DNA of 64,000 nucleotides from Candidatus Thorarchaeota archaeon (GTDB taxonomy: Archaea; Asgardarchaeota; Thorarchaeia; Thorarchaeales; Thorarchaeaceae), in the NCBI GenBank assembly GCA_019057475.1, contig DXJO01000006.1:132984-196983 (forward strand), given 5' to 3'. Shown here piece by piece: positions 1-64,000 of this stretch (the stretch's first letter is position 1; each line of letters begins with the position of its first letter). The translations under genes were made by a program, and so were the position numbers. Below the pieces are notes generated by a model. The model did no database searches. It saw only the letters and a program-made list of their open reading frames with translations, and was not told the DNA's origin.

Positions 1-630
1 TCCGTGAACATCAGCTGGCTGGAGCCTCACGATTTCCAGGTGAAGGCTGAAGGGGAACTCATGAATGTGATTGGAATGATTCCAAATCAGCTCATAACTG
101 AGCATTTGGTAGAAGAAACGTGCATAGTGGATGGTCTGGCTGTTCCTGACATCGACCGCGACCTTGCAAAAGTTTCAATCATAGAACGCCACAACGCGAC
201 AGAACCTCACGCCGTTGGATTCGTAAAAGGGACTGGTATTAAAGAAGGTGCCATGGTATCATCCGTTGCGCACGACAGTCACAATATAGTTGCAGTTGCT
301 ACAAATGATCATGACCTCATCGATGCGGCGATTCAGATAGTGCGGATGCACGGTGGAATAGCGATTGTGCGCGATGGTGAAGTCTTGGAGTCACTTCCCT
401 TGCCTATTGCTGGCCTAATGTCGGACCGCTCAATTGAAGAGGTTAGTGAGAAGTTGAAATCTCTGAATGAAGCAGCTCACGTCATCGGCACTACGCTGGA
501 CGAACCGTTTATGGCAATGGCCTTCCTTTCATTGCCAGTGATTCCCGAGCTCAAGATTTCTGACCTTGGACTGATAGACGTTGAAAAACAACGAATCATA
601 GGTCTCTTTGAAACTCCAGATGAAGCATGA
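1..630 (+). CDS. ade: Adenine deaminase, C-terminal part (5' end outside window)
   Basis: About 208 residues of the C-terminal part of adenine deaminase, which hydrolyses adenine to hypoxanthine and ammonia in purine salvage. The reading frame is open to the first base, so the metal-binding amidohydrolase domain lies outside the window. Visible family features are the segment with ERHNATEPHAVGF, the motif SSVAHDSHNI and the GGIAIVRDGE strand, all typical of the Ade C-terminal domain; the protein ends normally at TGA. The downstream neighbours are convergent. A nucleoside-type ABC importer and an SsnA/MtaD-like deaminase elsewhere in the window fit the same salvage theme (inference). Family assignment is firm; only the true start is unknown. 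Confidence 0.93.
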   Translation, partial: SVNISWLEPHDFQVKAEGELMNVIGMIPNQLITEHLVEETCIVDGLAVPDIDRDLAKVSIIERHNATEPHAVGFVKGTGIKEGAMVSSVAHDSHNIVAVATNDHDLIDAAIQIVRMHGGIAIVRDGEVLESLPLPIAGLMSDRSIEEVSEKLKSLNEAAHVIGTTLDEPFMAMAFLSLPVIPELKISDLGLIDVEKQRIIGLFETPDEA

Positions 631-674
631 TTCATCTGTTCAAAGGTTGCATTCGATTCGTTGTGGCGGGCCAA

Positions 675-1520
675 TTACATAGAAAGCCCTAGCTTCTCCC
701 CGGCTTTCTTCAGCTGCTTCCGCTTCTTCACTCCATTGGATATTGCCATTAAAGCTCCAACGAAGATGAGAATTGTAGCAAATAAGAATGCAGAGAATAG
801 AATTTGCACTACTGGCGGGTTGGGATAGGCACTGAGATTGAAGAAGATACCCCTGTACAATAGATACAAAGCTTCTACGATTATAAGAATCATTAGAGCA
901 ATTCCTGCCCCCAGCTGCCTGCCGTGTAAGTGCACTTGAAGTGATGTCTGAAGCAGTATCGCTCCGAGAAGGTTGCCCACGATGTTCATTCCCACAACCA
1001 CGAAACCCATTACAATGATAGCATCTCCCGGGAATAGGAAGAATGACACACTGCTTGCAACCCCGTAAGGGGTGAAATACTGAATATACAACATGGTGAG
1101 GATAAAAATGAGCTCGAACACCATCATAATCACAGCTCCGAAACCAGTTACTCGAAGAATAAAATTGTCAGATTTATCTGCCCAGTCCATATTTATGAGT
1201 TTCTCGTAATCTTCATTGATCGGTCGTGCCCATTCGCTCTCAGCAACGCATGTTCTTTTTGTGCAGTTGACGACTGTAAACAACTTGCCCCCATAGTCAC
1301 CTGCTCTACGGTCCATGCAATCTTCGCAGATCAAGTCGCCGCAAACTGCACAGGTTGCTTTTGCCAGTGTACCAAGATGATTCACACAGTCTCGGCTTTG
1401 ACTGGGACCTAAGACCGGATTTGCGCAATACTCGCATCGATTCACTTTGTCATCATACTGGACGTTGATTGAACCGCCGCAGACCGGACAGATGATTGTT
1501 GACTTCAACATCTTGATCAT
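675..1520 (-). CDS. Zinc-ribbon/B-box membrane protein (downstream paralogue)
   Basis: A 281-residue membrane protein of unknown function. Residues 11-35 hold a zinc ribbon (CPVC...CEYC). Residues about 45-85 hold a B-box-like set of ligands (C-x2-H, C-x2-C, C-x2-C). Four hydrophobic segments follow between about 120 and 265, and the tail is basic. The start codon overlaps the stop of the upstream gene by 4 nt, so the two are translationally coupled. That upstream gene has the same two zinc modules in the same order but placed after its membrane helices, so the pair looks like a duplication with domain shuffling. The soluble zinc modules probably face the cytosol and bind a protein or nucleic acid partner (inference). 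Confidence 0.75.
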   Translation of the reverse strand: MIKMLKSTIICPVCGGSINVQYDDKVNRCEYCANPVLGPSQSRDCVNHLGTLAKATCAVCGDLICEDCMDRRAGDYGGKLFTVVNCTKRTCVAESEWARPINEDYEKLINMDWADKSDNFILRVTGFGAVIMMVFELIFILTMLYIQYFTPYGVASSVSFFLFPGDAIIVMGFVVVGMNIVGNLLGAILLQTSLQVHLHGRQLGAGIALMILIIVEALYLLYRGIFFNLSAYPNPPVVQILFSAFLFATILIFVGALMAISNGVKKRKQLKKAGEKLGLSM

Positions 1521-2923
1521 CTCCTGAAGAAGGTTTCTGTCATCGGCCTATCGCGTTCGTGCTCCCGAGTAAAGGGGGCCTCGCGAAGTTTGGACTCCCT
1601 TTTCTTAACCGGGCGACCGATCTCAATGCCCTTCTTCCTTGCCTGATCTATGGAGAGGAAATCTGTGCGTCTGATTATTTTCACTGCTTCGATTGTGATG
1701 CCTATGAGACCGATATAGAAGATCAATGGGATGATGACAATTGATCCAAGAAGCAGCAGTATGCCTATGGCAACCGGAATCGCAACAATTGCAACAATGA
1801 TAACGATAATGATCGATGCGGCATTATCACCTCCACTTCCCTTCCCACTACCCTTAGCTACGCTTCCCGCCAATCTAATAGAAAATTCAAGTACGTAACG
1901 CATGATGCCTAGATACTTGCCAAGGAACTTCTTGTAGATTCCTCCCACCCTTGAGAAGCGTCTGCCAGATTGAGAAAATAGCTTATCTATCGGGATTACA
2001 AGCGAAGTAGTTGTCACAGCAGGCCGGAAACGCCCCTCGAAACAATTCTGGCACAGGTAGACTGTTGAGCCTTCCCATCGCTCATCCACCGGCGGCTCTT
2101 GGGCAGTCAGGCACCTTCTGCAGAAGCGATCTCCACAAACTGCGCAAGTTGTAGCCGCAAGGAACTCCGGATGGTTGTCGCACGGTACGAAAACGCTGCT
2201 GACGGCTAGAGTGACTCCACAGTAACTGCATGGTACTGTGTTGTTATCACCCATCTTCGTTAAAGGAGTGGCTCCACCACAGTTAGAACATAGAATCGCC
2301 ATCCCTTCATCAGTTTCTATCCTCCGTATTTCCATGACTCGCTGAGTTTCTTCGGGAGTCAGAATTGATTGTCCGTCAGGGGCTAGTAGATTTGGTGATA
2401 GAGGAGTTGGTTGGAGACCATCTTCAATCATCCTGGCTTTTCGCCGGTCTCTTACAATCACAGCGCCTAGTGGAGGAACAACGTAGTTCCAACGAATGAC
2501 AAGATACAGAGCGAAGATTGCTTCTACAACAACGATGAGGAGTGCCACATTTCCAATAGCTAAGATTATTTCCGTTTCGAAAAGTGGAATTGTCCAGAAG
2601 TATCCAATGCCTCTGATGATGAGAAACGAACCGGCTGCAATCACAGCAAATGTGCTATAGAAGACCTGGGCAAATACTGCATTTCGCCTGAGGTCATCGA
2701 CGTAATTTCCGATGACAAGGCTAGGAATAGCTGCCCCGAAGATGATAAGCAATACGTAGACTAAACCCAACTCGGCAATCTCAGGTACTCCAAGTTGCCA
2801 TGCAACGAAGATGCCCACGGCCCCGACAGCGGCTAGAACGCCGAAGGTCATTTGCGTAATGCCGATGAGTCTAAGGCCCCCCGGTCGGTCAAAAATGGTA
2901 TCCATCTCTGATTCTTCTGTCAA
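1517..2923 (-). CDS. Membrane protein with zinc ribbon and B-box-like finger
   Basis: A 468-residue multi-pass protein of unknown function. Residues 1-150 carry four hydrophobic segments. Residues about 212-240 hold a zinc ribbon (CSNCGG...CSYCG), and residues 249-275 a B-box-like finger (CDNH...CAVC...CRRC). A second membrane region at about 370-415 is preceded by a Gly/Ser-rich stretch, and the C-terminus is highly charged. The ATGA overlap with the next gene indicates an operon. The upstream 208 bp are shared with the divergent VIT-like transporter and probably hold both promoters. The zinc fingers resemble those found in archaeal membrane proteins that also have LITAF or TFIIB-like ribbons, but I cannot name a function. 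Confidence 0.75.
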   Translation of the reverse strand: MTEESEMDTIFDRPGGLRLIGITQMTFGVLAAVGAVGIFVAWQLGVPEIAELGLVYVLLIIFGAAIPSLVIGNYVDDLRRNAVFAQVFYSTFAVIAAGSFLIIRGIGYFWTIPLFETEIILAIGNVALLIVVVEAIFALYLVIRWNYVVPPLGAVIVRDRRKARMIEDGLQPTPLSPNLLAPDGQSILTPEETQRVMEIRRIETDEGMAILCSNCGGATPLTKMGDNNTVPCSYCGVTLAVSSVFVPCDNHPEFLAATTCAVCGDRFCRRCLTAQEPPVDERWEGSTVYLCQNCFEGRFRPAVTTTSLVIPIDKLFSQSGRRFSRVGGIYKKFLGKYLGIMRYVLEFSIRLAGSVAKGSGKGSGGDNAASIIIVIIVAIVAIPVAIGILLLLGSIVIIPLIFYIGLIGITIEAVKIIRRTDFLSIDQARKKGIEIGRPVKKRESKLREAPFTREHERDRPMTETFFRR

Positions 2924-3070
2924 AGCTCCTCACCTTAGCACGGACAATCAAAATCACTTGGCAGTAATTCCCTATTGCAAGAAGCCGCTTTTACCCTTTG
3001 TGGCTTCCATTGGAAGACACAGTCAAATCGAGCGATACTACAACAAGGCCATCCTGCATTTTCAGATTAG

Positions 3071-3077
3071 TTTATAT
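3071..3077 (+). promoter_or_regulatory. TATA-like box for the VIT-family gene
   Basis: TTTATAT preceded by a purine-rich stretch (CAGATTAG) lies 55 bp before the proposed GTG start at 3132. The expected transcription start, about 25 bp downstream, falls near 3100. This also argues against the longer open frame that begins at 2811, which would start upstream of the promoter and inside the divergent gene. Confidence 0.45.
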
Positions 3078-3131
3078 CCGGGGCCACAAGCCCTTAGTCA
3101 AGCGACGCTTTTCACGGAGTATAGATATTCT

Positions 3132-3806
3132 GTGGCAGAACCTGAGGATGAAAATAAACGAGCGACTCAACCAAGAATTAGTTCCCTCGAGGAAGGTGGG
3201 TTGGTTGAGCGAGTGATGAGGTCTCTTGAGCTGACCAAGGGTGTCGAGATTGCCCGACGATATCTCGCGATGAATGCTTTTGACGGTGCCCTTACTATGC
3301 TGGGTTTGCTTCTGGGCGGATTGATTACAATTGATCCACTTAACTCCACTCCTGGCTTCAATGCTATTCTACTGGCCGCAGCGGGAACAAGCATAGCCAT
3401 GGCGGTGTCCGGTTTCAGCGGCTCGTATCTTGCAGAGAGCGCAGAGCGAGAACGTGAAGTCGAGGAGATGGGCAGAGCCATGTTAACGGACATGACTGAT
3501 TCTATGTATGCAAAGGCCTCTAGGACAACGGCAGTCGTAGTTGCGATAGTCGATGGAGCGGCTCCTGCTGTAGCTGCTCTGATTATCATGTCTCCTTTGT
3601 GGTTTGTTCCGTACGGTCTTCTCACTTACGACCTTGCATTCTACATCGCAATGGCTATCTGCATGCTTTTGTTGGTCTTGCTAGGCCTATTCCTTGGCCA
3701 TATTTCAAAGAAAAGCATGTGGAAGTATGCTGCAAGGACCTTGTTCGCCGGAATAGTTACAGCAGTTCTGCTGTACTCAATCGCTCTCCTGACTGGTGGA
3801 GGATAA
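3132..3806 (+). CDS. VIT1/CCC1-family metal transporter-like protein
   Basis: A 224-residue integral membrane protein resembling the VIT1/CCC1 family, whose members move iron or manganese across membranes. After a charged N-terminus there is the helix AFDGALTMLGLLLGG, then a second helix ending in SGSYLAESAEREREVEEM. That acidic segment after TM2 corresponds to the metal-handling part of the family. Three further helices follow at about residues 115-140, 150-175 and 195-220. The length and five-helix layout fit. I chose GTG at 3132 because the open frame extends upstream past the likely TATA box into the divergent gene. The substrate cannot be read from sequence. Confidence 0.72.
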   Translation: MAEPEDENKRATQPRISSLEEGGLVERVMRSLELTKGVEIARRYLAMNAFDGALTMLGLLLGGLITIDPLNSTPGFNAILLAAAGTSIAMAVSGFSGSYLAESAEREREVEEMGRAMLTDMTDSMYAKASRTTAVVVAIVDGAAPAVAALIIMSPLWFVPYGLLTYDLAFYIAMAICMLLLVLLGLFLGHISKKSMWKYAARTLFAGIVTAVLLYSIALLTGGG

Positions 3807-3887
3807 CTCTCCTTTTTGGTGAACTGCTGATGGACTTCGAGAGATTCAAACTAGTCATGTTTAGTGATGACAAGATTCCTTGAAAAT

Positions 3888-4619
3888 CTAGAGAACAAAA
3901 CCTTCAGTGTCAGCGAGGGATTTGTCCTTAATTTCTGAAACCCATAGTTTGTAGGCGCAAGGATACTCAGCTTTGCCCGTGTCGACGTATCGCACTCCAA
4001 ATAGCGCAAGAAGGATTCTCATGTATTTGTAAAAGGGGTCTCCTGGAGGTACGATTTCAGCAATACAGTTGATCTGCAGCCCCCTTTGTGTTACTTCATT
4101 TGGTAAGGGCCATGAAACGCATAGTGAAACTCGGGGGTCTTTTTTGATATTGGCGTAGCTGGCACTTCCATACATCTCTACTGCACCAAGACGAAAGAGA
4201 TCCAACTTGGAATCGTCAAGATGAAGATTCCTATATAGATCGACGCGCTCGTCAGCGGTGTCCTCAAAAGACCTGCCTTGAAGGGCGAGGAATTGACCCT
4301 CCAAATCGTTGATTCTATCTTCAATCGCTTCATCAGTCAACGTGAGTCTTATCCTCTTTATGGCTGAATTAATTGGAAAGGGATTATCGAGGTTGAGTGA
4401 ACCCATTGATGCCTTGTCAACTCGCGCTCTTAGCATTCCAAGATTATCCTCTTTAACGGGAGCGGTATCAGCGAGATCTGCAAGAGCTTGGTACAAGTCG
4501 TCAGGAATTGCATTCAGAGGATAGGACATTATCACTTTGTCTCTGATGAGGTCAATCATTCGCCTTTCGCGATCTATGAATCTGACAGATGTTGGTTTCA
4601 GTTCAGCCACAAGACACAC
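3888..4619 (-). CDS. Uncharacterised protein, possible flavin-binding split-barrel domain
   Basis: A 243-residue soluble protein that I do not recognise firmly. The C-terminal half contains DLFRLGAVEMYGSASYANIKK followed by DPRVSLCVSWPLPNE and a hydrophobic strand QINCIAEIVPPGDPFYKYM. This is reminiscent of FMN-binding split-barrel proteins (pyridoxamine-phosphate-oxidase-like or DUF447), where a similar 'YxNLxxxPRVSL' segment lies beside the flavin. The N-terminal 130 residues are helical and charged. It is transcribed convergently to the VIT-like gene and divergently from the gelsolin-like gene. The flavin idea is a weak inference; no cofactor residues can be assigned with confidence. Confidence 0.6.
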   Translation of the reverse strand: MCLVAELKPTSVRFIDRERRMIDLIRDKVIMSYPLNAIPDDLYQALADLADTAPVKEDNLGMLRARVDKASMGSLNLDNPFPINSAIKRIRLTLTDEAIEDRINDLEGQFLALQGRSFEDTADERVDLYRNLHLDDSKLDLFRLGAVEMYGSASYANIKKDPRVSLCVSWPLPNEVTQRGLQINCIAEIVPPGDPFYKYMRILLALFGVRYVDTGKAEYPCAYKLWVSEIKDKSLADTEGFVL

Positions 4620-4790
4620 ACCCTTTGGCTTCGTCCTTCCAATTGTTTCCAGAATGTAACCAATAAGCGTATCTCTGATTAAGCAATTCTAGCAAAACAA
4701 TCCACCTTTGCGCCAAGCTATTGCCATTGAAAAGGATGATAAGTGAGTCTGTAAAATGAAACGTCCAACTGCTTTGAAGGAATGGGCTCA

Positions 4791-5066
4791 ATGGTAGAAG
4801 TCTTCGAGATGGATTCGGGCGCAAAAATGATTGCTATCAGCATGGAGAAGGGCTCTCTAGATTCCACAAAAGTGCTTATCTTCATAGACCACGAGAATAA
4901 GACTGTGTATCTGTGGAGGGGAAACAAGGCTGACCTCTTCAAGAAGCTCATGGGCACAAGGGTCGCTGCCAAGTTGAGTCACACATATTCCAAGTACCGA
5001 ATCCGTCCCATAGCTGAAGGCTCAGAGCCGGCAGCATTTCTGGACCTTACAGGTATAAGACGGTAG
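4791..5066 (+). CDS. Single-domain gelsolin-like protein
   Basis: A 91-residue protein consisting of essentially one gelsolin-type fold. The core VLIFIDHENKTVYLWRGNKA matches the family pattern of a strand ending in D, a turn, then VYxWxGxxA. A helix follows (DLFKKLMGTRVAAKLS), and then IRPIAEGSEPAAFLDL, corresponding to the 'v.EGxEP..F' strand of gelsolin domains. In eukaryotes such domains sever or cap actin; Asgard archaea encode short gelsolins that act on actin (established for the family, not for this gene). GAAGGA at 4776-4781 abuts an ATG at 4782 but sits an ideal 9 nt before ATG 4791, so I start there. It stands alone before a winged-helix gene. Confidence 0.68.
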   Translation: MVEVFEMDSGAKMIAISMEKGSLDSTKVLIFIDHENKTVYLWRGNKADLFKKLMGTRVAAKLSHTYSKYRIRPIAEGSEPAAFLDLTGIRR

Positions 5067-5125
5067 CGTAATAATCGACTTCTCGCCAATACACAAATAG
5101 ATGCTGCTGCTGATTATCTAGCGGG

Positions 5126-5443
5126 TTGAATATCCTGATTATTGACCGAAGAGCCTACCTCCACTGGATTAGAAACATCCGACAAGGTTTGGCTACACGC
5201 ACCGCCATCCTCAGGGCGCTAGAAAGCGATCAGTGGTTGACTGCCTCCAAGATATCAACTGAAGTTAGCGTAACGGCTGGCACTGTTTCTTATCATCTGA
5301 GGAATATGGAGCGGGAGGATATCGTGACTCGTGACCCTGAAGGAAAAGGCTGGCGCTTGGGTGACTTCGACCAGACGGCTCTTGCAGATTATGTGTCAAA
5401 GCGCAGGAAGAAGGCTCGAAAGAAACGTAGCAAGAAGACGTGA
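5126..5443 (+). CDS. Winged-helix DNA-binding protein (ArsR-like) with lysine-rich tail
   Basis: A 105-residue transcription factor-like protein. Residues 25-75 form a winged helix: ATRTAILRALESDQWLTASKI, then a recognition helix in SVTAGTVSYHLRNMEREDIV, then a wing ending in GKGWRLGDFD. The last 20 residues are almost wholly Lys/Arg (KRRKKARKKRSKK), suitable for nonspecific DNA contact. No ATG precedes the domain, so a TTG start at 5126 is used, making the start uncertain. It is on the same strand as the gelsolin-like gene, 59 bp downstream, and converges on the amidohydrolase gene. Confidence 0.72.
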   Translation: MNILIIDRRAYLHWIRNIRQGLATRTAILRALESDQWLTASKISTEVSVTAGTVSYHLRNMEREDIVTRDPEGKGWRLGDFDQTALADYVSKRRKKARKKRSKKT

Positions 5444-5448
5444 TGAAC

Positions 5449-6393
5449 CTAGTGTCCGTATAGACGCTCAGCATTCTCCCAGTAGATTTTCCTGCAGACA
5501 GAGTCAGACAGAGCCAATCCGTTGATGAATGTCCCACCACTATCTACGGTGTCAGCATCCGTAAAGGGAAGAGGTACGCTTTTTGCATCGCTCTCAAGCA
5601 ATAGTCGTAAGGACTTGTATCTACCCTCATAGTAGTCAATCTCGGGGGTATATGCTACGCAGTCCGTGGCGAAGAGAATCCGACCGGCGTACTTAGTCAG
5701 GAACGACCGCGATTTCGAGGCGGCCTTCCCCAATTCTCTTACCATCCATCTGGCCGAACCCATGTCCACGTTGAAGTTCTTGTACCTGTCAAACCACTTG
5801 CCCAATTCATTTAGTCGCCCAGTTTCGGGTTGGGCAGCGAAATGAGCCAGTTGAAGCTTCACTTCGGGATGTCTTGCGACAACGCCTTCCAATTCCTGTA
5901 AATCGGCTTTTTTGGAACTGAAGTAATTCTGATCATTGTACCTCTTCTCATAGTAAGTATCCGGATCGGATAGATGAAGCAAAAAAGGAATATCCTCGTC
6001 AGCAAGGGCTTCAAAGAACGGGTCTAGCTCGACTGAGTCCATTTTGAGAACATCAGGTCGCACCTTGACTCTTCCTCGCATCATGGGTGCCGACTGCATC
6101 TTCGCCAAGGCGTAACCCTCTTCTCTGAGAGTCTTCACTTCCCTTACTATCGCATCTACATTTTCGGTGAAACGCAGAGTGCTCGGGATGTATTTTGCGA
6201 GAACAAAGCGGCCCGGATACATCTTCTCAGCAAATTCCTTTGCGCCAAGGCTGTGGCAGATTAGTAAGGACCTTTCCACTCCATATTTAGTTCCGATTTT
6301 CACGAGAATTTGGAGCACATCAGTGTCGATTATGTGAGTATGCGCATCGAAAATTGGACCGCTGTATTTGAGTTCATGGCTCAGTCCCAGCAC
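5449..6393 (-). CDS. Amidohydrolase-family TIM-barrel protein (amidohydrolase 2 type)
   Basis: A 314-residue metal-dependent hydrolase or decarboxylase of the amidohydrolase-2 family (the ACMSD-like group). The first metal motif is FDAHTHIID at residues 16-24. A later strand carries HLSDPDTYY, then LQLAHFAAQPE, and the conserved Asp is in ILFATDCVAY. The C-terminus has the family's ending SDSVCRKIYWENAERLYG. The order H-x-H, H, H, D is complete, so it should be catalytically competent; the substrate is unknown. It lies 101 bp downstream of another amidohydrolase gene on the same strand, but the two belong to different subfamilies. Confidence 0.82.
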   Translation of the reverse strand: MLGLSHELKYSGPIFDAHTHIIDTDVLQILVKIGTKYGVERSLLICHSLGAKEFAEKMYPGRFVLAKYIPSTLRFTENVDAIVREVKTLREEGYALAKMQSAPMMRGRVKVRPDVLKMDSVELDPFFEALADEDIPFLLHLSDPDTYYEKRYNDQNYFSSKKADLQELEGVVARHPEVKLQLAHFAAQPETGRLNELGKWFDRYKNFNVDMGSARWMVRELGKAASKSRSFLTKYAGRILFATDCVAYTPEIDYYEGRYKSLRLLLESDAKSVPLPFTDADTVDSGGTFINGLALSDSVCRKIYWENAERLYGH

Positions 6394-6494
6394 CTCAAAG
6401 CGGCAAAGGACTCTCTACTGAAAACTGTGTCTGTCTGAGTTTTTTTCATGCCCAGCATTTTCCTTTCAATGGCAATTCAAGCTGCTTAAGCAGA

Positions 6495-7823
6495 CTACTC
6501 ATTTAGCTTGCTCCATAAGCGTTTGGCAGACTCCGATGATTTCTTGGAAACCTCTTCATCCGAGATCTTAACCAGTCTACCATCGTCCACAACCTTTTCG
6601 CCATGGACAAACACGCTTTTCACGTCGCGACCGCTGAACGTGTTGACTAGATGACCCACAACCGAGTCCGAAGTTAGGGGTGTTGGTACTCTGGTCGTGT
6701 CGAGCAACACGATATCTGCAAGCTTATCAGACTCGATGCTTCCAATCTCATGCTCCAGACCGTAGCATGTTGCACCTTCAAGAGTGGCCATCCTTAATAT
6801 CTCTTCAGCCCCAATGATGCTTGGGTTGCCAGTAGCAAGCCGGTGCACAGTGAGAGCGCATCTCATATTCTCGAACGGATCGTAGATCCAGCCGTCATTT
6901 CCGAGACCCACAGGTATTCCTCTCTCTAGCATCTTGGGGACGGGAGCTGTGCCCACTCCATTTAGCATGTTACTCATTGGATTATGTGCAACAGAACTTC
7001 CGCTTGCTGCAATCAGGTCCAATTCGTGTTCATCCACGTGCACACAATGAGCTAAAACGGTCCGCGGTCCAAGCAAGCCAACTCGGTCAAGTCTTTCGAC
7101 TGTTCTTTCTCCGTATTTCTCTAGATTGTGATAGAGGTCGACTAAACCTTCTGACGTGTGGACTGTGATTGGCATATTGAGACCTTTAGCTGTTGCAACA
7201 GCTTTTATAACAATCTCATCGCCAACCGTGAACGATGCATGGACGCTCATCATGGCTGACGTGAGCGGATCCTTCTTGCATTTATTGGCAAATCGAATGT
7301 TCTCCTTGAGACCCCTATTTGCTTCTCCAGCTTCGTTTCTTTCAGTCAATTCGAATGCAAGCATTGCCCTGATACCTACCTTACGAGTTGCTTCGGCGAT
7401 TGTGTCTAGGCTTCCCTCGATTGAGTTTGGGCCTGAGTAGGTATCAGCGAAAAATGTCGAACCGTTTCTCAACATATCTGCTGAAGCTGACAGAGCACTA
7501 GCATTTGCATCCTTGAGTGTAAGTGCCGCATCGACAGGCCACCATACGCGTTGAAGAATCTGTGCGAAATCAATAGGCGGTTCAATGCTCAGATTAGCAC
7601 CGCGTAGTAGAATGCCATAAAGATGGGTATGCGCAGTGACAAGACCGGGTATCACGACACAGTTCGAGGCATCTATTGTCCGCTCGGATGAGTCAGCAGG
7701 TCGTCCCGAACCCACCTCTACGATTTTTTCTCCCTCGAAACGCACAAATCCGTTAGGGATTATTGTGCCCTTCTCATCGCAGGTTACAACCAATCCGCCC
7801 TTTATCAGAACGCTACCTTCCAT
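6495..7823 (-). CDS. SsnA/MtaD-like aminohydrolase (amidohydrolase superfamily)
   Basis: A 442-residue cyclic amidohydrolase related to SsnA, MtaD (5'-methylthioadenosine/S-adenosylhomocysteine deaminase) and guanine deaminase. Motifs in order: GLVTAHTHLYG (metal H-x-H), PITVHTSEG (His), VLAHCVHVDEHEL (His), and VGLGNDGWIYDPFENMR. The last resembles SsnA rather than classic MtaD; the Asp is the fifth metal ligand. The segment 'EPPIDFAQILQRVWWPVDAA' is also SsnA-like. It presumably deaminates a purine-derived or related amine. With adenine deaminase at the window edge and the BMP-type importer, it supports purine salvage (inference). All catalytic residues appear present. Confidence 0.85.
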   Translation of the reverse strand: MEGSVLIKGGLVVTCDEKGTIIPNGFVRFEGEKIVEVGSGRPADSSERTIDASNCVVIPGLVTAHTHLYGILLRGANLSIEPPIDFAQILQRVWWPVDAALTLKDANASALSASADMLRNGSTFFADTYSGPNSIEGSLDTIAEATRKVGIRAMLAFELTERNEAGEANRGLKENIRFANKCKKDPLTSAMMSVHASFTVGDEIVIKAVATAKGLNMPITVHTSEGLVDLYHNLEKYGERTVERLDRVGLLGPRTVLAHCVHVDEHELDLIAASGSSVAHNPMSNMLNGVGTAPVPKMLERGIPVGLGNDGWIYDPFENMRCALTVHRLATGNPSIIGAEEILRMATLEGATCYGLEHEIGSIESDKLADIVLLDTTRVPTPLTSDSVVGHLVNTFSGRDVKSVFVHGEKVVDDGRLVKISDEEVSKKSSESAKRLWSKLNE

Positions 7824-8302
7824 TAAGCCAACCTCGCAATATCTTGGTTAGGTCTTCAAGTCTGCCAGCGATTGGAGGACTAACCGAGAATAGGGCGCAC
7901 CCCCGAAGAGCAAAACCCGCGCTATGACTGATAGACATGGTCACAAACGCTTACCAGGAGCGACCCGTTCTTGGGTGCGGTACAACCCACCTAAGAACCT
8001 TTTCTTCGATGACGGTGTAGATTGAGCAGGAAAGTTATGCATGGGTCCGGATCATTCAGCTTGGCAAACAAGAGTAGTATTACTCGCGGAGGCAGCGCTT
8101 GCGAACGGGTCATGGCTGCTGGCGACAAGACGAGATAGAACCCGACCGCAAGAGCCATTGTCGAATAAAGCAGTTTTGCGAAGGCAAAACGAGGATTTGA
8201 AACTTGAGAGGACTGAAGAATCCGTGGAACCTCACCTTTGCATACAGTATTCACAAGATTCAAGAGCTTTTGTCCCAAGCTTGAACCAAGAGGGGCCTTC
8301 GA
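7824..8302. other. 479-bp gap without convincing genes; possible structured RNA
   Basis: Two overlapping open frames here have unnatural composition and I do not accept them. The stretch 7890-8160 is GC-richer than its surroundings. It contains a good hairpin (7968-7997) and a string GACGAGATAGAACCCGACC near 8133, which faintly recalls the 3' conserved region of RNase P RNA. The matching 5' region is not convincing at any proper distance. I therefore report it only as a possible non-coding RNA or a divergent double-promoter region between the SsnA-like gene and the beta-helix gene. Confidence 0.3.
7968..7997. other. 10-bp hairpin in non-coding gap
   Basis: TTCTTGGGTG pairs with CACCTAAGAA around the ten-base loop CGGTACAACC: nine Watson-Crick pairs and one G-U when read on the plus strand. 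It is followed on the plus strand by CCTTTTCTTC, a weak T-tract, so it could be a terminator of an upstream transcript or a helix of a longer RNA. Confidence 0.4.
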
Positions 8303-10594
8303 ATGTGGTATGCGAGAATGAAGAGGTTCATGCACGTGTCTGTAGGACTCGTGTTGTTCATTCTTGTTGCTGCTTGTTTGGCTCAGCCAATGAGCGCATG
8401 GTCAGGGCTCAAGGATTCTTCTATGTTCCCTACGCAAGACGCAGACGAACCGCTAGTAATTACCAGCAATGCCGATTTCGAATCACAAGGGTGGCAAGGA
8501 ACTGGAACCAATGAAGACCCCTATGTCATCGAAGGATTGCTTTACGACGGGGGTTTCGGACCGTACATTAACATTACAGGTGTAGATGCACGCTTCGTGA
8601 TTAGAAATTGCGAAATGTTGTCACGTCCTGTTGTGCCACAGGAATATGGTTATACTTCTGCGACCTATGTGACCATAAGAAATACACAGAACTTCACTAT
8701 TGAAGACTGCAGATTTATCGGCGGAAGTACTCACATTGTTGTCCATGATTCGAAATGTGTCCGCATACATAGCAACACATTTGCCCAGGGCAATGGCATC
8801 GTGTGTATGGACGTTGACATCTTGAACGTTTCTGAAAACTCTATAGAAGACTCACATTTCCTGCGTGTGTGGGAAAGCGGCAATGTCAATGTGAGGAATA
8901 ACTCAATCTTGGGCTATGTCTTTTTGTCGGAACCTGCCTATGTGGAAATGGGACCGTACATCATGATTCACACACGGCAGAGAGTCGAGTTCGTTTCAAA
9001 CACAGTCGTGGGAGAAATCGATTTGAGTATCTCTTCAAGGGAGGTTGTGATTCGCAACAACACATTCCTTAATATGACGGGTGGAATCTCAATGCCATAC
9101 GAGTCATGGTATTCAGGCGTGAGAACAGTCCAAGTCGAAATCACAGATAACCACTTTGATGGTGGTGGACTATCATTTTGGCAGGACAGCAGCTACCCAC
9201 TAGACATCGCAGTTATTGAGAACAACTACATAGCTGGCAAACCCATCCTGTTTCAGAGAGAAGAATCAGAAAAGGTGATCAACTGTCAGTATTATGGACA
9301 GGTAATCTCATACCTTTGTTCGGATACGATATACAGCGGGGGAACCTTCAGGAATGTGAGCATAGGACTTGTGATAATAGACTGCTTCAATTCGAGTATA
9401 AGCGACATCGATTTCAGCTCCTGCTATACTGGTATCATGCTAAGGCACAGCAATAAAATATCCATTGAACGAGTACAGGTGATTGACTGTGTTTTGGGAC
9501 TGAACGCTCACTACTCACACAATATGACAGTGTCCAACTGTCTGTTTGAACAATGCTCTGAGGGTGTGACTTGGTGGTGGTGCGAGGACGGGGAAATCGT
9601 ATCGAATGTATTTCGCGAGAATTGGATGGGTCTCAATCTGGACTGGTGCTGTAGGGCTACTGTCACCAGCAACCTGTTCGACCGAAACTTTCGAAATGCG
9701 CAAGATTATGGTTATTTCCCGAACAACTGGGATAACAACACATGGAGTGACTATTCGGGGTTCGGTGTTCACATCTTGTTTATTCATGATGGCAGGATTA
9801 TAGCAGACCACTACCCTAAATCCACATTACCTTGGTATCAGCTTCCTGTGGTTATTCAGCTCATATCCATTCTCACGGTGCTATTGCTTCTGTTCACTAC
9901 CTACATGGTAAGCAAATGGACGGGCGGAAGACTGGCGCGATTCCTTAGCAGCAAGAACAATATGCTCGCTCTCCTGTTGCAAATTGAGGTGCTCGCTTCT
10001 CCCGTTGTTTTTTCTGTAGGGGAATCGACGGTCCCCGCTAACATCGAACCTGAGAGCTATTTGATGCTAGGCTCAATCCTCTGGAGAGTGTGGGTACAAG
10101 GAATCTGGACATACTTCCAGGGACCACTCTCAACATACTCTCAGGAGTCATGGAGTCAGTTCTACATAACTAGTAGTCAAATACTGGCAATACTCCTCCT
10201 GATGGCGTTCACATTGAATAGCTGGCGCCTTCAGCGAATGGGGGCAAGTCGTTTAGACAAGAGAGCTAATATCCTACTCCTGCTCTTGTCAGCTGTCTAC
10301 CTCGCCTTGATTTACCCACAGGCGGGATTGCCATTGCCAGTTGGACCAGTTCTTGTGTATTTCACGCTGAAACTTGTGAGCGAATCTCCTCAGGATACAA
10401 GTCCTTCCAAAGGCCTTCCCCCAGACTACTTGCGGCTTAAATGTCCTAATTGTGGAGCGGTTTATTCTTACAGTCCTTCTTCTCGAGTCAAGGAGGGCGT
10501 AGTCAGATGTCAGAACTGCAACAGGGAGTTTGATCCAAAGCTCATCTCAAAGGAAACGTTGGATGGCAATTACTCGGCCAAAGCCAATGCCTGA
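8303..10594 (+). CDS. Exported beta-helix protein with membrane domain and C-terminal zinc ribbon
   Basis: A 763-residue surface protein. A signal peptide (MKRFMHVSVGLVLFILVAACLAQP) is followed by a right-handed parallel beta-helix of the NosD/pectate-lyase type from about residue 50 to 490. Many short Asn-ended turns are visible, such as RNNSILGY, SNTVVGEID, RNNTFLNM, ENNYIAG and SNLFDRNF. Four or five membrane segments lie at about 515-700. The last 60 residues hold a zinc ribbon (CPNCG...CQNCN) that would be cytosolic. Beta-helices of this kind commonly bind or cleave polysaccharide. GAGGGG at 8290-8295 is 7 nt before ATG 8303 and supports that start, although ATG 8318 would give a tidier signal peptide. 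It is monocistronic. Confidence 0.82.
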   Translation: MWYARMKRFMHVSVGLVLFILVAACLAQPMSAWSGLKDSSMFPTQDADEPLVITSNADFESQGWQGTGTNEDPYVIEGLLYDGGFGPYINITGVDARFVIRNCEMLSRPVVPQEYGYTSATYVTIRNTQNFTIEDCRFIGGSTHIVVHDSKCVRIHSNTFAQGNGIVCMDVDILNVSENSIEDSHFLRVWESGNVNVRNNSILGYVFLSEPAYVEMGPYIMIHTRQRVEFVSNTVVGEIDLSISSREVVIRNNTFLNMTGGISMPYESWYSGVRTVQVEITDNHFDGGGLSFWQDSSYPLDIAVIENNYIAGKPILFQREESEKVINCQYYGQVISYLCSDTIYSGGTFRNVSIGLVIIDCFNSSISDIDFSSCYTGIMLRHSNKISIERVQVIDCVLGLNAHYSHNMTVSNCLFEQCSEGVTWWWCEDGEIVSNVFRENWMGLNLDWCCRATVTSNLFDRNFRNAQDYGYFPNNWDNNTWSDYSGFGVHILFIHDGRIIADHYPKSTLPWYQLPVVIQLISILTVLLLLFTTYMVSKWTGGRLARFLSSKNNMLALLLQIEVLASPVVFSVGESTVPANIEPESYLMLGSILWRVWVQGIWTYFQGPLSTYSQESWSQFYITSSQILAILLLMAFTLNSWRLQRMGASRLDKRANILLLLLSAVYLALIYPQAGLPLPVGPVLVYFTLKLVSESPQDTSPSKGLPPDYLRLKCPNCGAVYSYSPSSRVKEGVVRCQNCNREFDPKLISKETLDGNYSAKANA

Positions 10595-10605
10595 CCTTGG
10601 TGTCT

Positions 10606-12090
10606 TTACATCTCCATATCCACATAGCTGACAGTTCCTTTCTTGGACCTGTATACAACTCCTTCACGCTCAAGCTTGGAGAGTGCTTTCTCGAATTGGG
10701 CTCCGGATAACCCTGATGAGTCGCATCTTTCCTTTAATGCATCTAATGGGACATTCTTGTTACCTTCAGATGCTATCTGTTTCAAAACCTTTACGAACTT
10801 CTGCGTTGGCGGCAAGGATTGGTCAATCACTGTGAGTTCTGGTGCGGGTTTGACGCCAATTGAAAAAGGAGGCGCCGAGTCAATGCTAGCAGCTTTCTTC
10901 GCACTGAGCAAAGCGGATAAGAGATCTATCTTTCCAGGCGCAGCTGCCGGCTTAGTTTCAGAGGGTGCGATATCAGCCAGACTGACTCCTTCTGGTTCTC
11001 CCGACGTTTCTCCTATGAATGGAATTGACTGGGTCTCACCGTAATCAATACCTAACCATTGCGAATCAATATCCTGATTTACAGGGGCGGCTCGAAGAAG
11101 CTGGGTTCTATATCGCCTCATAATTTTCGTTCTCTGAGAGTCGAGATCTGAGCTGGAACATGTTTGCGCTCCCAGCATAAGCAATGAACGTTCGGCTAGG
11201 CCACGGACTCGCTTATGAGAGTCAGTCACGAGATAACCTAAGATTCGGAGAAGACTACTGAACTTGGATGATGAAATGTGCAGATTTTCTAGAAGGCTTT
11301 GCTTGACTTTCCAATCTGGGTCAGCAACCAAATCCATTACAATCCCCCTTGTTGACACGATTCCAAGCTTGCCAACAGCAGACGCTACTTGCACTCGGTC
11401 CTTCCAACTTGTTGTTCTTAGAAATGCAGTGAGATACTTGGATGTAGTGTGATCTACGATTCCACAGATATAGGACAGCAGCTCACGCTTGCTTTCTGCT
11501 GACATTTGACATAGGAGTTGAATCATTTTCCGGCGTGTGCGATTAGGAAAAGCTAAGACCTTCGGTACTGTTCCCAGCGAAATGACCTTAATGTTATCGC
11601 GAATCTTTTTCATAGCCCATCTTGCACCCGGAGGCCCAAGCGATGCCATCAAGCCGAAGACAGTTGGTTGATGCTCTACACCCAAACTCTCAAGAGCGGT
11701 AATCCATTGTCTTCGAGAGTTGTTGGAAATTGGGGCACCATCCTGAACAAATTCTTCCTCAATGCCCTGCAGCACTTGCTCTCTCTCAGCAGGGTTGAGG
11801 GTTGTCATGGATCTGAAGAGTTCTGGAAGATAGACACCGTATGCGTTTCGCACAGCCATCCTAAAGACAAGCTTGCGTAGTATCTGATTATCATCGTCAA
11901 GGAGAGTCATAACTTTTGGCAGTAATGATCGTGCGACAGGATGGGCAACCAGCTGCCCGGCAGATCCGTACAGGGCGCCCAAATCGAACGAGTCTAGGGA
12001 ACCTGCAATCCGTTTCAACTCCCTCAGCTTGGTCATCTCAAGTTTGGTGATATCCAACCGAGCCGTCTTTCTAGGGGTCAAGTCATCCAA
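10606..12090 (-). CDS. HEAT-repeat protein with C-terminal MCM-like winged helix
   Basis: A 494-residue protein of unknown function. Residues about 40-330 form alpha-solenoid (HEAT/ARM-like) helix pairs, for example SLLPKVMTLLDDDNQILRKL and RGIVMDLVADPDWKVKQSLL. A low-complexity Pro/Ala/Ser linker spans about 370-430. The last 70 residues (VPLDALKERCDSSGLSGAQF, then EKALSKLEREGVVYRSKKGT) match the winged helix that ends archaeal MCM helicases ('aeesGis...veeaLekLkreGeiy'). No AAA+ motor is present. The next gene, 20 bp upstream on the same strand, encodes a very basic protein, and the two probably act together on chromatin or replication DNA (inference). Confidence 0.7.
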   Translation of the reverse strand: MDDLTPRKTARLDITKLEMTKLRELKRIAGSLDSFDLGALYGSAGQLVAHPVARSLLPKVMTLLDDDNQILRKLVFRMAVRNAYGVYLPELFRSMTTLNPAEREQVLQGIEEEFVQDGAPISNNSRRQWITALESLGVEHQPTVFGLMASLGPPGARWAMKKIRDNIKVISLGTVPKVLAFPNRTRRKMIQLLCQMSAESKRELLSYICGIVDHTTSKYLTAFLRTTSWKDRVQVASAVGKLGIVSTRGIVMDLVADPDWKVKQSLLENLHISSSKFSSLLRILGYLVTDSHKRVRGLAERSLLMLGAQTCSSSDLDSQRTKIMRRYRTQLLRAAPVNQDIDSQWLGIDYGETQSIPFIGETSGEPEGVSLADIAPSETKPAAAPGKIDLLSALLSAKKAASIDSAPPFSIGVKPAPELTVIDQSLPPTQKFVKVLKQIASEGNKNVPLDALKERCDSSGLSGAQFEKALSKLEREGVVYRSKKGTVSYVDMEM

Positions 12091-12110
12091 CCCCCTCGAA
12101 TATCAATCAC

Positions 12111-13052
12111 CTATTTGCGCCCTCCCTTTTTCTTAGCTAACGATTTCTTGCTGCGTTTTTTCTTGGATGTTTTGCGCTTTCGAGACTTTGGACGTGAACC
12201 TTTCGCGGTTACAAGCAAGTACTCTGTGAGTGGAGCTTGCACGCTAGGTGTTGGTTCCTTCGCCTTATGGATTTCCTCCTTATCCGCTGAATCTTCAATT
12301 AGCTTGCCATTGAGTGTGACTTGTTCCGTTGATTCTATAGGAATGATTCTGGAAGCATCCGTAATTTCTAGCTCAAGAATTAGATTGTCATATGTTTCCA
12401 AAATTTCTACAGCTGCTGGATCAGCTTCATCTATAGAGCTGGCAGCAATCGTTTTCTCACGGAGTAATCTGCGTCCATACACTGTTCTAGATAGCGCCTT
12501 GAGGTCCAGTTTCCCATCCTTAGTCTTGGGTCTAGCCATCTTGAATTCCTTGAGATGTGCTTCATGCAAAGAGGCCAGGAGGAATCCCATGCCATCTCTC
12601 TCGAGCGCAGATGGTGTCAGGTTGCCGAGGTCACCCTTCTCTATTAGCTCCATTGCAAGAGTTGAGCACTCAGCTCGGGCCAATCTCCTTCCGTCTTTCC
12701 AGCTTTCTCCTTTGCAGACCAGCACTAGAACTTCGCTTGCGGGAATGTTTAGCGCCAAACTTAATGAGAGCATTTCAAGGGATCCAAAAATAGCATCTCT
12801 AAGCAGAATTAGTGTTTCTTGAAGATCCTGATCCGGATTCTCTTTTTCCCACTGTGTTTCAATTATTGCGTAAAGCCTATGCCATGGATAAGCCCTCTTG
12901 TCCTTCCAGTAACCCTTGAGCAATTCAGAAATCGCTTCAATATCGCCACGGCTGCTCAAGTCAGCTATCTTGTGGACAAAGACGAGTTTGCTTGATTTGG
13001 GCGATCTGCCCTTCTTGCTCAGAGCATTCATCCTCCGTGGACAAGATGACAC
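12111..13052 (-). CDS. Basic helical protein with Lys/Arg-rich tail, unknown function
   Basis: A 313-residue protein I do not recognise. The body (about residues 25-150) is helical, with a pattern DIEAISELLKGYWKDKRAYP and PWHRLYAIIETQWEKENPDQ that resembles alpha-solenoid repeats. The last 35 residues are a nearly pure Lys/Arg/Ser tail similar to those of archaeal chromatin proteins. It lies just upstream of the HEAT/MCM-winged-helix gene in the same transcription unit. There are no recognisable catalytic motifs. A nucleic-acid-binding role is suggested by the tail and the neighbour only. Confidence 0.65.
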   Translation of the reverse strand: MSSCPRRMNALSKKGRSPKSSKLVFVHKIADLSSRGDIEAISELLKGYWKDKRAYPWHRLYAIIETQWEKENPDQDLQETLILLRDAIFGSLEMLSLSLALNIPASEVLVLVCKGESWKDGRRLARAECSTLAMELIEKGDLGNLTPSALERDGMGFLLASLHEAHLKEFKMARPKTKDGKLDLKALSRTVYGRRLLREKTIAASSIDEADPAAVEILETYDNLILELEITDASRIIPIESTEQVTLNGKLIEDSADKEEIHKAKEPTPSVQAPLTEYLLVTAKGSRPKSRKRKTSKKKRSKKSLAKKKGGRK

Positions 13053-13139
13053 ATAACGGTAGTGCCTTATTTCACTTTATTGTGACTGTGTCAGTCAATA
13101 TTGAGGGTAGTATGACTAGCATTTGAATGAGATGCATAA

Positions 13140-13892
13140 TTAAAAAAGGAGCGAAAGACACGTCAGTGCTCCTTCGCACTTCTCAAACTCGCTCATATCT
13201 AGGGTGATGACATCAAAACCTGCCTCTCGAACCATAAGAGCAGATTTAGGATAGCCGTTCGTCATTAGAATAGCACCCCCAACTGCCAACGTGTTTGCGG
13301 CATAGGCTTCCTTTTCTGCCACTACTAGTTTCTCGAATTGCACCAGCACTGGATGGTCTACGTATCGTCCTGTACAAATGACAATGCCTTTGCCCAAGTA
13401 TGTGACATGACTTTTGAGATGAACAATCTCGGTATCAATAATTGTCTTGACAGGAACTTGGAGCCACTCGCCGACCTGTTCAGCGCCTTCTGCAGTCGTC
13501 CTCTGTGTTACTCCAATGAGCAACTTATCTGGCAGATGGATGACGTCGCCGCCTTCAATCGTTGCTGGGGGTTGACAGTTCCTCACGTTGAGATGTTTCT
13601 CAAACATTTTTCTGACGGGTGCTTCCTCTCCTCGGCGGGAGCTTGTTCCCATTCGTGCAATAAATGCCCGGTTCCGATGGATGATGGCTATGTCCTCAAC
13701 GAAACATGAGTCGGGAAAAGTATCATCTGGAGCAAGTCGTATCAACTCCAGTCCGAGTTCCTTGAGTGTATCGCAGTAAACCTTGTGCTGATCCAGTACT
13801 CTGGCTAGGTCAATGGTGCTTTTCAGCGGATGTGACGAGATACATCTCTGATAGCTATGGCTTGGTGACCTTACAATAGCACGCTTTGCCAT
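13140..13892 (-). CDS. Dimethylargininase-like amidinotransferase-fold hydrolase
   Basis: A 250-residue protein of the guanidino-modifying pentein fold, close to N(G),N(G)-dimethylarginine dimethylaminohydrolase (DDAH). Features: FPDSCFVEDIAII (substrate Asp/Glu loop), TIEGGDVIH, the catalytic His in VHLKSHVTYLGKG, NGYPKSALMVREAGF, and the nucleophile Cys in CEGALTCLSLLF at the extreme C-terminus. It would hydrolyse methylarginine to citrulline plus amine, or a similar guanidino compound. The length (about 250-255) fits DDAH rather than arginine deiminase (about 400). An agmatinase-type enzyme lies 25 kb away, but there is no shared operon. Confidence 0.88.
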   Translation of the reverse strand: MAKRAIVRSPSHSYQRCISSHPLKSTIDLARVLDQHKVYCDTLKELGLELIRLAPDDTFPDSCFVEDIAIIHRNRAFIARMGTSSRRGEEAPVRKMFEKHLNVRNCQPPATIEGGDVIHLPDKLLIGVTQRTTAEGAEQVGEWLQVPVKTIIDTEIVHLKSHVTYLGKGIVICTGRYVDHPVLVQFEKLVVAEKEAYAANTLAVGGAILMTNGYPKSALMVREAGFDVITLDMSEFEKCEGALTCLSLLF

Positions 13893-14039
13893 GGCAGCCT
13901 TGTCATGACTGCGAACCCTTTTGATTCCATCGAACCGAGGACATTGCAGCTTGAAATAGTAGGCTAAGGCACCTACCTCAACCTTATTTTGCAGTCACAC
14001 AAATGGAATACCCAAGCAAGAAGGAGCCCCGATTCCGAA

Positions 14040-14330
14040 ATGATGATACAAGTCAATTACTTCGGTTTTCTCAGGTCAAAGCTCTCCAAGAGCTCTGAGG
14101 CAATTTGTCTATCAGACGGTGCGAAGCTTAGAGACTTATTGCTCTCTCTTGCAGACAGATACGGTGACAATGTTGAAACATACGTATTTGATCGCGTGTC
14201 ATCAGACGTCAAGGGTGACATTGTGGTCAACGTCAATGATATGCCCCACCGACGAATTCAGGGTCTCGAAACGCAGCTCAATGAGGGTGACCGAGTGGAC
14301 TTGATGCCAATGTTTGCCGGTGGCGGATAG
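14040..14330 (+). CDS. MoaD/ThiS-type ubiquitin-like protein
   Basis: A 96-residue beta-grasp protein ending in AGGG, the di-glycine C-terminus needed for adenylation and thiocarboxylation or for conjugation in archaeal SAMPs. VNYFGFLRSK and the terminal GDRVDLMPMFAGGG follow the MoaD pattern ('FA.lre..g...d.V.llPpvaGG'). An in-frame TTG at 13989 lies inside a T-rich box (CTTATTTT, 13983-13990) that is a likely promoter, so the ATG at 14040 (or 14043) is preferred; AAGGAG at 14021-14026 is slightly distant. It stands alone between the DDAH-like and SGNH genes. Whether it serves molybdopterin, tRNA thiolation or conjugation cannot be told. Confidence 0.78.
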   Translation: MMIQVNYFGFLRSKLSKSSEAICLSDGAKLRDLLLSLADRYGDNVETYVFDRVSSDVKGDIVVNVNDMPHRRIQGLETQLNEGDRVDLMPMFAGGG

Positions 14331-14371
14331 ACTATCTTGTTCGAACAGCATTTTGCTGATCTGCTTAATAC

Positions 14372-14989
14372 TCAAATGAAAAGCCGTGAGATTCTCTTCC
14401 AGATTGTTTCTCCCATCTGTCTGTATCCCCGAATGCTAAGATGCAGACCATCACCGCTGTCGAATGTTGGCCGAAGAAGGTTATCAGAATCCGCCAGCAC
14501 TGAGAATAGGTCGACAACGATAAGTCCCTCGATGTCCTTCGGAGCCCTCAGTATCAGACTATTCAATTCTTCCTGTTTCACTTGTATATCTGGGAAGGCT
14601 GAACCGATGGGTGGAACCGTGCAGGCTACAACTCTAGCTCCGCTATCGCTCGCCAAGCTCCAGAGGTTTGTTAGTGTTTTGAAGATTGCATGAACCGGAT
14701 AGCCCCAGCCAATATCGTTCGATCCCCCAAGGATGATTACTGCACCGTATCGCTTCTGTTGAAGCAAGCGTTCCAATCGACCATGCATAAGCTGAGCTAG
14801 CTCCCCAGGAACGCCCTGATTCACAAATGAAACGGAATAGTGTCCTTCGCTCTTGCTTGATTTCAATAGCCAGAACCCGTATTGAGAACTCTCATCTCCT
14901 CCGTAACTAGGGTCGTAACCCGGAGTGCCTGCGGTCAGACTGTCGCCAAAGCCAAGCATCGTAATAGCTGTTTCTTCATCCGGATTCAA
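14372..14989 (-). CDS. SGNH/GDSL-type hydrolase
   Basis: A 205-residue esterase or lipase-like enzyme. Block I is MLGFGDSLTAG (nucleophile Ser), the oxyanion Gly is in VNQGVPGELA, block III is ILGGSNDIGWG and block V is DGLHLSIRGY with catalytic Asp and His. No signal peptide is present, so it is probably cytosolic. Its first bases overlap the 3' end of the upstream basic protein gene by 14 bp, indicating co-transcription. Substrate unknown; family members remove acyl or acetyl groups from lipids, sugars or peptides. Confidence 0.86.
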   Translation of the reverse strand: MNPDEETAITMLGFGDSLTAGTPGYDPSYGGDESSQYGFWLLKSSKSEGHYSVSFVNQGVPGELAQLMHGRLERLLQQKRYGAVIILGGSNDIGWGYPVHAIFKTLTNLWSLASDSGARVVACTVPPIGSAFPDIQVKQEELNSLILRAPKDIEGLIVVDLFSVLADSDNLLRPTFDSGDGLHLSIRGYRQMGETIWKRISRLFI

Positions 14990-15482
14990 GAGCCTTGATC
15001 TCCTTGTCGATCTTCGTTTTCTTGCGAAGCAGCTCGTGTCCTTCCTTTACAAGACTGGTCAGTTGTTTCTTGTATTCCTTCTCGCCGACGAGTCCGCGCT
15101 CATGCTTCTTCTCAAGTCTATCACGTCTATTTCGGACACTGTTCCACATCAATTCGAAGGACTTGGCTCTGATCCGGAGTCTGACTAGCTTTTTTGGGCC
15201 TTTTGATTTGTCGCGTCGCCTTGGCAAGGGTCTCTTTGTCTTACCAATGATAGTTCTAGCTTCTCTGAGTTCTAGCTTGGAAGGGCTAATCAATTGTCGT
15301 GGCGGTCCTGGAGCAACTATTGCCATTTTGGGCTTTGCGGATTTCGCCGGTACCGTTGTAGTTTTCTTCACCTTTTTCGTTTTCGCCCCCTCTGAAATGC
15401 TGCTCTTTTCTTCTTCTGCCAGCTTGGCCAGGTCCTTCTTGTACTTCTCAAGGCGCTTCTGGGGGGTTGATTCCTTACTCAA
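14976..15482 (-). CDS. Small basic coiled-coil protein, unknown function
   Basis: A 168-residue, highly charged protein. Residues 5-30 and 105-165 are strongly helical and heptad-like (RLEKYKKDLAKLAEEE; KEYKKQLTSLVKEGHELLRK). The middle has Lys/Pro-rich low complexity. Nothing catalytic is visible. It overlaps the SGNH hydrolase gene by 14 bp. The antisense strand is also open over the same range, but its translation is Ser/Phe/Leu-rich in the way expected of the complement of a Lys/Glu-rich gene. A nucleic-acid or ribosome-associated role is possible from composition alone. Confidence 0.6.
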   Translation of the reverse strand: MSKESTPQKRLEKYKKDLAKLAEEEKSSISEGAKTKKVKKTTTVPAKSAKPKMAIVAPGPPRQLISPSKLELREARTIIGKTKRPLPRRRDKSKGPKKLVRLRIRAKSFELMWNSVRNRRDRLEKKHERGLVGEKEYKKQLTSLVKEGHELLRKKTKIDKEIKALESG

Positions 15483-15569
15483 CTAGACACCACTCATTGA
15501 TTCAACTCGGTCCCAACACCAGAGTTCATATGTTTCGTATTAAACATTCTTCGAATGAAGGAGTGCTGT

Positions 15570-16769
15570 CTAGAAGAATGACGGCTCTGTTTCGAATGCG
15601 CCCTTCGGCGTCTTCATCTTCATCGTCTTTTTGGCAGAGAGTAGCTCTACTATCTTGTATTCTTTCGATCCCATACCAAGCTTCTCGGCATAGTCGAGGA
15701 CTAGATATGGATTCTTCATAGGACCAAAAAGACGGGCAAATGGATGAAGATCAACCTCTGGGTCCAAGTTAGTCTTGATGAATGGAGGAATCATGCTCTC
15801 TATGAGACCCTCTTTGGCAACAAGATCAAGGCTAGCCGCCTCGATTGCCACGATATCCCTACTACCCAGCACTCCTATGTCGTTTACTACATGTGGCTGA
15901 GCGATACCCCAACAGTCGCAAAGAGCGGTGATGTCTATGAGGAAATTGATGAAGAAAACCTTGTTCTCATCGAATGTATCCAAGACCGCCTTTGCACCAA
16001 TCGCCATTAGTTCCTGAAACGCGGAGAAATACTCCGGTCTAATCTTCATGCACCCGATGTCTTTGTCAGCCTCAATGCATTCCATACACTGATTGCACAT
16101 GTCAAAAGCGAATGTAAGCTTGTGTTTCTCCTCGTTGTATTTCAGGCACTTCTTAGGACAGGACTTAACCAATTTCTTGGCGTGTTCTGGTGTGCACTTC
16201 TCAGCGTTCCAATATTCGAATGATTCATGAATAGCGTGGAACTTATGCCATCTTGAAGGGCCATGAAAGCCGCCCAGAGCGATATTCTTGATGGCACCCC
16301 CGTAGCCACAACTGTTGTGGCCCTTTACATGCGTTAGGTCAATTAATACATCTGCATCGTGAAGGCTACCCACAAGCTCAAGGCTATCCACATTCTTGTA
16401 TTTTATTTTCATCTTGTATGTGTAGCCGTCCTTTACACCCGCTGTGGGAAGAATCGGACATCCACAGGTTTCAGAAGTATAGCCACGGTTCACTGCGTTG
16501 TAGACAGCAGTGGGGTTATCAGTCACATATGGATATCCTCCTGCATCCTTGACAGCCTTCACGATTCGACGCACGAAGAAAACTGGGATAGTCTGATATC
16601 CATCATTGAATCCGAGGTGCATCTTTACTGCAACCTTGTCTTTCTTTTCGATTGTGGAGAAGTCGAGTTTCTTCACGACCTCGTCGACTTTCTGTGAGAA
16701 TGAAGCGAATCTACCGGGGTTTCCGTGTTGAATTGACCCGTAATAGACTATAGATGGCTTGGAACTCAT
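15570..16769 (-). CDS. DUF362 protein with iron-sulfur-type cysteine motif
   Basis: A 399-residue DUF362 protein. The N-terminal part has VAVKMHLGF, GGYPYVTDN and LIDLTHVKGHNSCGYGGAIKN, the characteristic Gly-rich core. A ferredoxin-like region follows: CPKKCLKY, then CNQCMECIEAD and a further Cys in IGCMKIRP, with enough Cys for at least one 4Fe-4S cluster. The C-terminal part contains DITALCDCWG and DIGVLGSRDIVAIEAASLD. DUF362 proteins act in redox or sulfur/anaerobic metabolism, but exact reactions are mostly unknown. A TTG at 16817 allows a longer form; ATG 16769 (MSSKPSIVYYG) matches the usual family N-terminus better. Confidence 0.85.
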   Translation of the reverse strand: MSSKPSIVYYGSIQHGNPGRFASFSQKVDEVVKKLDFSTIEKKDKVAVKMHLGFNDGYQTIPVFFVRRIVKAVKDAGGYPYVTDNPTAVYNAVNRGYTSETCGCPILPTAGVKDGYTYKMKIKYKNVDSLELVGSLHDADVLIDLTHVKGHNSCGYGGAIKNIALGGFHGPSRWHKFHAIHESFEYWNAEKCTPEHAKKLVKSCPKKCLKYNEEKHKLTFAFDMCNQCMECIEADKDIGCMKIRPEYFSAFQELMAIGAKAVLDTFDENKVFFINFLIDITALCDCWGIAQPHVVNDIGVLGSRDIVAIEAASLDLVAKEGLIESMIPPFIKTNLDPEVDLHPFARLFGPMKNPYLVLDYAEKLGMGSKEYKIVELLSAKKTMKMKTPKGAFETEPSFF

Positions 16770-16887
16770 AGTGTTGCAGTTCAGTACCTCTACTAAAAAT
16801 GGTTCCGTGTGAGGCAAATACGCTCCGAATGAAATATGAGTGACTCAGCATTATGAATAGAGAGCCATTTCTGGGAGGTTCGTTGAA

Positions 16888-18069
16888 TTGCCTGGTGAAA
16901 TTAGGATTAACACGGAAGAATCTGGTGAGAGTACTTCCACGCTAGTCTTCGGGGCCGCGTCATTTCTCAATGATATGGGGTCAGACCTGATTGCACCGAT
17001 TTGGCCTACATACTTAAGAAATCATCTTTTTCTCAGTTTCTTTCAGCTGGGACTAATCGATGGTTTGGCGATAACCATTACAGCGCTATCTAAAATCGGA
17101 GCTGGATACGCCTCTGATAGGATTGGAAGAAGAAAGCCATTCATTACGCTTGGTTATTTCATGTCAATGGTTGGGCGCCTCGGATTCATCATTGCAATTG
17201 GCTTCTATCATATTCTCTTTTGGAAGTCAATGGACCGCCTTGGTAAGATGCGCAGTGCGCCACGCGATGCGATTGTTGCCGCAGTGACAACCGAGGAAAA
17301 AAGAGGGAGGGCGTTTGGTTTGCTACGGGCACTTGACTCCGCAGGAGCTGTTGTTGGCGCAGTTATCTCTTACTTGCTGTTCACATCCATAGGTTACTTC
17401 GGCATATTCCTGCTGGCGGCCATTCCTGGTGCAGGATCGGTCATCATTATCGCAGCTCTCGTAAAAGAAAAGAGAGGCAAGGATGTGTTCAAGGGTGTCA
17501 ATTTCAGAGGGCTGGATAGAAATCTCAATCTCTTTTTCTTATCTTCTGCATTATTCGCGTTAGCCACATTCAGCTACTCATTTCTCATGTTATTTTCAAG
17601 CGGATTTGGCTATGCCGATGGGCAGTTACCTTTGCTCTACATTCTGTTTACGGTTGTATATGCTACAGCTGCATACCCCTTTGGACGAGCTTCCGATCGG
17701 ATAGGAAGAAAACCGATTCTCATTGTAGCTTTTGCTCTGCTGATTCTCACTGCCGCGTGGGCGTTCCTGGTTCGTGATTGGGTTACAGTGATTCCTCTAT
17801 TCATTTTATTTGGACTTTCGACTGCTGCACTTGATCCAGTGCAGACCACATTGGTAGTCGACCTTGTGGAAGAAGAAAGTAGAGCAAGCATTCTCGGAGC
17901 TTTTCAAATGGTGATTGGTCTGTGTGCTCTGCCAGCTGGAATGATTATGGGCTATCTCTGGGAAACGATTGGAGCACTCATGGTCTTTCAGTACTCAATG
18001 GCTCTCGCTGGAGCGGCGACTATGATTCTTCTAACGATACGTGTGAAGGACTTCAATGTGGTTGCTTAA
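16888..18069 (+). CDS. MFS transporter (TTG start with strong Shine-Dalgarno)
   Basis: A 393-residue major facilitator superfamily carrier with about 11-12 membrane helices. The MFS signature between helices 2 and 3 is GYASDRIGRRKPFI, and its second-half equivalent is GRASDRIGRKPILI. GGGAGG at 16873-16878 lies 9 nt before the TTG at 16888, which decides an otherwise non-ATG start. It resembles the group of archaeal MFS carriers that begin with FLNDMGSDLIAPIWP. Substrate unknown. The 3' end is only 2 bp from the convergent DUF106 gene. Confidence 0.88.
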   Translation: MPGEIRINTEESGESTSTLVFGAASFLNDMGSDLIAPIWPTYLRNHLFLSFFQLGLIDGLAITITALSKIGAGYASDRIGRRKPFITLGYFMSMVGRLGFIIAIGFYHILFWKSMDRLGKMRSAPRDAIVAAVTTEEKRGRAFGLLRALDSAGAVVGAVISYLLFTSIGYFGIFLLAAIPGAGSVIIIAALVKEKRGKDVFKGVNFRGLDRNLNLFFLSSALFALATFSYSFLMLFSSGFGYADGQLPLLYILFTVVYATAAYPFGRASDRIGRKPILIVAFALLILTAAWAFLVRDWVTVIPLFILFGLSTAALDPVQTTLVVDLVEEESRASILGAFQMVIGLCALPAGMIMGYLWETIGALMVFQYSMALAGAATMILLTIRVKDFNVVA

Positions 18070-18071
18070 AC

Positions 18072-18605
18072 CTACATTGTCCCGACTCCAAGGAATTTCC
18101 GCAACATCATGCCAAGACTCATGCTCGTAAACATATACCAGTAAATGAAGTAAAGGCCGAAGCCACCTTGGACATTCGTTCCCATGAAGCCTTCAAGAAA
18201 CGTGATGTGAAATGGAAGTATGGCGGCTGGTGTAGCTCCAAAGAGAGTACTGAGAACACCGAAGACCGCAAATATTGGAATCAAGGTTATGCACATCGGC
18301 TTCATTTTAGAACTCATCATGCTACCTTGAAGTTTCATGATCCGCCCTTGGTCTGCCATGACTTCCTCAAGAAGCTCTTGATTCATTGTATTTCTTGCTT
18401 CGTTGAATCTCGTCTGCCACGCCTTTATCTCTTCCATGTCTGCGTTTGCTTGCTCTACATCAGTAAATTTCTTGGTAGCCCATGTTGTGAATAGTGCCAC
18501 TAGTACACTGACGATAGCAACAAACGGTGCAGATAGCGGCATTGACCCTACGGGTGTGAGCAGTGCCGCAATAGACTGGAGGAAATTGGCCAAGATGTCT
18601 TGCAT
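18072..18605 (-). CDS. DUF106 membrane protein (archaeal Oxa1/EMC3-like insertase)
   Basis: A 177-residue membrane protein of the DUF106 family, the archaeal branch of the Oxa1 superfamily that includes EMC3, GET1 and TMCO1. Layout: an N-terminal helix (residues 28-45), a charged coiled-coil hairpin (KKFTDVEQANADMEEIKAWQ and onwards to residue 97), then KMKPMCITLIPIFAVFGVL and a third helix GLYFIYWYMFTSMSLGMMLR. This three-helix plus cytosolic coiled-coil plan is diagnostic. It would insert proteins with weakly hydrophobic or tail-anchored segments into the membrane. That is notable because the same window has two Get3/ArsA-like ATPases near 61 kb. Monocistronic. Confidence 0.85.
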   Translation of the reverse strand: MQDILANFLQSIAALLTPVGSMPLSAPFVAIVSVLVALFTTWATKKFTDVEQANADMEEIKAWQTRFNEARNTMNQELLEEVMADQGRIMKLQGSMMSSKMKPMCITLIPIFAVFGVLSTLFGATPAAILPFHITFLEGFMGTNVQGGFGLYFIYWYMFTSMSLGMMLRKFLGVGTM

Positions 18606-18643
18606 TTCTTCACTTCCAAGAATATGAACTTCGCACCTGCTTG

Positions 18644-18652
18644 CATTTTAAG
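18644..18652 (-). promoter_or_regulatory. TATA-like box for the DUF106 gene
   Basis: On the minus strand this reads CTTAAAATG, about 40 bp upstream of the ATG at 18605. It places the predicted transcription start near 18620 with a short leader. Confidence 0.35.
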
Positions 18653-18756
18653 CATTATCCTCTGTGGACCACTTGATGCGGTCATCCCGTTAAGAGTTGA
18701 AATGCATCCGAAAGCTTGTCCTAACCGCTAGGTTGAGATTTGCAGGTCACCACACC

Positions 18757-20010
18757 TTATGCATCGTTTCTGGAAATTATCTCATCTAGTCGAATATGGA
18801 TGTCATCAAGCACTTGGCAAGAACCCGTGTCTAGAAACTCCTCTACAGTATTCAGTAATTGAGAATCGACCATCAGTTGCTCAGCCAGCGTCCCTTCTTC
18901 TCTCATCTTGCTAAGGTCGTCAATACCCTTCTCAATTCTAAGAGCCAGTTCGCGATATGGTGTTGACTTGGTCCAACTCATTCCAAGGAGATACGTTTGA
19001 CGAAAGATAATGTCAAGCAGAGTTCCAAGGACCCTGTTATTCGCCTCAGGTTCATTTGTCAGCCTGTGTCGAATCGTCCTGTCACTGATTCCCACATCCC
19101 TGCAAATCTCGTAACCCCGGAGCATTATATTGACCGGGAGCTCCTTGTAGTCAGCATGCCCGTACGGGTGGTTCTTTCTGAATATACGTTCCAGTAGTTC
19201 CAACTTCTCAGGAAATCTCTTTTTGACCACATTCAGAAAATGCACTTTTTGACGACCAGGTTTGAGCGTCATGCCGCCCCAAAGAATGAACTGAGCACCA
19301 GCATGTTTTGCCTCCTTTGCGAGACCTCTCATGTTTTCATAGGTATCCCCAATACCTGGAATGATCGGGGTTGCCATAACTCCGCCGAAGAAACCTTCTT
19401 TTCTGATTCTTTTCAGTGCCTTGTATCTCATTGAAGTAGTCGAGGCTCTTGGTTCGAAGATTCTCTGAACCTTATCATCTACGAGTGTAATCGTGAACAG
19501 TACATCAGCAAAGGCGACCTCATGAATCCTCTTGAGCAAGTCAAGGTCTCTAAGGACAAGGTCTGACTTCGTCAATACGAAAACAGGCATCTCGAAATCA
19601 AGCAGCGTTTCGAGAACTTGGCGAGTTATCTCATGTTCCTTTTCCGCTGGTTGATAGCCGTCAGAAACACCCCCGCAGACTCCTATTACCTGCTTCCGTG
19701 GGGACTTCATGGCCAGTCTCTTTGCATCCTCTTCATCCAAAAAGGACCAGAGGGTTTCCGTTTCGAGTTCGCTCCCCGAAGTGAATCCGTCCTTCTTGAG
19801 TTCTCTTCGAAGGATCTGAGCAGCATTCTCCTTGATCCTTATGTGCGTGAGAAAGTTGTCCACATGGTAGTTCTCTGACATGCCATCACAGTAGACGAAT
19901 CCATGCTCACACCCGCGGTAGGCGTTCATTGACCGATTGATGTGAAACCATCCATCAGCTGTGATGGGTTTTGAGAGGAGGGACTTGGCTTTGATTCGCT
20001 CATACCTCAT
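18757..20010 (-). CDS. Spore-photoproduct-lyase-like radical SAM protein with a missing cluster Cys
   Basis: A 417-residue radical SAM protein of the SplB-like branch. The N-terminal segment YRGCEHGFVYCDG (residues 31-43) aligns to the family motif 'YRGCEHGCIYCxA', in which CxxxCxxC holds the 4Fe-4S cluster. Here Cys34 and Cys41 are kept, but the middle Cys is Phe38, encoded TTC at minus-strand 19899-19897, one base from TGC. The remainder is normal: VIGVCGGVSDGYQPAEKE, PVFVLTKSDLVLRD, ATPIIPGIGDTYENM and FILWGGMTLKPGRQK. Either the cluster is differently ligated, the enzyme is inactive, or a substitution or consensus error is present. It is monocistronic. Confidence 0.85.
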   Translation of the reverse strand: MRYERIKAKSLLSKPITADGWFHINRSMNAYRGCEHGFVYCDGMSENYHVDNFLTHIRIKENAAQILRRELKKDGFTSGSELETETLWSFLDEEDAKRLAMKSPRKQVIGVCGGVSDGYQPAEKEHEITRQVLETLLDFEMPVFVLTKSDLVLRDLDLLKRIHEVAFADVLFTITLVDDKVQRIFEPRASTTSMRYKALKRIRKEGFFGGVMATPIIPGIGDTYENMRGLAKEAKHAGAQFILWGGMTLKPGRQKVHFLNVVKKRFPEKLELLERIFRKNHPYGHADYKELPVNIMLRGYEICRDVGISDRTIRHRLTNEPEANNRVLGTLLDIIFRQTYLLGMSWTKSTPYRELALRIEKGIDDLSKMREEGTLAEQLMVDSQLLNTVEEFLDTGSCQVLDDIHIRLDEIISRNDA

Positions 20011-20172
20011 TGAGAGAACGCTCGTTGATTATTTATGAATGGGACATATTGGGCCGCCAGCCATATGATTCTGTTGGAACAAAATTTCTTCAGGAAGTTA
20101 TGATTACTTGTCAGGTTAATTCCTAGGTGGTTCAATGTGTACCAATTAGCGGCAGTCATGCATCATGCAGTA

Positions 20173-20616
20173 TTACTGTGAAAATAGGTCCAAGACAATC
20201 CTTACAGCCGTGGCCACGAACTCAGAACACTGATCACTGAATACTCCTCTTTCACGGGCCGCTTTCCTAGCTTCTGGGTCTTTCATATCAACGCCAATGA
20301 GTTCGTAGCATTGAGTTGTTTTGAATTTCTCCTTGAGCCGTTCAATCAGTATGCTTGAAATCTTGTACGTGCGCTCCTTGCTCTGTACAACATCTTTGCT
20401 ACGCAATCCATTCAAGACTCCGATTGCCATGATTGCACCAGAAACAGCGCCGCAGGTCTTTCCTTCTCCCGCTATCCCGCCTCCAAATCCGGAGCTCGAT
20501 GACATTGCTTCATCAAAGAAGACGCCTTTCTCTTCAAGAACGGCTTTCAAGACAGATTGTGCACAGTTGTACCCTGAAGCGAGATACTCGCGGGAGTTCA
20601 TTCCTGCATCAGTCAT
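20173..20616 (-). CDS. C_GCAxxG_C_C family cysteine-rich protein
   Basis: A 147-residue protein of the C_GCAxxG_C_C family. The conserved cysteines appear as YNCAQSVL, then GEGKTCGAVSGAIMAIG, then TTQCYELIG and SDQCSEFVA. The FGGGIAGEGKTCGAVSGA segment gives the family its name. The family probably binds a redox metal or cluster and is often found near oxidoreductases in anaerobes, but the function is undetermined. It is transcribed divergently from the MFS gene at 20777. Confidence 0.88.
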   Translation of the reverse strand: MTDAGMNSREYLASGYNCAQSVLKAVLEEKGVFFDEAMSSSSGFGGGIAGEGKTCGAVSGAIMAIGVLNGLRSKDVVQSKERTYKISSILIERLKEKFKTTQCYELIGVDMKDPEARKAARERGVFSDQCSEFVATAVRIVLDLFSQ

Positions 20617-20776
20617 TCTGAGAACCTCTTGGAACGTGATTGATTATGAGCGTGCCTGACCTGCACAGAGTAAATAGATTATGGAATAACTCCTTCAGTG
20701 GATTCTCCTTGATTCTCCGTCATCGACATCATCTTAAGACTGGCACGTTCGTAGCGAGGCACTGGAGATCCAGCCA

Positions 20777-22030
20777 ATGCCAGATGGTCACAAGGCAGAG
20801 TCATCAAATGAAGGTCATGGACGCACAATGTCATCATCCGGTTTTATGGGGCTCAATCGCAATCTTTGGAAGCTCGCAGCGGTCATGGGCGTAGTTCAAT
20901 TTTCAGTTGCGCTTTGGAAGTGGGAATTCAGTATCTTCCTCAGGACAATGGTCGATCCATGGCAGATGGGTCTGATCTTCTCTTTTGGCACACTTGCCAG
21001 TCTTGTGGCAGGCTTCGTATCGGGAACAGTTGCTGACCTCATTGGCAGAAAACGGTCTATGGCATTTGGCCTCATTCCAGTCGCTGTTGGCCTATTGGCT
21101 ATGTCATACCTCTCCTTCTGGCCATTCATCATCTTGCAGTTCGGTCTTGTCTGGTACGGTTTGAGCACCATCAGAGTTATTTCTCAAGCTATGCCGGCAG
21201 ACGAGATTGCAAAGGATGAGGGAAGGAATCCCGCGCGGAGATTCATGATGGTTTTGATGCCATTATGGTTTATGGATGGGTTGGGTCCTCTAATAGGAGC
21301 GTCTCTCCTCAATTCAGGATTCACTTCTTCAGATCTTCATCGCTTCGCAGCTGTCGGAGCTATTGCTGCTTTTTTCGTGGTGCTCCTTGTTGTAGAAGAA
21401 TCACTGGACGCGGATATCATGGAGAAGGCGAGAGCTGGAGCGATAATCTCATTTCGACAGCTTGGAGGGGGCTTTTGGAAGCTTGTTGTGGGGATGGTCG
21501 GTTTCTACTTCTTCTTCGCCTCTGCAATCTCGTATTTGGGAAACCTTAGTGTTGAAGAATGGGGGGTTAGCACGGTCACGTACGGTTATGCATGGAGCGC
21601 ATTTTCATTCACTAGTTTCGTGCTCATATACGTAGTCAGCGGTCTAGCGGATAGGAATCTAAAAGGAGCTCTTCTACTCTCAATGGTTGGAAATGGCTTA
21701 GTCTATATAGCGTTTGGTTTCTGGAGCGGCGCCTCGGGGCTGTACCTCCTGAATATCCTTTGGGCTGTACCCTTCATTGTCTGGCTTGGCACCGAGAGGA
21801 GCCTGATAACAGCAAACGTTCCAGAAGAGGCCAAAGGGCGAGCATTAGGTACATATCATTTCCTGATGAGCTCAACAGCAATGGTTTCCGCTCTCTTTGG
21901 AGCATTACTCTGGGAAGTTACAGGCAGTCTAAGAACGGTGTGGATTATCGCGGGCGTTGGAATGCTTTGTACAGTTCTGTTATTGGTTCCCATACTTCGC
22001 TCGGTTGAAACTGGAAATCCCCAGAATTGA
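20777..22030 (+). CDS. MFS transporter
   Basis: A 417-residue MFS carrier with about 12 membrane helices. The cytosolic loop between helices 2 and 3 reads GTVADLIGRKRSMAFG, the standard MFS signature. The second half is weaker (VSGLADRNLKGALLLS), as is common. Two starts are possible: ATG 20777, which adds a hydrophilic leader, or ATG 20828 (MSSSGFMGLNRN), closer to the first helix. GGAG at 20763-20766 favours the former. Substrate unknown. Confidence 0.86.
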   Translation: MPDGHKAESSNEGHGRTMSSSGFMGLNRNLWKLAAVMGVVQFSVALWKWEFSIFLRTMVDPWQMGLIFSFGTLASLVAGFVSGTVADLIGRKRSMAFGLIPVAVGLLAMSYLSFWPFIILQFGLVWYGLSTIRVISQAMPADEIAKDEGRNPARRFMMVLMPLWFMDGLGPLIGASLLNSGFTSSDLHRFAAVGAIAAFFVVLLVVEESLDADIMEKARAGAIISFRQLGGGFWKLVVGMVGFYFFFASAISYLGNLSVEEWGVSTVTYGYAWSAFSFTSFVLIYVVSGLADRNLKGALLLSMVGNGLVYIAFGFWSGASGLYLLNILWAVPFIVWLGTERSLITANVPEEAKGRALGTYHFLMSSTAMVSALFGALLWEVTGSLRTVWIIAGVGMLCTVLLLVPILRSVETGNPQN

Positions 22031-22207
22031 CTAGGTCCGCAGCTTTCTCTTCAGAGATATATACAAACTTACATTCCTCCTCTCCAGCTATACATGATTT
22101 TAGGAGTTGAATTTGGACTGGTTTCTGGCATAATGTTATTCACCGTTTCTAGTACTGTCGTTCATCAAAACATTTAATAAAACTGGTTGTGAAAGATTTA
22201 GTGTGGG

Positions 22208-23602
22208 TTGCTCGTGAGTGGGAAAAATCCAAAGAAAACGAAAGATCTTCTGGCTTCATCAGGCGCGGGCATAGCAGAAGTCCTTAGTAGCTTCGCCAAT
22301 GAAAAGCGTCTGCAACTGTTTGCTATGATGATAGATGGTCCAACAGGATTTGAGGAACTGCAGAATGCGTCAGGTTTGAGCAAGACTGCATTGGCCAATC
22401 ATCTGAAACGACTGCTCAGGACGGGTGTTGTGCGAAGGCTCGAACGAGGCACATATGCTCTCTCTGAAGATGGCCTGAATCTCTTGAGCGCAATAGGATC
22501 TGCATACTCTGTGACTCAAAGAAGGCGTCGAGATGAAGCGTCAAGAACTGCAAGGCTGTACTCGCGTGATCCAACCCTAAAGGAAGAAGGAGAAATGGAC
22601 GAATTTGAAGTTAAAAACAAGGCTAAATGGGAACCCGCATGGACATCGTACGTGGGTACTGTATCTGGGATACTCAAGTCGCTCGGCGTCAAGGCTGAGA
22701 TGCCAGATGTTGGAGGTTACACAGGCTACGCGTTCTTGGTGAATGTGGCCAAGAGTGCGACATGTCCTTCGGCTCCAACCTGTCATACTGCATTCGGGAT
22801 GTTCGCAAAGGCTGTGGAGATGAGCTTCGGTTGGAAGATTGGATTCAATTGGGACAAAGAGGGGGGAAGTTATCCTAGTGACGAATCCCCAACGCTTGAT
22901 GATCTGAAACGGGCAAAAGCTTACTTTGAGTTGATGAAAGGCACACTGGCACGTACGAACAGACCAATAGGTCTCTGGGGGCTCGTTGTGCCAGAGTACT
23001 TCATTATGAATGGATACAAGGGAGACTACTATCTAGCCAGCACAATGAGAGAATGCCACAATGAGCCTGAGACGCCATTGAAGTATGACTCGCTACATGC
23101 CCCGGGAGGATTCTCTGAGATTGTATTCGAAAAAGAAACCAAGCCTCTTGAGCTAGATCGTCGGGACAAACAGGCTCTCCAGCGCGCCGTACGTGTGGCT
23201 GAAGGAAAATACGTTGAAGATGGCTATGTTCAGGGACCGAAAGCGTTTGATACGTGGGCACTGCAACTCAAGGAAGGACAGGAGAATGTTCTACTATATC
23301 ACGGCAACTCGTACGTTGGTGCCTGTATGCACGAGGGAATGGAATGGGCCACTCAGTTCCTGAAGGGCTTGTCACAGCGATACAAGAAACAACCTCAAGG
23401 AGAATTCCTGAATAGCGCCAGCAAAGAATATAGCAAAGCGGCAGCAAGCATGAAGGAATTTACAGAGCTGTTTCCATTTGGTTTCCAGGGGGACCTTCCA
23501 GAAGCGAAGCGGAAGAAGGGAGCCAAACTGCTAGAGAGCACAAAGCCTCATGTGGAGTCTGCTTTGGTCCACATGAAAAAGGCTCATAAGAATTGGACTT
23601 AA
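22208..23602 (+). CDS. ArsR-type winged helix fused to a large uncharacterised domain
   Basis: A 464-residue protein. Residues 20-100 form an ArsR-like winged helix (VLSSFANEKRLQLFAMMIDG, then LSKTALANHLKRLLRTGVVR). Residues 130-460 form a second domain with YVGTVSGILKSLGVK, GGYTGYAFLVNVAKSATCPS, HEGMEWATQFLKGLSQRYK and a helical C-terminus. This recalls the BtrH-like (butirosin H N-terminal) cysteine-peptidase-like fold, but the likeness is weak. DNA binding coupled to a ligand-sensing or catalytic domain is the natural reading. The start is TTG 22208 or GTG 22214. A T/A-rich box (TTTAATAAAA, 22171-22180) lies about 30 bp upstream, so the leader is almost absent. Confidence 0.78.
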   Translation: MLVSGKNPKKTKDLLASSGAGIAEVLSSFANEKRLQLFAMMIDGPTGFEELQNASGLSKTALANHLKRLLRTGVVRRLERGTYALSEDGLNLLSAIGSAYSVTQRRRRDEASRTARLYSRDPTLKEEGEMDEFEVKNKAKWEPAWTSYVGTVSGILKSLGVKAEMPDVGGYTGYAFLVNVAKSATCPSAPTCHTAFGMFAKAVEMSFGWKIGFNWDKEGGSYPSDESPTLDDLKRAKAYFELMKGTLARTNRPIGLWGLVVPEYFIMNGYKGDYYLASTMRECHNEPETPLKYDSLHAPGGFSEIVFEKETKPLELDRRDKQALQRAVRVAEGKYVEDGYVQGPKAFDTWALQLKEGQENVLLYHGNSYVGACMHEGMEWATQFLKGLSQRYKKQPQGEFLNSASKEYSKAAASMKEFTELFPFGFQGDLPEAKRKKGAKLLESTKPHVESALVHMKKAHKNWT

Positions 23603-23704
23603 TCTGCAGAACCTGGGAGAAGATGTGGCATAGGAAAAACCAAAGTCCTCTGCCAAGAAATGAATATCATCGCTCCATCCTCTCTTTCGAAAAGACAGAG
23701 TGGG

Positions 23705-23740
23705 TCGATGAAAACAAGAAGGGAGGGGGTTTCCCCCCTC
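23705..23740 (-). terminator. Terminator of the UMF1-type MFS gene
   Basis: On the minus strand, GAGGGGG pairs with CCCCCTC around a four-base loop, starting about 9 bp after the stop of the gene at 23749. It is followed by TCCCTTCTTGTTTTC, a T-rich tract. Confidence 0.6.
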
Positions 23741-23748
23741 ACATTGAC

Positions 23749-25092
23749 CTAGGCAGCTGATGCCAATTTATCCCCTACGTCGATCTGCGTTCCTCTCTTG
23801 ACCGGCTGCTTAACGCCCAACATAATCAGTGCCCCAAGCACGAAGAAGCTCGCAAGGGCTACCATGGCGTAAAGGTGCTGGTCAACGGGACCAAGGCCGG
23901 CGCCCGCGCCGAGTAATATGATGGTCGCGTAGAAGAATGGACCGAGAATTGCGGCAAACTTGCCAGTCAGAGCATAGAAGCCGTACATCTCGCTCTTCTT
24001 CTCCTCAGGGATGAATTGACCGTACATACTGCGTGCGGTGCTCTGAGATGAACCCATTCCCACGCCGGCAATCATGCCGACAATCCACCACACGATTTGT
24101 CCATATGGCACTCCGAAGAATGCAATAAGGAGCGCGATAATCCAGATGAATAGACTGATTATCAACGTCTTTTTCGTGCCGATCTTGTCGCCAATCCATC
24201 CAAAGATGAAGGCACCCGGTATCGCGGCCAGCTGGGTCACTGCGAAGAAGATCAATATATCTGTTATTGAGAATCCGTAAACAACCTGTCCGAAAATCGC
24301 TGCATAATAGATGACAGTTGTGATCGCATCAGAAAAGAGGAAGTATGCAACCAAGAAGCGAGGCACTCCCTCGTAGGTCCGTATTTCTTTTAGCGTTTTG
24401 CGGACCCTTGAAAACCCAATCGATATGCTGCTCGTGCCTTCTTCTCCAGGATATTGCTTGGGTGGCCTATTCTTCAGACCCATAATGGCAGGAAAACCAA
24501 AAATACCAAAGAAAAGAGCTCCGAAGAGAAAAGGTAGGGTCGGTTGGTCCGCAAGCATCAGCGTACTGATGAGGGCGATGACGATAGTAATCAATGCTCC
24601 TACATACCCCACAGCCCAGCCATTGCCGCCAATTCTTCCGATGTTTTCTTCGGTACTTATCTCTGGAAGCCATGCGTTATAAAACGGAAGAGCTCCCTGA
24701 AATCCAATATTTGCTATGACGAAAATAATCCACGCCCACACCCAGGCTGAAGGACCCAAAAATGTTACGGTCGCAAAGAAGAGCAACGCATTGAAGACGA
24801 CGCACAGGATTGTGTACGCGTAAACGAACTTCTTCTTGGACCCTGAATGGTCAGCAATTGCTCCAAGCACAGGTGATGATATGGCTATTATGAGCATCGT
24901 GACGCTTCCAGCGTATCCCCACCATGCCGTTCCTAGCGCTTCAGGTAAGCCGGCATCAACAAAAAGGCTTATGAAATACAGCGGAAATAGCGCAGTTACC
25001 ATCAGCACAGAGAAGCTGGTATTTGCAAAATCATACATGTACCATGACCAGCGTTCTTTCCGGTCAGTTGGTATTACTTTTTCAGTTTCCAT
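23749..25092 (-). CDS. UMF1/Atg22-like MFS transporter
   Basis: A 447-residue MFS carrier of the UMF1 (vacuole effluxer Atg22-like) family. The N-terminal WSWYMYDFANTSFSVLMVTA is highly characteristic of this group. The MFS loop is GAIADHSGSKKKFVYA, and the second half has FIFGWIGDKIGTKKTLI. STARSMYGQFIPEEKKSEMYGFYALTGK is another typical stretch. Related proteins export amino acids or other small metabolites; the substrate here is unknown. A hairpin plus T-rich tract follows the stop. Confidence 0.9.
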   Translation of the reverse strand: METEKVIPTDRKERWSWYMYDFANTSFSVLMVTALFPLYFISLFVDAGLPEALGTAWWGYAGSVTMLIIAISSPVLGAIADHSGSKKKFVYAYTILCVVFNALLFFATVTFLGPSAWVWAWIIFVIANIGFQGALPFYNAWLPEISTEENIGRIGGNGWAVGYVGALITIVIALISTLMLADQPTLPFLFGALFFGIFGFPAIMGLKNRPPKQYPGEEGTSSISIGFSRVRKTLKEIRTYEGVPRFLVAYFLFSDAITTVIYYAAIFGQVVYGFSITDILIFFAVTQLAAIPGAFIFGWIGDKIGTKKTLIISLFIWIIALLIAFFGVPYGQIVWWIVGMIAGVGMGSSQSTARSMYGQFIPEEKKSEMYGFYALTGKFAAILGPFFYATIILLGAGAGLGPVDQHLYAMVALASFFVLGALIMLGVKQPVKRGTQIDVGDKLASAA

Positions 25093-25286
25093 TCTCTACT
25101 CTCCTCAATTGAGGCTTTGAATACCTTCACCAGAGGGCACACCGGTATATATCAGTGCGGGATTAAGGACTCAGCCCGGCAGCTGGACCGCGGAACCCCC
25201 ATCGTTATACTCGTAATCGGGTTTAAGCAACAATTAAGAACGACCGATACGATACTCTGTGTTGCCAATTCGTGGGGATTTGCGCT

Positions 25287-26843
25287 ATGACAGTTGAGAT
25301 TGTCTGGACTGACATTCATGGAGAACAGAAGAGCGCGAGTGTTCCTGAAGAAACAGGTACAATCGATCTCTCCTCTAGGAGAATATCGCGCATCGACCTA
25401 ATACCCATAGTCAAGCTGAAGAATCTAAAGACCCTCGTGATTAGGGCGAACCACTTGACTTCATTGGACCTATCTCCTCTAGCCCAGTACACTCAACTAC
25501 AGGCGCTCGACCTTGACAACAACAGCCTAGCAAGCATAGACCTCGCACCCCTGTCTTCTTGTCCAGATCTCCGAAGCGTGGACCTCGAAGCCAACAACCT
25601 GAGCGTAATTGACCTTGGTCCCCTTTCGAAGTGTCCCCGACTTGAAATCATCGACCTGTCTTCGAACATCATCAATGAAATAAATTTGGAGCCTTTGTCG
25701 CACTGTTCGAAACTGAAGCGAATAGACTTGGATGGAAACCAGCTCACAGACGCGCCCCTTTGGCCACTTGCCGGATGCCTTAACCTGACAAAGATATTCC
25801 TGAACAGCAACAAGATACCCTTCATCGATTTGAGTCCGGTAGCCAACTGGACAGACTTGACTGTGCTTGATTTGTCGATGAATCAACTAACAGGAGTCAA
25901 TCTCCGGCCATTGGAGAAATGCGCGAAGCTAGAGAGCCTTCTGCTTCATAGTAATCGGTTGGCATTCATCGATCTCAGTCCAATGGGTGCAAGCAAACGG
26001 CTAACTATAGTGCGTCTGGATGCAAACGCGCTAACAAGTATTGATCTAGTTCCCCTGAGCGGGTGCTCCAAACTAGTTGAACTCAACCTAGCCGATAACA
26101 GGTTAGCTGAAGTTGATCTTAGTCCTGTGAACAAATGCTCCGAGCTGCTATATCTCCACCTGAGCAATAACCAACTCCAATCTATTGACTTAGCCCCATT
26201 AAGAGGATGCTCTCACCTGAAATCTCTGACTCTGTTCAAGAACAAGCTGGCCACTATCAATCTCGCGGCTTTGGCAGCTTGTCCTGAACTTGAGCGACTG
26301 GACCTTGATAGCAATGAGCTAGGGGGTATAGATCTGGAACCTATAACAAATTGTCGAGAGATACAAGAACTTGATGTGAGTGGCAATCAAATCACTAAGA
26401 TTGATTTGGATCCGTTGAAACGATGCCGAAAACTGGAAACATTGCGTCTTGATGGCAATCATCTTACTGAAATCGGTCTCAGCCCTCTTGCGAAGCTGAC
26501 GGGTTTAGAGAAACTGTTTCTGAATGGAAACAGCCTTGAAAGAGCTAACCTAGGTCCTCTTGCATACTGTTCAAGCCTTGAGATTCTGTCGCTCTCTGGC
26601 AATAACTTAAAACGGATAGACCTGGTGCCGCTTTCAAAATGCGAGAATCTAACAATCCTTGACATATCCGCTAATAGGTTCGAGTTTCTTGATCTTAGCC
26701 CACTCTTCTCATGTCCAGCATTGCAAGGATTGGATTTGCCATATCACATCAAGCCCACTGCGAAGGTGGCACTCTCGAGCTCAACAATCCTGCCAATGGC
26801 ACTTGGTATGCTAATTGAAGGTGACGGGATCGATTGGATCTGA
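25287..26843 (+). CDS. Leucine-rich-repeat protein with 18 regular 24-residue units
   Basis: A 518-residue protein built almost entirely of leucine-rich repeats. After a beta-strand N-cap (TVEIVWTDIHGEQKSASVPE) come 18 consecutive 24-residue units with the consensus LxxLDLxxNxLxxIDLxPLxxCxx, then a short C-cap. The second half-unit, IDLxPLxxC, and the near-invariant Cys at unit position 22 are unusual features that make a very regular solenoid. No signal peptide or membrane helix is present, so it is cytosolic and probably a protein-binding scaffold. GTG 25272 is an in-frame alternative; ATG 25287 follows GGGGAT and is preferred. The SnoaL-like gene starts 30 bp after its stop and is probably co-transcribed. 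Confidence 0.85.
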   Translation: MTVEIVWTDIHGEQKSASVPEETGTIDLSSRRISRIDLIPIVKLKNLKTLVIRANHLTSLDLSPLAQYTQLQALDLDNNSLASIDLAPLSSCPDLRSVDLEANNLSVIDLGPLSKCPRLEIIDLSSNIINEINLEPLSHCSKLKRIDLDGNQLTDAPLWPLAGCLNLTKIFLNSNKIPFIDLSPVANWTDLTVLDLSMNQLTGVNLRPLEKCAKLESLLLHSNRLAFIDLSPMGASKRLTIVRLDANALTSIDLVPLSGCSKLVELNLADNRLAEVDLSPVNKCSELLYLHLSNNQLQSIDLAPLRGCSHLKSLTLFKNKLATINLAALAACPELERLDLDSNELGGIDLEPITNCREIQELDVSGNQITKIDLDPLKRCRKLETLRLDGNHLTEIGLSPLAKLTGLEKLFLNGNSLERANLGPLAYCSSLEILSLSGNNLKRIDLVPLSKCENLTILDISANRFEFLDLSPLFSCPALQGLDLPYHIKPTAKVALSSSTILPMALGMLIEGDGIDWI

Positions 26844-26873
26844 GCGATGGATTCTCATTGGAAGGAAGTTACC

Positions 26874-27266
26874 ATGGACAATATTGAATTGGCTGAGTTC
26901 TGCAGCGAGTGGCTTGAACACTGGACCGGGAATATGCCTGAGAAATTGATCAAGTTCTACACAGAAGATGCTCTCTATATAGATCCGGCAAATCGTAATG
27001 GGCTTCGTGGGCACAAGGAAATACTGCCTTATTTTGAAAAGATATTGGCCGTTTACCCGGATTGGACTTGGGAACCACTTGAGATTATTCCAACTGAAAA
27101 GGGCTGCATCCTCAAGTGGGAATGCACCATTCCCGTAGGTGGAAGAATCATCAATGAGAAGGGCCTTGATATTGTGGAGCTGAGGGGACGTAGGATTTGC
27201 AGGAACGAGGTGTACTTCGACCAAACGCGTCTTGTTGCAGCGATTAAGAAACAGAAACGCGTGTAG
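26874..27266 (+). CDS. SnoaL/NTF2-like small protein
   Basis: A 130-residue protein with the cone-shaped NTF2/SnoaL fold: an N-terminal helix pair (LAEFCSEWLEHWTGNMPEKL), the strand YTEDALYIDP, LRGHKEILPYFEKIL, then alternating strands up to RICRNEVYFD. GGAAGG at 26860-26865 is 8 nt before ATG 26874, so I prefer this over ATG 26847. Members are isomerases, hydrolases or binding proteins; the pocket residues here (Asp and His in the usual places) do not settle which. Probably in one transcript with the LRR gene. Confidence 0.8.
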   Translation: MDNIELAEFCSEWLEHWTGNMPEKLIKFYTEDALYIDPANRNGLRGHKEILPYFEKILAVYPDWTWEPLEIIPTEKGCILKWECTIPVGGRIINEKGLDIVELRGRRICRNEVYFDQTRLVAAIKKQKRV

Positions 27267-27286
27267 AGGTTAAGACACTTGGTGAA

Positions 27287-28042
27287 CTAGAGATTCCTGG
27301 CCCACGAGAGTATTTCTTGATTGACCTTCGACGATTGCTCCAGCATGACACTGTGTCCTGCATTCTCGATGACAAGTAGCTGTGATTTCTCGATTTGGAC
27401 ATGCAGGTATTTGGAGTACTTCACAGGAGTCATCATATCCTGCGCTCCCACGATAATGAGTGTAGGAATTTGTATTTCCTTCAGCCTGTCCATGACATTG
27501 AACGCATTGCACAGCTCATAATCACGACGGATTACTGGCACGGGACACTTGCGGACTTCAGCAACTGATGCTTCTACGAGTTCTTTAGATGTGTTCTTGT
27601 GAAACATGAATTCTTCAACGGCACCCAAATATCCCTCGAAATCAGTGTTAAGAAGATCAAACACCATATCAGCTACTCTAAGCTTTGCTCCGGTCGCTAT
27701 GAGAATGAGGCCGCTTAGTCTGTCTGAATGTTGAAGAGCGTAGAGCTGTGCGAGTGCACCTCCCATCGAGTGCCCTGCAAGAATCGGCATTTCGTATTGC
27801 GATACAATCGAGTCAATATCCTCAAGGTAGGATTCCACAAGGTTCTCATCCAACCGATCTTGGGTTCTGCCATGACCATTAAGGTCAAGCGCGACTACAT
27901 ACAAGCTATCCGAAAGACCTCTGTGTTGCATGAACCATGTTGCCGTGGAGCCTCCTGCTCCGTGAATCATGATGATGGTCCTTTGAGTGTCGTCACCCAA
28001 TTCCTCGGTGTGCACGCTCATGAACAGCAAAGGAATTACCAT
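27287..28042 (-). CDS. Alpha/beta-hydrolase
   Basis: A 251-residue alpha/beta-hydrolase. The oxyanion segment is MIHGAGGSTATWFMQ, the strand-turn is LDLNGHGRT, and the nucleophile elbow GHSMGG (Ser) is followed by the acid in IVGAQDMMTP and the His in ENAGHSVML. The triad Ser-Asp-His is complete and the length is that of a minimal cap-domain enzyme (esterase, peroxidase-like or C-C hydrolase). It converges on the SnoaL-like gene with a 20-bp gap. Start at ATG 28042; ATG 28021 is possible. Confidence 0.88.
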   Translation of the reverse strand: MVIPLLFMSVHTEELGDDTQRTIIMIHGAGGSTATWFMQHRGLSDSLYVVALDLNGHGRTQDRLDENLVESYLEDIDSIVSQYEMPILAGHSMGGALAQLYALQHSDRLSGLILIATGAKLRVADMVFDLLNTDFEGYLGAVEEFMFHKNTSKELVEASVAEVRKCPVPVIRRDYELCNAFNVMDRLKEIQIPTLIIVGAQDMMTPVKYSKYLHVQIEKSQLLVIENAGHSVMLEQSSKVNQEILSWARNL

Positions 28043-28101
28043 GTCCTTTGAGTATTGTGGCGTGACCTCAAATAGCAGCCTAGATGAATGTCCCTACGGG
28101 A

Positions 28102-28139
28102 ATTGACGACCCCATCTACACTTGTTGTCAGGGGTCAAT
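28102..28139 (+). promoter_or_regulatory. Hairpin plus T6 upstream of the BMP importer gene
   Basis: ATTG-(3-nt bulge)-ACCCC pairs with GGGGTCAAT across a 17-base loop, and GAGTTTTTT follows on the plus strand. It sits between two divergent genes, 107 bp before the ATG of the BMP protein. It could be a leader attenuator, the end of a small upstream RNA, or an operator. Confidence 0.35.
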
Positions 28140-28246
28140 GAGTTTTTTAAGGCCTTTTGTGGCTTAGGGTCAAGTTGAGACGCTAGATATGCCCAGTGCA
28201 ACTGGCGTTTACAGTTTCTCGGCCTAATGCATTAGGAGCATAGAGA

Positions 28247-29344
28247 ATGAGCTTTTCAAATAAAGGCATGATTGCCGCTGTTGTGATTGTAATAATCGCA
28301 GTTGCTGCAGTTGGTGCCTACATAGTAATTTACGATCCATTCGCTCCCCCGCCAGACGAATTTGTGGAGAATCCATACGACGTTGCCATTGTATTCGCCA
28401 CGGGTGGTCTCGGTGACAAGTCGTTTAATGACGGCTGTAAGCAGGGAGCGGATGACGCCGTAACAGAGCTTAGCATCAACTTTACGTATGTTGAGCCAAC
28501 ATCAATAACGGAATACGAAGGATTCCTTCGTTCATATGCGGAGCATACCGATTATGACGAACCCTATGACCTCATCATTAGCATTGGCTTCGATCAAGCG
28601 GATGCGGTGATGGCAGTTGCTGAAGACTACCCAAACCAATACATGGCTATTGTTGACATGTTCATTGACCCAGCGACTTATCCAAACGTTACGTCATTGC
28701 TCTTTAATGAGCATGAGGGCTCAGCCCTAGTCGGAGCAATGGCTGGACTGATGACTGAAACAGACATGGTCGGTTTCGTTGGTGGAATGGACATCCCGTT
28801 GATCAACAAGTTTGCAGCTGGATACGTATTTGGTGCAAACTACACAAACAAAGGTATCAACCACACAATCGCTTACGTGGGCGATTGGGCTAACCCAAGC
28901 GTGGGTCAGACTCTGGCGAACGGAATGTATGCTGCAGGAACGGATGTGATATTCGCAGCTGCAGGGCGGTCTGGTCTCGGAGTCATTGCCAGTGCAAAGG
29001 CGAACAATATTTCTCACGCTTACCATACTTGGGCGATTGGTGTCGACAGTCCACAGATGTACCTTGGTTGCGTGGATCCGGAGTATCCTGAGCCTCCAAC
29101 ACTGGTCATGACATCGATGCTGAAGAGAGTTGATGTTGCGGTCTACAACGTAATTGAACAGGTCGTTGATGGCTCATACACTGGAGGTCTAATGTTCTTC
29201 AGTCTATCGAATGGTGGTATTGACTACGAGATCAATGAGGATCTCCTAGTGATTGCCCCTGCCATCATAACTGAGATCAACACTCTCAAGGCTGCCATCA
29301 TAGCCGGCACCGTCGTTGTCCCAGATGAGATTTACTGGACATAA
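28247..29344 (+). CDS. BMP-family (PnrA-like) substrate-binding protein of a nucleoside-type ABC importer
   Basis: A 365-residue surface solute-binding protein. An N-terminal membrane anchor (residues 8-27, AAVVIVIIAVAAVGAYIVIY) is followed by the BMP domain: DVAIVFATGGLGDKSFNDG, SIGFDQADAVMAVAEDYPNQ, NEHEGSALVGAMAG, VGFVGGMDIPLINKFAAGY, AAAGRSGLGVIASAK and GVDSPQMYLG. Relatives such as PnrA and BmpA bind purine nucleosides. There is no lipobox Cys, so it is held by its helix. A clear terminator follows, so it can be expressed in excess over the ATPase and permease genes downstream. Confidence 0.92.
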   Translation: MSFSNKGMIAAVVIVIIAVAAVGAYIVIYDPFAPPPDEFVENPYDVAIVFATGGLGDKSFNDGCKQGADDAVTELSINFTYVEPTSITEYEGFLRSYAEHTDYDEPYDLIISIGFDQADAVMAVAEDYPNQYMAIVDMFIDPATYPNVTSLLFNEHEGSALVGAMAGLMTETDMVGFVGGMDIPLINKFAAGYVFGANYTNKGINHTIAYVGDWANPSVGQTLANGMYAAGTDVIFAAAGRSGLGVIASAKANNISHAYHTWAIGVDSPQMYLGCVDPEYPEPPTLVMTSMLKRVDVAVYNVIEQVVDGSYTGGLMFFSLSNGGIDYEINEDLLVIAPAIITEINTLKAAIIAGTVVVPDEIYWT

Positions 29345-29355
29345 TCTGAATATCT

Positions 29356-29390
29356 AGAGGGGCATAACGCCTCTCTTCTCCCCTTTTTTT
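29356..29390 (+). terminator. Terminator after the BMP binding-protein gene
   Basis: AGAGG pairs with CCTCT around GGCATAACG, with C-rich sequence and then seven T residues ending at 29390. It lies 12 bp after the TAA stop. It separates the binding protein from the transporter genes and may set their ratio by partial read-through. Confidence 0.7.
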
Positions 29391-29495
29391 GCATTACCGT
29401 TCGACAGCTCCAGCTCTATCCCTATATATTAAATACCGCGACGTTTCAGCCTTGATGCAACCGTATCTCGTGTCAGGAAGACAGAGGTCAGTGGA

Positions 29496-31262
29496 ATGGA
29501 ACAAGAAGGCAGGTATGCTGTTGAGCTTATCGGGATAAACAAGACGTTTCCCGGAGGAATCCAAGCAAACAAGGACATCACTCTCAGAATCCGCGAGGGC
29601 GAAGTCCATGGTCTGCTAGGGGAAAATGGAGCAGGCAAAAGCACCATCATGAATATTCTGTACGGGTTCCTTTCAAAAGACTCTGGACGCATAATTATTA
29701 GGGGTGAAGAAATCGAACCAAAGTCGCCGCAGGACGCTATCGACCGTGGTGTGGGTATGGTTCACCAACACTTCAAGCTTATTCCTCCTCTGACGGTAAC
29801 TGAGAATGTGATTCTAGGGCTTGAGCCAGCTTCAAAGAAACCAGACCGAGATAACTCTCTGGCTATGATTTCGGCGTCCCTATTGGTTCTCTTTCTCATG
29901 TACTTCTTTCTCCCTCCTGTTGAATTTCTATTCAGCGCTGCAGTACTTTTAGTTTTTCTTACGGTGTTAATTAGGCCACTTCAAGGAATCGGAAACTCTG
30001 CGACTCTAGCACGATTCGGAAGACTGCTTGGAAGATTAGGAAGCGATGTTCTACCTCTTGGCTTTGATGACGCGGCCAAGAGAATTCAGCGGATTGCAGA
30101 TGAGAATGGACTGCTAGTTGATCCGTACGCTATAGTTCAAGACCTCTCAGTGGGACTTCAGCAGCGTGTTGAGGTGATTAAGACTCTATACCGTGAGGCA
30201 GATATCTTAATTCTTGATGAACCAACAAGCGTACTCACACCACAAGAGGTTGATGAGTTATTCGTGACTCTGGAAACCTTCAAGGAGAGCGGCAAGACCA
30301 TCATATTAATCACTCACAAGCTGCGCGAACCTATGGCTCTGTGTGACAGGATTAGCGTTCTTCGAGATGGAGCCCTCGTAGGAACAGTCAACAAAGATGA
30401 AACTTCAGCCGAGGAGCTTGCGCAGATGATGGTGGGCCGCCCTGTTGTCTTTACTGTTGAGAAACCTCCTGCAACTCCGGGAGAGATTGTTCTCAATGTG
30501 AATGACTTGAAAGTGGAAGACCATCGAGGACTACCGAAAGTCATAGGTGTTTCCTTTCAAGTCCGTGCTGGTGAAATACTTGGAATAGCTGGCGTAGAAG
30601 GCAATGGCCAGACTGAGCTTGTTGAAGCATTGGTTGGCCTTCGAAAGCCCTCGGGCGGAGCGATATTCGTAGGTGATATCCATACAACAGGCAAGAATCC
30701 CCGGTTTGTGCGAGAAGCTGGAGTTAGTCATATTCCTGAAGACCGTCACCGTAGAGGTCTGATTCTACCATTTACCGTGGAGGAGAACCTTATACTGGGA
30801 CAGCACTATAAACCACCCTTCATTTCTATGCCAGGTATTTTGGCATTGGATACGTTCGGAAGTATTTCCGGTGAACTCGTGGAGAAATACTCAATAAAGA
30901 CAACGGGAGTTGATAGTTTTGCCAACACTCTTTCCGGCGGCAATCAGCAGAAGCTTATTGTAGCTAGGGAACTGGAATCGAGTCCGAAACTGTTGATTGC
31001 TGCTCAGCCCACAAGAGGGCTGGACGTCGGTGCCACAGAGTTTATCCATAAGACATTGATTTCGATGCGTGATCAGGGAGTTGCCATTCTACTTGTTTCT
31101 GCCGAACTGGACGAGATAAGGTCTGTTACTGATCGCATTCTAGTCATGTTTGACGGACGAATAGTGGGAGAGAAGATGTCAGATGAAACGGATGCTCAAG
31201 AGCTTGGGCTGCTCATGGCAGGACATTTGGATGGAGAAGAGCAAACGGAGGCAATCAATTGA
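29496..31262 (+). CDS. ABC importer ATPase (two nucleotide-binding domains) with membrane insertion
   Basis: A 588-residue tandem ATPase of the sugar/nucleoside (RbsA/BMP) type. First domain: Walker A GENGAGKST (42-50), Q-loop VHQHFKL, a signature region LSVGLQQRV and Walker B ILILDEPTS. Second domain: GVEGNGQTE in place of a strict Walker A, signature LSGGNQQK, and AAQPTRGLDVG at Walker B. Family members usually go straight from the Q-loop to the helical domain. This one has about 75 extra residues (113-190) containing two clear hydrophobic helices (about 122-139 and 143-160). Its stop overlaps the permease start by 4 bp. Energises uptake with the BMP protein. Confidence 0.92.
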   Translation: MEQEGRYAVELIGINKTFPGGIQANKDITLRIREGEVHGLLGENGAGKSTIMNILYGFLSKDSGRIIIRGEEIEPKSPQDAIDRGVGMVHQHFKLIPPLTVTENVILGLEPASKKPDRDNSLAMISASLLVLFLMYFFLPPVEFLFSAAVLLVFLTVLIRPLQGIGNSATLARFGRLLGRLGSDVLPLGFDDAAKRIQRIADENGLLVDPYAIVQDLSVGLQQRVEVIKTLYREADILILDEPTSVLTPQEVDELFVTLETFKESGKTIILITHKLREPMALCDRISVLRDGALVGTVNKDETSAEELAQMMVGRPVVFTVEKPPATPGEIVLNVNDLKVEDHRGLPKVIGVSFQVRAGEILGIAGVEGNGQTELVEALVGLRKPSGGAIFVGDIHTTGKNPRFVREAGVSHIPEDRHRRGLILPFTVEENLILGQHYKPPFISMPGILALDTFGSISGELVEKYSIKTTGVDSFANTLSGGNQQKLIVARELESSPKLLIAAQPTRGLDVGATEFIHKTLISMRDQGVAILLVSAELDEIRSVTDRILVMFDGRIVGEKMSDETDAQELGLLMAGHLDGEEQTEAIN

Positions 31263-32821
31263 GCGAAAATCGTCTGCAAGATACCCGAGAGCCGTCTAAT
31301 GAAACTCAGACAAGCCTGCTATCACGAATTCAGGCTGACGTCGAGCAGATACGCATCAAACTAGTTAATATTGCTGAGGAAGCACCTCGTCCAATCAAGC
31401 CAATCATAGTCGCAGTTGCGAAGCTGCTGACTTGGACCTTCTGGAAGCCAGTGATCTGGGCGATCTTCTCGGTTATTCTGGCGGTCATCACAAGTGCTGT
31501 CATTATGGAGCTTTCTGGATACAATTCGAGTGAAGCTTTCATTGCCCTCATCACTGGAGCGTTAAGGCAATTCGACAGGGTTCTCTTCTTTTCAACACCA
31601 CTGATCTTCACAGGATTGTCTGTGGCTTTCGTCTTCAAGAGTGGTTTGTTCAATATTGGCGCCGAAGGTCAGCTCTACATGGGCTCTATGGCTGCCGCAA
31701 TATTGGGGTACATAATCCCACTTCCGTACGGGGTTCACCCTCTAGTGTGTCTCGCAACAGGGGTTCTTGCAGGAGCACTATGGGGGTTCCTTCCAGGTCT
31801 GCTCAAGGCTTACAGAGGCGCGCACGAGGTGGTCACCACAATGATGTTGACCTACACTGCGATTCTGTTCACGCAGTGGTTGGCTGCTGGACCGCTGAAA
31901 GAACCCGGCGAGTTCCAGTGGAATGCCCAAACAGCACGAATCCTTGAAACAGCCGAACTGCCAACTATATGGGGAAACTACCTTCACGCAGGCTTCCTCG
32001 TGGCAATCGTCTGTGTCATCGTTGTGGCATTCATACTGAATCGCACCGTCATGGGATACGAGATGAGAGCTGTCGGACTAAATGAAGCGGCAGCTGAAAC
32101 TGCAGGGATTAATCCGAAGAAAAACATGGCGTTGTCGCTGGCTATCGGCGGCGGTCTCGCTGGGCTTGCGGGGGCATCTGAGGTTCAGGGCAATCTTCAT
32201 CGCTTCTACAACCTCTGGTCACCGGGTTTGGGATTCGACGGAATCACAGTCGCTGTGTTAGGCAGTAACAACCCGTTTGGCTGTTTGTTGGCTGCGATTT
32301 TCTTTGGATTCCTAAGAGCTGGAGGAAATGCTATGCATCAGCAGGCTCATGTGCCGATTGAGATGGTGGGCGTGATGCAAGGCCTCGTTGTGCTCTTTGT
32401 AGCGGCTCCACGGCTCGTACAGTGGATGGCAGATCAATCATTAGATTACGGAAAATGGTTTAGCGTCGAGAAAGCGCGACCAATCCTATTCATATTCAAT
32501 ATGGCTATTGTCCTTTACGGAGCTTGCTTCAGTTTCAGCTTGCTAGGTGAAACTCAGCTTGGGCTGGCGTTCATTGGCATCTCTGCCGCGGTGAGCATTC
32601 TAAGCATTGCTGCATTCTTCCTCCTTTTCGCAAGAAACTGGCGAGGCATCATCGTTTCTCTCATTGTGTCAATGTGTTGGTTTGCATTAGCAGTGATCGG
32701 AATGGGAGCTGGCGCCGATACTGGTTTCATATTTCTGGTTGGTTTGGTGCAAGCTGTCTTGTCAGGGTTATCACTATTGCTGGTGAAAGGCGTTGGCCAA
32801 TCCAAGGGAGGTGGTGCCTGA
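31259..32821 (+). CDS. ABC importer permease, BMP/nucleoside type, with C-terminal extension
   Basis: A 520-residue permease of the BPD_transp_2 family (YufP/NupP-like). The core (residues 65-395) includes GLSVAFVFKSGLFNIGAEGQ, GAHEVVTTMMLTY, VGLNEAAAETAGINPKK and SPGLGFDGITVAVLG, all typical. An N-terminal coiled-coil of about 45 residues and a C-terminal four-helix extension (about 400-515) are extra to the usual 330-370 residues. Start is TTG 31259 with GGAGG at 31247-31251 seven nt upstream, overlapping the ATPase gene. Works with the next permease as a heterodimer. Confidence 0.9.
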   Translation: MSENRLQDTREPSNETQTSLLSRIQADVEQIRIKLVNIAEEAPRPIKPIIVAVAKLLTWTFWKPVIWAIFSVILAVITSAVIMELSGYNSSEAFIALITGALRQFDRVLFFSTPLIFTGLSVAFVFKSGLFNIGAEGQLYMGSMAAAILGYIIPLPYGVHPLVCLATGVLAGALWGFLPGLLKAYRGAHEVVTTMMLTYTAILFTQWLAAGPLKEPGEFQWNAQTARILETAELPTIWGNYLHAGFLVAIVCVIVVAFILNRTVMGYEMRAVGLNEAAAETAGINPKKNMALSLAIGGGLAGLAGASEVQGNLHRFYNLWSPGLGFDGITVAVLGSNNPFGCLLAAIFFGFLRAGGNAMHQQAHVPIEMVGVMQGLVVLFVAAPRLVQWMADQSLDYGKWFSVEKARPILFIFNMAIVLYGACFSFSLLGETQLGLAFIGISAAVSILSIAAFFLLFARNWRGIIVSLIVSMCWFALAVIGMGAGADTGFIFLVGLVQAVLSGLSLLLVKGVGQSKGGGA

Positions 32822-33879
32822 TGGAATTCTCTATGAAACGTTTCCTCCGAAGAGACGTGATAATACCTGTGGTCCTTCTAGCGTCAATCACAATACTCCT
32901 GAAACTGACCTATGATACAGTCGATGATACTGAAACATTCTATGCACTCACAGGCTGGCTTCTGGAGGCCACTCTGCAGTCCGCAACTCCGCTCATTCTA
33001 GCTGCACTGGGAGGAATGTTTTCTGAAAAGTCAGGTGTTGTCAACATAGGCCTAGAAGGAATGATGCTTATTGGAGCGTTCGCTGCTGTTGCGGCCACCT
33101 ACTTCTTCTACGACCCCTGGATCGGACTTATCGTTGCAGTTCTGGCTGGTGGCGCACTTGCTGTAGTCCACGCGATCATCAGTGTAAAGATGAAAGGGAA
33201 TCATATCGTTAGCGGAACCGGGATAATACTTTTCGCGGCGGGGTTCACGACCTTGATGCTGGAGGTCATCTGGAATCGGAAGGGTATGTCAGAGCAGGTC
33301 GCTGCACTCCCAAAAGTAAGTATGCCTTTCTTGCGGGATATCCCCATTATTGGCGTTGCTTTCGATAATCTATCACCTATTGTGTATTTCACCTTCGTTT
33401 TGGTTATAGTCAGCTGGTACGTGATGTATCGCACCCCGTTCGGTCTTAGATTGCGAGCAGCTGGAGAGGATCCAAGCACACTTGACGCAGCAGGAGTTAG
33501 TGTTGAGAAGTATCGATTCGTTGGTGTTGTGATCAGCGGGCTCCTCGCTGGTCTTGGTGGTGCCTACTTAAGCATCGGCCGAGAACTCCCAGCCTTTGGA
33601 AAACAGATGACTGCAGGCAGAGGGTTCATTGCTCTTGCTGCATTGATATTTGGTAACTGGTCTCCTCTGGGCGTACTCATAGCTGGCTTATTCTTTGGAT
33701 TCCTAGATACACTGCGATTCTTTGTAGGCTTTGTGCCTGCTTGGGAATGGGTTCAGGGTTATAGTCAGTTCCTTCAAATGATGCCATTTGTTTTGGTGGT
33801 GCTCGCTCTTGCTGGAATCCGCAAGTCAGTACCTCCGAAAGCCATCGCGGTTCCATATGAGAAGGAGGTAAAAGCCTAG
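32821..33879 (+). CDS. ABC importer permease, second subunit (YufQ/NupQ-like)
   Basis: A 352-residue membrane permease, the partner of the one upstream. Conserved blocks: GGMFSEKSGVVNIGLEGMML, KGNHIVSGTGIILFAAG, RAAGEDPSTLDAAGVSVEKY, and GRGFIALAALIFGNWSPLG. The start ATG at 32821 uses the A of the preceding TGA stop, and GGGAGGTGG lies just upstream; a longer open frame from 32674 is only overlap with the previous gene. About eight to nine helices. Completes the importer BMP-ATPase-permease-permease. Confidence 0.92.
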   Translation: MEFSMKRFLRRDVIIPVVLLASITILLKLTYDTVDDTETFYALTGWLLEATLQSATPLILAALGGMFSEKSGVVNIGLEGMMLIGAFAAVAATYFFYDPWIGLIVAVLAGGALAVVHAIISVKMKGNHIVSGTGIILFAAGFTTLMLEVIWNRKGMSEQVAALPKVSMPFLRDIPIIGVAFDNLSPIVYFTFVLVIVSWYVMYRTPFGLRLRAAGEDPSTLDAAGVSVEKYRFVGVVISGLLAGLGGAYLSIGRELPAFGKQMTAGRGFIALAALIFGNWSPLGVLIAGLFFGFLDTLRFFVGFVPAWEWVQGYSQFLQMMPFVLVVLALAGIRKSVPPKAIAVPYEKEVKA

Positions 33880-33908
33880 TATCTTTGGGAGATCATTACG
33901 CCTGCACT

Positions 33909-34388
33909 ATGCTTAAATCACGAACTCGTCGAGGGTCGTTTGCCTTGAAGAAAAACGTACACAACAGCAATGCCTTCCTTCTCTGTTTGGTAGGTGGTAT
34001 TCTGATGATGCTTGCAGGAATTAGTGGGACACTCCAGCTTATGGGGGAACTCCTTCTGAGCAACGAAGATGTCATGGACCCAACAGCTATGATGACTGTT
34101 GAAATCGTAACAGGTATGTTGGTACTGCTGACTGCACTGGGTGGATTGGGAGTCATTGCCAGCGGCATCATTCTAACAACAAGAAGAGTACAATTGGGCC
34201 GGATACTTGTGGCTCTATTTACAGGAATGGGGGTCCTAGGATTAGTGACTAATCTAGCCCAGCTTGTAATGGTGGGCACTTTGGCAATGGATCTAATGCA
34301 TCAGGTGGGCCAATCACTTGGTTGGATAGGAGCGATTTTCGCAATCATCGCTCGAACAGTAGCTGTGCAGAAGCCCATAGTGGAATAG
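33909..34388 (+). CDS. Small four-helix membrane protein, unknown function
   Basis: A 159-residue membrane protein with four hydrophobic helices (about residues 22-45, 65-90, 98-120 and 130-152). No motif was recognised. It follows the permease gene by 29 bp on the same strand and probably ends the importer operon, so it may be an accessory subunit or simply co-transcribed. The start is uncertain: TTG 33885 is in frame, with GAAGGAGGT 15 nt upstream inside the previous gene; ATG 33909 gives a conventional basic N-terminus (MLKSRTRRGSFALKK). Confidence 0.62.
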   Translation: MLKSRTRRGSFALKKNVHNSNAFLLCLVGGILMMLAGISGTLQLMGELLLSNEDVMDPTAMMTVEIVTGMLVLLTALGGLGVIASGIILTTRRVQLGRILVALFTGMGVLGLVTNLAQLVMVGTLAMDLMHQVGQSLGWIGAIFAIIARTVAVQKPIVE

Positions 34389-34411
34389 GTATCGTCACTG
34401 ACAGGGAGCAA

Positions 34412-34807
34412 TCAACCGAACCCCATGGCCGAAACAGAGCTCTCGATACTCTTCGCAGCCTGCACACACTCCCGAAGGATTCCGCTCTTGTCTGTATCCA
34501 TGCGCGTAAAGATGGAAACGAACCAAACCCCTTTGCCTGTACCGCAGATAAAACTGAGTGCTCCTTCTGGGTTTATTCCAACAAAGCCATTCTCTGTTGT
34601 CAATGCCGAGAGAAATGCCATCCCGCCTACTGTGAAGCTCTGAGCTTGGTGTTGCCATGACGCTAGAATCGCTGGAACATCCTGAGCAATCTGCATATTC
34701 TCCGTAGCATATGCCACCCTTCCTTCATAGGTGAAAACACACGACCCGAGAATCTCGCTGTAATTACTCATTGCTACGTCAATTGTTCGTTTGATGCGCA
34801 TCACCAT
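34412..34807 (-). CDS. Roadblock/LC7-like small protein
   Basis: A 131-residue protein that looks like a roadblock/longin-type alpha-beta fold. The N-terminal helix RIKRTIDVAMSNY leads to the strand pair ILGSCVFTYEGRVAYATE, a helix with DVPAILASWQHQAQ, the sheet continuation AFLSALTTENGFVGIN, then SFICGTGKGVWFVSIFTRMD and a final helix. That matches 'g.lv.d.dG.via...' roadblock proteins in order and length. Roadblock proteins regulate small GTPases such as MglA and the Rags, and are abundant in Asgard archaea. AAGGA seven nt before ATG 34807 favours this start over TTG 34870. It is last in a three-gene operon with a membrane protein and a winged-helix protein. Confidence 0.62.
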   Translation of the reverse strand: MVMRIKRTIDVAMSNYSEILGSCVFTYEGRVAYATENMQIAQDVPAILASWQHQAQSFTVGGMAFLSALTTENGFVGINPEGALSFICGTGKGVWFVSIFTRMDTDKSGILRECVQAAKSIESSVSAMGFG

Positions 34808-34875
34808 TGCTGATTCCTTTGCGGTTTGTCTGCTGATATTGAAATAGCTATGTTGCGCATCCTTGACCAAGAAAT

Positions 34876-35478
34876 CTACGAAGCTGGGTTTATGCTTGCT
34901 ATGGCCTTGGCCATCAACAGAGCACGATGGTGTAGCTCATCATGTCCAATCCATGTGGTGAAGCGTCCATTTTTGGAAGACATGCCGTGTCGCAAAGCGA
35001 TGCTATAGAGATTATTTCCAGTTAAGGGGCAGGATGTGAATCGGTAGACAAACCAGTCTCCGGAGCTTGCTTCTTTGATTCTGCATCGTACGTCAATGTG
35101 ACTACCGCTCTCAAGAAAGACTCTGAAGCGCTTACCGATGTTTTGCTTAATTCTCACATTCTGTCCGAAGAGACCTCGAAAAGCCGCTTCGGTGTAGGAA
35201 ACGGCTGGACTCGGAAAGAAAGCCCACGACCAGAAACCATATGCAAAGACAATCAAAGAGAAAGCTAGGAAGAACGCTACCGTGTTAAGGGAAGCCACTA
35301 CCTCGAAAATCTCTATCCAACCCGCTGGAAACCATTCAGGAGGCGTTGCCCCGAATCCATGAATTCCTGTACTGTAGAAGCTGTAAAACACAACTGTGAA
35401 GATAATCGTAAGCGTAGCTATGGTTGCCCTCTGCCTGCTGTTGTACAGGCCTTGTGCTTGCTTCAGAAGGCAATCCAT
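34876..35478 (-). CDS. Two-helix membrane protein with soluble C-terminal domain
   Basis: A 200-residue protein of unknown function. Two membrane helices (about residues 19-40 and 62-92, the latter rich in Phe/Trp) precede a soluble domain of about 100 residues with alternating strands (GKRFRVFLESGSHIDVRCRI, SGDWFVYRFTSCPLTG). The start ATG 35478 lies 2 bp beyond the stop of the winged-helix gene, with GGAGTAGG overlapping it, so the two are coupled. The soluble domain presumably faces the cytosol, where the roadblock-like protein encoded next could bind (inference). Confidence 0.68.
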   Translation of the reverse strand: MDCLLKQAQGLYNSRQRATIATLTIIFTVVFYSFYSTGIHGFGATPPEWFPAGWIEIFEVVASLNTVAFFLAFSLIVFAYGFWSWAFFPSPAVSYTEAAFRGLFGQNVRIKQNIGKRFRVFLESGSHIDVRCRIKEASSGDWFVYRFTSCPLTGNNLYSIALRHGMSSKNGRFTTWIGHDELHHRALLMAKAIASINPAS

Positions 35479-35480
35479 TC

Positions 35481-35831
35481 CTACTCCTCCAACGCTTTGG
35501 CATAGATCTTCGAAGTATCTTCCCCGTATTTCCTGCACAACTCAACAAGCACTAGCAACAGAGGGTGCTCACTATTGATTCTGATTGCGTGAAGTCTTGG
35601 AGTGAGCTCGTCTATCAAGATCATGTTATCTTCCTTCATGTGAGTTAAGACTCCTCGGTAAAGGCTTCTTGACTTTCCGCTGTAGCCAATAAGGCGGCTT
35701 AGTTGAACACCACTCACACTTCGGGGGTACACGTGGCTTAGCGCAAGGAGAATCGCTCTCCGAGTTTCATTAAGAGAAGACATGAGCTGAACCAGTTCGT
35801 ACACCGTGTGCAGAGTATCGTCATCAGCCAT
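35481..35831 (-). CDS. Winged-helix regulator, first gene of the roadblock operon
   Basis: A 116-residue helix-turn-helix protein. Residues 20-85 form a winged helix: LNETRRAILLALSHVYPRSV, VSGVQLSRLIGYSGKSRSLY, YRGVLTHMKEDNMILIDELT, with a wing in PRLHAIRINSE. A C-terminal helix could mediate dimers. It opens the three-gene unit with the membrane and roadblock-like proteins and may autoregulate it. The upstream 250 bp to the next plus-strand gene are probably its promoter region. Confidence 0.72.
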   Translation of the reverse strand: MADDDTLHTVYELVQLMSSLNETRRAILLALSHVYPRSVSGVQLSRLIGYSGKSRSLYRGVLTHMKEDNMILIDELTPRLHAIRINSEHPLLLVLVELCRKYGEDTSKIYAKALEE

Positions 35832-36089
35832 CCTTCTCGCCGGTCTATTTAGTTACTTGTGCTTATTTGAACACAAAGCCATGTAAATACTCAGAACGAA
35901 GCAATGGTTACTTGCCTTTGGGGATGCAAATGTTCGTTCGGAGTCGAACAATTGGTCGGCATTTTCTATTTTTCGGACAGAAAAGCAGCCATTTCTCAAC
36001 ATCGACACCTTTCGACTTTTCGTTCCCAATATGAGCAGCAAAGTGTTAATAGCGTTCATTCGGGCAATTCAATTGAGTTCAGTAGTTTA

Positions 36090-36695
36090 GTGGAGGTTTT
36101 CATTATTAGCACGTTTGGAAGTAAATATTTCGGGTGGCTTGCGTCTCTAGTCATTGTTCTTGCCGCTGGCTGGTTTCTGCTGCCTACGGGATATGTCACC
36201 TTAATTCAATGGCTCTCGCCTATCCTAGGCAACTATGTACGGCCGACCTTTGTGATGGTCAACATCCTGGTTGTGAACCCCCTGGGGAACCTTGTCATGG
36301 CTGCAATCTGGGTTATCGCAGGGTTGGTGGGAGGATTAATGTCAGGAACTAAGAAAGGAGGCATCTTGATCGCGTTCATGACTTGGTTCAGCTGCATTGG
36401 TATAGGCGTTTTCTGTCTAATTCAATTCTTGTTGCCAGTCATGGAGGGAACAATCACCATGTCCATGCCGCCGATTCCGCCGGGAACATCCCTTGCTGAT
36501 GTTCTGTCAATTCCATTAGTCCAGTCGTTCATCAGCGATTTGCCTGGGCTAATCGCCAGTATGACCGGTGGTGGCAGTGGGCCCGATTTTGTCGGTCTCG
36601 TTATGTCAGTCGCGGTCTACGTTCTCTCACCATTGATAATCGCCATAATCGGGGGCATTGTTGGCGCAATCCTTAGACCAAAGGAGGAATTTTAG
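36090..36695 (+). CDS. Multi-helix membrane protein, unknown function
   Basis: About 201 residues with four to five hydrophobic helices: FGWLASLVIVLAAGWFLLP, LVMAAIWVIAGLVGGLMSG, GILIAFMTWFSCIGIGVFC, and the C-terminal VLSPLIIAIIGGIVGAILRP. A loop rich in Pro/Met (TMSMPPIPPGTSLADVLS) separates the last two. The start is unclear because no ATG precedes the first helix; GTG 36090 is the best in-frame choice, and the frame continues to 35904 without other support. The stop abuts the start of the secreted protein gene, so they form an operon. Confidence 0.68.
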   Translation: MEVFIISTFGSKYFGWLASLVIVLAAGWFLLPTGYVTLIQWLSPILGNYVRPTFVMVNILVVNPLGNLVMAAIWVIAGLVGGLMSGTKKGGILIAFMTWFSCIGIGVFCLIQFLLPVMEGTITMSMPPIPPGTSLADVLSIPLVQSFISDLPGLIASMTGGGSGPDFVGLVMSVAVYVLSPLIIAIIGGIVGAILRPKEEF

Positions 36696-38318
36696 ATGCA
36701 CGTCGATAAGAAATACGCAATAGCATTCCTGTTGTTTGCATTCTTGATACTGCCCATGGCCGCCTCAGCATATCCGGTCGTGTCTCAAGATGGTCCCGAG
36801 GGAATCATTGAGCTCCTCCTGACCGAAGGCGCGGAGATTCTCGTCACGAGCATAGATGAGAACGGAGCTCCTGCTGTAATCTACGCGCAGCTAGGGTCTC
36901 CGGTAGAGGCGCTTGACCTCGAAGCGGAAATGTACGACAATTGTCTCGCGCTTGCTGTTATAGCGACACGTGGTGAACTCTTGGACTACATTTTCAGCCT
37001 GATCGGGGAAGACTTCATGGGTGGTGGAGAGCCGGGTTTCACGCTTTCTCAACTTGATGCAGGTTTCACTCCAGAAGCCATCTTGGATCTCCTTGGTTCT
37101 GATTTCAGCCTGCTGATATCTGCTTACTACAACCTCGATGAGGCTGTGGCAATAAGCAAGATGGGCCAAGTCCTTGCTAACCTTGCGAATCCTGCCGTGT
37201 TTGGTTTCAGCTTTGCAGATATCATTCACCTTCGTATTGATGAGGCCTTCTTCGGAGAAGGGTTTGACGTAACACTCCCCTTCGAGGCACTTGATGTTTT
37301 CATGTATCAGGTCACAAACCCATTTGCTGATGCGCTCAATGCTGTGCTTGGCGGGCTTGACAATTCAGGCATTCTAACTAACATTGACTCGGAAATTTTC
37401 CTTGCAGAGCGTGGCGCGGCTGCGGGCCTTCTGGCCATCCCTGATATGGGTGACTTGGTCGAGCTCTTTAACAGTACCATGGGTGGCGGCGGCTTTTCAT
37501 TAGCTGCTGAGTCATTCTTCCCATCTCAGTTAGAGATGATTGATGGCTCAATCGCTGTTGCCTTTGTCGGATATATCGGCGAGCAAATCGTGTCATATGG
37601 CGATACTAACCTGAGCATAGGAAGTCTGGTCGGCGCTACTGGTTCATTCCGTCCAATGGATGACGGTATCTCTATTGTTATGGCTATGCTGCCTGGAAGC
37701 TCTAACATCACGAGCTACAGTCCTGATGATGAAGGCTTAGTAACGCATGATAACGAATCCAATATGATCCTTTGGAATGCTAGCGGGCTGGGTGTAGTAT
37801 CAGACTACATCATTGAGTTTGAATCCGACAACTTCCCGCCAGATATCGTGATTGCGAGAACCTTTAGTCCTGGGAGCACAGTGCCCGGTGGTTCTGTGGA
37901 CGTCACCGTTACTGTGACGAACGACGGGACTGTTCCAATAGAAAACATCGTAATTGTTGACAATGGTGTTGGAGCGATATACAGCACAGTTACTGTTACA
38001 GGAACTACGACCGATACCATAGCTTCTCTTGCCGGAGGAGCTTCTGCGTCAATCACTTATACTGTGACTTTCACGAACGAAGGCAAGTACACATTCCCCA
38101 ACGCTGAGCTTACCTATGAGTTCAATGCTCGGGAGTACGCCAAGGACACAGCAACTGATGGCTATAATGTCGATGCAGACCCTGTTCAATTGTTATCTCA
38201 GATGATATTGGATGGGATGCCATATTCAGCTGCAATCCTAGGCATCGTCGCTTTGGGTGCTATTTTCAACATCAACAAGATGCGGAAAGGTGGCAGCTCC
38301 GGCGGGTACCAAGTCTAG
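36696..38318 (+). CDS. Exported protein with DUF11-like domain and C-terminal anchor
   Basis: A 540-residue surface protein. It has a signal peptide (AIAFLLFAFLILPMAASAYP), then a large domain (about 30-370) without known motifs but rich in Gly/Phe/Asp. Next comes an Ig-like domain at 380-480 (TVPGGSVDVTVTVTNDGTVP, then ASITYTVTFTNEGKY) of the DUF11/CARDB or BatD type, and finally a C-terminal membrane helix followed by a short basic tail (NKMRKGGSSGGYQV). It starts on the base after the previous stop and ends before a strong terminator. Likely part of the cell envelope; not specific enough to assign a function. Confidence 0.78.
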   Translation: MHVDKKYAIAFLLFAFLILPMAASAYPVVSQDGPEGIIELLLTEGAEILVTSIDENGAPAVIYAQLGSPVEALDLEAEMYDNCLALAVIATRGELLDYIFSLIGEDFMGGGEPGFTLSQLDAGFTPEAILDLLGSDFSLLISAYYNLDEAVAISKMGQVLANLANPAVFGFSFADIIHLRIDEAFFGEGFDVTLPFEALDVFMYQVTNPFADALNAVLGGLDNSGILTNIDSEIFLAERGAAAGLLAIPDMGDLVELFNSTMGGGGFSLAAESFFPSQLEMIDGSIAVAFVGYIGEQIVSYGDTNLSIGSLVGATGSFRPMDDGISIVMAMLPGSSNITSYSPDDEGLVTHDNESNMILWNASGLGVVSDYIIEFESDNFPPDIVIARTFSPGSTVPGGSVDVTVTVTNDGTVPIENIVIVDNGVGAIYSTVTVTGTTTDTIASLAGGASASITYTVTFTNEGKYTFPNAELTYEFNAREYAKDTATDGYNVDADPVQLLSQMILDGMPYSAAILGIVALGAIFNINKMRKGGSSGGYQV

Positions 38319-38327
38319 AATAGATTG

Positions 38328-38380
38328 ACGACTCTCGACGCGATTTTAGTCGGGAGTCGTTACCCCCTTTATTTTTTCTC
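38328..38380 (+). terminator. Strong intrinsic terminator
   Basis: ACGACTCTCGAC (38328-38339) pairs with GTCGGGAGTCGT (38349-38360): a 12-bp stem with one G-U pair and a nine-base loop. It is followed by CCCCCTTTATTTTTTCTC. It ends the operon of the two membrane/exported proteins. Confidence 0.8.
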
Positions 38381-38419
38381 AACAACAAGCTTTGTTTCTT
38401 GGACTTCATTCTTCAGCAG

Positions 38420-38429
38420 CTTTATCTTT
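38420..38429 (+). promoter_or_regulatory. TATA-like box for the agmatinase-type gene
   Basis: CTTTATCTTT lies about 33-42 bp before the ATG at 38462, just downstream of the preceding terminator. Transcription would start near 38448, leaving a very short leader. Confidence 0.4.
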
Positions 38430-38461
38430 GAACAACTGTCACAAACCTAGTGTGATGTCGG

Positions 38462-39403
38462 ATGCCGCTTAAAGATTCACTCAATGGATACCTACGTTTG
38501 CCCCGTGATTTCTTTGGAATTTCACAGCCAGCAACCGGTGACCCCGACGTTGGTGTGCTTGGAATACCCTACGATCTGACATCAAGCTATATGCCGGGGG
38601 CTCGCTTTGGCCCCGATGCCATTCGAAAGGCTACAGATAGTGAACGGTCGCATAGCTATCCACTGAGTATTGGTCAACCATCTGCCAATAATGACATAGC
38701 GCTTTCAGAGCGGATTACTTTGGAGGACATTGGAGACCTCGAGGTTTCGCTTAGGCTTCCTGAACAAGCAATGCTCGACATCACTGAAGCTGCAGCTAAG
38801 CTAGCTGAGCAAGATAGTCACCTGCTATTCATAGGCGGTGACCACTTCATCACCTACCCTATATTGAGGGGTCTCAGTCGCAGCAAACCTGGGACCTATG
38901 GACTAGTCTATCTCGACGCCCATGCTGATTTCTATCCTGCCTACTCTGGTCATCAGTACTCACATGCGACTACACTTAGAAGAATCCTCACAGATGGCTT
39001 GATTGACAGGGTTAACTTGTTAACCCATGATCTTAGGGCCGCTCTCCCTGAGCAGAAGGCAGAACTAGCTAAATTTGGAGCAGTCATACCTAAATCTCCA
39101 AAGTCCTTCTCCAAGGCAATCAACAAAATCGCAACGCAAGTAGACACCATCTATATCTCAGTTGATCTAGATGTTCTGGACCCCAGTGTTGCACCTGGAG
39201 TTAGTCATCCGGAATCAGGAGGCCTCAACATGGTTGAGCTCGCTGAACTGTTGAGAGCTTGCTTTGCTACTTGCAAGGTAAAGTACGCAGACATTGCAGA
39301 GCTAAACCCATTGATTGATACTACGGGTCGAACATCCGTTGCAGCCCGAGACGTGGTCAAAGAGACACTCACGGGCTTTGCTAGTCAGAAGGATTATAAG
39401 TAG
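38462..39403 (+). CDS. Agmatinase/arginase-family ureohydrolase
   Basis: A 313-residue Mn-dependent ureohydrolase. Metal motifs are complete: FIGGDHFIT (His), YLDAHADFYP (Asp/His/Asp), and ISVDLDVLDPSVAPG (Asp/Asp). The N-terminal GVLGIPYDLTSSYMPGARFG and GPDAIRKAT blocks are typical of agmatinases (SpeB group), which release urea from agmatine to give putrescine; guanidinobutyrase and arginase are alternatives. It has its own promoter and is followed 51 bp later by the TrmB gene, but a functional link to the lipid/lipoate operon is not obvious. Confidence 0.88.
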   Translation: MPLKDSLNGYLRLPRDFFGISQPATGDPDVGVLGIPYDLTSSYMPGARFGPDAIRKATDSERSHSYPLSIGQPSANNDIALSERITLEDIGDLEVSLRLPEQAMLDITEAAAKLAEQDSHLLFIGGDHFITYPILRGLSRSKPGTYGLVYLDAHADFYPAYSGHQYSHATTLRRILTDGLIDRVNLLTHDLRAALPEQKAELAKFGAVIPKSPKSFSKAINKIATQVDTIYISVDLDVLDPSVAPGVSHPESGGLNMVELAELLRACFATCKVKYADIAELNPLIDTTGRTSVAARDVVKETLTGFASQKDYK

Positions 39404-39454
39404 TAATTGCACATAACGCAATTGGCTGAGATGAGCCATTAGAGTGGGCATACC

Positions 39455-40165
39455 ATGGAGAATCCCGTTTCACGTGTCAGTGAGGTCCTTAGAGACCTAG
39501 GTTTCGGTGCACATGAAGCGGAGGTTATTGTTGCGCTGAACAGATTGGAATCTGCAACCGTGTCGGAACTGTCTTCAGTCACAGGGATCCATCACGCCAA
39601 TCTCTACACCATACTTGATGGGCTTGTCGGCAAGGGAATAGTTGTGAGCAGTGGGGGCCGACCAAGAGTCTATGGGTTTGCTCCGCTTTCTCACCTGAAG
39701 GACCTTCTCTCAACAAGAGTCAATCAATTGATTGCGGATCTTAAACATTTGCAGAGAAATCGGGAACCCAGTCAGGTCGTGCCGGCTCTTGTCTATACGA
39801 TACGTGGCATGAGCGAAGTCCATGCCAAGATGTTAAGGATGCTGGGAAACTCAAAAAATCGGATAATGATTGCTGCTCCGAGCCTAGCGGAGCTTGGAGA
39901 TTCTGTTGTCGAGGCGCTTCAGTTGGCATCTGAACGAAGAGTTATCATCAGAGCTATCCTCGGTACCAAATTCACTACTCATGAGTTCGATATCCAGCAA
40001 CATATTAAGGACGACACGATGGCAATCAACTTGGTTGTCGATGGCGAGGAAGCCCTGATTTCGATGCCAGATCTGTCTGTTTGTGGATGGGTCGATAACT
40101 CGCTCATCTCATTGCAACTCGAGAGCTTTCTCGAGCAGACTTGGAAAACTATCAAAGAGGTTTGA
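39455..40165 (+). CDS. TrmB-family transcriptional regulator
   Basis: A 236-residue regulator. Residues 5-80 hold the TrmB winged helix (LRDLGFGAHEAEVIVALNRL, then HHANLYTILDGLVGKGIV and RPRVYGFAPL), followed by a short coiled-coil and a C-terminal domain (about 105-230) with RIMIAAPSLAELGDSVVEAL, resembling the phospholipase-D-like C-domain of TrmB proteins. It is the first gene of a run of seven on the plus strand, starting 3 bp before the geranylgeranyl reductase gene, so it may control that operon. Confidence 0.86.
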   Translation: MENPVSRVSEVLRDLGFGAHEAEVIVALNRLESATVSELSSVTGIHHANLYTILDGLVGKGIVVSSGGRPRVYGFAPLSHLKDLLSTRVNQLIADLKHLQRNREPSQVVPALVYTIRGMSEVHAKMLRMLGNSKNRIMIAAPSLAELGDSVVEALQLASERRVIIRAILGTKFTTHEFDIQQHIKDDTMAINLVVDGEEALISMPDLSVCGWVDNSLISLQLESFLEQTWKTIKEV

Positions 40166-40168
40166 TCT

Positions 40169-41542
40169 ATGATGGATTATGATGTGATCATCGCTGGCGC
40201 AGGTACCGGCGGAGCAACAATGGCATACACACTGGGAAAGAAAGGCCACTCTATTCTTCTCATTGATAGAAAGCAGAAGGACATGATTGGTTACAAGACA
40301 TGCGGAGACGCTCTCGGCTCTCACCATCTCAAGGAGTTGGATAACCTTGTGGACCTCCCAAAGATGCCAAAAGGAATCGTCGAGTACGATGTGGCTGGAA
40401 TAGACATTATAGCTCCAGATAGAAAACACAAACTCAGAATGGCTGGACCAACAACCAGTGGTTTCTCATTTAACCGATTGAAGTTGGGACAGTGGATGCT
40501 CTCAATTGCAGAAGACGCTGGCGCAACCGTCATGGCTTCCACACGAGTAAAGCGATTGATGTTTGATGGGGGTAAGGTCGCGGGTGTTAGGATCACGGAA
40601 GAGGGTTCTGACTCTGATAAGGAATTGACCGCTAGGATTGTTGTGGATGCTACCGGCGCTGTTGGAATGCTTCGTCGTCAACTTCCTGAGTCTTCGCCTG
40701 TAGAAAGGATAATAGCAAAGGAGGACTTCATGGTTGCCGTTCGCGATATCTATGAAACCCCCGATTACACCTTTGAAACCCCGGACATCCTAGAGATATT
40801 TTGGGACCAAGAACAGACGCTGGGGGGGTACATCTGGGTTTTCCCGCAAGGCCCCAATAGGGTCAATGTTGGCTGCGGACTAATGACGATTCCAGGTCAC
40901 AAAAAGCCTCAGGATATATTCAACAACTTTGTCCGGAAGAATTGGGATTTTATGAAGACCAAGCTAGTTGCAATTCATTCAGGCGGTGGAATCGCTCCTG
41001 TGCGTCGTCCAATAGACACACTTGTTGATGACAACTTCATGCTCGTCGGTGATTCAGGAGCGCAGGTCAACCCAATTCACGGAGGAGGAATAGGATCGTC
41101 AATGCTTGGCGGTGCACAAGCCGGGATTACTGCTTCCGAGGCGCTTGAACAGAACGACACCTCAATCAACGCCCTATGGCCGTACAACCCGAGGTACATG
41201 GAGAGCTATGGAATCAAGCAAGCGTCTCTTGACGTCTTCAGGTGGTTCCTTCTGAACATTACAAACGAGGACATCAATTTCGCCTTCAAGAAACAGATAG
41301 TGAAGGCGAGCGACTTACTCAACACAAGCATGACCGGAAAGATGTCAATGGGGTCCGGAGAGAAGTTCAAACGGCTGGTGTCAGGTGTCGGAAAGGTTCC
41401 TTTGCTCATGAGAATCAACAAGATTGGGAAGATTATGGAGGAGGTCAAAGTTGTCTATGCAGCATATCCTGACTCTCCTAAGGGTCTCCAAGACTGGAAA
41501 GCACGGCTTGTTCCAATCTACGATGCTGCCAAGAAGGCATAG
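40169..41542 (+). CDS. Geranylgeranyl reductase-family flavoprotein
   Basis: A 457-residue FAD-dependent oxidoreductase of the digeranylgeranylglycerophospholipid reductase family, which saturates isoprenoid chains of archaeal lipids. Seen: the N-terminal dinucleotide fold VIIAGAGTGGATMAYTLGKK, then YKTCGDALG (the family's conserved Cys-Gly-Asp), VVDATGAVGMLRR and the second FAD motif DNFMLVGDSGAQVNPIHGGG. Its C-terminal 120 residues are helical. It lies between the TrmB regulator and the M23-like gene with 3-bp gaps on each side, in one transcript. Related family members act on other polyprenyl substrates. Confidence 0.88.
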   Translation: MMDYDVIIAGAGTGGATMAYTLGKKGHSILLIDRKQKDMIGYKTCGDALGSHHLKELDNLVDLPKMPKGIVEYDVAGIDIIAPDRKHKLRMAGPTTSGFSFNRLKLGQWMLSIAEDAGATVMASTRVKRLMFDGGKVAGVRITEEGSDSDKELTARIVVDATGAVGMLRRQLPESSPVERIIAKEDFMVAVRDIYETPDYTFETPDILEIFWDQEQTLGGYIWVFPQGPNRVNVGCGLMTIPGHKKPQDIFNNFVRKNWDFMKTKLVAIHSGGGIAPVRRPIDTLVDDNFMLVGDSGAQVNPIHGGGIGSSMLGGAQAGITASEALEQNDTSINALWPYNPRYMESYGIKQASLDVFRWFLLNITNEDINFAFKKQIVKASDLLNTSMTGKMSMGSGEKFKRLVSGVGKVPLLMRINKIGKIMEEVKVVYAAYPDSPKGLQDWKARLVPIYDAAKKA

Positions 41543-41545
41543 AGC

Positions 41546-42514
41546 ATGCGAAGGGTGGGCTCAGCTGCGGGGATTGATCTCTTCGCTCCAGCTGACGCCT
41601 ACTTCTCATATTTCAATAGCCCATACGTGGGTCATAAACAAGGTGCATCGATCGACATCTACCCGAGCCACGAAGAATGGGGCGGTCCCGCTTACTCTCC
41701 AATCGCAGGTCAAGTCATTCGCGTCAAGAAAATGAGAATGGGCAATGAGAGGGTTTTTCCTTCCGATGAAACGGACTTTGGCATAGCCATTGCTCCAGAA
41801 GGGTCCACTAATATTGTACGCATCTTGCATTGCGTCCCAGAAGTCGATGAGGGAACGACAGTTGAAGCTGGACAACGATTGGGATTTCTTATTCGATCAC
41901 GCTACTTCAACTACTGGACCGGACCTCACTATCACATAGAGATAATGAATGCTAGCGATTTCAGCAGGGCTACTAGGTCATATCCTCTTAGCGTCGAACT
42001 TGCCTCCGTGCAACAGATACAACAGAAGAGCGCTTCTGAACTCGAATGCTTGATCACAAGAGTTACTGATGACGTCATAATAGCAATCACAGATGACTCA
42101 CCCATAGCTATTTCCGGAGACCTCGTTGGGCATGCAGCTTACTATGGGAGCGACAGAAGACAAGGTATTCTGGATGCCGGAGTCCCCCATTACAGCCACG
42201 GCGGCATTCTAGGTCTTGCCAAACCCGTTGAGGAAAGCACGGTCACCGCGTGGAACACTGACATCGGATACGCAGTATCGAACATGGATAGCCGACTTCC
42301 CTTCAAGAGAGGAGAGCCGTTCCAGCCGATTTTCGAAGGCGAAATCATCAGAGGAGTTTCATGTTTTGCATTCACGAAAAAACAAATAGTGAAGGGGGTT
42401 CCGCCCGTCATAGTGATTCCTCAACAGTATGGTGGGTTCTCTGGAAAGTTCGCGGAGGGAGATGTGGGTGTCCTTTCCTTCAAACGCTCAAACGACATCG
42501 TTAAAGAGCAATAG
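41546..42514 (+). CDS. M23-like (lysostaphin-fold) domain protein
   Basis: A 322-residue protein. Residues about 25-135 follow the LytM/M23 metallopeptidase beta-sheet: HKQGASIDIYP (His and Asp, here six apart), YSPIAGQVIRVKK, FGIAIAPEGSTNIVRILHCV, GTTVEAGQRLGFLIRS, and GPHYHIEIMN (H-x-H). These correspond to the H-x3-D and H-x-H zinc ligands, though with two extra residues in the first motif. M23 enzymes usually cleave peptidoglycan bridges, which archaea lack, so another target or a non-catalytic role is likely. There is no signal peptide. The C-terminal half (140-322) is unrecognised. It sits in the TrmB-GGR-lipoate operon. Confidence 0.7.
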   Translation: MRRVGSAAGIDLFAPADAYFSYFNSPYVGHKQGASIDIYPSHEEWGGPAYSPIAGQVIRVKKMRMGNERVFPSDETDFGIAIAPEGSTNIVRILHCVPEVDEGTTVEAGQRLGFLIRSRYFNYWTGPHYHIEIMNASDFSRATRSYPLSVELASVQQIQQKSASELECLITRVTDDVIIAITDDSPIAISGDLVGHAAYYGSDRRQGILDAGVPHYSHGGILGLAKPVEESTVTAWNTDIGYAVSNMDSRLPFKRGEPFQPIFEGEIIRGVSCFAFTKKQIVKGVPPVIVIPQQYGGFSGKFAEGDVGVLSFKRSNDIVKEQ

Positions 42515-42536
42515 ATAGCCTTGACATACGATTGCT

Positions 42537-43532
42537 TTGGTCGACCTGGTACGCCTTTCATTGGGCACTGCAATAGAAGTGGAGCTTGAGGAAGGAACAA
42601 ACGATCCGAATTTTTCGACTGCTTTCATTATGACTTACAGCGAAAACAAATGTTCCGCAAATTGTGCATTCTGTCCTCAAGCACAGGACAGTAATTCATC
42701 GCCTCACATGCTATCGAGGATTGGGTGGCCCGTGTACAAGCTTGATGATTTCATTCATCACTTGCGGCCGGGATTAAACTTCAGAAGAGCATGTATACAA
42801 TGCTTGAACTATCCAACAGTTGTGGATGATGTCGAAAAGATACTCGCTGCTGTCAAGACCAAAGTTAAACTGCCTGTATCCATTTGCATTCATCCAGTAA
42901 GTCTGGAAGAGATGAAACGTCTGAAAAAGGCTGGAGCGCAGAAGATTGGGATTGCTGTGGATGCATGCACTCCCGAGTTATTCGAAAAAATCAAAGGTGC
43001 AGGTCGTAGAGGACCATACCAATGGGGCCGCCATCTTGAAGCCATGCAGCAGGCGTTGGAAGTGTTCGCCCCCGGAAACGTCACTACTCATCTTATCGTT
43101 GGGCTAGGTGAAACAGAAGAAGAGGCGGCTGATTTCATCATCAAGATGTATGCAATGGGGATAACAGTAGGACTATTTGCGTTTACACCAATTCGAGGCA
43201 CGGCACTAGAAGAAATGAGTCAGCCTGCTCTAGAGTCCTACAGACGTTTGCAGGTCCTGAGGTATCTTGTCGCCAACAAATTGATTGACAGTGAAGGGGT
43301 TTCCGCAGATGAGCGGGGCAAACTTGAATTGAAAAGCGATGCCGCATGGCTCAGGGAAACCTTATCATCAGGCGAGGCGTTTAGAGTGACGGGTTGCAGT
43401 GGTTGCAATCGACCCTACTATAACGAAAGGCCTCGCGGGCCTATGTACAATTACCCTCGACCCCTATCAGAGGATGAAGTACACAAAGCTCTCGCAGAGG
43501 CAGGATTCGTGAGCCGCGATGGAAGAGTTTAG
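42537..43532 (+). CDS. Radical SAM protein next to lipoate ligase genes (LipS-like candidate)
   Basis: A 331-residue radical SAM enzyme. The cluster motif is CSANCAFCPQAQ (CxxxCxxC). Other features are the strand segment ACIQCLNYPTVVDD, PVSICIHPVSLEEMKRLKKA, THLIVGLGETEEEA and a C-terminal CSGCNRPYYNERPRGPMYNY that may hold a second cluster or substrate site. It overlaps the lipoate ligase gene by 14 bp. Archaea are known to make lipoyl groups with a pair of radical SAM proteins (LipS1/LipS2) acting with bipartite ligases. The neighbourhood suggests this is one of them; only one radical SAM gene lies here, so the partner would be elsewhere. Start is TTG 42537, uncertain. Confidence 0.78.
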   Translation: MVDLVRLSLGTAIEVELEEGTNDPNFSTAFIMTYSENKCSANCAFCPQAQDSNSSPHMLSRIGWPVYKLDDFIHHLRPGLNFRRACIQCLNYPTVVDDVEKILAAVKTKVKLPVSICIHPVSLEEMKRLKKAGAQKIGIAVDACTPELFEKIKGAGRRGPYQWGRHLEAMQQALEVFAPGNVTTHLIVGLGETEEEAADFIIKMYAMGITVGLFAFTPIRGTALEEMSQPALESYRRLQVLRYLVANKLIDSEGVSADERGKLELKSDAAWLRETLSSGEAFRVTGCSGCNRPYYNERPRGPMYNYPRPLSEDEVHKALAEAGFVSRDGRV

Positions 43533-44286
43533 GTTCCTGGAACTATGTGTACACAATGCCTACGAGAATATGGCTGTTGATGAAGCAATTACGTTGGCCA
43601 TGAAAGAGGGAGAAGCGCCTCCCACCCTGCGTCTCTACAGATGGAGACCCTCTGCAGTATCCATTGGAACGTTTCAGGGCATGACAGATGAAGTCGACCT
43701 CAAGTATTGCAGACTGAACAAGATCGATTACATTCGAAGGATCACAGGTGGTGGAGCGGTATACCACGATTTCGATGGGGAAGTGACCTACAGTCTCATC
43801 GTTCCTAAGGGCCATCGCTTGGCTCCGCCTGATATTCTGAAGTCTTACAGAATAATTTGCGGAGGAATCATTGAGGCCCTTGAACATCTGAAAATAAAGT
43901 CCAAGTTTCGACCGATAAACGATGTAGTAACTGACGGAAAGAAAATCTCTGGCAATGCTCAGACGCGACGCAATTTGTGTGTACTGCAACACGGAACGAC
44001 TTTACTCGACTTGGATGTTGAAGTGATGTTCTCCATACTGAAGGTTCCCAAGGAGAAGATATCTGATAAGATGATCCAAGACGTGAAGAAGAGCGTGACT
44101 TCCATCAGGGAAATCTTGGACAGGCATGTAGAAGTGGACGAACTCGGGAACGCGCTTGAGGCCGGGTTCTCAAAAGCGCTGAAAATCGACTTGGTTCCTG
44201 GTGCCCTCATGGCACGAGAATGGGCTGATGCTCAGAGATTGATGAAAGAGAAATATTCAACCACCAAATGGAACCTCTCGAGGTAG
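43519..44286 (+). CDS. lplA: Lipoate-protein ligase A, catalytic domain
   Basis: A 255-residue lipoate (or octanoate) transferase of the LplA/biotin-lipoyl ligase fold. Seen are NMAVDEAITLAMKEGE, TLRLYRWRPSAVSIGTFQ, YIRRITGGGAVYHDFDGEVTY (with the RRxTGGGAVYHD lipoate-binding motif) and DVVTDGKKISGNAQTRR (binding-pocket Lys and Gly-Asn). The C-terminal accessory domain found in bacterial LplA is absent and is encoded by the next gene, 6 bp downstream. It is thus a bipartite ligase, as known in Thermoplasma. It lipoylates E2 or GcvH-type proteins, none of which are in the window. Confidence 0.92.
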   Translation: MEEFRFLELCVHNAYENMAVDEAITLAMKEGEAPPTLRLYRWRPSAVSIGTFQGMTDEVDLKYCRLNKIDYIRRITGGGAVYHDFDGEVTYSLIVPKGHRLAPPDILKSYRIICGGIIEALEHLKIKSKFRPINDVVTDGKKISGNAQTRRNLCVLQHGTTLLDLDVEVMFSILKVPKEKISDKMIQDVKKSVTSIREILDRHVEVDELGNALEAGFSKALKIDLVPGALMAREWADAQRLMKEKYSTTKWNLSR

Positions 44287-44292
44287 AATATC

Positions 44293-44565
44293 ATGGGCGA
44301 TAGTATATTCAAAGTTCCGGGTGGAAAGCTTCTGAAGATCAAGCTCACACCCTCAGAAGATCGGATTCGTGCTATAGTCATTAAAGGAGATTTTTTCCTT
44401 CATCCTGAAGAAACACTGGTGGCTCTTGAAGAGTTCCTTGCCGGGAAAGAGCTTGATGAGATCTACCTCGCTGCTGACATTCAAGATTTCCTGGATGAAG
44501 CTGGTGCCAAGCTAGTGGGAGCCGGTGCCGCGGACATAGCTAAGGCTATCTTGATGGCAAAGTGA
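44293..44565 (+). CDS. lplB: Lipoate-protein ligase C-terminal domain (LplB-type subunit)
   Basis: A 90-residue stand-alone homologue of the LplA C-terminal domain. PGGKLLKIKLTPSEDRIRAI and VIKGDFFLHPEETLVALEEF match the 'K.pgGklvrv.l....i..v.i.GDFF..p...l..lE..l' pattern of that domain, followed by two helices. In archaeal bipartite systems this subunit is required for activation of lipoate by the catalytic subunit. It lies directly between the ligase gene and an FAH-family gene in the same operon. Confidence 0.9.
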   Translation: MGDSIFKVPGGKLLKIKLTPSEDRIRAIVIKGDFFLHPEETLVALEEFLAGKELDEIYLAADIQDFLDEAGAKLVGAGAADIAKAILMAK

Positions 44566-44572
44566 ATGAGAA

Positions 44573-45442
44573 ATGAAACTCGTGCGTTTCACGGAAGGAA
44601 TGAAGCCAGTTGCAGGACTTATCGAGGGCACCGATGTACTTGTCTACGAAGGATTCGGGTGCGACCCGTTCAAGAGCTTTGTTGAGCTTCGGAAACCGGA
44701 CGACATTGGTTTCAATGAGTTCTTACGCTCCTTGATAGAAGGTGAAACTCCTAGAAGGTACAAGCTCGACTGGGTGAAGAATCAATTCATAATGCCCATG
44801 ATCCCCGCTGAGGTCTGGGCGGCGGGTGTGACCTACCGGCGAAGCGTGACTGCGCGAGAAGATGAAACCGAAGTGAAGGGAATCTACGATCGCGTATATG
44901 AATCCAAGAGACCCGAAGTTCTATTCAAGGGGCTTGGATACCGAACGGTTGGCCCCAATGACATCATCTGCATCAGAAGTGATGCGACTTGGAATGTACC
45001 AGAACCCGAGTTCACTCTGGTCTATGGGGAACGCAAAATTATCGGTTACATGATTGGAAACGATGTCAGTTCGAGGGACATTGAAGGAGAGAATCCTCTC
45101 TATCTGCCACAGGCGAAGGTATTCAGGAGCTCCTGCTCGATTGGGCCCAACCTAGCTACCGTTGATGAGTTCAAGGACCCAAAGAAAGTCGGAATCAAGC
45201 TGATGGTATACAGGGAAAGCGAAATGGTCTTCTCTGGCGAAACGAATACATCCCAAATGAAGAGGTCATTCGAGGAGTTGACGGAATATCTATTCCGCGA
45301 CAACCCAGTACCACGCGGTTCGATTATGCTCACTGGCGTTGGAGTCGTTCCTCCAGATGATTTCAGTCTCATGCATGGAGACCTAGTTGAGATCTCAATG
45401 GACGGGCTTGGCACCATGAGAAATAGAGTGCGCCAACTGTGA
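44573..45442 (+). CDS. Fumarylacetoacetate-hydrolase-family enzyme
   Basis: A 289-residue FAH-superfamily enzyme. The metal-binding core is VWAAGVTYRRSVTARE, RPEVLFKGLGYRTVGP, VPEPEFTLVYGERK (E-x-E ligands), GYMIGNDVSSRDIEGENPLY and SSCSIGPNLATVDEF. The C-terminal LTGVGVVPPDDFSLMHGDLV is typical. This layout resembles 2-keto-3-deoxy-D-arabinonate dehydratase-like and related 2-oxoacid hydratases or decarboxylases. It ends the seven-gene run begun by TrmB; its link to lipoate is unclear, though lipoate-dependent 2-oxoacid dehydrogenases use similar acids. Confidence 0.86.
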   Translation: MKLVRFTEGMKPVAGLIEGTDVLVYEGFGCDPFKSFVELRKPDDIGFNEFLRSLIEGETPRRYKLDWVKNQFIMPMIPAEVWAAGVTYRRSVTAREDETEVKGIYDRVYESKRPEVLFKGLGYRTVGPNDIICIRSDATWNVPEPEFTLVYGERKIIGYMIGNDVSSRDIEGENPLYLPQAKVFRSSCSIGPNLATVDEFKDPKKVGIKLMVYRESEMVFSGETNTSQMKRSFEELTEYLFRDNPVPRGSIMLTGVGVVPPDDFSLMHGDLVEISMDGLGTMRNRVRQL

Positions 45443-45453
45443 TTGTCAGCGGT

Positions 45454-46356
45454 CTATCGATTACCTTCAGTCTGATTGTTCGAAACTCTCTTGGCCTGAC
45501 TCACTTGAACGAGCAGAACACTGACTGCAATCAGTGATAGTGCAATCCAGTCGACAATGGAGGGGATTTCTCCCAAAAAGATGACTGAGAGAATGACAAT
45601 TTGAGGCATCATTGTGCTTTGAATCAAGGACATGTCAACCGCTCTGAGATACTGCATTGCCTTGTTCCAAAGAGTGAATGCAAGAGCCGTGTTCACTACG
45701 CTCAGCCAGATGATGTAAGTCCAAGAGGTCAGCGACAATGCTGGGACTCCTTCGGTCACGAAACCCCAGATTAGGAGAATTGCGGCACCGAATGTCATAC
45801 TTATTCCAGTTATGGTGAGTGCTGGAGCCGTTCTGCTGCGATTAATCGCTCTGCCGACAACTGCGGAAAGCGAGTTGGCTAACAATCCAACTACAGTTAC
45901 TAAGACCCCAAAGAGCACCACTTCTCCCACGTCTTTGGGATGGAAGTAAACCACAATTCCAATAATCCCGATTAAGATGAATCCAACTTGATCAAGTGAA
46001 GGCCGTTCCCTAAGTAGACCCACCGAAAGGAGTAGTACAACAATGGGAGTAAGGTTCAGAATCAACGACACCGTAATTGCTGGGAGAAGCCTAAGGCCCA
46101 TGAACTGTGTTCCCTGCGTAACAGTAACGAAAATGATTCCATAACCAGCTATAGCAAGCCACCATCTTCTGTTCTGCCTCCCTACAGCGTTACGGGCTTC
46201 CTTATTCGCAAGAATTATTCCAAGCAGGATTGCGGCCGCTAAGCCGTATCTAAGACCAGCAAACGTAACGGGGGGTATATCCTCTAAGCCAAATTTGATG
46301 ATAACCCAAGAAGACGCCCAGAGTGCCGTGACTACTAGAGCAAGAAGAACCGCCAT
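45454..46356 (-). CDS. EamA/DMT-family transporter
   Basis: A 300-residue ten-helix drug/metabolite transporter with two EamA repeats. Repeat 1 begins VTALWASSWVIIKFGLEDIP and FAGLRYGLAAAILLGII. Repeat 2 includes NTALAFTLWNKAMQYL (the 'lay..wn.al......a' signature), ending LGEIPSIVDWIALSLIAVSV. Start ATG 46356 gives the normal family length; an in-frame extension to 46452 overlaps the divergent regulator and lacks support. Substrate unknown. Confidence 0.87.
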   Translation of the reverse strand: MAVLLALVVTALWASSWVIIKFGLEDIPPVTFAGLRYGLAAAILLGIILANKEARNAVGRQNRRWWLAIAGYGIIFVTVTQGTQFMGLRLLPAITVSLILNLTPIVVLLLSVGLLRERPSLDQVGFILIGIIGIVVYFHPKDVGEVVLFGVLVTVVGLLANSLSAVVGRAINRSRTAPALTITGISMTFGAAILLIWGFVTEGVPALSLTSWTYIIWLSVVNTALAFTLWNKAMQYLRAVDMSLIQSTMMPQIVILSVIFLGEIPSIVDWIALSLIAVSVLLVQVSQAKRVSNNQTEGNR

Positions 46357-46442
46357 TAGATATGTGCGAAATGAAGAGCGAGTTTCAGTTTCATGCTCTT
46401 GTTGCTGCAAGCATTCACCACACCCCGGACTTCTTGAATCGT

Positions 46443-47150
46443 ATGAAAGCAAGCCTTATCACGGACATCAATGTATTGCCGTCTTACGACGGGTGTTTAA
46501 AAGTGATTCAAGCAAAGGTTCTGATTAGTACAGAGGACTACTACACGTGCGACATCACACGGACTATTCCAGTGAGAGTAAGCATTACCACAATTAACGG
46601 TCCAGTTGGGTTTGGCATAATTGAAGCATTGGACGGAGAAGAAGAGTCACTCAAGCAGTATGTGTCTGCCATGAAAGCATCTTCTAGCGTAATTGAGATT
46701 GAAATCACATATCAGTCACCCACAGTCTATTGGACTCGTGTCGTTATCCAACCGGATACTCCATCGATTTACGAGACAGTTCTTGAGAGCTCGTGCATGA
46801 CACGACTCCCTGTCATCATCCAGAAAGGAGTTCAAGAGCACACAGTTCTCGCACCATCTAGGGAAGCTTTTCGGGATATGCTGAACTCATTGAAGGCTAG
46901 CTATTCCCAAGTGCGACTGAGGCATGTACGCTCATTTGCTTCAACTCTCCCCAAACACAACCTCACAGTGAAACAGATGGAAGCGATGATTATGGCATTC
47001 AGCTCTGGATACTACGATATTCCGAGAGGGATAACTGTGGTCGAGATGTCTGAACGCCTGGGGATCAAGCGAGTCGCAATGCAAGAGCGACTTAGGAGAG
47101 CAGAGCGGACAATAATAACTGATTTCGTCGAGGACTCACTTGTGTACTAG
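46443..47150 (+). CDS. HTH_10 (Bat-type) transcriptional regulator
   Basis: A 235-residue archaeal regulator. The last 60 residues are the bacterio-opsin-activator HTH domain: LTVKQMEAMIMAFSSGYYDI, then ITVVEMSERLGIKRVAMQER and LRRAERTI. The N-terminal two thirds form a beta-rich input domain without haem or PAS signatures. I start at ATG 46443 for typical family length; ATG 46362 is in frame but would begin only 5 bp from the divergent transporter's ATG. It probably regulates the divergent DMT transporter (inference). Confidence 0.8.
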   Translation: MKASLITDINVLPSYDGCLKVIQAKVLISTEDYYTCDITRTIPVRVSITTINGPVGFGIIEALDGEEESLKQYVSAMKASSSVIEIEITYQSPTVYWTRVVIQPDTPSIYETVLESSCMTRLPVIIQKGVQEHTVLAPSREAFRDMLNSLKASYSQVRLRHVRSFASTLPKHNLTVKQMEAMIMAFSSGYYDIPRGITVVEMSERLGIKRVAMQERLRRAERTIITDFVEDSLVY

Positions 47151-47229
47151 GGCGAAGACCTTGCTCAGATAGAAGTGTTATTGCTTTGGACATTCATACC
47201 TGTGTGTTTTTTCCGAAGCGACATCACCT

Positions 47230-47910
47230 TTAGTTGTCTAAATGATCTGTGAATACCTGATTCATTATAAGAATCAGGTTGTCTAGTGCACTGCCAGGTT
47301 CGAGGACGGCGCCATTCAAGAGATTGATATCTCTACCAAGATCGTAACCAAAGGGACTAGTGGTATCGGGAATGTTCTGATAAGTTCCTTCAAGAAGTAT
47401 CATGTATCCAACGCCACTCTGAATCGTAAGCAGCTGAATCCATGTGCCATCATTGTATAGGATGTCCAAACCAAATCCCATTATGCCAAGGTCTGTAACA
47501 TCGTAGATTGAAACTTGAGATTCAGTTGTATACTCCAGATCTCCATAGAGTGCTTGATTGATTGCCTCCACTTCTGAAACTGAAGCGTAAAACTCCTCTT
47601 CATATATGGATAGATTATACGGGCCCTCTGAATCGTCCAAGAGTGTTGTCCTTACCAACCATGTTCCACCCTCCTGAGGAATGAATACAGCATCCATAAG
47701 CTCCGGGTAGACTATGTCAGAGCTATTCCCGAGTATGGCCATGGCAAGGATGTCACTTGATTTGTCCACCATGTAATCTGCTAATGAAACCCCAAACCGT
47801 CCGTCAGTTTCGTTATTGGCTGAAGGATCATTGACTAGCATGTACGTAATGATAACGGCAGAAAGAATCCCGCAAGCGATCATTGCTGCTGCAATGTGTT
47901 TAGTGTTCAT
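47230..47910 (-). CDS. Membrane-anchored exported protein, unknown function
   Basis: A 226-residue protein with an N-terminal signal anchor (AAAMIACGILSAVIITYMLV) followed by an acidic, beta-rich extracellular domain (Asp/Glu, Tyr, Asn-rich: GTWLVRTTLLDDSEGPYNLS; IYDVTDLGIMGFGLDILYND). A Cys within the hydrophobic core is not in a lipobox. Nothing more specific is recognised. It is convergent with the HTH_10 regulator, 79 bp away, and divergent from the HExxH membrane protein gene. Confidence 0.7.
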   Translation of the reverse strand: MNTKHIAAAMIACGILSAVIITYMLVNDPSANNETDGRFGVSLADYMVDKSSDILAMAILGNSSDIVYPELMDAVFIPQEGGTWLVRTTLLDDSEGPYNLSIYEEEFYASVSEVEAINQALYGDLEYTTESQVSIYDVTDLGIMGFGLDILYNDGTWIQLLTIQSGVGYMILLEGTYQNIPDTTSPFGYDLGRDINLLNGAVLEPGSALDNLILIMNQVFTDHLDN

Positions 47911-48132
47911 CAGGCCATCATCCCATCTCTACTGACACATTGGGGCGAGAACCCTATTCTCTTTTTGCTATCAAGCATAGTGCAATGCTCAAATGAACCC
48001 AACTTAGGCTCGAGTTGCCAAGCAAGGTTGAGGCGTGGACAACAGTGAAATACCGGCAGTGTCAGCATCTCATAATCTCTATGAAGAACATAGAGGTGTC
48101 ATAGCAACGCCCTAGTTGCAGAGGGATTGGTA

Positions 48133-49116
48133 ATGAACGCTTACTTCATGATTGTCTTGCTTGCCGTTGTGCTGTTCTTCGTGGTATGGGGACTGGGATG
48201 GTTCTTGGAACGCATGTCACATCTCACACTCCAAACGACGCGGAATCCTGGCTCACGAGCATGGTACCTTCTTGTTGGACCGGGTGTAGCCCTACACGAG
48301 TCCTCACATGCACTTGGATGTGTCTTCACACGAACGCCTATTGTCGAGTTCAAACCAATTAACGTGTCAGTTCAAGGAGATCAAGTTGTGCTCGGTTACG
48401 TGCGATATCAGAATCCACCGAGCCATTTCAAGCGCGCAATCATCAATCTTGCACCTGTGGGAGTATCACTGGTTCTCCTAACTACATTCGCATTGGTTGC
48501 AACCTACTTAGCTCCAGAATACACTGGCATTGGTGGTGAAGCTCTCAACCTGCTTTTTGGCCTAATATCCCTCAAGACTGACCCAAACCTTCTTGCGAAC
48601 CCTGCCTTGCCGGTCATTCAGATTGCGGACTTTGTCTACAGCTTCTTCACAGCAATTGCGGGTTTCACAGTCATCAATCCGATATTCTGGATCATTGCTT
48701 TCTTTGCTATGACAATAATGTTTAGCAACGCTCCATCAGATGTTGATATCAAGAATGCATCTGTTGGATTGAAGGCTATCATCATCTTCGACGTAATCTG
48801 GCTCGCTTTAGCAGCTGTATTTCCCGAAGTGGGCTGGCTCCTCCCCGGATTGTTCGAGCTGCTCGCAATGCTATTTGCCCTTGCGCTGGGTTTCGCAGTT
48901 GTTGCGTATGGCTTCTTCATAATGATAACAGGGATGTCACACCTCAAGACCCCATTCAACATCATTCCATTCTTAGCGTGCATCGCAACAGGAGCAGTAA
49001 TGTCATACTACAATGTTGGCACCCCGGCTTTCCAGACTGTTGTGTCACTCGTGGTCTTTGTAGTTGTGATACTACCTTTGCTGTATACGAAAGCATTCAG
49101 AGTGGGACGAAGCTAA
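48133..49116 (+). CDS. Multi-helix membrane protein with HExxH motif (M50-like candidate)
   Basis: A 327-residue membrane protein with eight or so helices. Residues 50-60 contain GPGVALHESSHALGCVF, an HExxH zinc-protease motif inside a hydrophobic helix, as in site-2/M50 proteases. A later segment, FSNAPSDVDIKNA, could supply the third metal ligand (usually in an NPDG-like motif), but it is not a clean match. Candidate intramembrane protease; a non-catalytic role cannot be excluded. GAGGG at 48121-48125 is 7 nt before ATG 48133, favouring it over TTG 48127. Confidence 0.72.
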   Translation: MNAYFMIVLLAVVLFFVVWGLGWFLERMSHLTLQTTRNPGSRAWYLLVGPGVALHESSHALGCVFTRTPIVEFKPINVSVQGDQVVLGYVRYQNPPSHFKRAIINLAPVGVSLVLLTTFALVATYLAPEYTGIGGEALNLLFGLISLKTDPNLLANPALPVIQIADFVYSFFTAIAGFTVINPIFWIIAFFAMTIMFSNAPSDVDIKNASVGLKAIIIFDVIWLALAAVFPEVGWLLPGLFELLAMLFALALGFAVVAYGFFIMITGMSHLKTPFNIIPFLACIATGAVMSYYNVGTPAFQTVVSLVVFVVVILPLLYTKAFRVGRS

Positions 49117-49208
49117 AGCACACACGCAAGAATGCATGGTTCAATATCATGTCACCGTAATACGTGATGTCATATTGCATCCCTCGCACTCATACACGGT
49201 TATCAGAT

Positions 49209-49556
49209 ATGACCAAAATTGAGATTGTCCGACGGCCCTCACTGATTAGCCCGCGTCATTTGCTCAGGTATATCTTCTTCACGGAGATGCAGGTTGAGCA
49301 AGCTGCCAAGATACTCAATGAAATCGTCAAGGCCGATGGTGTTATCCCGGATTCTGACTGGCAGCAGTTTGTATACACTAGCAGGGGCCTCTACGTCAAG
49401 GTCATGAGAAAGCTTCGTGATGTGGGTCTAGTAGAGAAACGGATGGGCGAGTACAGACTCGCCAAGGATTTCTCAAGCGCGCTTGAAAAGATAGCAAAAT
49501 ACTGGGCGGATATTGTCAGCTCCTTCAATGAAGGCGATAGGTCAATATCATTCTAA
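49209..49556 (+). CDS. Winged-helix protein, small
   Basis: A 115-residue protein with one apparent winged helix at residues 40-85: AAKILNEIVKADGVIPDSDW, SRGLYVKVMRKLRDVGLVEK, with a wing MGEYRLAKDFS and a C-terminal helix. ATG 49209 is chosen over upstream in-frame codons because the segment before it is not protein-like. It converges with the coiled-coil gene 34 bp away, and could regulate the HExxH membrane protein gene just upstream. Confidence 0.68.
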   Translation: MTKIEIVRRPSLISPRHLLRYIFFTEMQVEQAAKILNEIVKADGVIPDSDWQQFVYTSRGLYVKVMRKLRDVGLVEKRMGEYRLAKDFSSALEKIAKYWADIVSSFNEGDRSISF

Positions 49557-49590
49557 AGAGGTTCAAGCCCAAGTCCAAAGAGCCTTCTCC

Positions 49591-51153
49591 TTATTCGAAT
49601 TTGATTTCTTTCAGTGTCGAGATTGCTTTCTCGCCCTTTATCTTTAGCACACCAAGCTTCTCAAGTTCTCTCGCGTGCTTGGTAGCCAATCCCACCGGAA
49701 CTCCCAATGACTTGCCGAGTTCAGTAAATGTAACTGAGCCAACTTCGTCCACTAGCAGTAGAACTTTTGTGTTTGCTTCCATGCCAAGCACCATGATATA
49801 GCGCTTGGTTCGTTCATCGGAAAGGTCTCTCATCTCAAGTGCAATATCTCTCTCTTTCTCCATCAAGCGAGTGGCTTTTTCAAAAGCCTCTCTTTGCATC
49901 TCAACGATGCGCACTTGCTCTTGCGATTCTTTCAGCTCATTCTCGAAGTCGTAAACACTCTGCTCCAAGTCCTTTACTCGTTTGATCTTATCAGAAATGA
50001 ATTTCAGCTCATCACTGTGGCTCTTGGCAGTCGCTTCCGCTGCCCTCTTGTCTTTCAGCGCGGTTTCCAAATCCCGCTCAAGGTCCTTGACCCTTGTAGT
50101 TCCAGCATCTGCCTCTTCACGTTTTTCCTTGAGCGTCTTCTCAATTAGCTCGATTTTCGATTCTAGTGCCTCAATTTCTGCAACTGACTTTATTGGGGCT
50201 TTCTTTGCTGCTTCGGCTTCAGACTTGTAGACTTCCACTTCACTCTGAGATTCGCCTAATTGGAGTTTAACCTCTCTGGCTTCTGCTCTTGCAGCCTGCG
50301 TTTCTTTCATCCTTTCATCAATGACAGCCTCTTTCTTCAGCAGCTCATCTTTTAGAGCTGTCACCTGCGCACCTAGATCAGAAATCTTGCGGTTGAACTC
50401 TTCGGTTGCAGCGTCAACAGTAGCTGTATCATCAATACTGCCCTGAAGCTTTCTAATGCTCGCTTCCAGTTTTGTTATCTCGACCTGCTTCTCTACAAGC
50501 TCTGCTCGTTGAGATGCAGTTTCTTCTTCGAGGCTTTCCATGAAAGAGCGGACTACATTTTGCTGCTCCACTATTGTTGATCTGAGGTCCATCTCAGATT
50601 CCCGAACTCTGGATCCAAAGTCTTTGAATCGATCCTGTGTTTGCTCCACAATCTTATCAACGAGGTCCTTCTCAAGCGCCGCGAATTCACTATCCACAAT
50701 ATCAACGAAGGTTGATTCAATGAAGCTTTTGAAGAACTTCATCCGAAGCCTTTCGACCATCTCTTCAGAAATAGCTGATTTGAGATCAACAACCTTCCCT
50801 CTAAATGTAAGAAGCTGAGCTGCGAAAACACCAACCACTCCTCGCTGTAGAGATGTAATATCTGCCCTTAGGTGCTCCAACTTCAATAGAAGGGCATCAA
50901 AGCCAGCCACGGCCTCACCATCTTTCATGAAACCGGGTCTGGGAGGCGGGGATTCAAGTGCCTCAACGAACTCCAAAGCAGTGGCGGCAGCACTGAGCAA
51001 GTCCTCACTCGTGTCCGTAGGAAGAATTGGCTTTCCTGATTCATCCACGCCCTCTGCAAGCCCATATACTTCTGAGTCGGAAACAGATGCGCCGCGTAAT
51101 GCATCTTCCAGGGCGGACTTCTCTTTTTCACTCAGCTTGTCTTTTCGTGGCAT
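49591..51153 (-). CDS. Long coiled-coil protein with C-terminal winged helix
   Basis: A 520-residue protein with an acidic N-terminal region (about 90 residues), a helical domain (VFAAQLLTFRGKVVDLKSAI), then about 300 residues of almost unbroken coiled coil rich in Glu/Lys/Ala (for example VAEIEALESKIELIEKTLKE). The last 65 residues form a winged helix: KVLLLVDEVGSVTFTELGKS, then GVPVGLATKHARELEKLGVL. Such rod-plus-DNA-binding plans suggest chromosome organisation or scaffolding, but there is no ATPase head, so it is not an SMC. GAGGGA a few bases before ATG 51153 supports that start. Confidence 0.74.
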   Translation of the reverse strand: MPRKDKLSEKEKSALEDALRGASVSDSEVYGLAEGVDESGKPILPTDTSEDLLSAAATALEFVEALESPPPRPGFMKDGEAVAGFDALLLKLEHLRADITSLQRGVVGVFAAQLLTFRGKVVDLKSAISEEMVERLRMKFFKSFIESTFVDIVDSEFAALEKDLVDKIVEQTQDRFKDFGSRVRESEMDLRSTIVEQQNVVRSFMESLEEETASQRAELVEKQVEITKLEASIRKLQGSIDDTATVDAATEEFNRKISDLGAQVTALKDELLKKEAVIDERMKETQAARAEAREVKLQLGESQSEVEVYKSEAEAAKKAPIKSVAEIEALESKIELIEKTLKEKREEADAGTTRVKDLERDLETALKDKRAAEATAKSHSDELKFISDKIKRVKDLEQSVYDFENELKESQEQVRIVEMQREAFEKATRLMEKERDIALEMRDLSDERTKRYIMVLGMEANTKVLLLVDEVGSVTFTELGKSLGVPVGLATKHARELEKLGVLKIKGEKAISTLKEIKFE

Positions 51154-51250
51154 TTCATTCCCTCGAGGAGCAGACAATTGCACACAGACTCCGTTAGGTA
51201 TAAGCTTTGTGCGAACCGCCTCCCACCTTGATAAAAAACAAATCTGAATA

Positions 51251-51466
51251 TCACTTTGTGTGCTTAATTTCGAACACTCTTATGTCACGGTCCCCCGTGA
51301 TGACGCTATGCTCTTCATGGGGTTCGAACAATGCAGTATCACTCGGCGCTATTACTAGCGTTTCCACACCATTGTGTTGTGTGCGAATTGATTTCGGAGT
51401 GTTCAGTGTAAAATACTCTGAATCCATAGAAGAGTGTCTTAACAAGAAAACATTATCAGGTATCAC
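51251..51466 (-). CDS. Possible small beta-rich protein
   Basis: A possible 71-residue protein on the minus strand, starting at GTG 51466 (or 57 residues from ATG 51427). The end of the frame, with IRTQHNGVETLVIAPSDTAL, FEPHEEHSVITGDRDIRVFE and IKHTK, looks like real alternating strands, unlike the first half of the same open frame, which is Arg/Trp/Cys-rich and overlaps the zinc-ribbon gene. It fills an otherwise empty 355-bp gap between the coiled-coil and zinc-ribbon genes. No family recognised. Confidence 0.33.
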   Translation of the reverse strand: MIPDNVFLLRHSSMDSEYFTLNTPKSIRTQHNGVETLVIAPSDTALFEPHEEHSVITGDRDIRVFEIKHTK

Positions 51467-51508
51467 GCATATGGAAACTTGGCCCAGTTGAGGCCATCGG
51501 TGATTCTC

Positions 51509-52444
51509 ATGAGGGAATGTCCCAAATGCGGCAAGGCTAATCAGCCAACACGCAAGTTCTGTATTCGGTGTGCGGCTTCTTTGATTGCACCAAGAAAGCC
51601 AGCGACCATATCTCAGCCGACACCCCTGGCGCCTGCCCCTCCGCCAACACCACAACCGACTGCCCCACCCCAAGCACCTCAAGCGGCTTCAAATCAAGCT
51701 TCAGTGACAACAGGAGATCAATGGGTGCGCCCAAGCGAGATCTCAAGGGACAGGGTAAGAACTGCGACCGGAGCGAAGAGGAAGACTGAACTGGAGAAAG
51801 CACGTGAAGCATTTGAACGAGCAGAAAACGTGGGGATTGATGAAGCTGCGGGCTCAGGTATCGTCGAGTCAAGAATGTTGAGAGCCAGTGAAGTCAGAGA
51901 GCTTTTAGAGCAGACTGCAGAATATTCAGCCTCTGAAGTGCCAGCTCCTACCTTGATGCCGGGCTCGGAACACCTACCTCCAGATGCTGCGTACCTAGCA
52001 GCCCCAGCAATGCCTACTCCAACTGACGTGGAGCATTCGATACTCGGAGCCAAATCTACTCTTGTTGAGCAGCCAGCACCTGCTCCAGCTGAGGTAGCGC
52101 CGCCAATCACTCCGGAGCCTACCCCTGAGGCACCGGTCGCTCCAGCGGCTCCAACAACACCAGCAACTCCTGCACCTTCACTCGCTGGAGGGCCAGAAAA
52201 TGTTACAACTTGCACCACGTGCGGCTCAGTCATCAATGTGGATATGTTCGAGTATCCGAAAGAAGTCTACGGTGCAATGGGTAATGCGAGATTGAAGCAA
52301 GCACGTTTCCTTGTCGTTCAAGGCAAGTATGAAGACGCGCAGCATGTCGTTCGGATCTCAAGGTTTCTCTTCATGAAAGCCGAAGATAAGGATGGTCTTA
52401 CCGAGGTTGGCAAGCTCGTTGATTCCCTGGCGAAAAGACCTTGA
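51509..52444 (+). CDS. Zinc-ribbon protein with proline-rich linker
   Basis: A 311-residue protein. It opens with a zinc ribbon MRECPKCGKANQPTRKFCIR (two CxxC motifs), then a Pro/Ala/Gln-rich disordered stretch, a helical segment (about 85-135), a second long Pro/Ala/Thr-rich linker, and a C-terminal domain of about 85 residues with CTTCGSVINVDM and helices that look TPR-like (RLKQARFLVVQGKYEDAQHV). It precedes two small GTPase genes on the same strand (42 bp), so it might be an adaptor for them. ATG 51509 starts at the ribbon; an upstream in-frame TTG is unsupported. Confidence 0.7.
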   Translation: MRECPKCGKANQPTRKFCIRCAASLIAPRKPATISQPTPLAPAPPPTPQPTAPPQAPQAASNQASVTTGDQWVRPSEISRDRVRTATGAKRKTELEKAREAFERAENVGIDEAAGSGIVESRMLRASEVRELLEQTAEYSASEVPAPTLMPGSEHLPPDAAYLAAPAMPTPTDVEHSILGAKSTLVEQPAPAPAEVAPPITPEPTPEAPVAPAAPTTPATPAPSLAGGPENVTTCTTCGSVINVDMFEYPKEVYGAMGNARLKQARFLVVQGKYEDAQHVVRISRFLFMKAEDKDGLTEVGKLVDSLAKRP

Positions 52445-52486
52445 TTTCGAACCATGTGCCACTGCTATGTCAGCTAGTGGTATTTA

Positions 52487-53098
52487 GTGGCGATAGTGTT
52501 ATTAGATGAGTGCCATTCAGGTGTAAATAATTGGCTCAACCTGTGGAGAGTAGACGCCCTGTCAGAGAATATCGCCTACCTGAAAAAGCTTGTTTTCTTA
52601 GGGGAAGGAGCTGTTGGAAAAACTTCACTTGTCGGGCGCTACGTCTATGATTCCTTCGAAGGTGATTATCTTGCAACTATCGGCACTGACATCCATGTCA
52701 AGATGATTCAGGTCGAAGATGATGTTCTTGTCAAGCTGGTTATTTGGGACATAGCTGGTCAGGACGACTTTGCACAGTTACGCAAGGCTTACTACGTAAA
52801 CTCGAGCGGCGCGTTCTTCGTCTTCGACACAACTCGACCTGAAACGATAGAGCGTGTTGACGAATGGATTGATGCTCTCTATGACGTCACAGGGGAAATT
52901 CCGTTGGTCTTGCTTGAGAACAAGGTTGATCTTGAAACAGCGATATCCAAGGAGAACATCAAGAAACTCGTTCATAAGTACAAGGTAGATTTGATACGAA
53001 CGAGTGCAAAAGAGGATACGAATGTTGAAAAGGCATTCAAGAAGATGACCAAAGAAATCCTCAGGCGTGCTCGTATACAAAGGCGCAAACCGATTTAG
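52487..53098 (+). CDS. Rab/Ras-like small GTPase (first of tandem pair)
   Basis: A GTPase of about 175-203 residues. G1 is GEGAVGKTSL, G2 Thr lies in YLATIGTDIHV, G3 is WDIAGQDDF, G4 is ENKVDL and G5 is TSAKEDTNV. The catalytic Gln after DIAG is retained, as in Ras/Rab. The C-terminus is basic (ILRRARIQRRKP) and lacks a prenylation Cys, so membrane attachment would need another partner. No ATG lies before the domain; GTG 52487 or 52496 are possible starts. The downstream neighbour is a close paralogue. Confidence 0.88.
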   Translation: MAIVLLDECHSGVNNWLNLWRVDALSENIAYLKKLVFLGEGAVGKTSLVGRYVYDSFEGDYLATIGTDIHVKMIQVEDDVLVKLVIWDIAGQDDFAQLRKAYYVNSSGAFFVFDTTRPETIERVDEWIDALYDVTGEIPLVLLENKVDLETAISKENIKKLVHKYKVDLIRTSAKEDTNVEKAFKKMTKEILRRARIQRRKPI

Positions 53099-53138
53099 CA
53101 TTCGGGGGATATACAACAGATATCGGAGGCTGAAGAAT

Positions 53139-53675
53139 ATGACCAAAGCCACTGCTGATTTCATTCATAAACTGGTTTTCCTGGGGGACTCTTCTGTGGG
53201 CAAGACATCTCTGGTCCAACGATACGTCTACAACAGCTTGGATCCGAACATAGGGCGGACAATAGGTGCCATGCTCCACGTGAAGATAGTGCAGTATGAG
53301 GATGCTTTGCACAAGCTGGTGATCTGGGATCTTGGAGGACAACAGTCATTCCACGTCTTACGAGAGCAGTACTGTGCACAGGCTTCTGGAGCCTTCTTTG
53401 TCATGGACAGGACACGCCCTGACACGTTGGAAAGCATTGACTCCTGGCTTGGTGACCTGTACAATGCCGCTGGAAAGGTTCCTGTTGTCGTGGTGGAGAA
53501 CAAGGTCGACTTGGAGCCGGCAATTTCGCATGACAAAATAGTTCAGGAAGTTGAATCAAGAGGGCACAAACTGATAACAACAAGCGCGCTTGAAAATCGC
53601 AACGTCAACCAAGCATTCACAGAGCTTCTTGTTGAGGTTGCTAAGAAAACCAGAGAGAAAGAAACAATCATTTGA
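53139..53675 (+). CDS. Rab/Ras-like small GTPase (second of tandem pair)
   Basis: A 178-residue GTPase. G1 is GDSSVGKTSL, G2 Thr lies in NIGRTIGAMLHV, G3 is WDLGGQQSF (with Gly-Gly-Gln as in Arf/Rag-like proteins, unlike Ala-Gly-Gln in its neighbour), G4 is ENKVDL and G5 is TSALENRNV. GGAGG at 53125-53129, nine nt before ATG 53139, fixes the start. It has no lipid-attachment signal. The gene follows the first GTPase by 40 bp; the pair likely arose by duplication, and their switch regions have since diverged. Confidence 0.92.
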   Translation: MTKATADFIHKLVFLGDSSVGKTSLVQRYVYNSLDPNIGRTIGAMLHVKIVQYEDALHKLVIWDLGGQQSFHVLREQYCAQASGAFFVMDRTRPDTLESIDSWLGDLYNAAGKVPVVVVENKVDLEPAISHDKIVQEVESRGHKLITTSALENRNVNQAFTELLVEVAKKTREKETII

Positions 53676-53843
53676 AGCTCAAGCAGTTCACTCTCTTCTG
53701 TAGATACATGGCAGAGTCACGCATCTGGATACTTGCGGTTTCAGAAGCCTTACAGTAATTGCAAATGTTCTACAATGAAGCATATGTATCATATGACGAA
53801 GCATTATAGCAATAGATTGTAATAGTACAGCCTGAGGGGGGAG

Positions 53844-53893
53844 TTCCCTAGTAGGGGACACGGAGCGGCGGTAGCGCCACCATCGTCGCTCCG
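53844..53893. other. GC-rich folded element in non-coding region
   Basis: Two hairpins are visible: TTCCCT/AGGGGA with loop AGT (53844-53858), and CGGAGCG (53861-53867) pairing with CGCTCCG (53887-53893) around an inner hairpin GGCG-GTAG-CGCC. The stretch is far richer in GC than the AT-rich flanks. It lies in a 306-bp gap (53676-53981) between a GTPase gene and the PhoU-like gene. It could be a small RNA, a terminator for the GTPases or a leader. No T-tract follows closely. Confidence 0.5.
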
Positions 53894-53897
53894 GCGA

Positions 53898-53907
53898 TTA
53901 ATTTATC
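53898..53907 (+). promoter_or_regulatory. TATA-like box for the AbrB-PhoU gene
   Basis: TTAATTTATC lies about 26 bp before the inverted repeat at 53933 and 75 bp before the ATG at 53982. The predicted transcription start is near 53930. Confidence 0.4.
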
Positions 53908-53932
53908 TCTTAGCAAGACCTAACCAATACAA

Positions 53933-53970
53933 GTGCAAACCATTTGTTTCATATGACGCATCGTTTGCAC
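53933..53970. promoter_or_regulatory. Perfect inverted repeat, candidate operator of the PhoU-like gene
   Basis: GTGCAAAC at 53933-53940 and GTTTGCAC at 53963-53970 are perfect 8-bp inverted copies separated by 22 bp. They lie at or just after the predicted transcription start, 12 bp before the ATG at 53982. The 3-turn spacing suits a dimer bound on one DNA face. A related direct motif CATATGACG occurs between the arms and also near 53790, so a shared recognition word may be present. Confidence 0.5.
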
Positions 53971-53981
53971 ACCTGCGGTCC

Positions 53982-55034
53982 ATGCAATTAGGTGGCTTTG
54001 TGTTGATAACGACTCGAAAACTCAATAGAGTACGTAATTCGCTCTATGTTTATCTGCCGAAACAGTGGTGTTCCGACTACAACCTGACAAGCGATTCGGA
54101 GGTTCGCATTCAAGAGGGCGCGGACGGTACGCTTATGATATCGCCCACTTCCACGAAACCCAAGGAGAGGGATTATCTTCGATTTCAGATAGATGATGTG
54201 ATCAAGGACCAAATCGAGAACTTGTTGGTCGGAGCGTATATAGTGGGGGTGCAAGGACTCAATATCGGCACGTCCAAGCCTCTGGATATGAAGACCCGCG
54301 AAAGAATAAGTAGTTGGATCAGGAAGCTGCCAGGTTTCGAGATTCTGGACGAGCATGAGAAGAGCGTTACAATTAATGACACAAGCGAGAAGCAGTTCGT
54401 ACTACCTGTGTTGAGACGACAATTCTCCACAACAAAATACATGCTCGGGGGTCTCCTGCGGGCTCTGGAAACTGGCGAAACAGAGGAGACCTCTAGAATC
54501 GTAAGCCGGGATGATGATGTTGACCGTCATCGATACTTCGTTGAGCGGCTCTGCCACATTGCCCTGCACGACCCTGCCTACGCGCGCCGGATTTCAATAA
54601 CAACCTCTGATTGTCTTCACTTTAGTCTTGCGGCGAAGTACATCGAAAGAATAGCTGACCATGTGTGTGGTGCTATTGCCGAAATAGCTAACGTTGAGGA
54701 AGTCGATCCGTTTCTTGCTAAGTCAGGCAAAGCCCTCGCGAAAGCTTATGATGAAGCAACTCATACATTCTTCAGTTCCGAGGCAAATCGGGGGGATAAA
54801 CGTCGAACAGCCCTCACAAAAGCATCTAGAGAAGCATTCGAAGCGTTGATCAGTGCCAAACGGATGTCAGTAAGGCTCTCTAAGCGAGAAACCTCAAAGA
54901 GAAGCTACGGACCACATGAGGCTCTAATTCTATTCCACATGGAGAGAATAGCATCCTATTGCAGCGACATTGGAGAGGTTGCAATCAATCGAATCATCGA
55001 GAAACGAATCCATGGGCCGTCGATAGTGGAGTGA
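53982..55034 (+). CDS. AbrB-PhoU-type regulator
   Basis: A 350-residue archaeal protein. Residues 10-55 are a SpoVT/AbrB-like DNA-binding domain (LNRVRNSLYVYLPKQWCSDY, then SEVRIQEGADGTLMISP). The rest is a PhoU-like helical domain (RFQIDDVIKDQIENLLVGAY; LAAKYIERIADHVCGAIAE with the ExxxD-type metal helix; SREAFEALISAKRMSV; HMERIASYCSDIGEVAINR). The protein probably controls phosphate uptake genes, and here may bind its own operator. No phosphate transporter lies in the window. It is followed 5 bp later by a DNA methyltransferase gene. Confidence 0.85.
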   Translation: MQLGGFVLITTRKLNRVRNSLYVYLPKQWCSDYNLTSDSEVRIQEGADGTLMISPTSTKPKERDYLRFQIDDVIKDQIENLLVGAYIVGVQGLNIGTSKPLDMKTRERISSWIRKLPGFEILDEHEKSVTINDTSEKQFVLPVLRRQFSTTKYMLGGLLRALETGETEETSRIVSRDDDVDRHRYFVERLCHIALHDPAYARRISITTSDCLHFSLAAKYIERIADHVCGAIAEIANVEEVDPFLAKSGKALAKAYDEATHTFFSSEANRGDKRRTALTKASREAFEALISAKRMSVRLSKRETSKRSYGPHEALILFHMERIASYCSDIGEVAINRIIEKRIHGPSIVE

Positions 55035-55039
55035 TTGTA

Positions 55040-55885
55040 ATGGTTACCGACAGCTCAAAATCAAAGCACCTCAACGAACTAAATGGCAAGGACTGGGTCA
55101 AATCTACCAAGTCTTGGTTTGTTGTAAATCCTAGGCCGCGCAGGAAGGCACAGAAGAACCATCCTGCGAAATTTCCTGAAGAGCTTGTCAGTCGCTTTGT
55201 GCAGTTTTTTACCCAACCTGACGCATGGGTGATTGACCCTTTCGCCGGCGTAGGAAGTACATCCGTGGCTTGTGGTCAGCTCGAAAGGAACTCCGTAGGA
55301 ATTGAGCTAATGCCTGAATTCGTTGAGATAGGTCTCGAGGCTCTCAAAGCGACATCCATTGGCACTGAACACCATTTAATTGTGGGAGATTCTACTAAGA
55401 TAGATAGTGTACTTGCTGAGCACTTCGGCGACGATTTACCGGTATTTGATTTCCTGATAACGTCACCCCCGTATTGGAATATGCTGCGCAAGTCGCGTGG
55501 AGGGAATGAAACAGTTCACAAAGAGAGAGAGGCCAAAGGACTCAAGCAGTACTACAGCGATTCGAATCTGGATATTGGTAACATAAACTCGTACGAGAGC
55601 TACATCGAATCTGTTGGCCGAGTATTGGATGGTGTCCGTCCGTTCCTTTCTGACGGAGCGTATCTCGCGGTTGTTGCTCAAAACATGCGTGACGTTGATG
55701 GGATTATGCGACCCATTGCGTGGGACCTTGCACGCAGACTGTCTCACACCTACGAACTGAAACAGGAACAGATCTGGTGTCAGGATAACAAGCGCCTAGG
55801 TTGTTGGGGATTTCCCACTACCTATGTTTCGAACGTACACCACCATTACTGCCTTGTGCTCCAAAAAGCAAAAGCGAAAACCTAA
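55040..55885 (+). CDS. Solitary DNA methyltransferase (N4/N6 type)
   Basis: A 281-residue amino-methyltransferase acting on exocyclic amines of A or C in DNA. Motif I is IDPFAGVGSTSVACG, and the catalytic motif IV is ITSPPYWNM. Motif I precedes motif IV, so the order is that of the gamma-like class. The N-terminus includes HPAKFPEELVSRFVQFF, typical of the N6_N4_Mtase family. No restriction enzyme gene is nearby. GGAG at 55028-55031 is 8 nt before ATG 55040, and the stop of the PhoU gene is only 5 bp upstream, so the two are co-transcribed. Confidence 0.88.
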   Translation: MVTDSSKSKHLNELNGKDWVKSTKSWFVVNPRPRRKAQKNHPAKFPEELVSRFVQFFTQPDAWVIDPFAGVGSTSVACGQLERNSVGIELMPEFVEIGLEALKATSIGTEHHLIVGDSTKIDSVLAEHFGDDLPVFDFLITSPPYWNMLRKSRGGNETVHKEREAKGLKQYYSDSNLDIGNINSYESYIESVGRVLDGVRPFLSDGAYLAVVAQNMRDVDGIMRPIAWDLARRLSHTYELKQEQIWCQDNKRLGCWGFPTTYVSNVHHHYCLVLQKAKAKT

Positions 55886-55952
55886 GAGGAAATCTCTCAA
55901 AGCGGAGTCAGCCATCTCACATTTGTAATGGCGTAGGGAGAGGAGAATCACA

Positions 55953-58646
55953 ATGTTCAAACACGGTCGCCACCTCATCTGTTCGCTTCTAATTCTGTCT
56001 ATTGTTGTGTCTGCAAGTCCATTATGGAACGAGGCACATGTTGCTTCAAATCATATTCAAACATCGTTCACGCCTGCAGATTTCGCTTGGGAAACGTTCT
56101 CTAGGGACATGAACGTCACAACATTTGTTTCACCGGATGGCAGTCGCGATGAGATTTGGCACCTATTGCAGAGTGCTCAGGACAGCATCTACGTTGAGAT
56201 TTATGGTATTAACAATCCCTACATTCTTGACCTCATCCACGAGCTGCATGATTCAAAACCAATGCTGGAGATGAAATTCCTCCTAGGGTGGAACAGCTTG
56301 GGATATTACAGTCCAAATGATTACGTGGCAAATAACCTTACAGAGCTCGGCTATCCCGTCAGATGGACCAATGATACAGAGTTCACCTATGCTCATCAGA
56401 AATTCTTCATCATCGACAACATAACTACTGTGGTACATTCTGGCAACTGGGCAAAGACTAGCTTTCCAGAGGATGGTAAGAAAGCCAATCGTGAGTGGAG
56501 CATTGCTATGACTGACTTGGTCATTACAGAGTACTACCGTTCAGTATTTGATTATGATTGGGGGAACGGGATAGACTATGATCCAGTGATTCACGGCACA
56601 GGCGAGCCTCTTGTGTACACTGAAGCCTCCAGCACCTATCATCGACCATTCAATGAATCTGGGCACTTTAGCGGCACAATGAATGTAACACCCATAGTCA
56701 GTCCGGAAACCAGTCTGCAGGGAATTCTTTACTGCATAGACAGCGCAAAGGTCACATTAGACATCCAAATCCCCTACTTCACAAGCTATGGTGATGCAGG
56801 AGCAGTCGATGATGTCGTGGATGCCATCATCGCAGCAAAAGAACGAGGCGTGACTGTACGAGTGATTACTGAAGAGGGGCAAAAGGATAATGATGCAGTT
56901 GCTGCTGACCTAATGGCCTACGACATTCCTGTTATCTGGCAAGATGAGCGATGGTTTACTGCACAGCACAACAAGGGCATCATCGTTGATGGCCGCATGG
57001 TACTCATCAGCAGAATAAACTACAGCGACGGCAGCATTACTGCCAACCGTGAAGCAGGAGTAATTATCCTACACGAGGGCATTGCTCAATGGTACCAAGA
57101 GATTTACGACTTCGACTGGGGTTTGGGTGATTGTGATGTCATGGAGGAAGTCAATCTCTATTGGGAGCCAAACATACCCAAAGATGACGCAATAATCAAT
57201 GTAACAGTATACACACAGAAGCTGTATTCAGATGTTACCGAGGTCAAACTCGGTGTTAGAATCGCTGAGGGGGGCTGGATCAACCACACTATCACAGCCA
57301 ATGTCTTTCCGTCAGCAGAAGGTCAATATGAGAACTACTACCATGAAATTGCCGCTCAGCCAAACTTCACGAATATATCTGTGCAAGCCTTCGTTGAAGC
57401 TCTTGGGGTTTGGCACACTGGTGTAGAAATGCAGATACGCGTCCTCAACGAAATCGATTACACCTTCACGATTGATAGTCCTGAGGACATGGAATACGAA
57501 GCAGGTAGCATTGGACATTCAATAACGTGGTCACCGATTTCGTACAAAGCCCATAGTTACGAAGTTTACAGAAATGGCACAGAGGTAGCCTCCGGCAATT
57601 GGAATGGCTCGCCAATCACTGTTTCAATTGATGGATTATTTGCGAATCTGTATAACTTCACACTCAATGTGACTGATACTGAGGGACTATCCCGATACGA
57701 TACGGTGTATGTGCGTACACATCCATCGATTGACCCAACAATAACTGCGCCTGCAGATATGGGGTACGAGTACGGTTCTTCAGGACATTTCTTGGAGTGG
57801 GAGTCATACGATTTATACCCGAACTCGTATCAGGTATACCGCAACGGGACGCTTCACCTCTCTGGTAACTGGAGCGGAGCGAGTATTGTGGTTCAGGTTG
57901 ATGGTCTAGACCTTGCGATGTTCAACTACACTCTCATCGTTTTCGATGATTCAAGCAATTCAGCAAAAAGCACAGTCTGGGTTACTGTTGTTGATACAAC
58001 CAGTCCCACAATCAATCATCCCTCAGACTCTGAGGTCGAGGTTGGTACTTCAGGGAATCTGATTACATGGTCACCTGGAGACCTTCTTCCTTCTTCATAT
58101 GAGATACTGCGAAACGGAGCCGTCCTGTATTCAGGAATTTGGACAGGATCAAGCATTGTGATAAACGTAGACGGATTGGCCCTTGGATTATTCAACTATA
58201 CAGTGCAAGTTTCTGATACCAGTGGAAACACTGCTACGGATACTGTCTTCGTAACTGTGATTGACACCACTAGTCCAAGCATCAATGGTCCCGCAGCCAC
58301 TGACTATCTCTACGACAGTACGGGTAACTCCATTGTCTGGGTCGGGTCAGACATCCTCCCGATGTCATATCAAATCCTCAGAAACGGAGCTGTTATTGAT
58401 AGTGGAATCTGGGATGGGTCTGACATCACTATTTCGATTGACGGTCTAGAACCGGGAGAGTACAATTTCACAATTGCTGTTATAGACACGAGTGGGAACA
58501 CAGCAACACACACCACAATTGTAACTGTAACCCAACCGCTTGATGTCGTTGGAATGCTACTTGAGAATTGGGCGATTCTCGTAACAGCGGTTTCAGTGCT
58601 CGCCTTTGTGATTCTTGGGTCTCGCGTATGTCGATCTAAACGATGA
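55953..58646 (+). CDS. Exported phospholipase-D-like protein with four Ig-like repeats
   Basis: An 897-residue surface enzyme. Signal peptide (CSLLILSIVVSASPLW) is followed by two phospholipase D domains: first HKD motif HQKFFIIDN (at about 148), second HNKGIIVDG (at about 340), each with H-x-K-x4-D. A linker beta-domain follows (about 410-500), then four repeats of about 90 residues (505-865) ending in DTSGNTATDTVFVTV-type strands, and a C-terminal membrane helix (VSVLAFVILGSRVC) with a basic tail. The enzyme probably cleaves phospholipids, nucleic acid or another phosphodiester outside the cell and is fixed by its C-terminal anchor. It is monocistronic. Confidence 0.9.
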   Translation: MFKHGRHLICSLLILSIVVSASPLWNEAHVASNHIQTSFTPADFAWETFSRDMNVTTFVSPDGSRDEIWHLLQSAQDSIYVEIYGINNPYILDLIHELHDSKPMLEMKFLLGWNSLGYYSPNDYVANNLTELGYPVRWTNDTEFTYAHQKFFIIDNITTVVHSGNWAKTSFPEDGKKANREWSIAMTDLVITEYYRSVFDYDWGNGIDYDPVIHGTGEPLVYTEASSTYHRPFNESGHFSGTMNVTPIVSPETSLQGILYCIDSAKVTLDIQIPYFTSYGDAGAVDDVVDAIIAAKERGVTVRVITEEGQKDNDAVAADLMAYDIPVIWQDERWFTAQHNKGIIVDGRMVLISRINYSDGSITANREAGVIILHEGIAQWYQEIYDFDWGLGDCDVMEEVNLYWEPNIPKDDAIINVTVYTQKLYSDVTEVKLGVRIAEGGWINHTITANVFPSAEGQYENYYHEIAAQPNFTNISVQAFVEALGVWHTGVEMQIRVLNEIDYTFTIDSPEDMEYEAGSIGHSITWSPISYKAHSYEVYRNGTEVASGNWNGSPITVSIDGLFANLYNFTLNVTDTEGLSRYDTVYVRTHPSIDPTITAPADMGYEYGSSGHFLEWESYDLYPNSYQVYRNGTLHLSGNWSGASIVVQVDGLDLAMFNYTLIVFDDSSNSAKSTVWVTVVDTTSPTINHPSDSEVEVGTSGNLITWSPGDLLPSSYEILRNGAVLYSGIWTGSSIVINVDGLALGLFNYTVQVSDTSGNTATDTVFVTVIDTTSPSINGPAATDYLYDSTGNSIVWVGSDILPMSYQILRNGAVIDSGIWDGSDITISIDGLEPGEYNFTIAVIDTSGNTATHTTIVTVTQPLDVVGMLLENWAILVTAVSVLAFVILGSRVCRSKR
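57466..58536 (+). repeat. Four tandem Ig-like repeat modules (coding)
   Basis: Four copies of about 90 codons with the pattern EYxxGSxGHxITW...SYxVYRNGT...SGxWxGSxIxVxVDGL...YNFTxxVxDTSGNTAxDTVxVTV. Copies 3 and 4 share strong similarity (for example 'DTTSP', 'RNGAV', 'DTSGNTAT'), suggesting recent duplication. Similar modules are found on secreted proteins of many archaea. Confidence 0.75.
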
Positions 58647-58704
58647 GCATTGCACTCATGTCCACTTCAGACCATTCATATACTAAGAATCGAAGCCAAA
58701 CGTT

Positions 58705-59586
58705 ATGCCTGAACAGTTTCGAAACCTCCAACTTTCGGATGAGAGATCAGTTAGAGAGCTCTGTAAGGACATCTGGGAAGGTAACGACTATGTACCTGAT
58801 CGCTTCTCCAGCTGGATTAGGGAGGATAATTCTAATCCGATTGGTCTCTTTATTGATGGGGAACTTGTTGCCTTAGGGAATCTTGCAGCCGCTCCTGACT
58901 CTCCTGTTGCTTGGATTAAGGGACTTAGGGTGAACACGAGCCGCCAACACGAAGGTCATGGGACAAAACTGGTTGAACATATGATCAACCTGGCGAAGAA
59001 AAGGGGCATCAAGAAGCTCAGATACGCCACAGGCTCAAGAAACGAGCATTCAGTTCATCTGGCCAAGAACTTAGGTTTCTCGGTAGCCAACAGTATTGGC
59101 TACTTTCGATTATCCAACCCCTATCCTCAGCACCCAACGCCCAGCCCTGTAACAGTCCCGCTTGCGGTCGATTCCGAACGTCTTCACGAAGTGCTGTCTT
59201 CTACTCCCGAGCTTGTGGAGTCAGGAACATTGCCGCTTCTCTGGGAGTTCGAAGACAAGGAACTTGAAGGTCTCGCAAGGCTTGGAAATAGGACTGAGTT
59301 CAAGTTGATTGTGGGCGACGAGGGAAATGCAAAAGGGCTATTCTACGGAGCATCGGTCGAGAGGAATGGATCAAAGACTGTGACATACTCCGTATTCGCG
59401 ACAGACAGGGGTGTCTTCATAGACATCATGGCTCGGATACTTGAAGAGCTTGACAACTCGGGTGCGGATCGGGCGGCCTTCTTCCTTGGACCTCGTGCCA
59501 CAGAGTGGGCACCGAGCCTGCTAATCGTTCCGGATGACTATTTGGACCGACGCTACCTACTTCTGGAGCGCGGCCTTGAAGGTTAG
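58705..59586 (+). CDS. GNAT-family acetyltransferase with a second domain
   Basis: A 293-residue protein. Residues 5-145 form a GNAT acetyltransferase domain: the acetyl-CoA loop is INTSRQHEGHGTKLVEHMIN-like (RQHEGHGTKLVEHMI, with Q-x3-G-x-G/A), then KKLRYATGSRNEHSVHLAKNLGF and VANSIGYFRL. Residues 160-293 look like a partly degenerate second GNAT or regulatory domain (TVTYSVFATDRGVFIDIMAR; RRYLLLERGL). The substrate is unknown. The stop codon adjoins the 3' end of the convergent gene. Confidence 0.82.
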   Translation: MPEQFRNLQLSDERSVRELCKDIWEGNDYVPDRFSSWIREDNSNPIGLFIDGELVALGNLAAAPDSPVAWIKGLRVNTSRQHEGHGTKLVEHMINLAKKRGIKKLRYATGSRNEHSVHLAKNLGFSVANSIGYFRLSNPYPQHPTPSPVTVPLAVDSERLHEVLSSTPELVESGTLPLLWEFEDKELEGLARLGNRTEFKLIVGDEGNAKGLFYGASVERNGSKTVTYSVFATDRGVFIDIMARILEELDNSGADRAAFFLGPRATEWAPSLLIVPDDYLDRRYLLLERGLEG

Positions 59587-59943
59587 CTAATCGGCAGATA
59601 ACGCGCCAGCTATGAATGTGTCTATCATCCTGCATGCGGGGCATCCGTGGTTCCTATACTCTAAGCCTGCCAAGGCACCCACCATGATTTTCTCCAATGC
59701 CAATGTCAAGCGTGACTTCCTTTGGAGGTTCAGCTTAAACCCGGACTTCTCGGAAGATGCTTCGAGTGCTGCCACCTGCTGTTTGAACTGTTCTATTGTC
59801 ATGAGGAAGTTGAAGTGACACACGCTGATTGGCGCTACATGCTCATTGAGATATACTACTGCATATCCATTGATCCCGTCATCCTGCTCTCTGAATTTGA
59901 TGTCCATCTGACGGATATCATTGGCCTCCATAAATACACTCAT
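59587..59943 (-). CDS. Uncharacterised protein with C-terminal CPxC
   Basis: A 118-residue protein, unrecognised. The first half is beta-rich (MDIKFREQDDGINGYAVVYL) with SVCHFNFLMTIEQFKQQVAA, then a basic linker, a hydrophobic helix (LALEKIMVGALAGLEY) and CPACRMIDTFIAGAL. The CPxC could bind metal or redox-cycle. It is on the same strand as the ArsA cluster but separated by about 140 bp. The tail-to-tail contact with the acetyltransferase gene leaves no intergenic space. Confidence 0.55.
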   Translation of the reverse strand: MSVFMEANDIRQMDIKFREQDDGINGYAVVYLNEHVAPISVCHFNFLMTIEQFKQQVAALEASSEKSGFKLNLQRKSRLTLALEKIMVGALAGLEYRNHGCPACRMIDTFIAGALSAD

Positions 59944-60082
59944 TTTGGGTTCTCACCAAGGGATCTACTTAACACACCTCAGTTCGCCGCTTTTTAGAAC
60001 TTGCATTGCTGCAAATCAGTATGGTTTTGTGCCTACGGCGAGCGTCAAGACATTGAAGACCCAGGGAATTGGTCCCTATTCG

Positions 60083-60274
60083 TCACGGTCCGGAAAATGA
60101 CTGAGAGAGGAGCCAGATCAGCAACGCGATAAGCGCTAGCAGAAACGCGCCTGTCAAGACCCAGCGCCAATCATCTCCCTCACCGAAGTCTGGCCAGCAA
60201 AACTGCTGGAAAGCCGTCCCCCTTCCGAAGAGTCTGCACGTCTTGGGAACCGGGGCTTTTGCAAATGCAAGCAT
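60083..60274 (-). CDS. Small protein with C-terminal membrane anchor, downstream of ArsA-like genes
   Basis: A 63-residue protein, the last gene of the minus-strand ArsA cluster, 64 bp after the preceding stop. The first 35 residues are hydrophilic with two Cys; residues 38-57 (VLTGAFLLALIALLIWLL) form a single hydrophobic helix followed by only seven polar residues. That is the topology of a tail-anchored protein, the client class of Get3. GAGG nine nt before the ATG gives weak translational support. Could be a chance frame; its position beside Get3-like genes makes it worth attention. Confidence 0.42.
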   Translation of the reverse strand: MLAFAKAPVPKTCRLFGRGTAFQQFCWPDFGEGDDWRWVLTGAFLLALIALLIWLLSQSFSGP

Positions 60275-60338
60275 AGTCCTTCGCCTCGCGATCGTCTACT
60301 GCTCCGTTGGATATACGAGCCATGCTAAATTCTCTTAC

Positions 60339-61349
60339 CTAGTCTGGCTTGAACTTCTGCATGTCCTCACAGACTTTTGCGATTCCATCAACGCCTAACA
60401 CTTCCGTGGAATACAGAGGGATGTACGCGCTGACCAAGTCTCCGAGTTGATTGTGAATCATGTCCATGTATCGATCTTGCTGTTTGAAGCTATTCTTCAT
60501 ATACTCGGTAGCATCCGCTTCTGCAACTGCTCGTGGAATAATGCGATTCACGAAGACACCGCCCACGGGGATATCGAATGCTCGTACCATCTTGATGAAG
60601 CGTTCTACTACTGCGATGGGAAGTGCCAACGGGATCGTGACAAAGATGAACGCAGTCTTCTCAGCGTCGTTGAGGATTGCTTTTGCTTTCTGCATCTTCT
60701 CATGTTGACGCAGCAAGTCTGCCATCATCGGGTCTTTCTCAACTTCCTCCTTAATTTTGTCCTTTCGGAAGGACAGTTTCACACGGAGCGATAATGCTTC
60801 CTTCCTGCTCTCAATCATGCGGCCCAGCCAAAGGTCATAGATCTTGCTCAGACCGAGCAAGCGAATTGCATTGGCTACTGCCGCACAATCGAAGATGATG
60901 ATGTCGTAGTTCTCCTCCTTTTCAAGCATTATATCAGTCATGGTGTCGAACTGGGCAGACTCCTCGAAGGCGGGATTCGTGGCGGCAATCTCAATGAATG
61001 AAGCAGGATCGACTGGAATATCCGCCCACTTGAGAAATGACGTGATGCGCTCTGTCAGCTGTTCCCTGTATACCTCAATCTTTTTTTTGATATCTACCTC
61101 TACAGCCCACAGATTCTCAAGCCCTTCGATTTTCTGAACTCCGCGTCCCCAGATATCTTGGCCATAGAGGCTGGTAAGGGAGTGAACCGGGTTCAGCGAG
61201 GCAACAAGAGTCTTCTTGCCCTGCGTGGCGAAATAATGCCCAATGGCAGCAGCACTGATTGTCTTGCCAACTCCGCCTTTACCTCCGGTAAAGAAGAACT
61301 TGATTGATGGATGCTTTTCTACGAACTCTTTGAATGTAGGTGCTGTCAT
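60339..61349 (-). CDS. ArsA/Get3-like ATPase with altered switch I (paralogue 1)
   Basis: A 336-residue ATPase of the ArsA/Get3 family. The deviant Walker A is TGGKGGVGKT (residues 21-30). Switch I, normally STDPAHxLSD, reads SLNPVHSLTS: the catalytic Asp is Asn53 (codon at 61193-61191). Switch II is DCAAVANAIRLLGL instead of DTAPTGHTLRLL, lacking its Gly-His. In Get3, Asp-to-Asn at this position blocks hydrolysis while allowing ATP-bound closure. The P-loop is intact, so nucleotide binding is expected. There is no CxxC. It starts 4 bp after paralogue 2, and the two probably form a heterodimer. A terminal segment VNRIIPRAVAEADATEYMKN is typical of the family. Confidence 0.9.
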   Translation of the reverse strand: MTAPTFKEFVEKHPSIKFFFTGGKGGVGKTISAAAIGHYFATQGKKTLVASLNPVHSLTSLYGQDIWGRGVQKIEGLENLWAVEVDIKKKIEVYREQLTERITSFLKWADIPVDPASFIEIAATNPAFEESAQFDTMTDIMLEKEENYDIIIFDCAAVANAIRLLGLSKIYDLWLGRMIESRKEALSLRVKLSFRKDKIKEEVEKDPMMADLLRQHEKMQKAKAILNDAEKTAFIFVTIPLALPIAVVERFIKMVRAFDIPVGGVFVNRIIPRAVAEADATEYMKNSFKQQDRYMDMIHNQLGDLVSAYIPLYSTEVLGVDGIAKVCEDMQKFKPD

Positions 61350-61353
61350 CTTT

Positions 61354-62361
61354 CTAATCCTCCGTTATTTTGCCATCCCAATTCATCATAATGTCACCCA
61401 CTTCGGCAATCATTTTCAGTCCCTTGGGTTCCCGATCAAACATTGGGATTACTGCACAAACATAGTTGCCCAATTCCTTCTCGATTTGAACCAAGTATTT
61501 TTGCTGCATCTCTATGCGTTCACGTAGAAAGTCGCCCAGGTCATCACGCTTGAGAAGTTCCCGAGGATAGACCTGGTTGACAACAACCCCAGTAAGGGTG
61601 ATGTCCATCTGCGCAAACATATCCAGCGCACGCCTGGTGTCCAAGATTGCCATCTTCTCTGGGACAATGACCATGTAGAACGCTGTTCTCTTGCTATCAG
61701 TAAGGAGGTCCTGGAAAAAGCCAAGTTTCTTACGGATTTCCTGCAGCTCGTTAAGCATCTCATCTTGACCGGAAGCTGCTCCCTTCTGTTGAATTCGGTA
61801 TGCAGAATCACCGTATTCTTGGGCCATTCTTCGCGTTTCTTCCATCTTGTCAATCCACATATCTAGTATCCGCGCCATTGATACCATTCTGATTCCGTGA
61901 CCAAATGGAGGCATATCAAACACGTAAAAGTCGAATTCCTGAGACGCTAGAAGACCTGCCATGGCGTCGTAGGTGGCTGACTCGTGCATCGCCGGTTCAG
62001 CTGCGGCTGCAGTTATGTACTCATCAATCTCTCTTGGAATCTCATCGATTCCGTACATGTCCTTGATCTTCTGGCGAATCTCTTCCTGAAAGATGGCTAT
62101 TCGCTTATCAGCGTCTATCTCCATTACATACAGGCTCTCTTGTAGCTCCTGTCTACCCTTCCCAAAGATGTCTTTCTCGAAGATATCGGATAGCGACGCC
62201 TGCGGATCGGTACTGAAGCAGAGAGCCCGCCGACCCTTCTTTGCCAGCCAAGATGAGAGGGCAGCGCTGCATGTTGTCTTGCCCAATCCACCCTTGCCGG
62301 CGAACACTGCGATTTTCGTATCGTGATTAGATGAATAATAGTCACTCATTTTCGAAGTCAT
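61354..62361 (-). CDS. ArsA/Get3-like ATPase with complete hydrolytic Asp (paralogue 2)
   Basis: A 335-residue ATPase, paralogue of the gene downstream. Walker A is AGKGGLGKTT (21-30). Switch I reads STDPQASLSDIF: Asp52 is retained but the usual His is Ala. Switch II reads DMPPFGHGIRMVSM with Gly-His kept. A long helical segment (residues 165-215) lies where Get3 has its client-binding helical domain. GAGGTGAGG precedes ATG 62361. Together with paralogue 1 it would give one competent and one impaired site. Similar unequal ArsA pairs exist in mycobacteria (Rv3679-Rv3680), where they act as heterodimers. Confidence 0.92.
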   Translation of the reverse strand: MTSKMSDYYSSNHDTKIAVFAGKGGLGKTTCSAALSSWLAKKGRRALCFSTDPQASLSDIFEKDIFGKGRQELQESLYVMEIDADKRIAIFQEEIRQKIKDMYGIDEIPREIDEYITAAAAEPAMHESATYDAMAGLLASQEFDFYVFDMPPFGHGIRMVSMARILDMWIDKMEETRRMAQEYGDSAYRIQQKGAASGQDEMLNELQEIRKKLGFFQDLLTDSKRTAFYMVIVPEKMAILDTRRALDMFAQMDITLTGVVVNQVYPRELLKRDDLGDFLRERIEMQQKYLVQIEKELGNYVCAVIPMFDREPKGLKMIAEVGDIMMNWDGKITED

Positions 62362-62409
62362 AATGCCTCACCTCTAAGTATGAATGCTGGAACTAGTGGA
62401 CCAGCTACC

Positions 62410-62700
62410 TTAGAACAATGCGTCAGTGAAATCACGTTCCTTGAATAGAGACCGTTTCCAGGTCTTGATATTCGGAACTGCATACGGTAACAGTTTCAAC
62501 GAGTAGTACGGAGGAAGGATGGGAATACCCAACATGTCTCCCAAGGTGATGAGCATAAATAAGTGTTCGAGATACATACGAGTCTTCAAGGCGTACCGCG
62601 TCATACCTTGCATTGCCATACCATAGAAGAAGTCCTTCACAGCTTCCTTTGCACCGCCCCTTTTCTTATCAGGGGCATCCTTGTCTTTTTTTTTCCCCAT
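62410..62700 (-). CDS. Small hydrophobic protein, ArsA-cluster paralogue A
   Basis: A 96-residue protein with a Lys/Asp-rich N-terminus and a hydrophobic C-terminal half. It shares with the protein at 62906 the pattern ITLGxxLGxPxLxxYYS, then a Pro, W-x-R-x3-KERD and DxxF at the end, so they are paralogues. One or two membrane-associated helices are likely (HLFMLITLGDMLGIP; LKLLPYAVPNI). It starts at ATG 62700 (a TTG at 62712 is in frame) and lies 48 bp before the ATPase genes. A TTTATTGG box about 95 bp upstream may be its own promoter. Function unknown; a membrane partner or client of the ATPases is likely. Confidence 0.72.
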   Translation of the reverse strand: MGKKKDKDAPDKKRGGAKEAVKDFFYGMAMQGMTRYALKTRMYLEHLFMLITLGDMLGIPILPPYYSLKLLPYAVPNIKTWKRSLFKERDFTDALF

Positions 62701-62905
62701 AGGAACCACCAATTGGTCGAAAGCTGGGAAACCTATATCTGTTGTGATACTTTTGGCGCTGTGGAAATATCAACCTTGATGCATGAAACCAATAAATCTC
62801 TTCATGTTCTTGCGCTATCATGAGCATGTAGGACGCCATTAGATGCTGGTATTCATGCTTTGAACTGGTTCATATTGGGGCGTTTTTCTGTAAGGTCTAT
62901 GTTGC

Positions 62906-63214
62906 CTATTCAAACATTCTGTCAAGCATGTCCCGCTCCTTTAATACTCGTCTTCGCCAAGAAAAAAATTGCGGAAGCAGGTGCACCAAGACTATTCGAG
63001 AGTAATATGTCGACAAAGTGGGGTACCCCAGCAGGGTGCCCAGGGTTATAAAGATTAGAGCATTGTCGTAGTGCGATTTCGTCTTTCTGAGAGGCTCTGC
63101 AAGACTCAGCTTCTGAGCCTGCCAAATGCCGGCTAAGATTGCTCTTATCGACTTAGTTATCCGCAAACGAGTGTCATCCATGTAACCTATAGAGCATCCG
63201 CCCAATAAACGCAT
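62906..63214 (-). CDS. Small hydrophobic protein, ArsA-cluster paralogue B
   Basis: A 102-residue protein, the first of the cluster on this strand. Its C-terminal 60 residues match paralogue A: FITLGTLLGYPTLSTYYS, then LLPQFFSWRRRVLKERDMLD and a final Met-Phe-Glu. The N-terminus is basic. Two starts are possible, ATG 63214 and ATG 63181 (MDDTRLRITKSI). It is separated from paralogue A by a 205-bp gap that holds nothing else I can support. A 14-bp palindrome lies 18 bp upstream. Confidence 0.68.
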   Translation of the reverse strand: MRLLGGCSIGYMDDTRLRITKSIRAILAGIWQAQKLSLAEPLRKTKSHYDNALIFITLGTLLGYPTLSTYYSRIVLVHLLPQFFSWRRRVLKERDMLDRMFE

Positions 63215-63231
63215 GGGTCATGCGAATGAAG

Positions 63232-63245
63232 CTTCAAGCTTGAAG
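63232..63245. promoter_or_regulatory. Perfect 14-bp palindrome upstream of the ArsA cluster
   Basis: CTTCAAGCTTGAAG is its own reverse complement, 17-31 bp upstream of the ATG at 63214. Its position after the CstA-gene terminator makes it a possible operator of the small-protein/ArsA genes. Confidence 0.4.
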
Positions 63246-63251
63246 GCTGTA

Positions 63252-63309
63252 AAGGGAAAGAAAAAAGGGAATGCAGATCCGGCACCCATGATTGACACGG
63301 ACACCGGAT
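63252..63309 (-). terminator. Terminator of the CstA-like gene
   Basis: On the minus strand ATCCGGTGTCC pairs with GGGTGCCGGAT: 11 bp with three G-U pairs and an 11-base loop. It is followed after CTGCATTCCC by six T residues and more pyrimidines. It lies 51 bp after the stop of the CstA-like gene. Confidence 0.65.
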
Positions 63310-63360
63310 TGCACTCGTTGAGAGGGACTTGAACGTCTAGGCTTTTCTGTTGAAATGCTC

Positions 63361-64000
63361 CTATGCTTCAGTCTCTCCTATTGGGCCACGTTTCAACGCC
63401 GCCCAAGCGTCCACGAACACCAATACTCCGAGTATGATCAGGATGACTGTAATTCCAATAAATGTAACAGTCAACGCCTGAGCTGGCAAGATGTTCCCTG
63501 CTGCCGCCGCGTCTCCAATCCAGCTCCCAGCCCTAGCGTAGTAGTACGGCGCAGTGGTGAGCGCTCTTACGAAGACCCAACACTCCCATACGAGTGCAGC
63601 CAAACAGGTTACAATCATGAAGAGTGCAGGAATCAACGTGTAGTGCGTTGGCTTCTTGGCGCGTGCTAAGTAAACAGAACCAAGCATTAGGCAAAGACCT
63701 GCGAGCAGTTGGTTGCTTCCACCGAATAGCAGCCAAATGTGATACCAAGCACCAGTGGCCGCGAAGATGAATGCAATGAGACAACCAATGAAGGCGCCTA
63801 TCCATTTATTCCTGAACAGCGGTGCGATTGGTGAAGTACCAGCAAGGTCAGCGGCTGCCATCCTAAAGAATCGCGGCATCAATTGCAGTACGGTGATGGC
63901 ATACAGCTCCAGTACCATTGCAAAAAAGGCAATAAGAATCACGCTTGACACTGCTGACCCACCAAATAGACCTTGGGTAAGGATTGTGGCACCCACTGGG
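63361..64000 (-). CDS. cstA: CstA-family carbon starvation protein, C-terminal part (5' end outside window)
   Basis: The last 212 or so residues of a CstA-family membrane protein; the frame runs off the right edge. Seen are AFFAMVLELYAITVLQLMPR, IGCLIAFIFAATGAWYHIWL, then LFGGSNQLLAGLCLMLGSVY (a typical CstA segment) and two further helices, with a charged tail ending in GETEA. Bacterial CstA and its relatives import peptides or pyruvate; the archaeal substrate is uncertain. A good terminator follows the stop. Confidence 0.88.
   Translation of the reverse strand, partial: PVGATILTQGLFGGSAVSSVILIAFFAMVLELYAITVLQLMPRFFRMAAADLAGTSPIAPLFRNKWIGAFIGCLIAFIFAATGAWYHIWLLFGGSNQLLAGLCLMLGSVYLARAKKPTHYTLIPALFMIVTCLAALVWECWVFVRALTTAPYYYARAGSWIGDAAAAGNILPAQALTVTFIGITVILIILGVLVFVDAWAALKRGPIGETEA

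Follow-up and report, generated by a model that had tools for sequence, protein, structure and literature searches.

Two unequal ArsA/Get3-family ATPases encoded with CstA and two small proteins in a thorarchaeon: a likely ATP-controlled nutrient transporter

The minus strand at one end of the window (the whole 64,000-nucleotide stretch of Candidatus Thorarchaeota DNA analysed) carries a gene set that likely encodes an ATP-controlled nutrient transporter. At a probability of about 0.55, we favour the reading that a heterodimer of two ATPases, together with two small proteins, gates or drives uptake through a CstA-family membrane protein at the expense of ATP. Along the strand the order is cstA, small protein B, small protein A, ATPase 2, ATPase 1 and a 63-aa open reading frame. 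An earlier sequence-only reading had placed five reading frames here, from small protein B onwards, and all five were confirmed as real at their places on the minus strand; it had missed cstA, which the window edge cuts, and had included the 63-aa protein, which lies outside the conserved core. The gene set begins one gene earlier than first noted, at cstA, the 3′ portion of which (63361..64000, minus strand; PF02554) encodes the C-terminal part of a CstA-family protein. The whole gene (L004:6345-8126, minus strand; 593 aa) lies directly upstream of the gene for small protein B. Scans for tRNA and Rfam families gave no matches, and a promoter/terminator scan gave a signal no different from that of shuffled sequences.

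The cstA-cstX-arsA system has been known, as a prediction, since 2010, and the earlier claim that this gene set was undescribed falls with it, as a paper of that year described operons of this kind and, in two organisms, arsA genes in adjacent pairs (PMC2963123). Castillo and Saier reported 26 CstA-ArsA associations, with CstX in 24 of them and CstY in five archaea, and two CstX paralogues in two organisms (PMC2963123). They described CstX as a protein of ~90 aa with one membrane span, CstY as a single-span protein of ~210 aa in some archaea and the ArsA homologues as single-domain proteins of ~330 aa; they found that the trees co-evolve, proposed that CstA is energized by ArsA, CstX serving as a linker, suggested that the single-domain ArsAs are possibly homodimers and stated that the SXD Asp of these proteins ‘can be substituted only by N’ (PMC2963123). 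Neither ‘heterodimer’ nor ‘YbdD’ occurs in the main text of that paper, and a term search of an Asgard transporter survey found no mention of CstA (PMC7997004). As far as the literature searched shows, what is new here is the strict Asp/Asn division between two ATPase paralogues, along with the CstA clade tied to the pair, the co-occurrence counts, the breadth of distribution and the Asgard members.

Small protein A (62410..62712, minus strand) and its second paralogue, small protein B (62906..63214, minus strand), share the C-terminal block that the sequence-only reading had pointed out, with 40% identity over 58 residues by BLASTP and hhalign probabilities of 99.6% and 99.9% in two comparisons of their family profiles. 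Both matched NF041419 (cory-CC-star) under its curated cut-off, with E-values of 2e-7 (small A) and 4e-3 (small B) and scores of 30.9 and 17.1 bits against a cut-off of 80; judged by these profile matches, they are related to cory-CC-star yet outside the equivalog. PF25952 is precomputed on all 120 listed of the 736 relatives of small A and on 4 of 4 relatives of small B. An alternative start at 62700 gives small A 96 aa, matching relative P0001, and one at 63181 gives small B 91 aa, matching relative P0242; these may be the true starts. Across the start choices the two proteins have 91-102 aa, and their best 19-residue mean hydropathies of 1.56 and 1.26 make a borderline span; over 79 small A proteins the range is 1.28-1.62, in which a membrane span is not clear. 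Small A was predicted as a two-helix hairpin in a modest model (pLDDT 75.5, pTM 0.48), which had no match in the PDB at E <= 0.001. Small A is probably CstX, on the basis of its size, its position and a Symbiobacterium locus (L097) rather than of a sequence comparison with published CstX. Near cstA (L004:9003-9734) lies the gene of a 243-aa protein with an N-terminal hydrophobic segment, a possible candidate for CstY; its cluster has members, a few of them doubtful, in 39 of the 80 loci described below.

A small A profile search of genome contigs gave 436 confirmed relatives, of which the best-scoring 80 were kept, a sample biased to close relatives. In these best 80 of 436, ATPase 2 comes after small A in 77 loci, which is the adjacency to ArsA pairs in related genomes that the sequence-only reading had set as its test, and ATPase 1 follows in 71; the 3 loci missing ATPase 2 and the 9 missing ATPase 1 run into contig ends, with at most 268 and 980 bases left, respectively. 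CstA was found in 68 of the 80 (52 upstream on the same strand, 5 downstream and 11 on the other strand), and in L082 it lies 1.9 kb upstream, beyond the counting limit. A further small-family protein is encoded directly upstream of small A in 22 loci and anywhere in the locus in 40. The arrangement is not a product of chance, as its gene order recurs in the best 80 of 436 relatives. The titles of these 80 name Asgard archaea, Bathyarchaeota, Thermoproteota, Euryarchaeota and Methanoperedens among the archaea, and Bacillota, Chloroflexi, Deltaproteobacteria, Rokubacteria, Acetobacteraceae and one actinobacterium among the bacteria.

Co-occurrence was also counted by genome. Within the window's phylum, small A is present in 8 of 227 genomes and CstA in 6, all within those 8; the six other genomes of the same genus have neither. 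In the phylum of Methanodesulfokora (G234), small A and CstA occur in the same 14 of 29 genomes, each with two small-protein matches. Among 148 genomes from the phylum of a deltaproteobacterium (G253), 74 have CstA, 19 small A and 18 both, 3 of the 18 being of a single-ArsA form, and 56 of the 74 CstA genomes are without small A. Fisher values for such counts are too small, since the genomes are related and many are incomplete; two of the phylum samples, moreover, are centred on genomes known to carry the system and include some genomes behind the 80 loci.

E. coli CstA requires a small partner, YbdD, for pyruvate uptake (PMC5847655), and three proposals about small A were rejected. Kinship of small A with YbdD, suggested by a shared pattern, received an hhalign probability of 2.0%, in a comparison of limited sensitivity as all YbdD rows were near E. 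coli; neither small protein matched PF04328 (YbdD/YjiX) at E <= 1. Small A was also considered as a stand-in for a lost YbdD. YbdD was found in 1 of 40 genomes carrying the system (the genomes of 40 of the 80 loci) and in none of the 148 genomes of the G253 phylum, 74 of which have CstA, so that its absence extends outside the system and is not specific. Finally, small A does not accompany every CstA: of 20 additional CstA regions, mostly picked for lacking small A, 19 had neither a small protein nor an ArsA within ~5 kb where the contig allowed.

ATPase 2 (61354..62361, minus strand) and ATPase 1 (60339..61349, minus strand) are separated by a 4-base gap. The two ATPases are 335 and 336 aa long, each with a single PF02374 (ArsA_ATPase) stretch (E 7e-58 and 6e-66), which bears out the ArsA/Get3 fold earlier attributed to both, and they are 29% identical. 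The GKGG-x-GK loop is retained in both. When sequences were assigned to paralogue classes according to which of the window's two ATPases they resembled more, followed by a tree check, switch I of ATPase 1 read S-x-N-P-V/I-H-S (SLNPVHS in the window), with Asn at the position of the catalytic Asp in 71 of 71 sequences, window included; that of ATPase 2 read S-x-D-P-Q-A-S (STDPQAS in the window), with the catalytic Asp kept in 77 of 77, window included. Alignment of the full-length sequences with the canonical Get3 of the same genome (STDPAHS) gave Asn in 65/65 ATPase 1 and Asp in 71/71 ATPase 2 sequences, and later-fetched regions (24, minus 3 duplicates and 2 without an ATPase) gave Asn in 18/18 and Asp in 19/19. 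The loss within switch I is reciprocal, ATPase 1 having the His without the Asp and ATPase 2 the Asp without the His; the single-ArsA form keeps both (4/4). By alignment to the canonical motif, we take the Asn position of ATPase 1 to be that of D57 in yeast Get3. D57 is the switch I Asp of the yeast protein, and its D57N variant binds ATP without hydrolysing it (PMC12506534).

Other Get3 hallmarks were compared as well. The CxxC motif is absent from all 65 full-length ATPase 1 sequences and present in a single one of the 71 full-length ATPase 2 sequences (0/71 and 2/77 unfiltered), and the genome encodes a separate canonical Get3 in which CxxC is present. No Cys is conserved, the best columns reaching 18% in ATPase 1 and 44% in ATPase 2. 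A Met-rich client helix was rejected as a discriminator from Get3, the separation not being clean: Met counts in that region average 3.55 and 1.17 in the two ATPases versus 9, 7 and 4 in three archaeal Get3 segments, and mean hydropathy overlaps.

The components appear to descend as one unit. Across the 52 loci that have CstA, small A, ATPase 1 and ATPase 2, the pairwise distances of these four proteins show correlations of 0.86-0.96, values reached in 0 of 2000 permutations. In quick trees built on chosen subsets, ATPase 1 (27 rows) and ATPase 2 (29 rows) form separate clades with support of 99 and 97, which, with the Asp/Asn division, upholds the earlier description of an unequal ATPase pair and of two paralogue pairs lying side by side. 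The CstA tree has 55 rows (the window, 27 taken from the 62 long CstAs in the 80 loci, 5 single-ArsA, 21 with neither and E. coli), with rows L111-L134 typed on 1-1.5 kb of flank; it places the pair type in one clade and the single-ArsA type in another, with support of 100 each and one misfit row (L111, branch 10). Some Bacillota fall among archaeal rows in both the ATPase tree and the CstA tree, a pattern by which the gene set appears to have moved as a whole.

The CstA orthologue of L020 has a predicted LeuT/APC-type fold; a PDB sequence search returned no CstA-family chain. At NCBI, E. coli CstA bears the name of a pyruvate/proton symporter, and this name, taken with the many ATPase-free CstAs, indicates that CstA as such needs no ATP. 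In the mechanism we propose, ATPase 2 would hydrolyse ATP and act as the motor, and ATPase 1 would bind ATP as a long-lived latch in the manner of the Get3 D57N variant, roles inferred from the Asp/Asn division and from the behaviour of that variant. The small proteins would serve to dock the ATPases on CstA from its cytosolic side, and each ATP cycle would close and open the heterodimer, switching the carrier. The overall logic would be like that of ArsA on ArsB, applied to a predicted LeuT-type carrier; that of ABC transporters with one degenerate site is comparable. Association with ArsA lets ArsB use ATP besides the proton motive force (PMC13381914). The likely substrate, judging from E. 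coli CstA, is pyruvate, peptides or another small metabolite of that kind. Counting against the transporter-drive reading, many CstAs have no such ATPase, the small proteins do not clearly span the membrane, the small A model is modest and CstA is downstream or on the other strand in 16 of the 80 loci; the gene order is also compatible with a part in assembly or regulation. We put forward only tentatively, as a less probable extension, that an obligate heterodimer of the Get3 fold, hydrolysing ATP at one site and permanently latched by ATP at the other, makes the LeuT-fold carrier an ATP-driven pump, with the small paralogues docking the subunits, in a design common to archaea and bacteria; if true, the pump would be to the Get3 fold what transporters with a degenerate site are to the ABC family.

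The ATPase pair might instead be a chaperone of the Get3 kind devoted to CstA and the small proteins, which it would insert or assemble, with no role in transport. Its Get3 family membership and small hydrophobic partners suit this, and tight co-inheritance with CstA would also be expected of a dedicated client; we nevertheless consider it unlikely, given that most other CstA regions inspected have no such neighbour, that CxxC is all but absent from both ATPases and that a canonical Get3 is already encoded in the genome. Unlikely, too, is that the pair senses energy or a metabolite and turns CstA on or off with the ATP/ADP ratio, coupling little or no energy to transport: one kept and one degenerate site would suit a slow switch, and CstA is named after carbon starvation, but energetic coupling has been described within the same ATPase family, for ArsA on ArsB (PMC13381914).

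The sequence-only reading had itself proposed a GET-like targeting system with the 63-aa protein (60083..60274, minus strand) as its tail-anchored client. That protein does carry a clearly hydrophobic segment at its C terminus (2.58 as the best mean hydropathy over 19 residues), and its gene lies 64 bases after ATPase 1; among the fetched loci, however, it is not conserved, with a relative in L020 only (43% over 49 residues, 0.7 kb after ATPase 1). With CxxC nearly missing, a separate canonical Get3 in the genome and CstA as the constant partner, the proposal is abandoned as very improbable. We give almost no credence to an arsenite pump of the ArsA/ArsB kind, which the ArsA family membership of both ATPases would allow, as conserved cysteines are lacking, the arsenical ATPase model TIGR04291 scores 95-98 bits against a cut-off of 650 and the neighbour is CstA.

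The preferred reading, an ATP-using heterodimer acting on CstA, bears on how an ArsA/Get3-type ATPase drives a carrier, a question that arises even for ArsAB (PMC13381914). The gene set may show how CstA-type uptake is powered in the archaea and bacteria that have it, and ATPase 1, which permanently carries the Get3 ATP-trap change, would offer a ready-made asymmetric model in a widespread natural system. Closest in likeness are the cstA-cstX-(cstY)-arsA operons, with cstA, a ~90-aa small protein, single-domain ArsAs of ~330 aa, paired arsA genes and CstX paralogues; homodimers were suggested there, whereas the pair here divides Asp and Asn strictly, a division absent from the parts of that paper covered (PMC2963123). 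The E. coli CstA-YbdD system likewise joins a CstA-family carrier to a short adjacent companion gene, but has no ArsA beside cstA and no detectable homology between YbdD and small A. With Get3/TRC40 the ATPases share the family and the Walker A GKGGVGKT, and they differ in the near absence of CxxC, the Asn for Asp in one subunit and a changed switch II. Mycobacterial BagA/BagB (Rv3679/Rv3680; PDB 6bs3), which we take to be an unequal pair of Get3-fold ATPases, are alike in that respect, but the NCBIfam BagA/BagB models score 38-54 bits here against cut-offs of 400 and 521. The ArsA-ArsB arsenite pump, finally, shares the principle of an ArsA-type ATPase on a secondary-type carrier (PMC13381914), from which the present system differs by another carrier family, two separate ATPase subunits and no conserved cysteines.

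Past the end of the operon, which is encoded on the minus strand, the window carries on the same strand a gene for a 118-aa protein with a C-P-A-C motif (59587-59943) that found no match in Pfam or NCBIfam. Among the fetched loci, its relatives (53-55%) are confined to L020 and L021, where they are likewise placed after ATPase 1. Another Cys-containing family, of ~130 aa with the pattern GLLP/GIMP...C..C, lies near the cstA cluster at L054:14915-15343 and other loci; by single linkage it occurs at 25 of the 80 loci (the best 80 of 436 relatives of small protein A), and hints of thioredoxin likeness stayed below the cut-off. On the plus strand, the window encodes an ORF whose DPFAGVGST and SPPYWN motifs make it look like a DNA methyltransferase (54959-55885), and a protein of 897 aa (55953-58646) that combines PLD-like stretches with repeats of PKD/Ig type and is hydrophobic at its C-terminal end.

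A shorter set, comprising CstA, a divergent ~90-aa small protein and one ArsA, was found at L136, L137, L139, L140 and L196.

Beyond the window, in its own extended locus (L004), a 243-aa protein with an N-terminal hydrophobic segment is encoded divergently near cstA (9003-9734, plus strand). Between the two genes lies a 220-aa ORF (8312-8974, minus strand); matches to it fall under 14 locus ids, some of which overlap, and are strongest in L020 and L021. Neighbour proteins in L020 and L021 are relatives of the 243-aa protein (50-51%), and its single-linkage cluster has members, a few doubtful, in 39 of the 80 loci. The 243-aa protein is probably CstY, the ~210-aa single-span protein of some archaeal cstA-cstX-arsA operons (Castillo and Saier 2010, PMC2963123).
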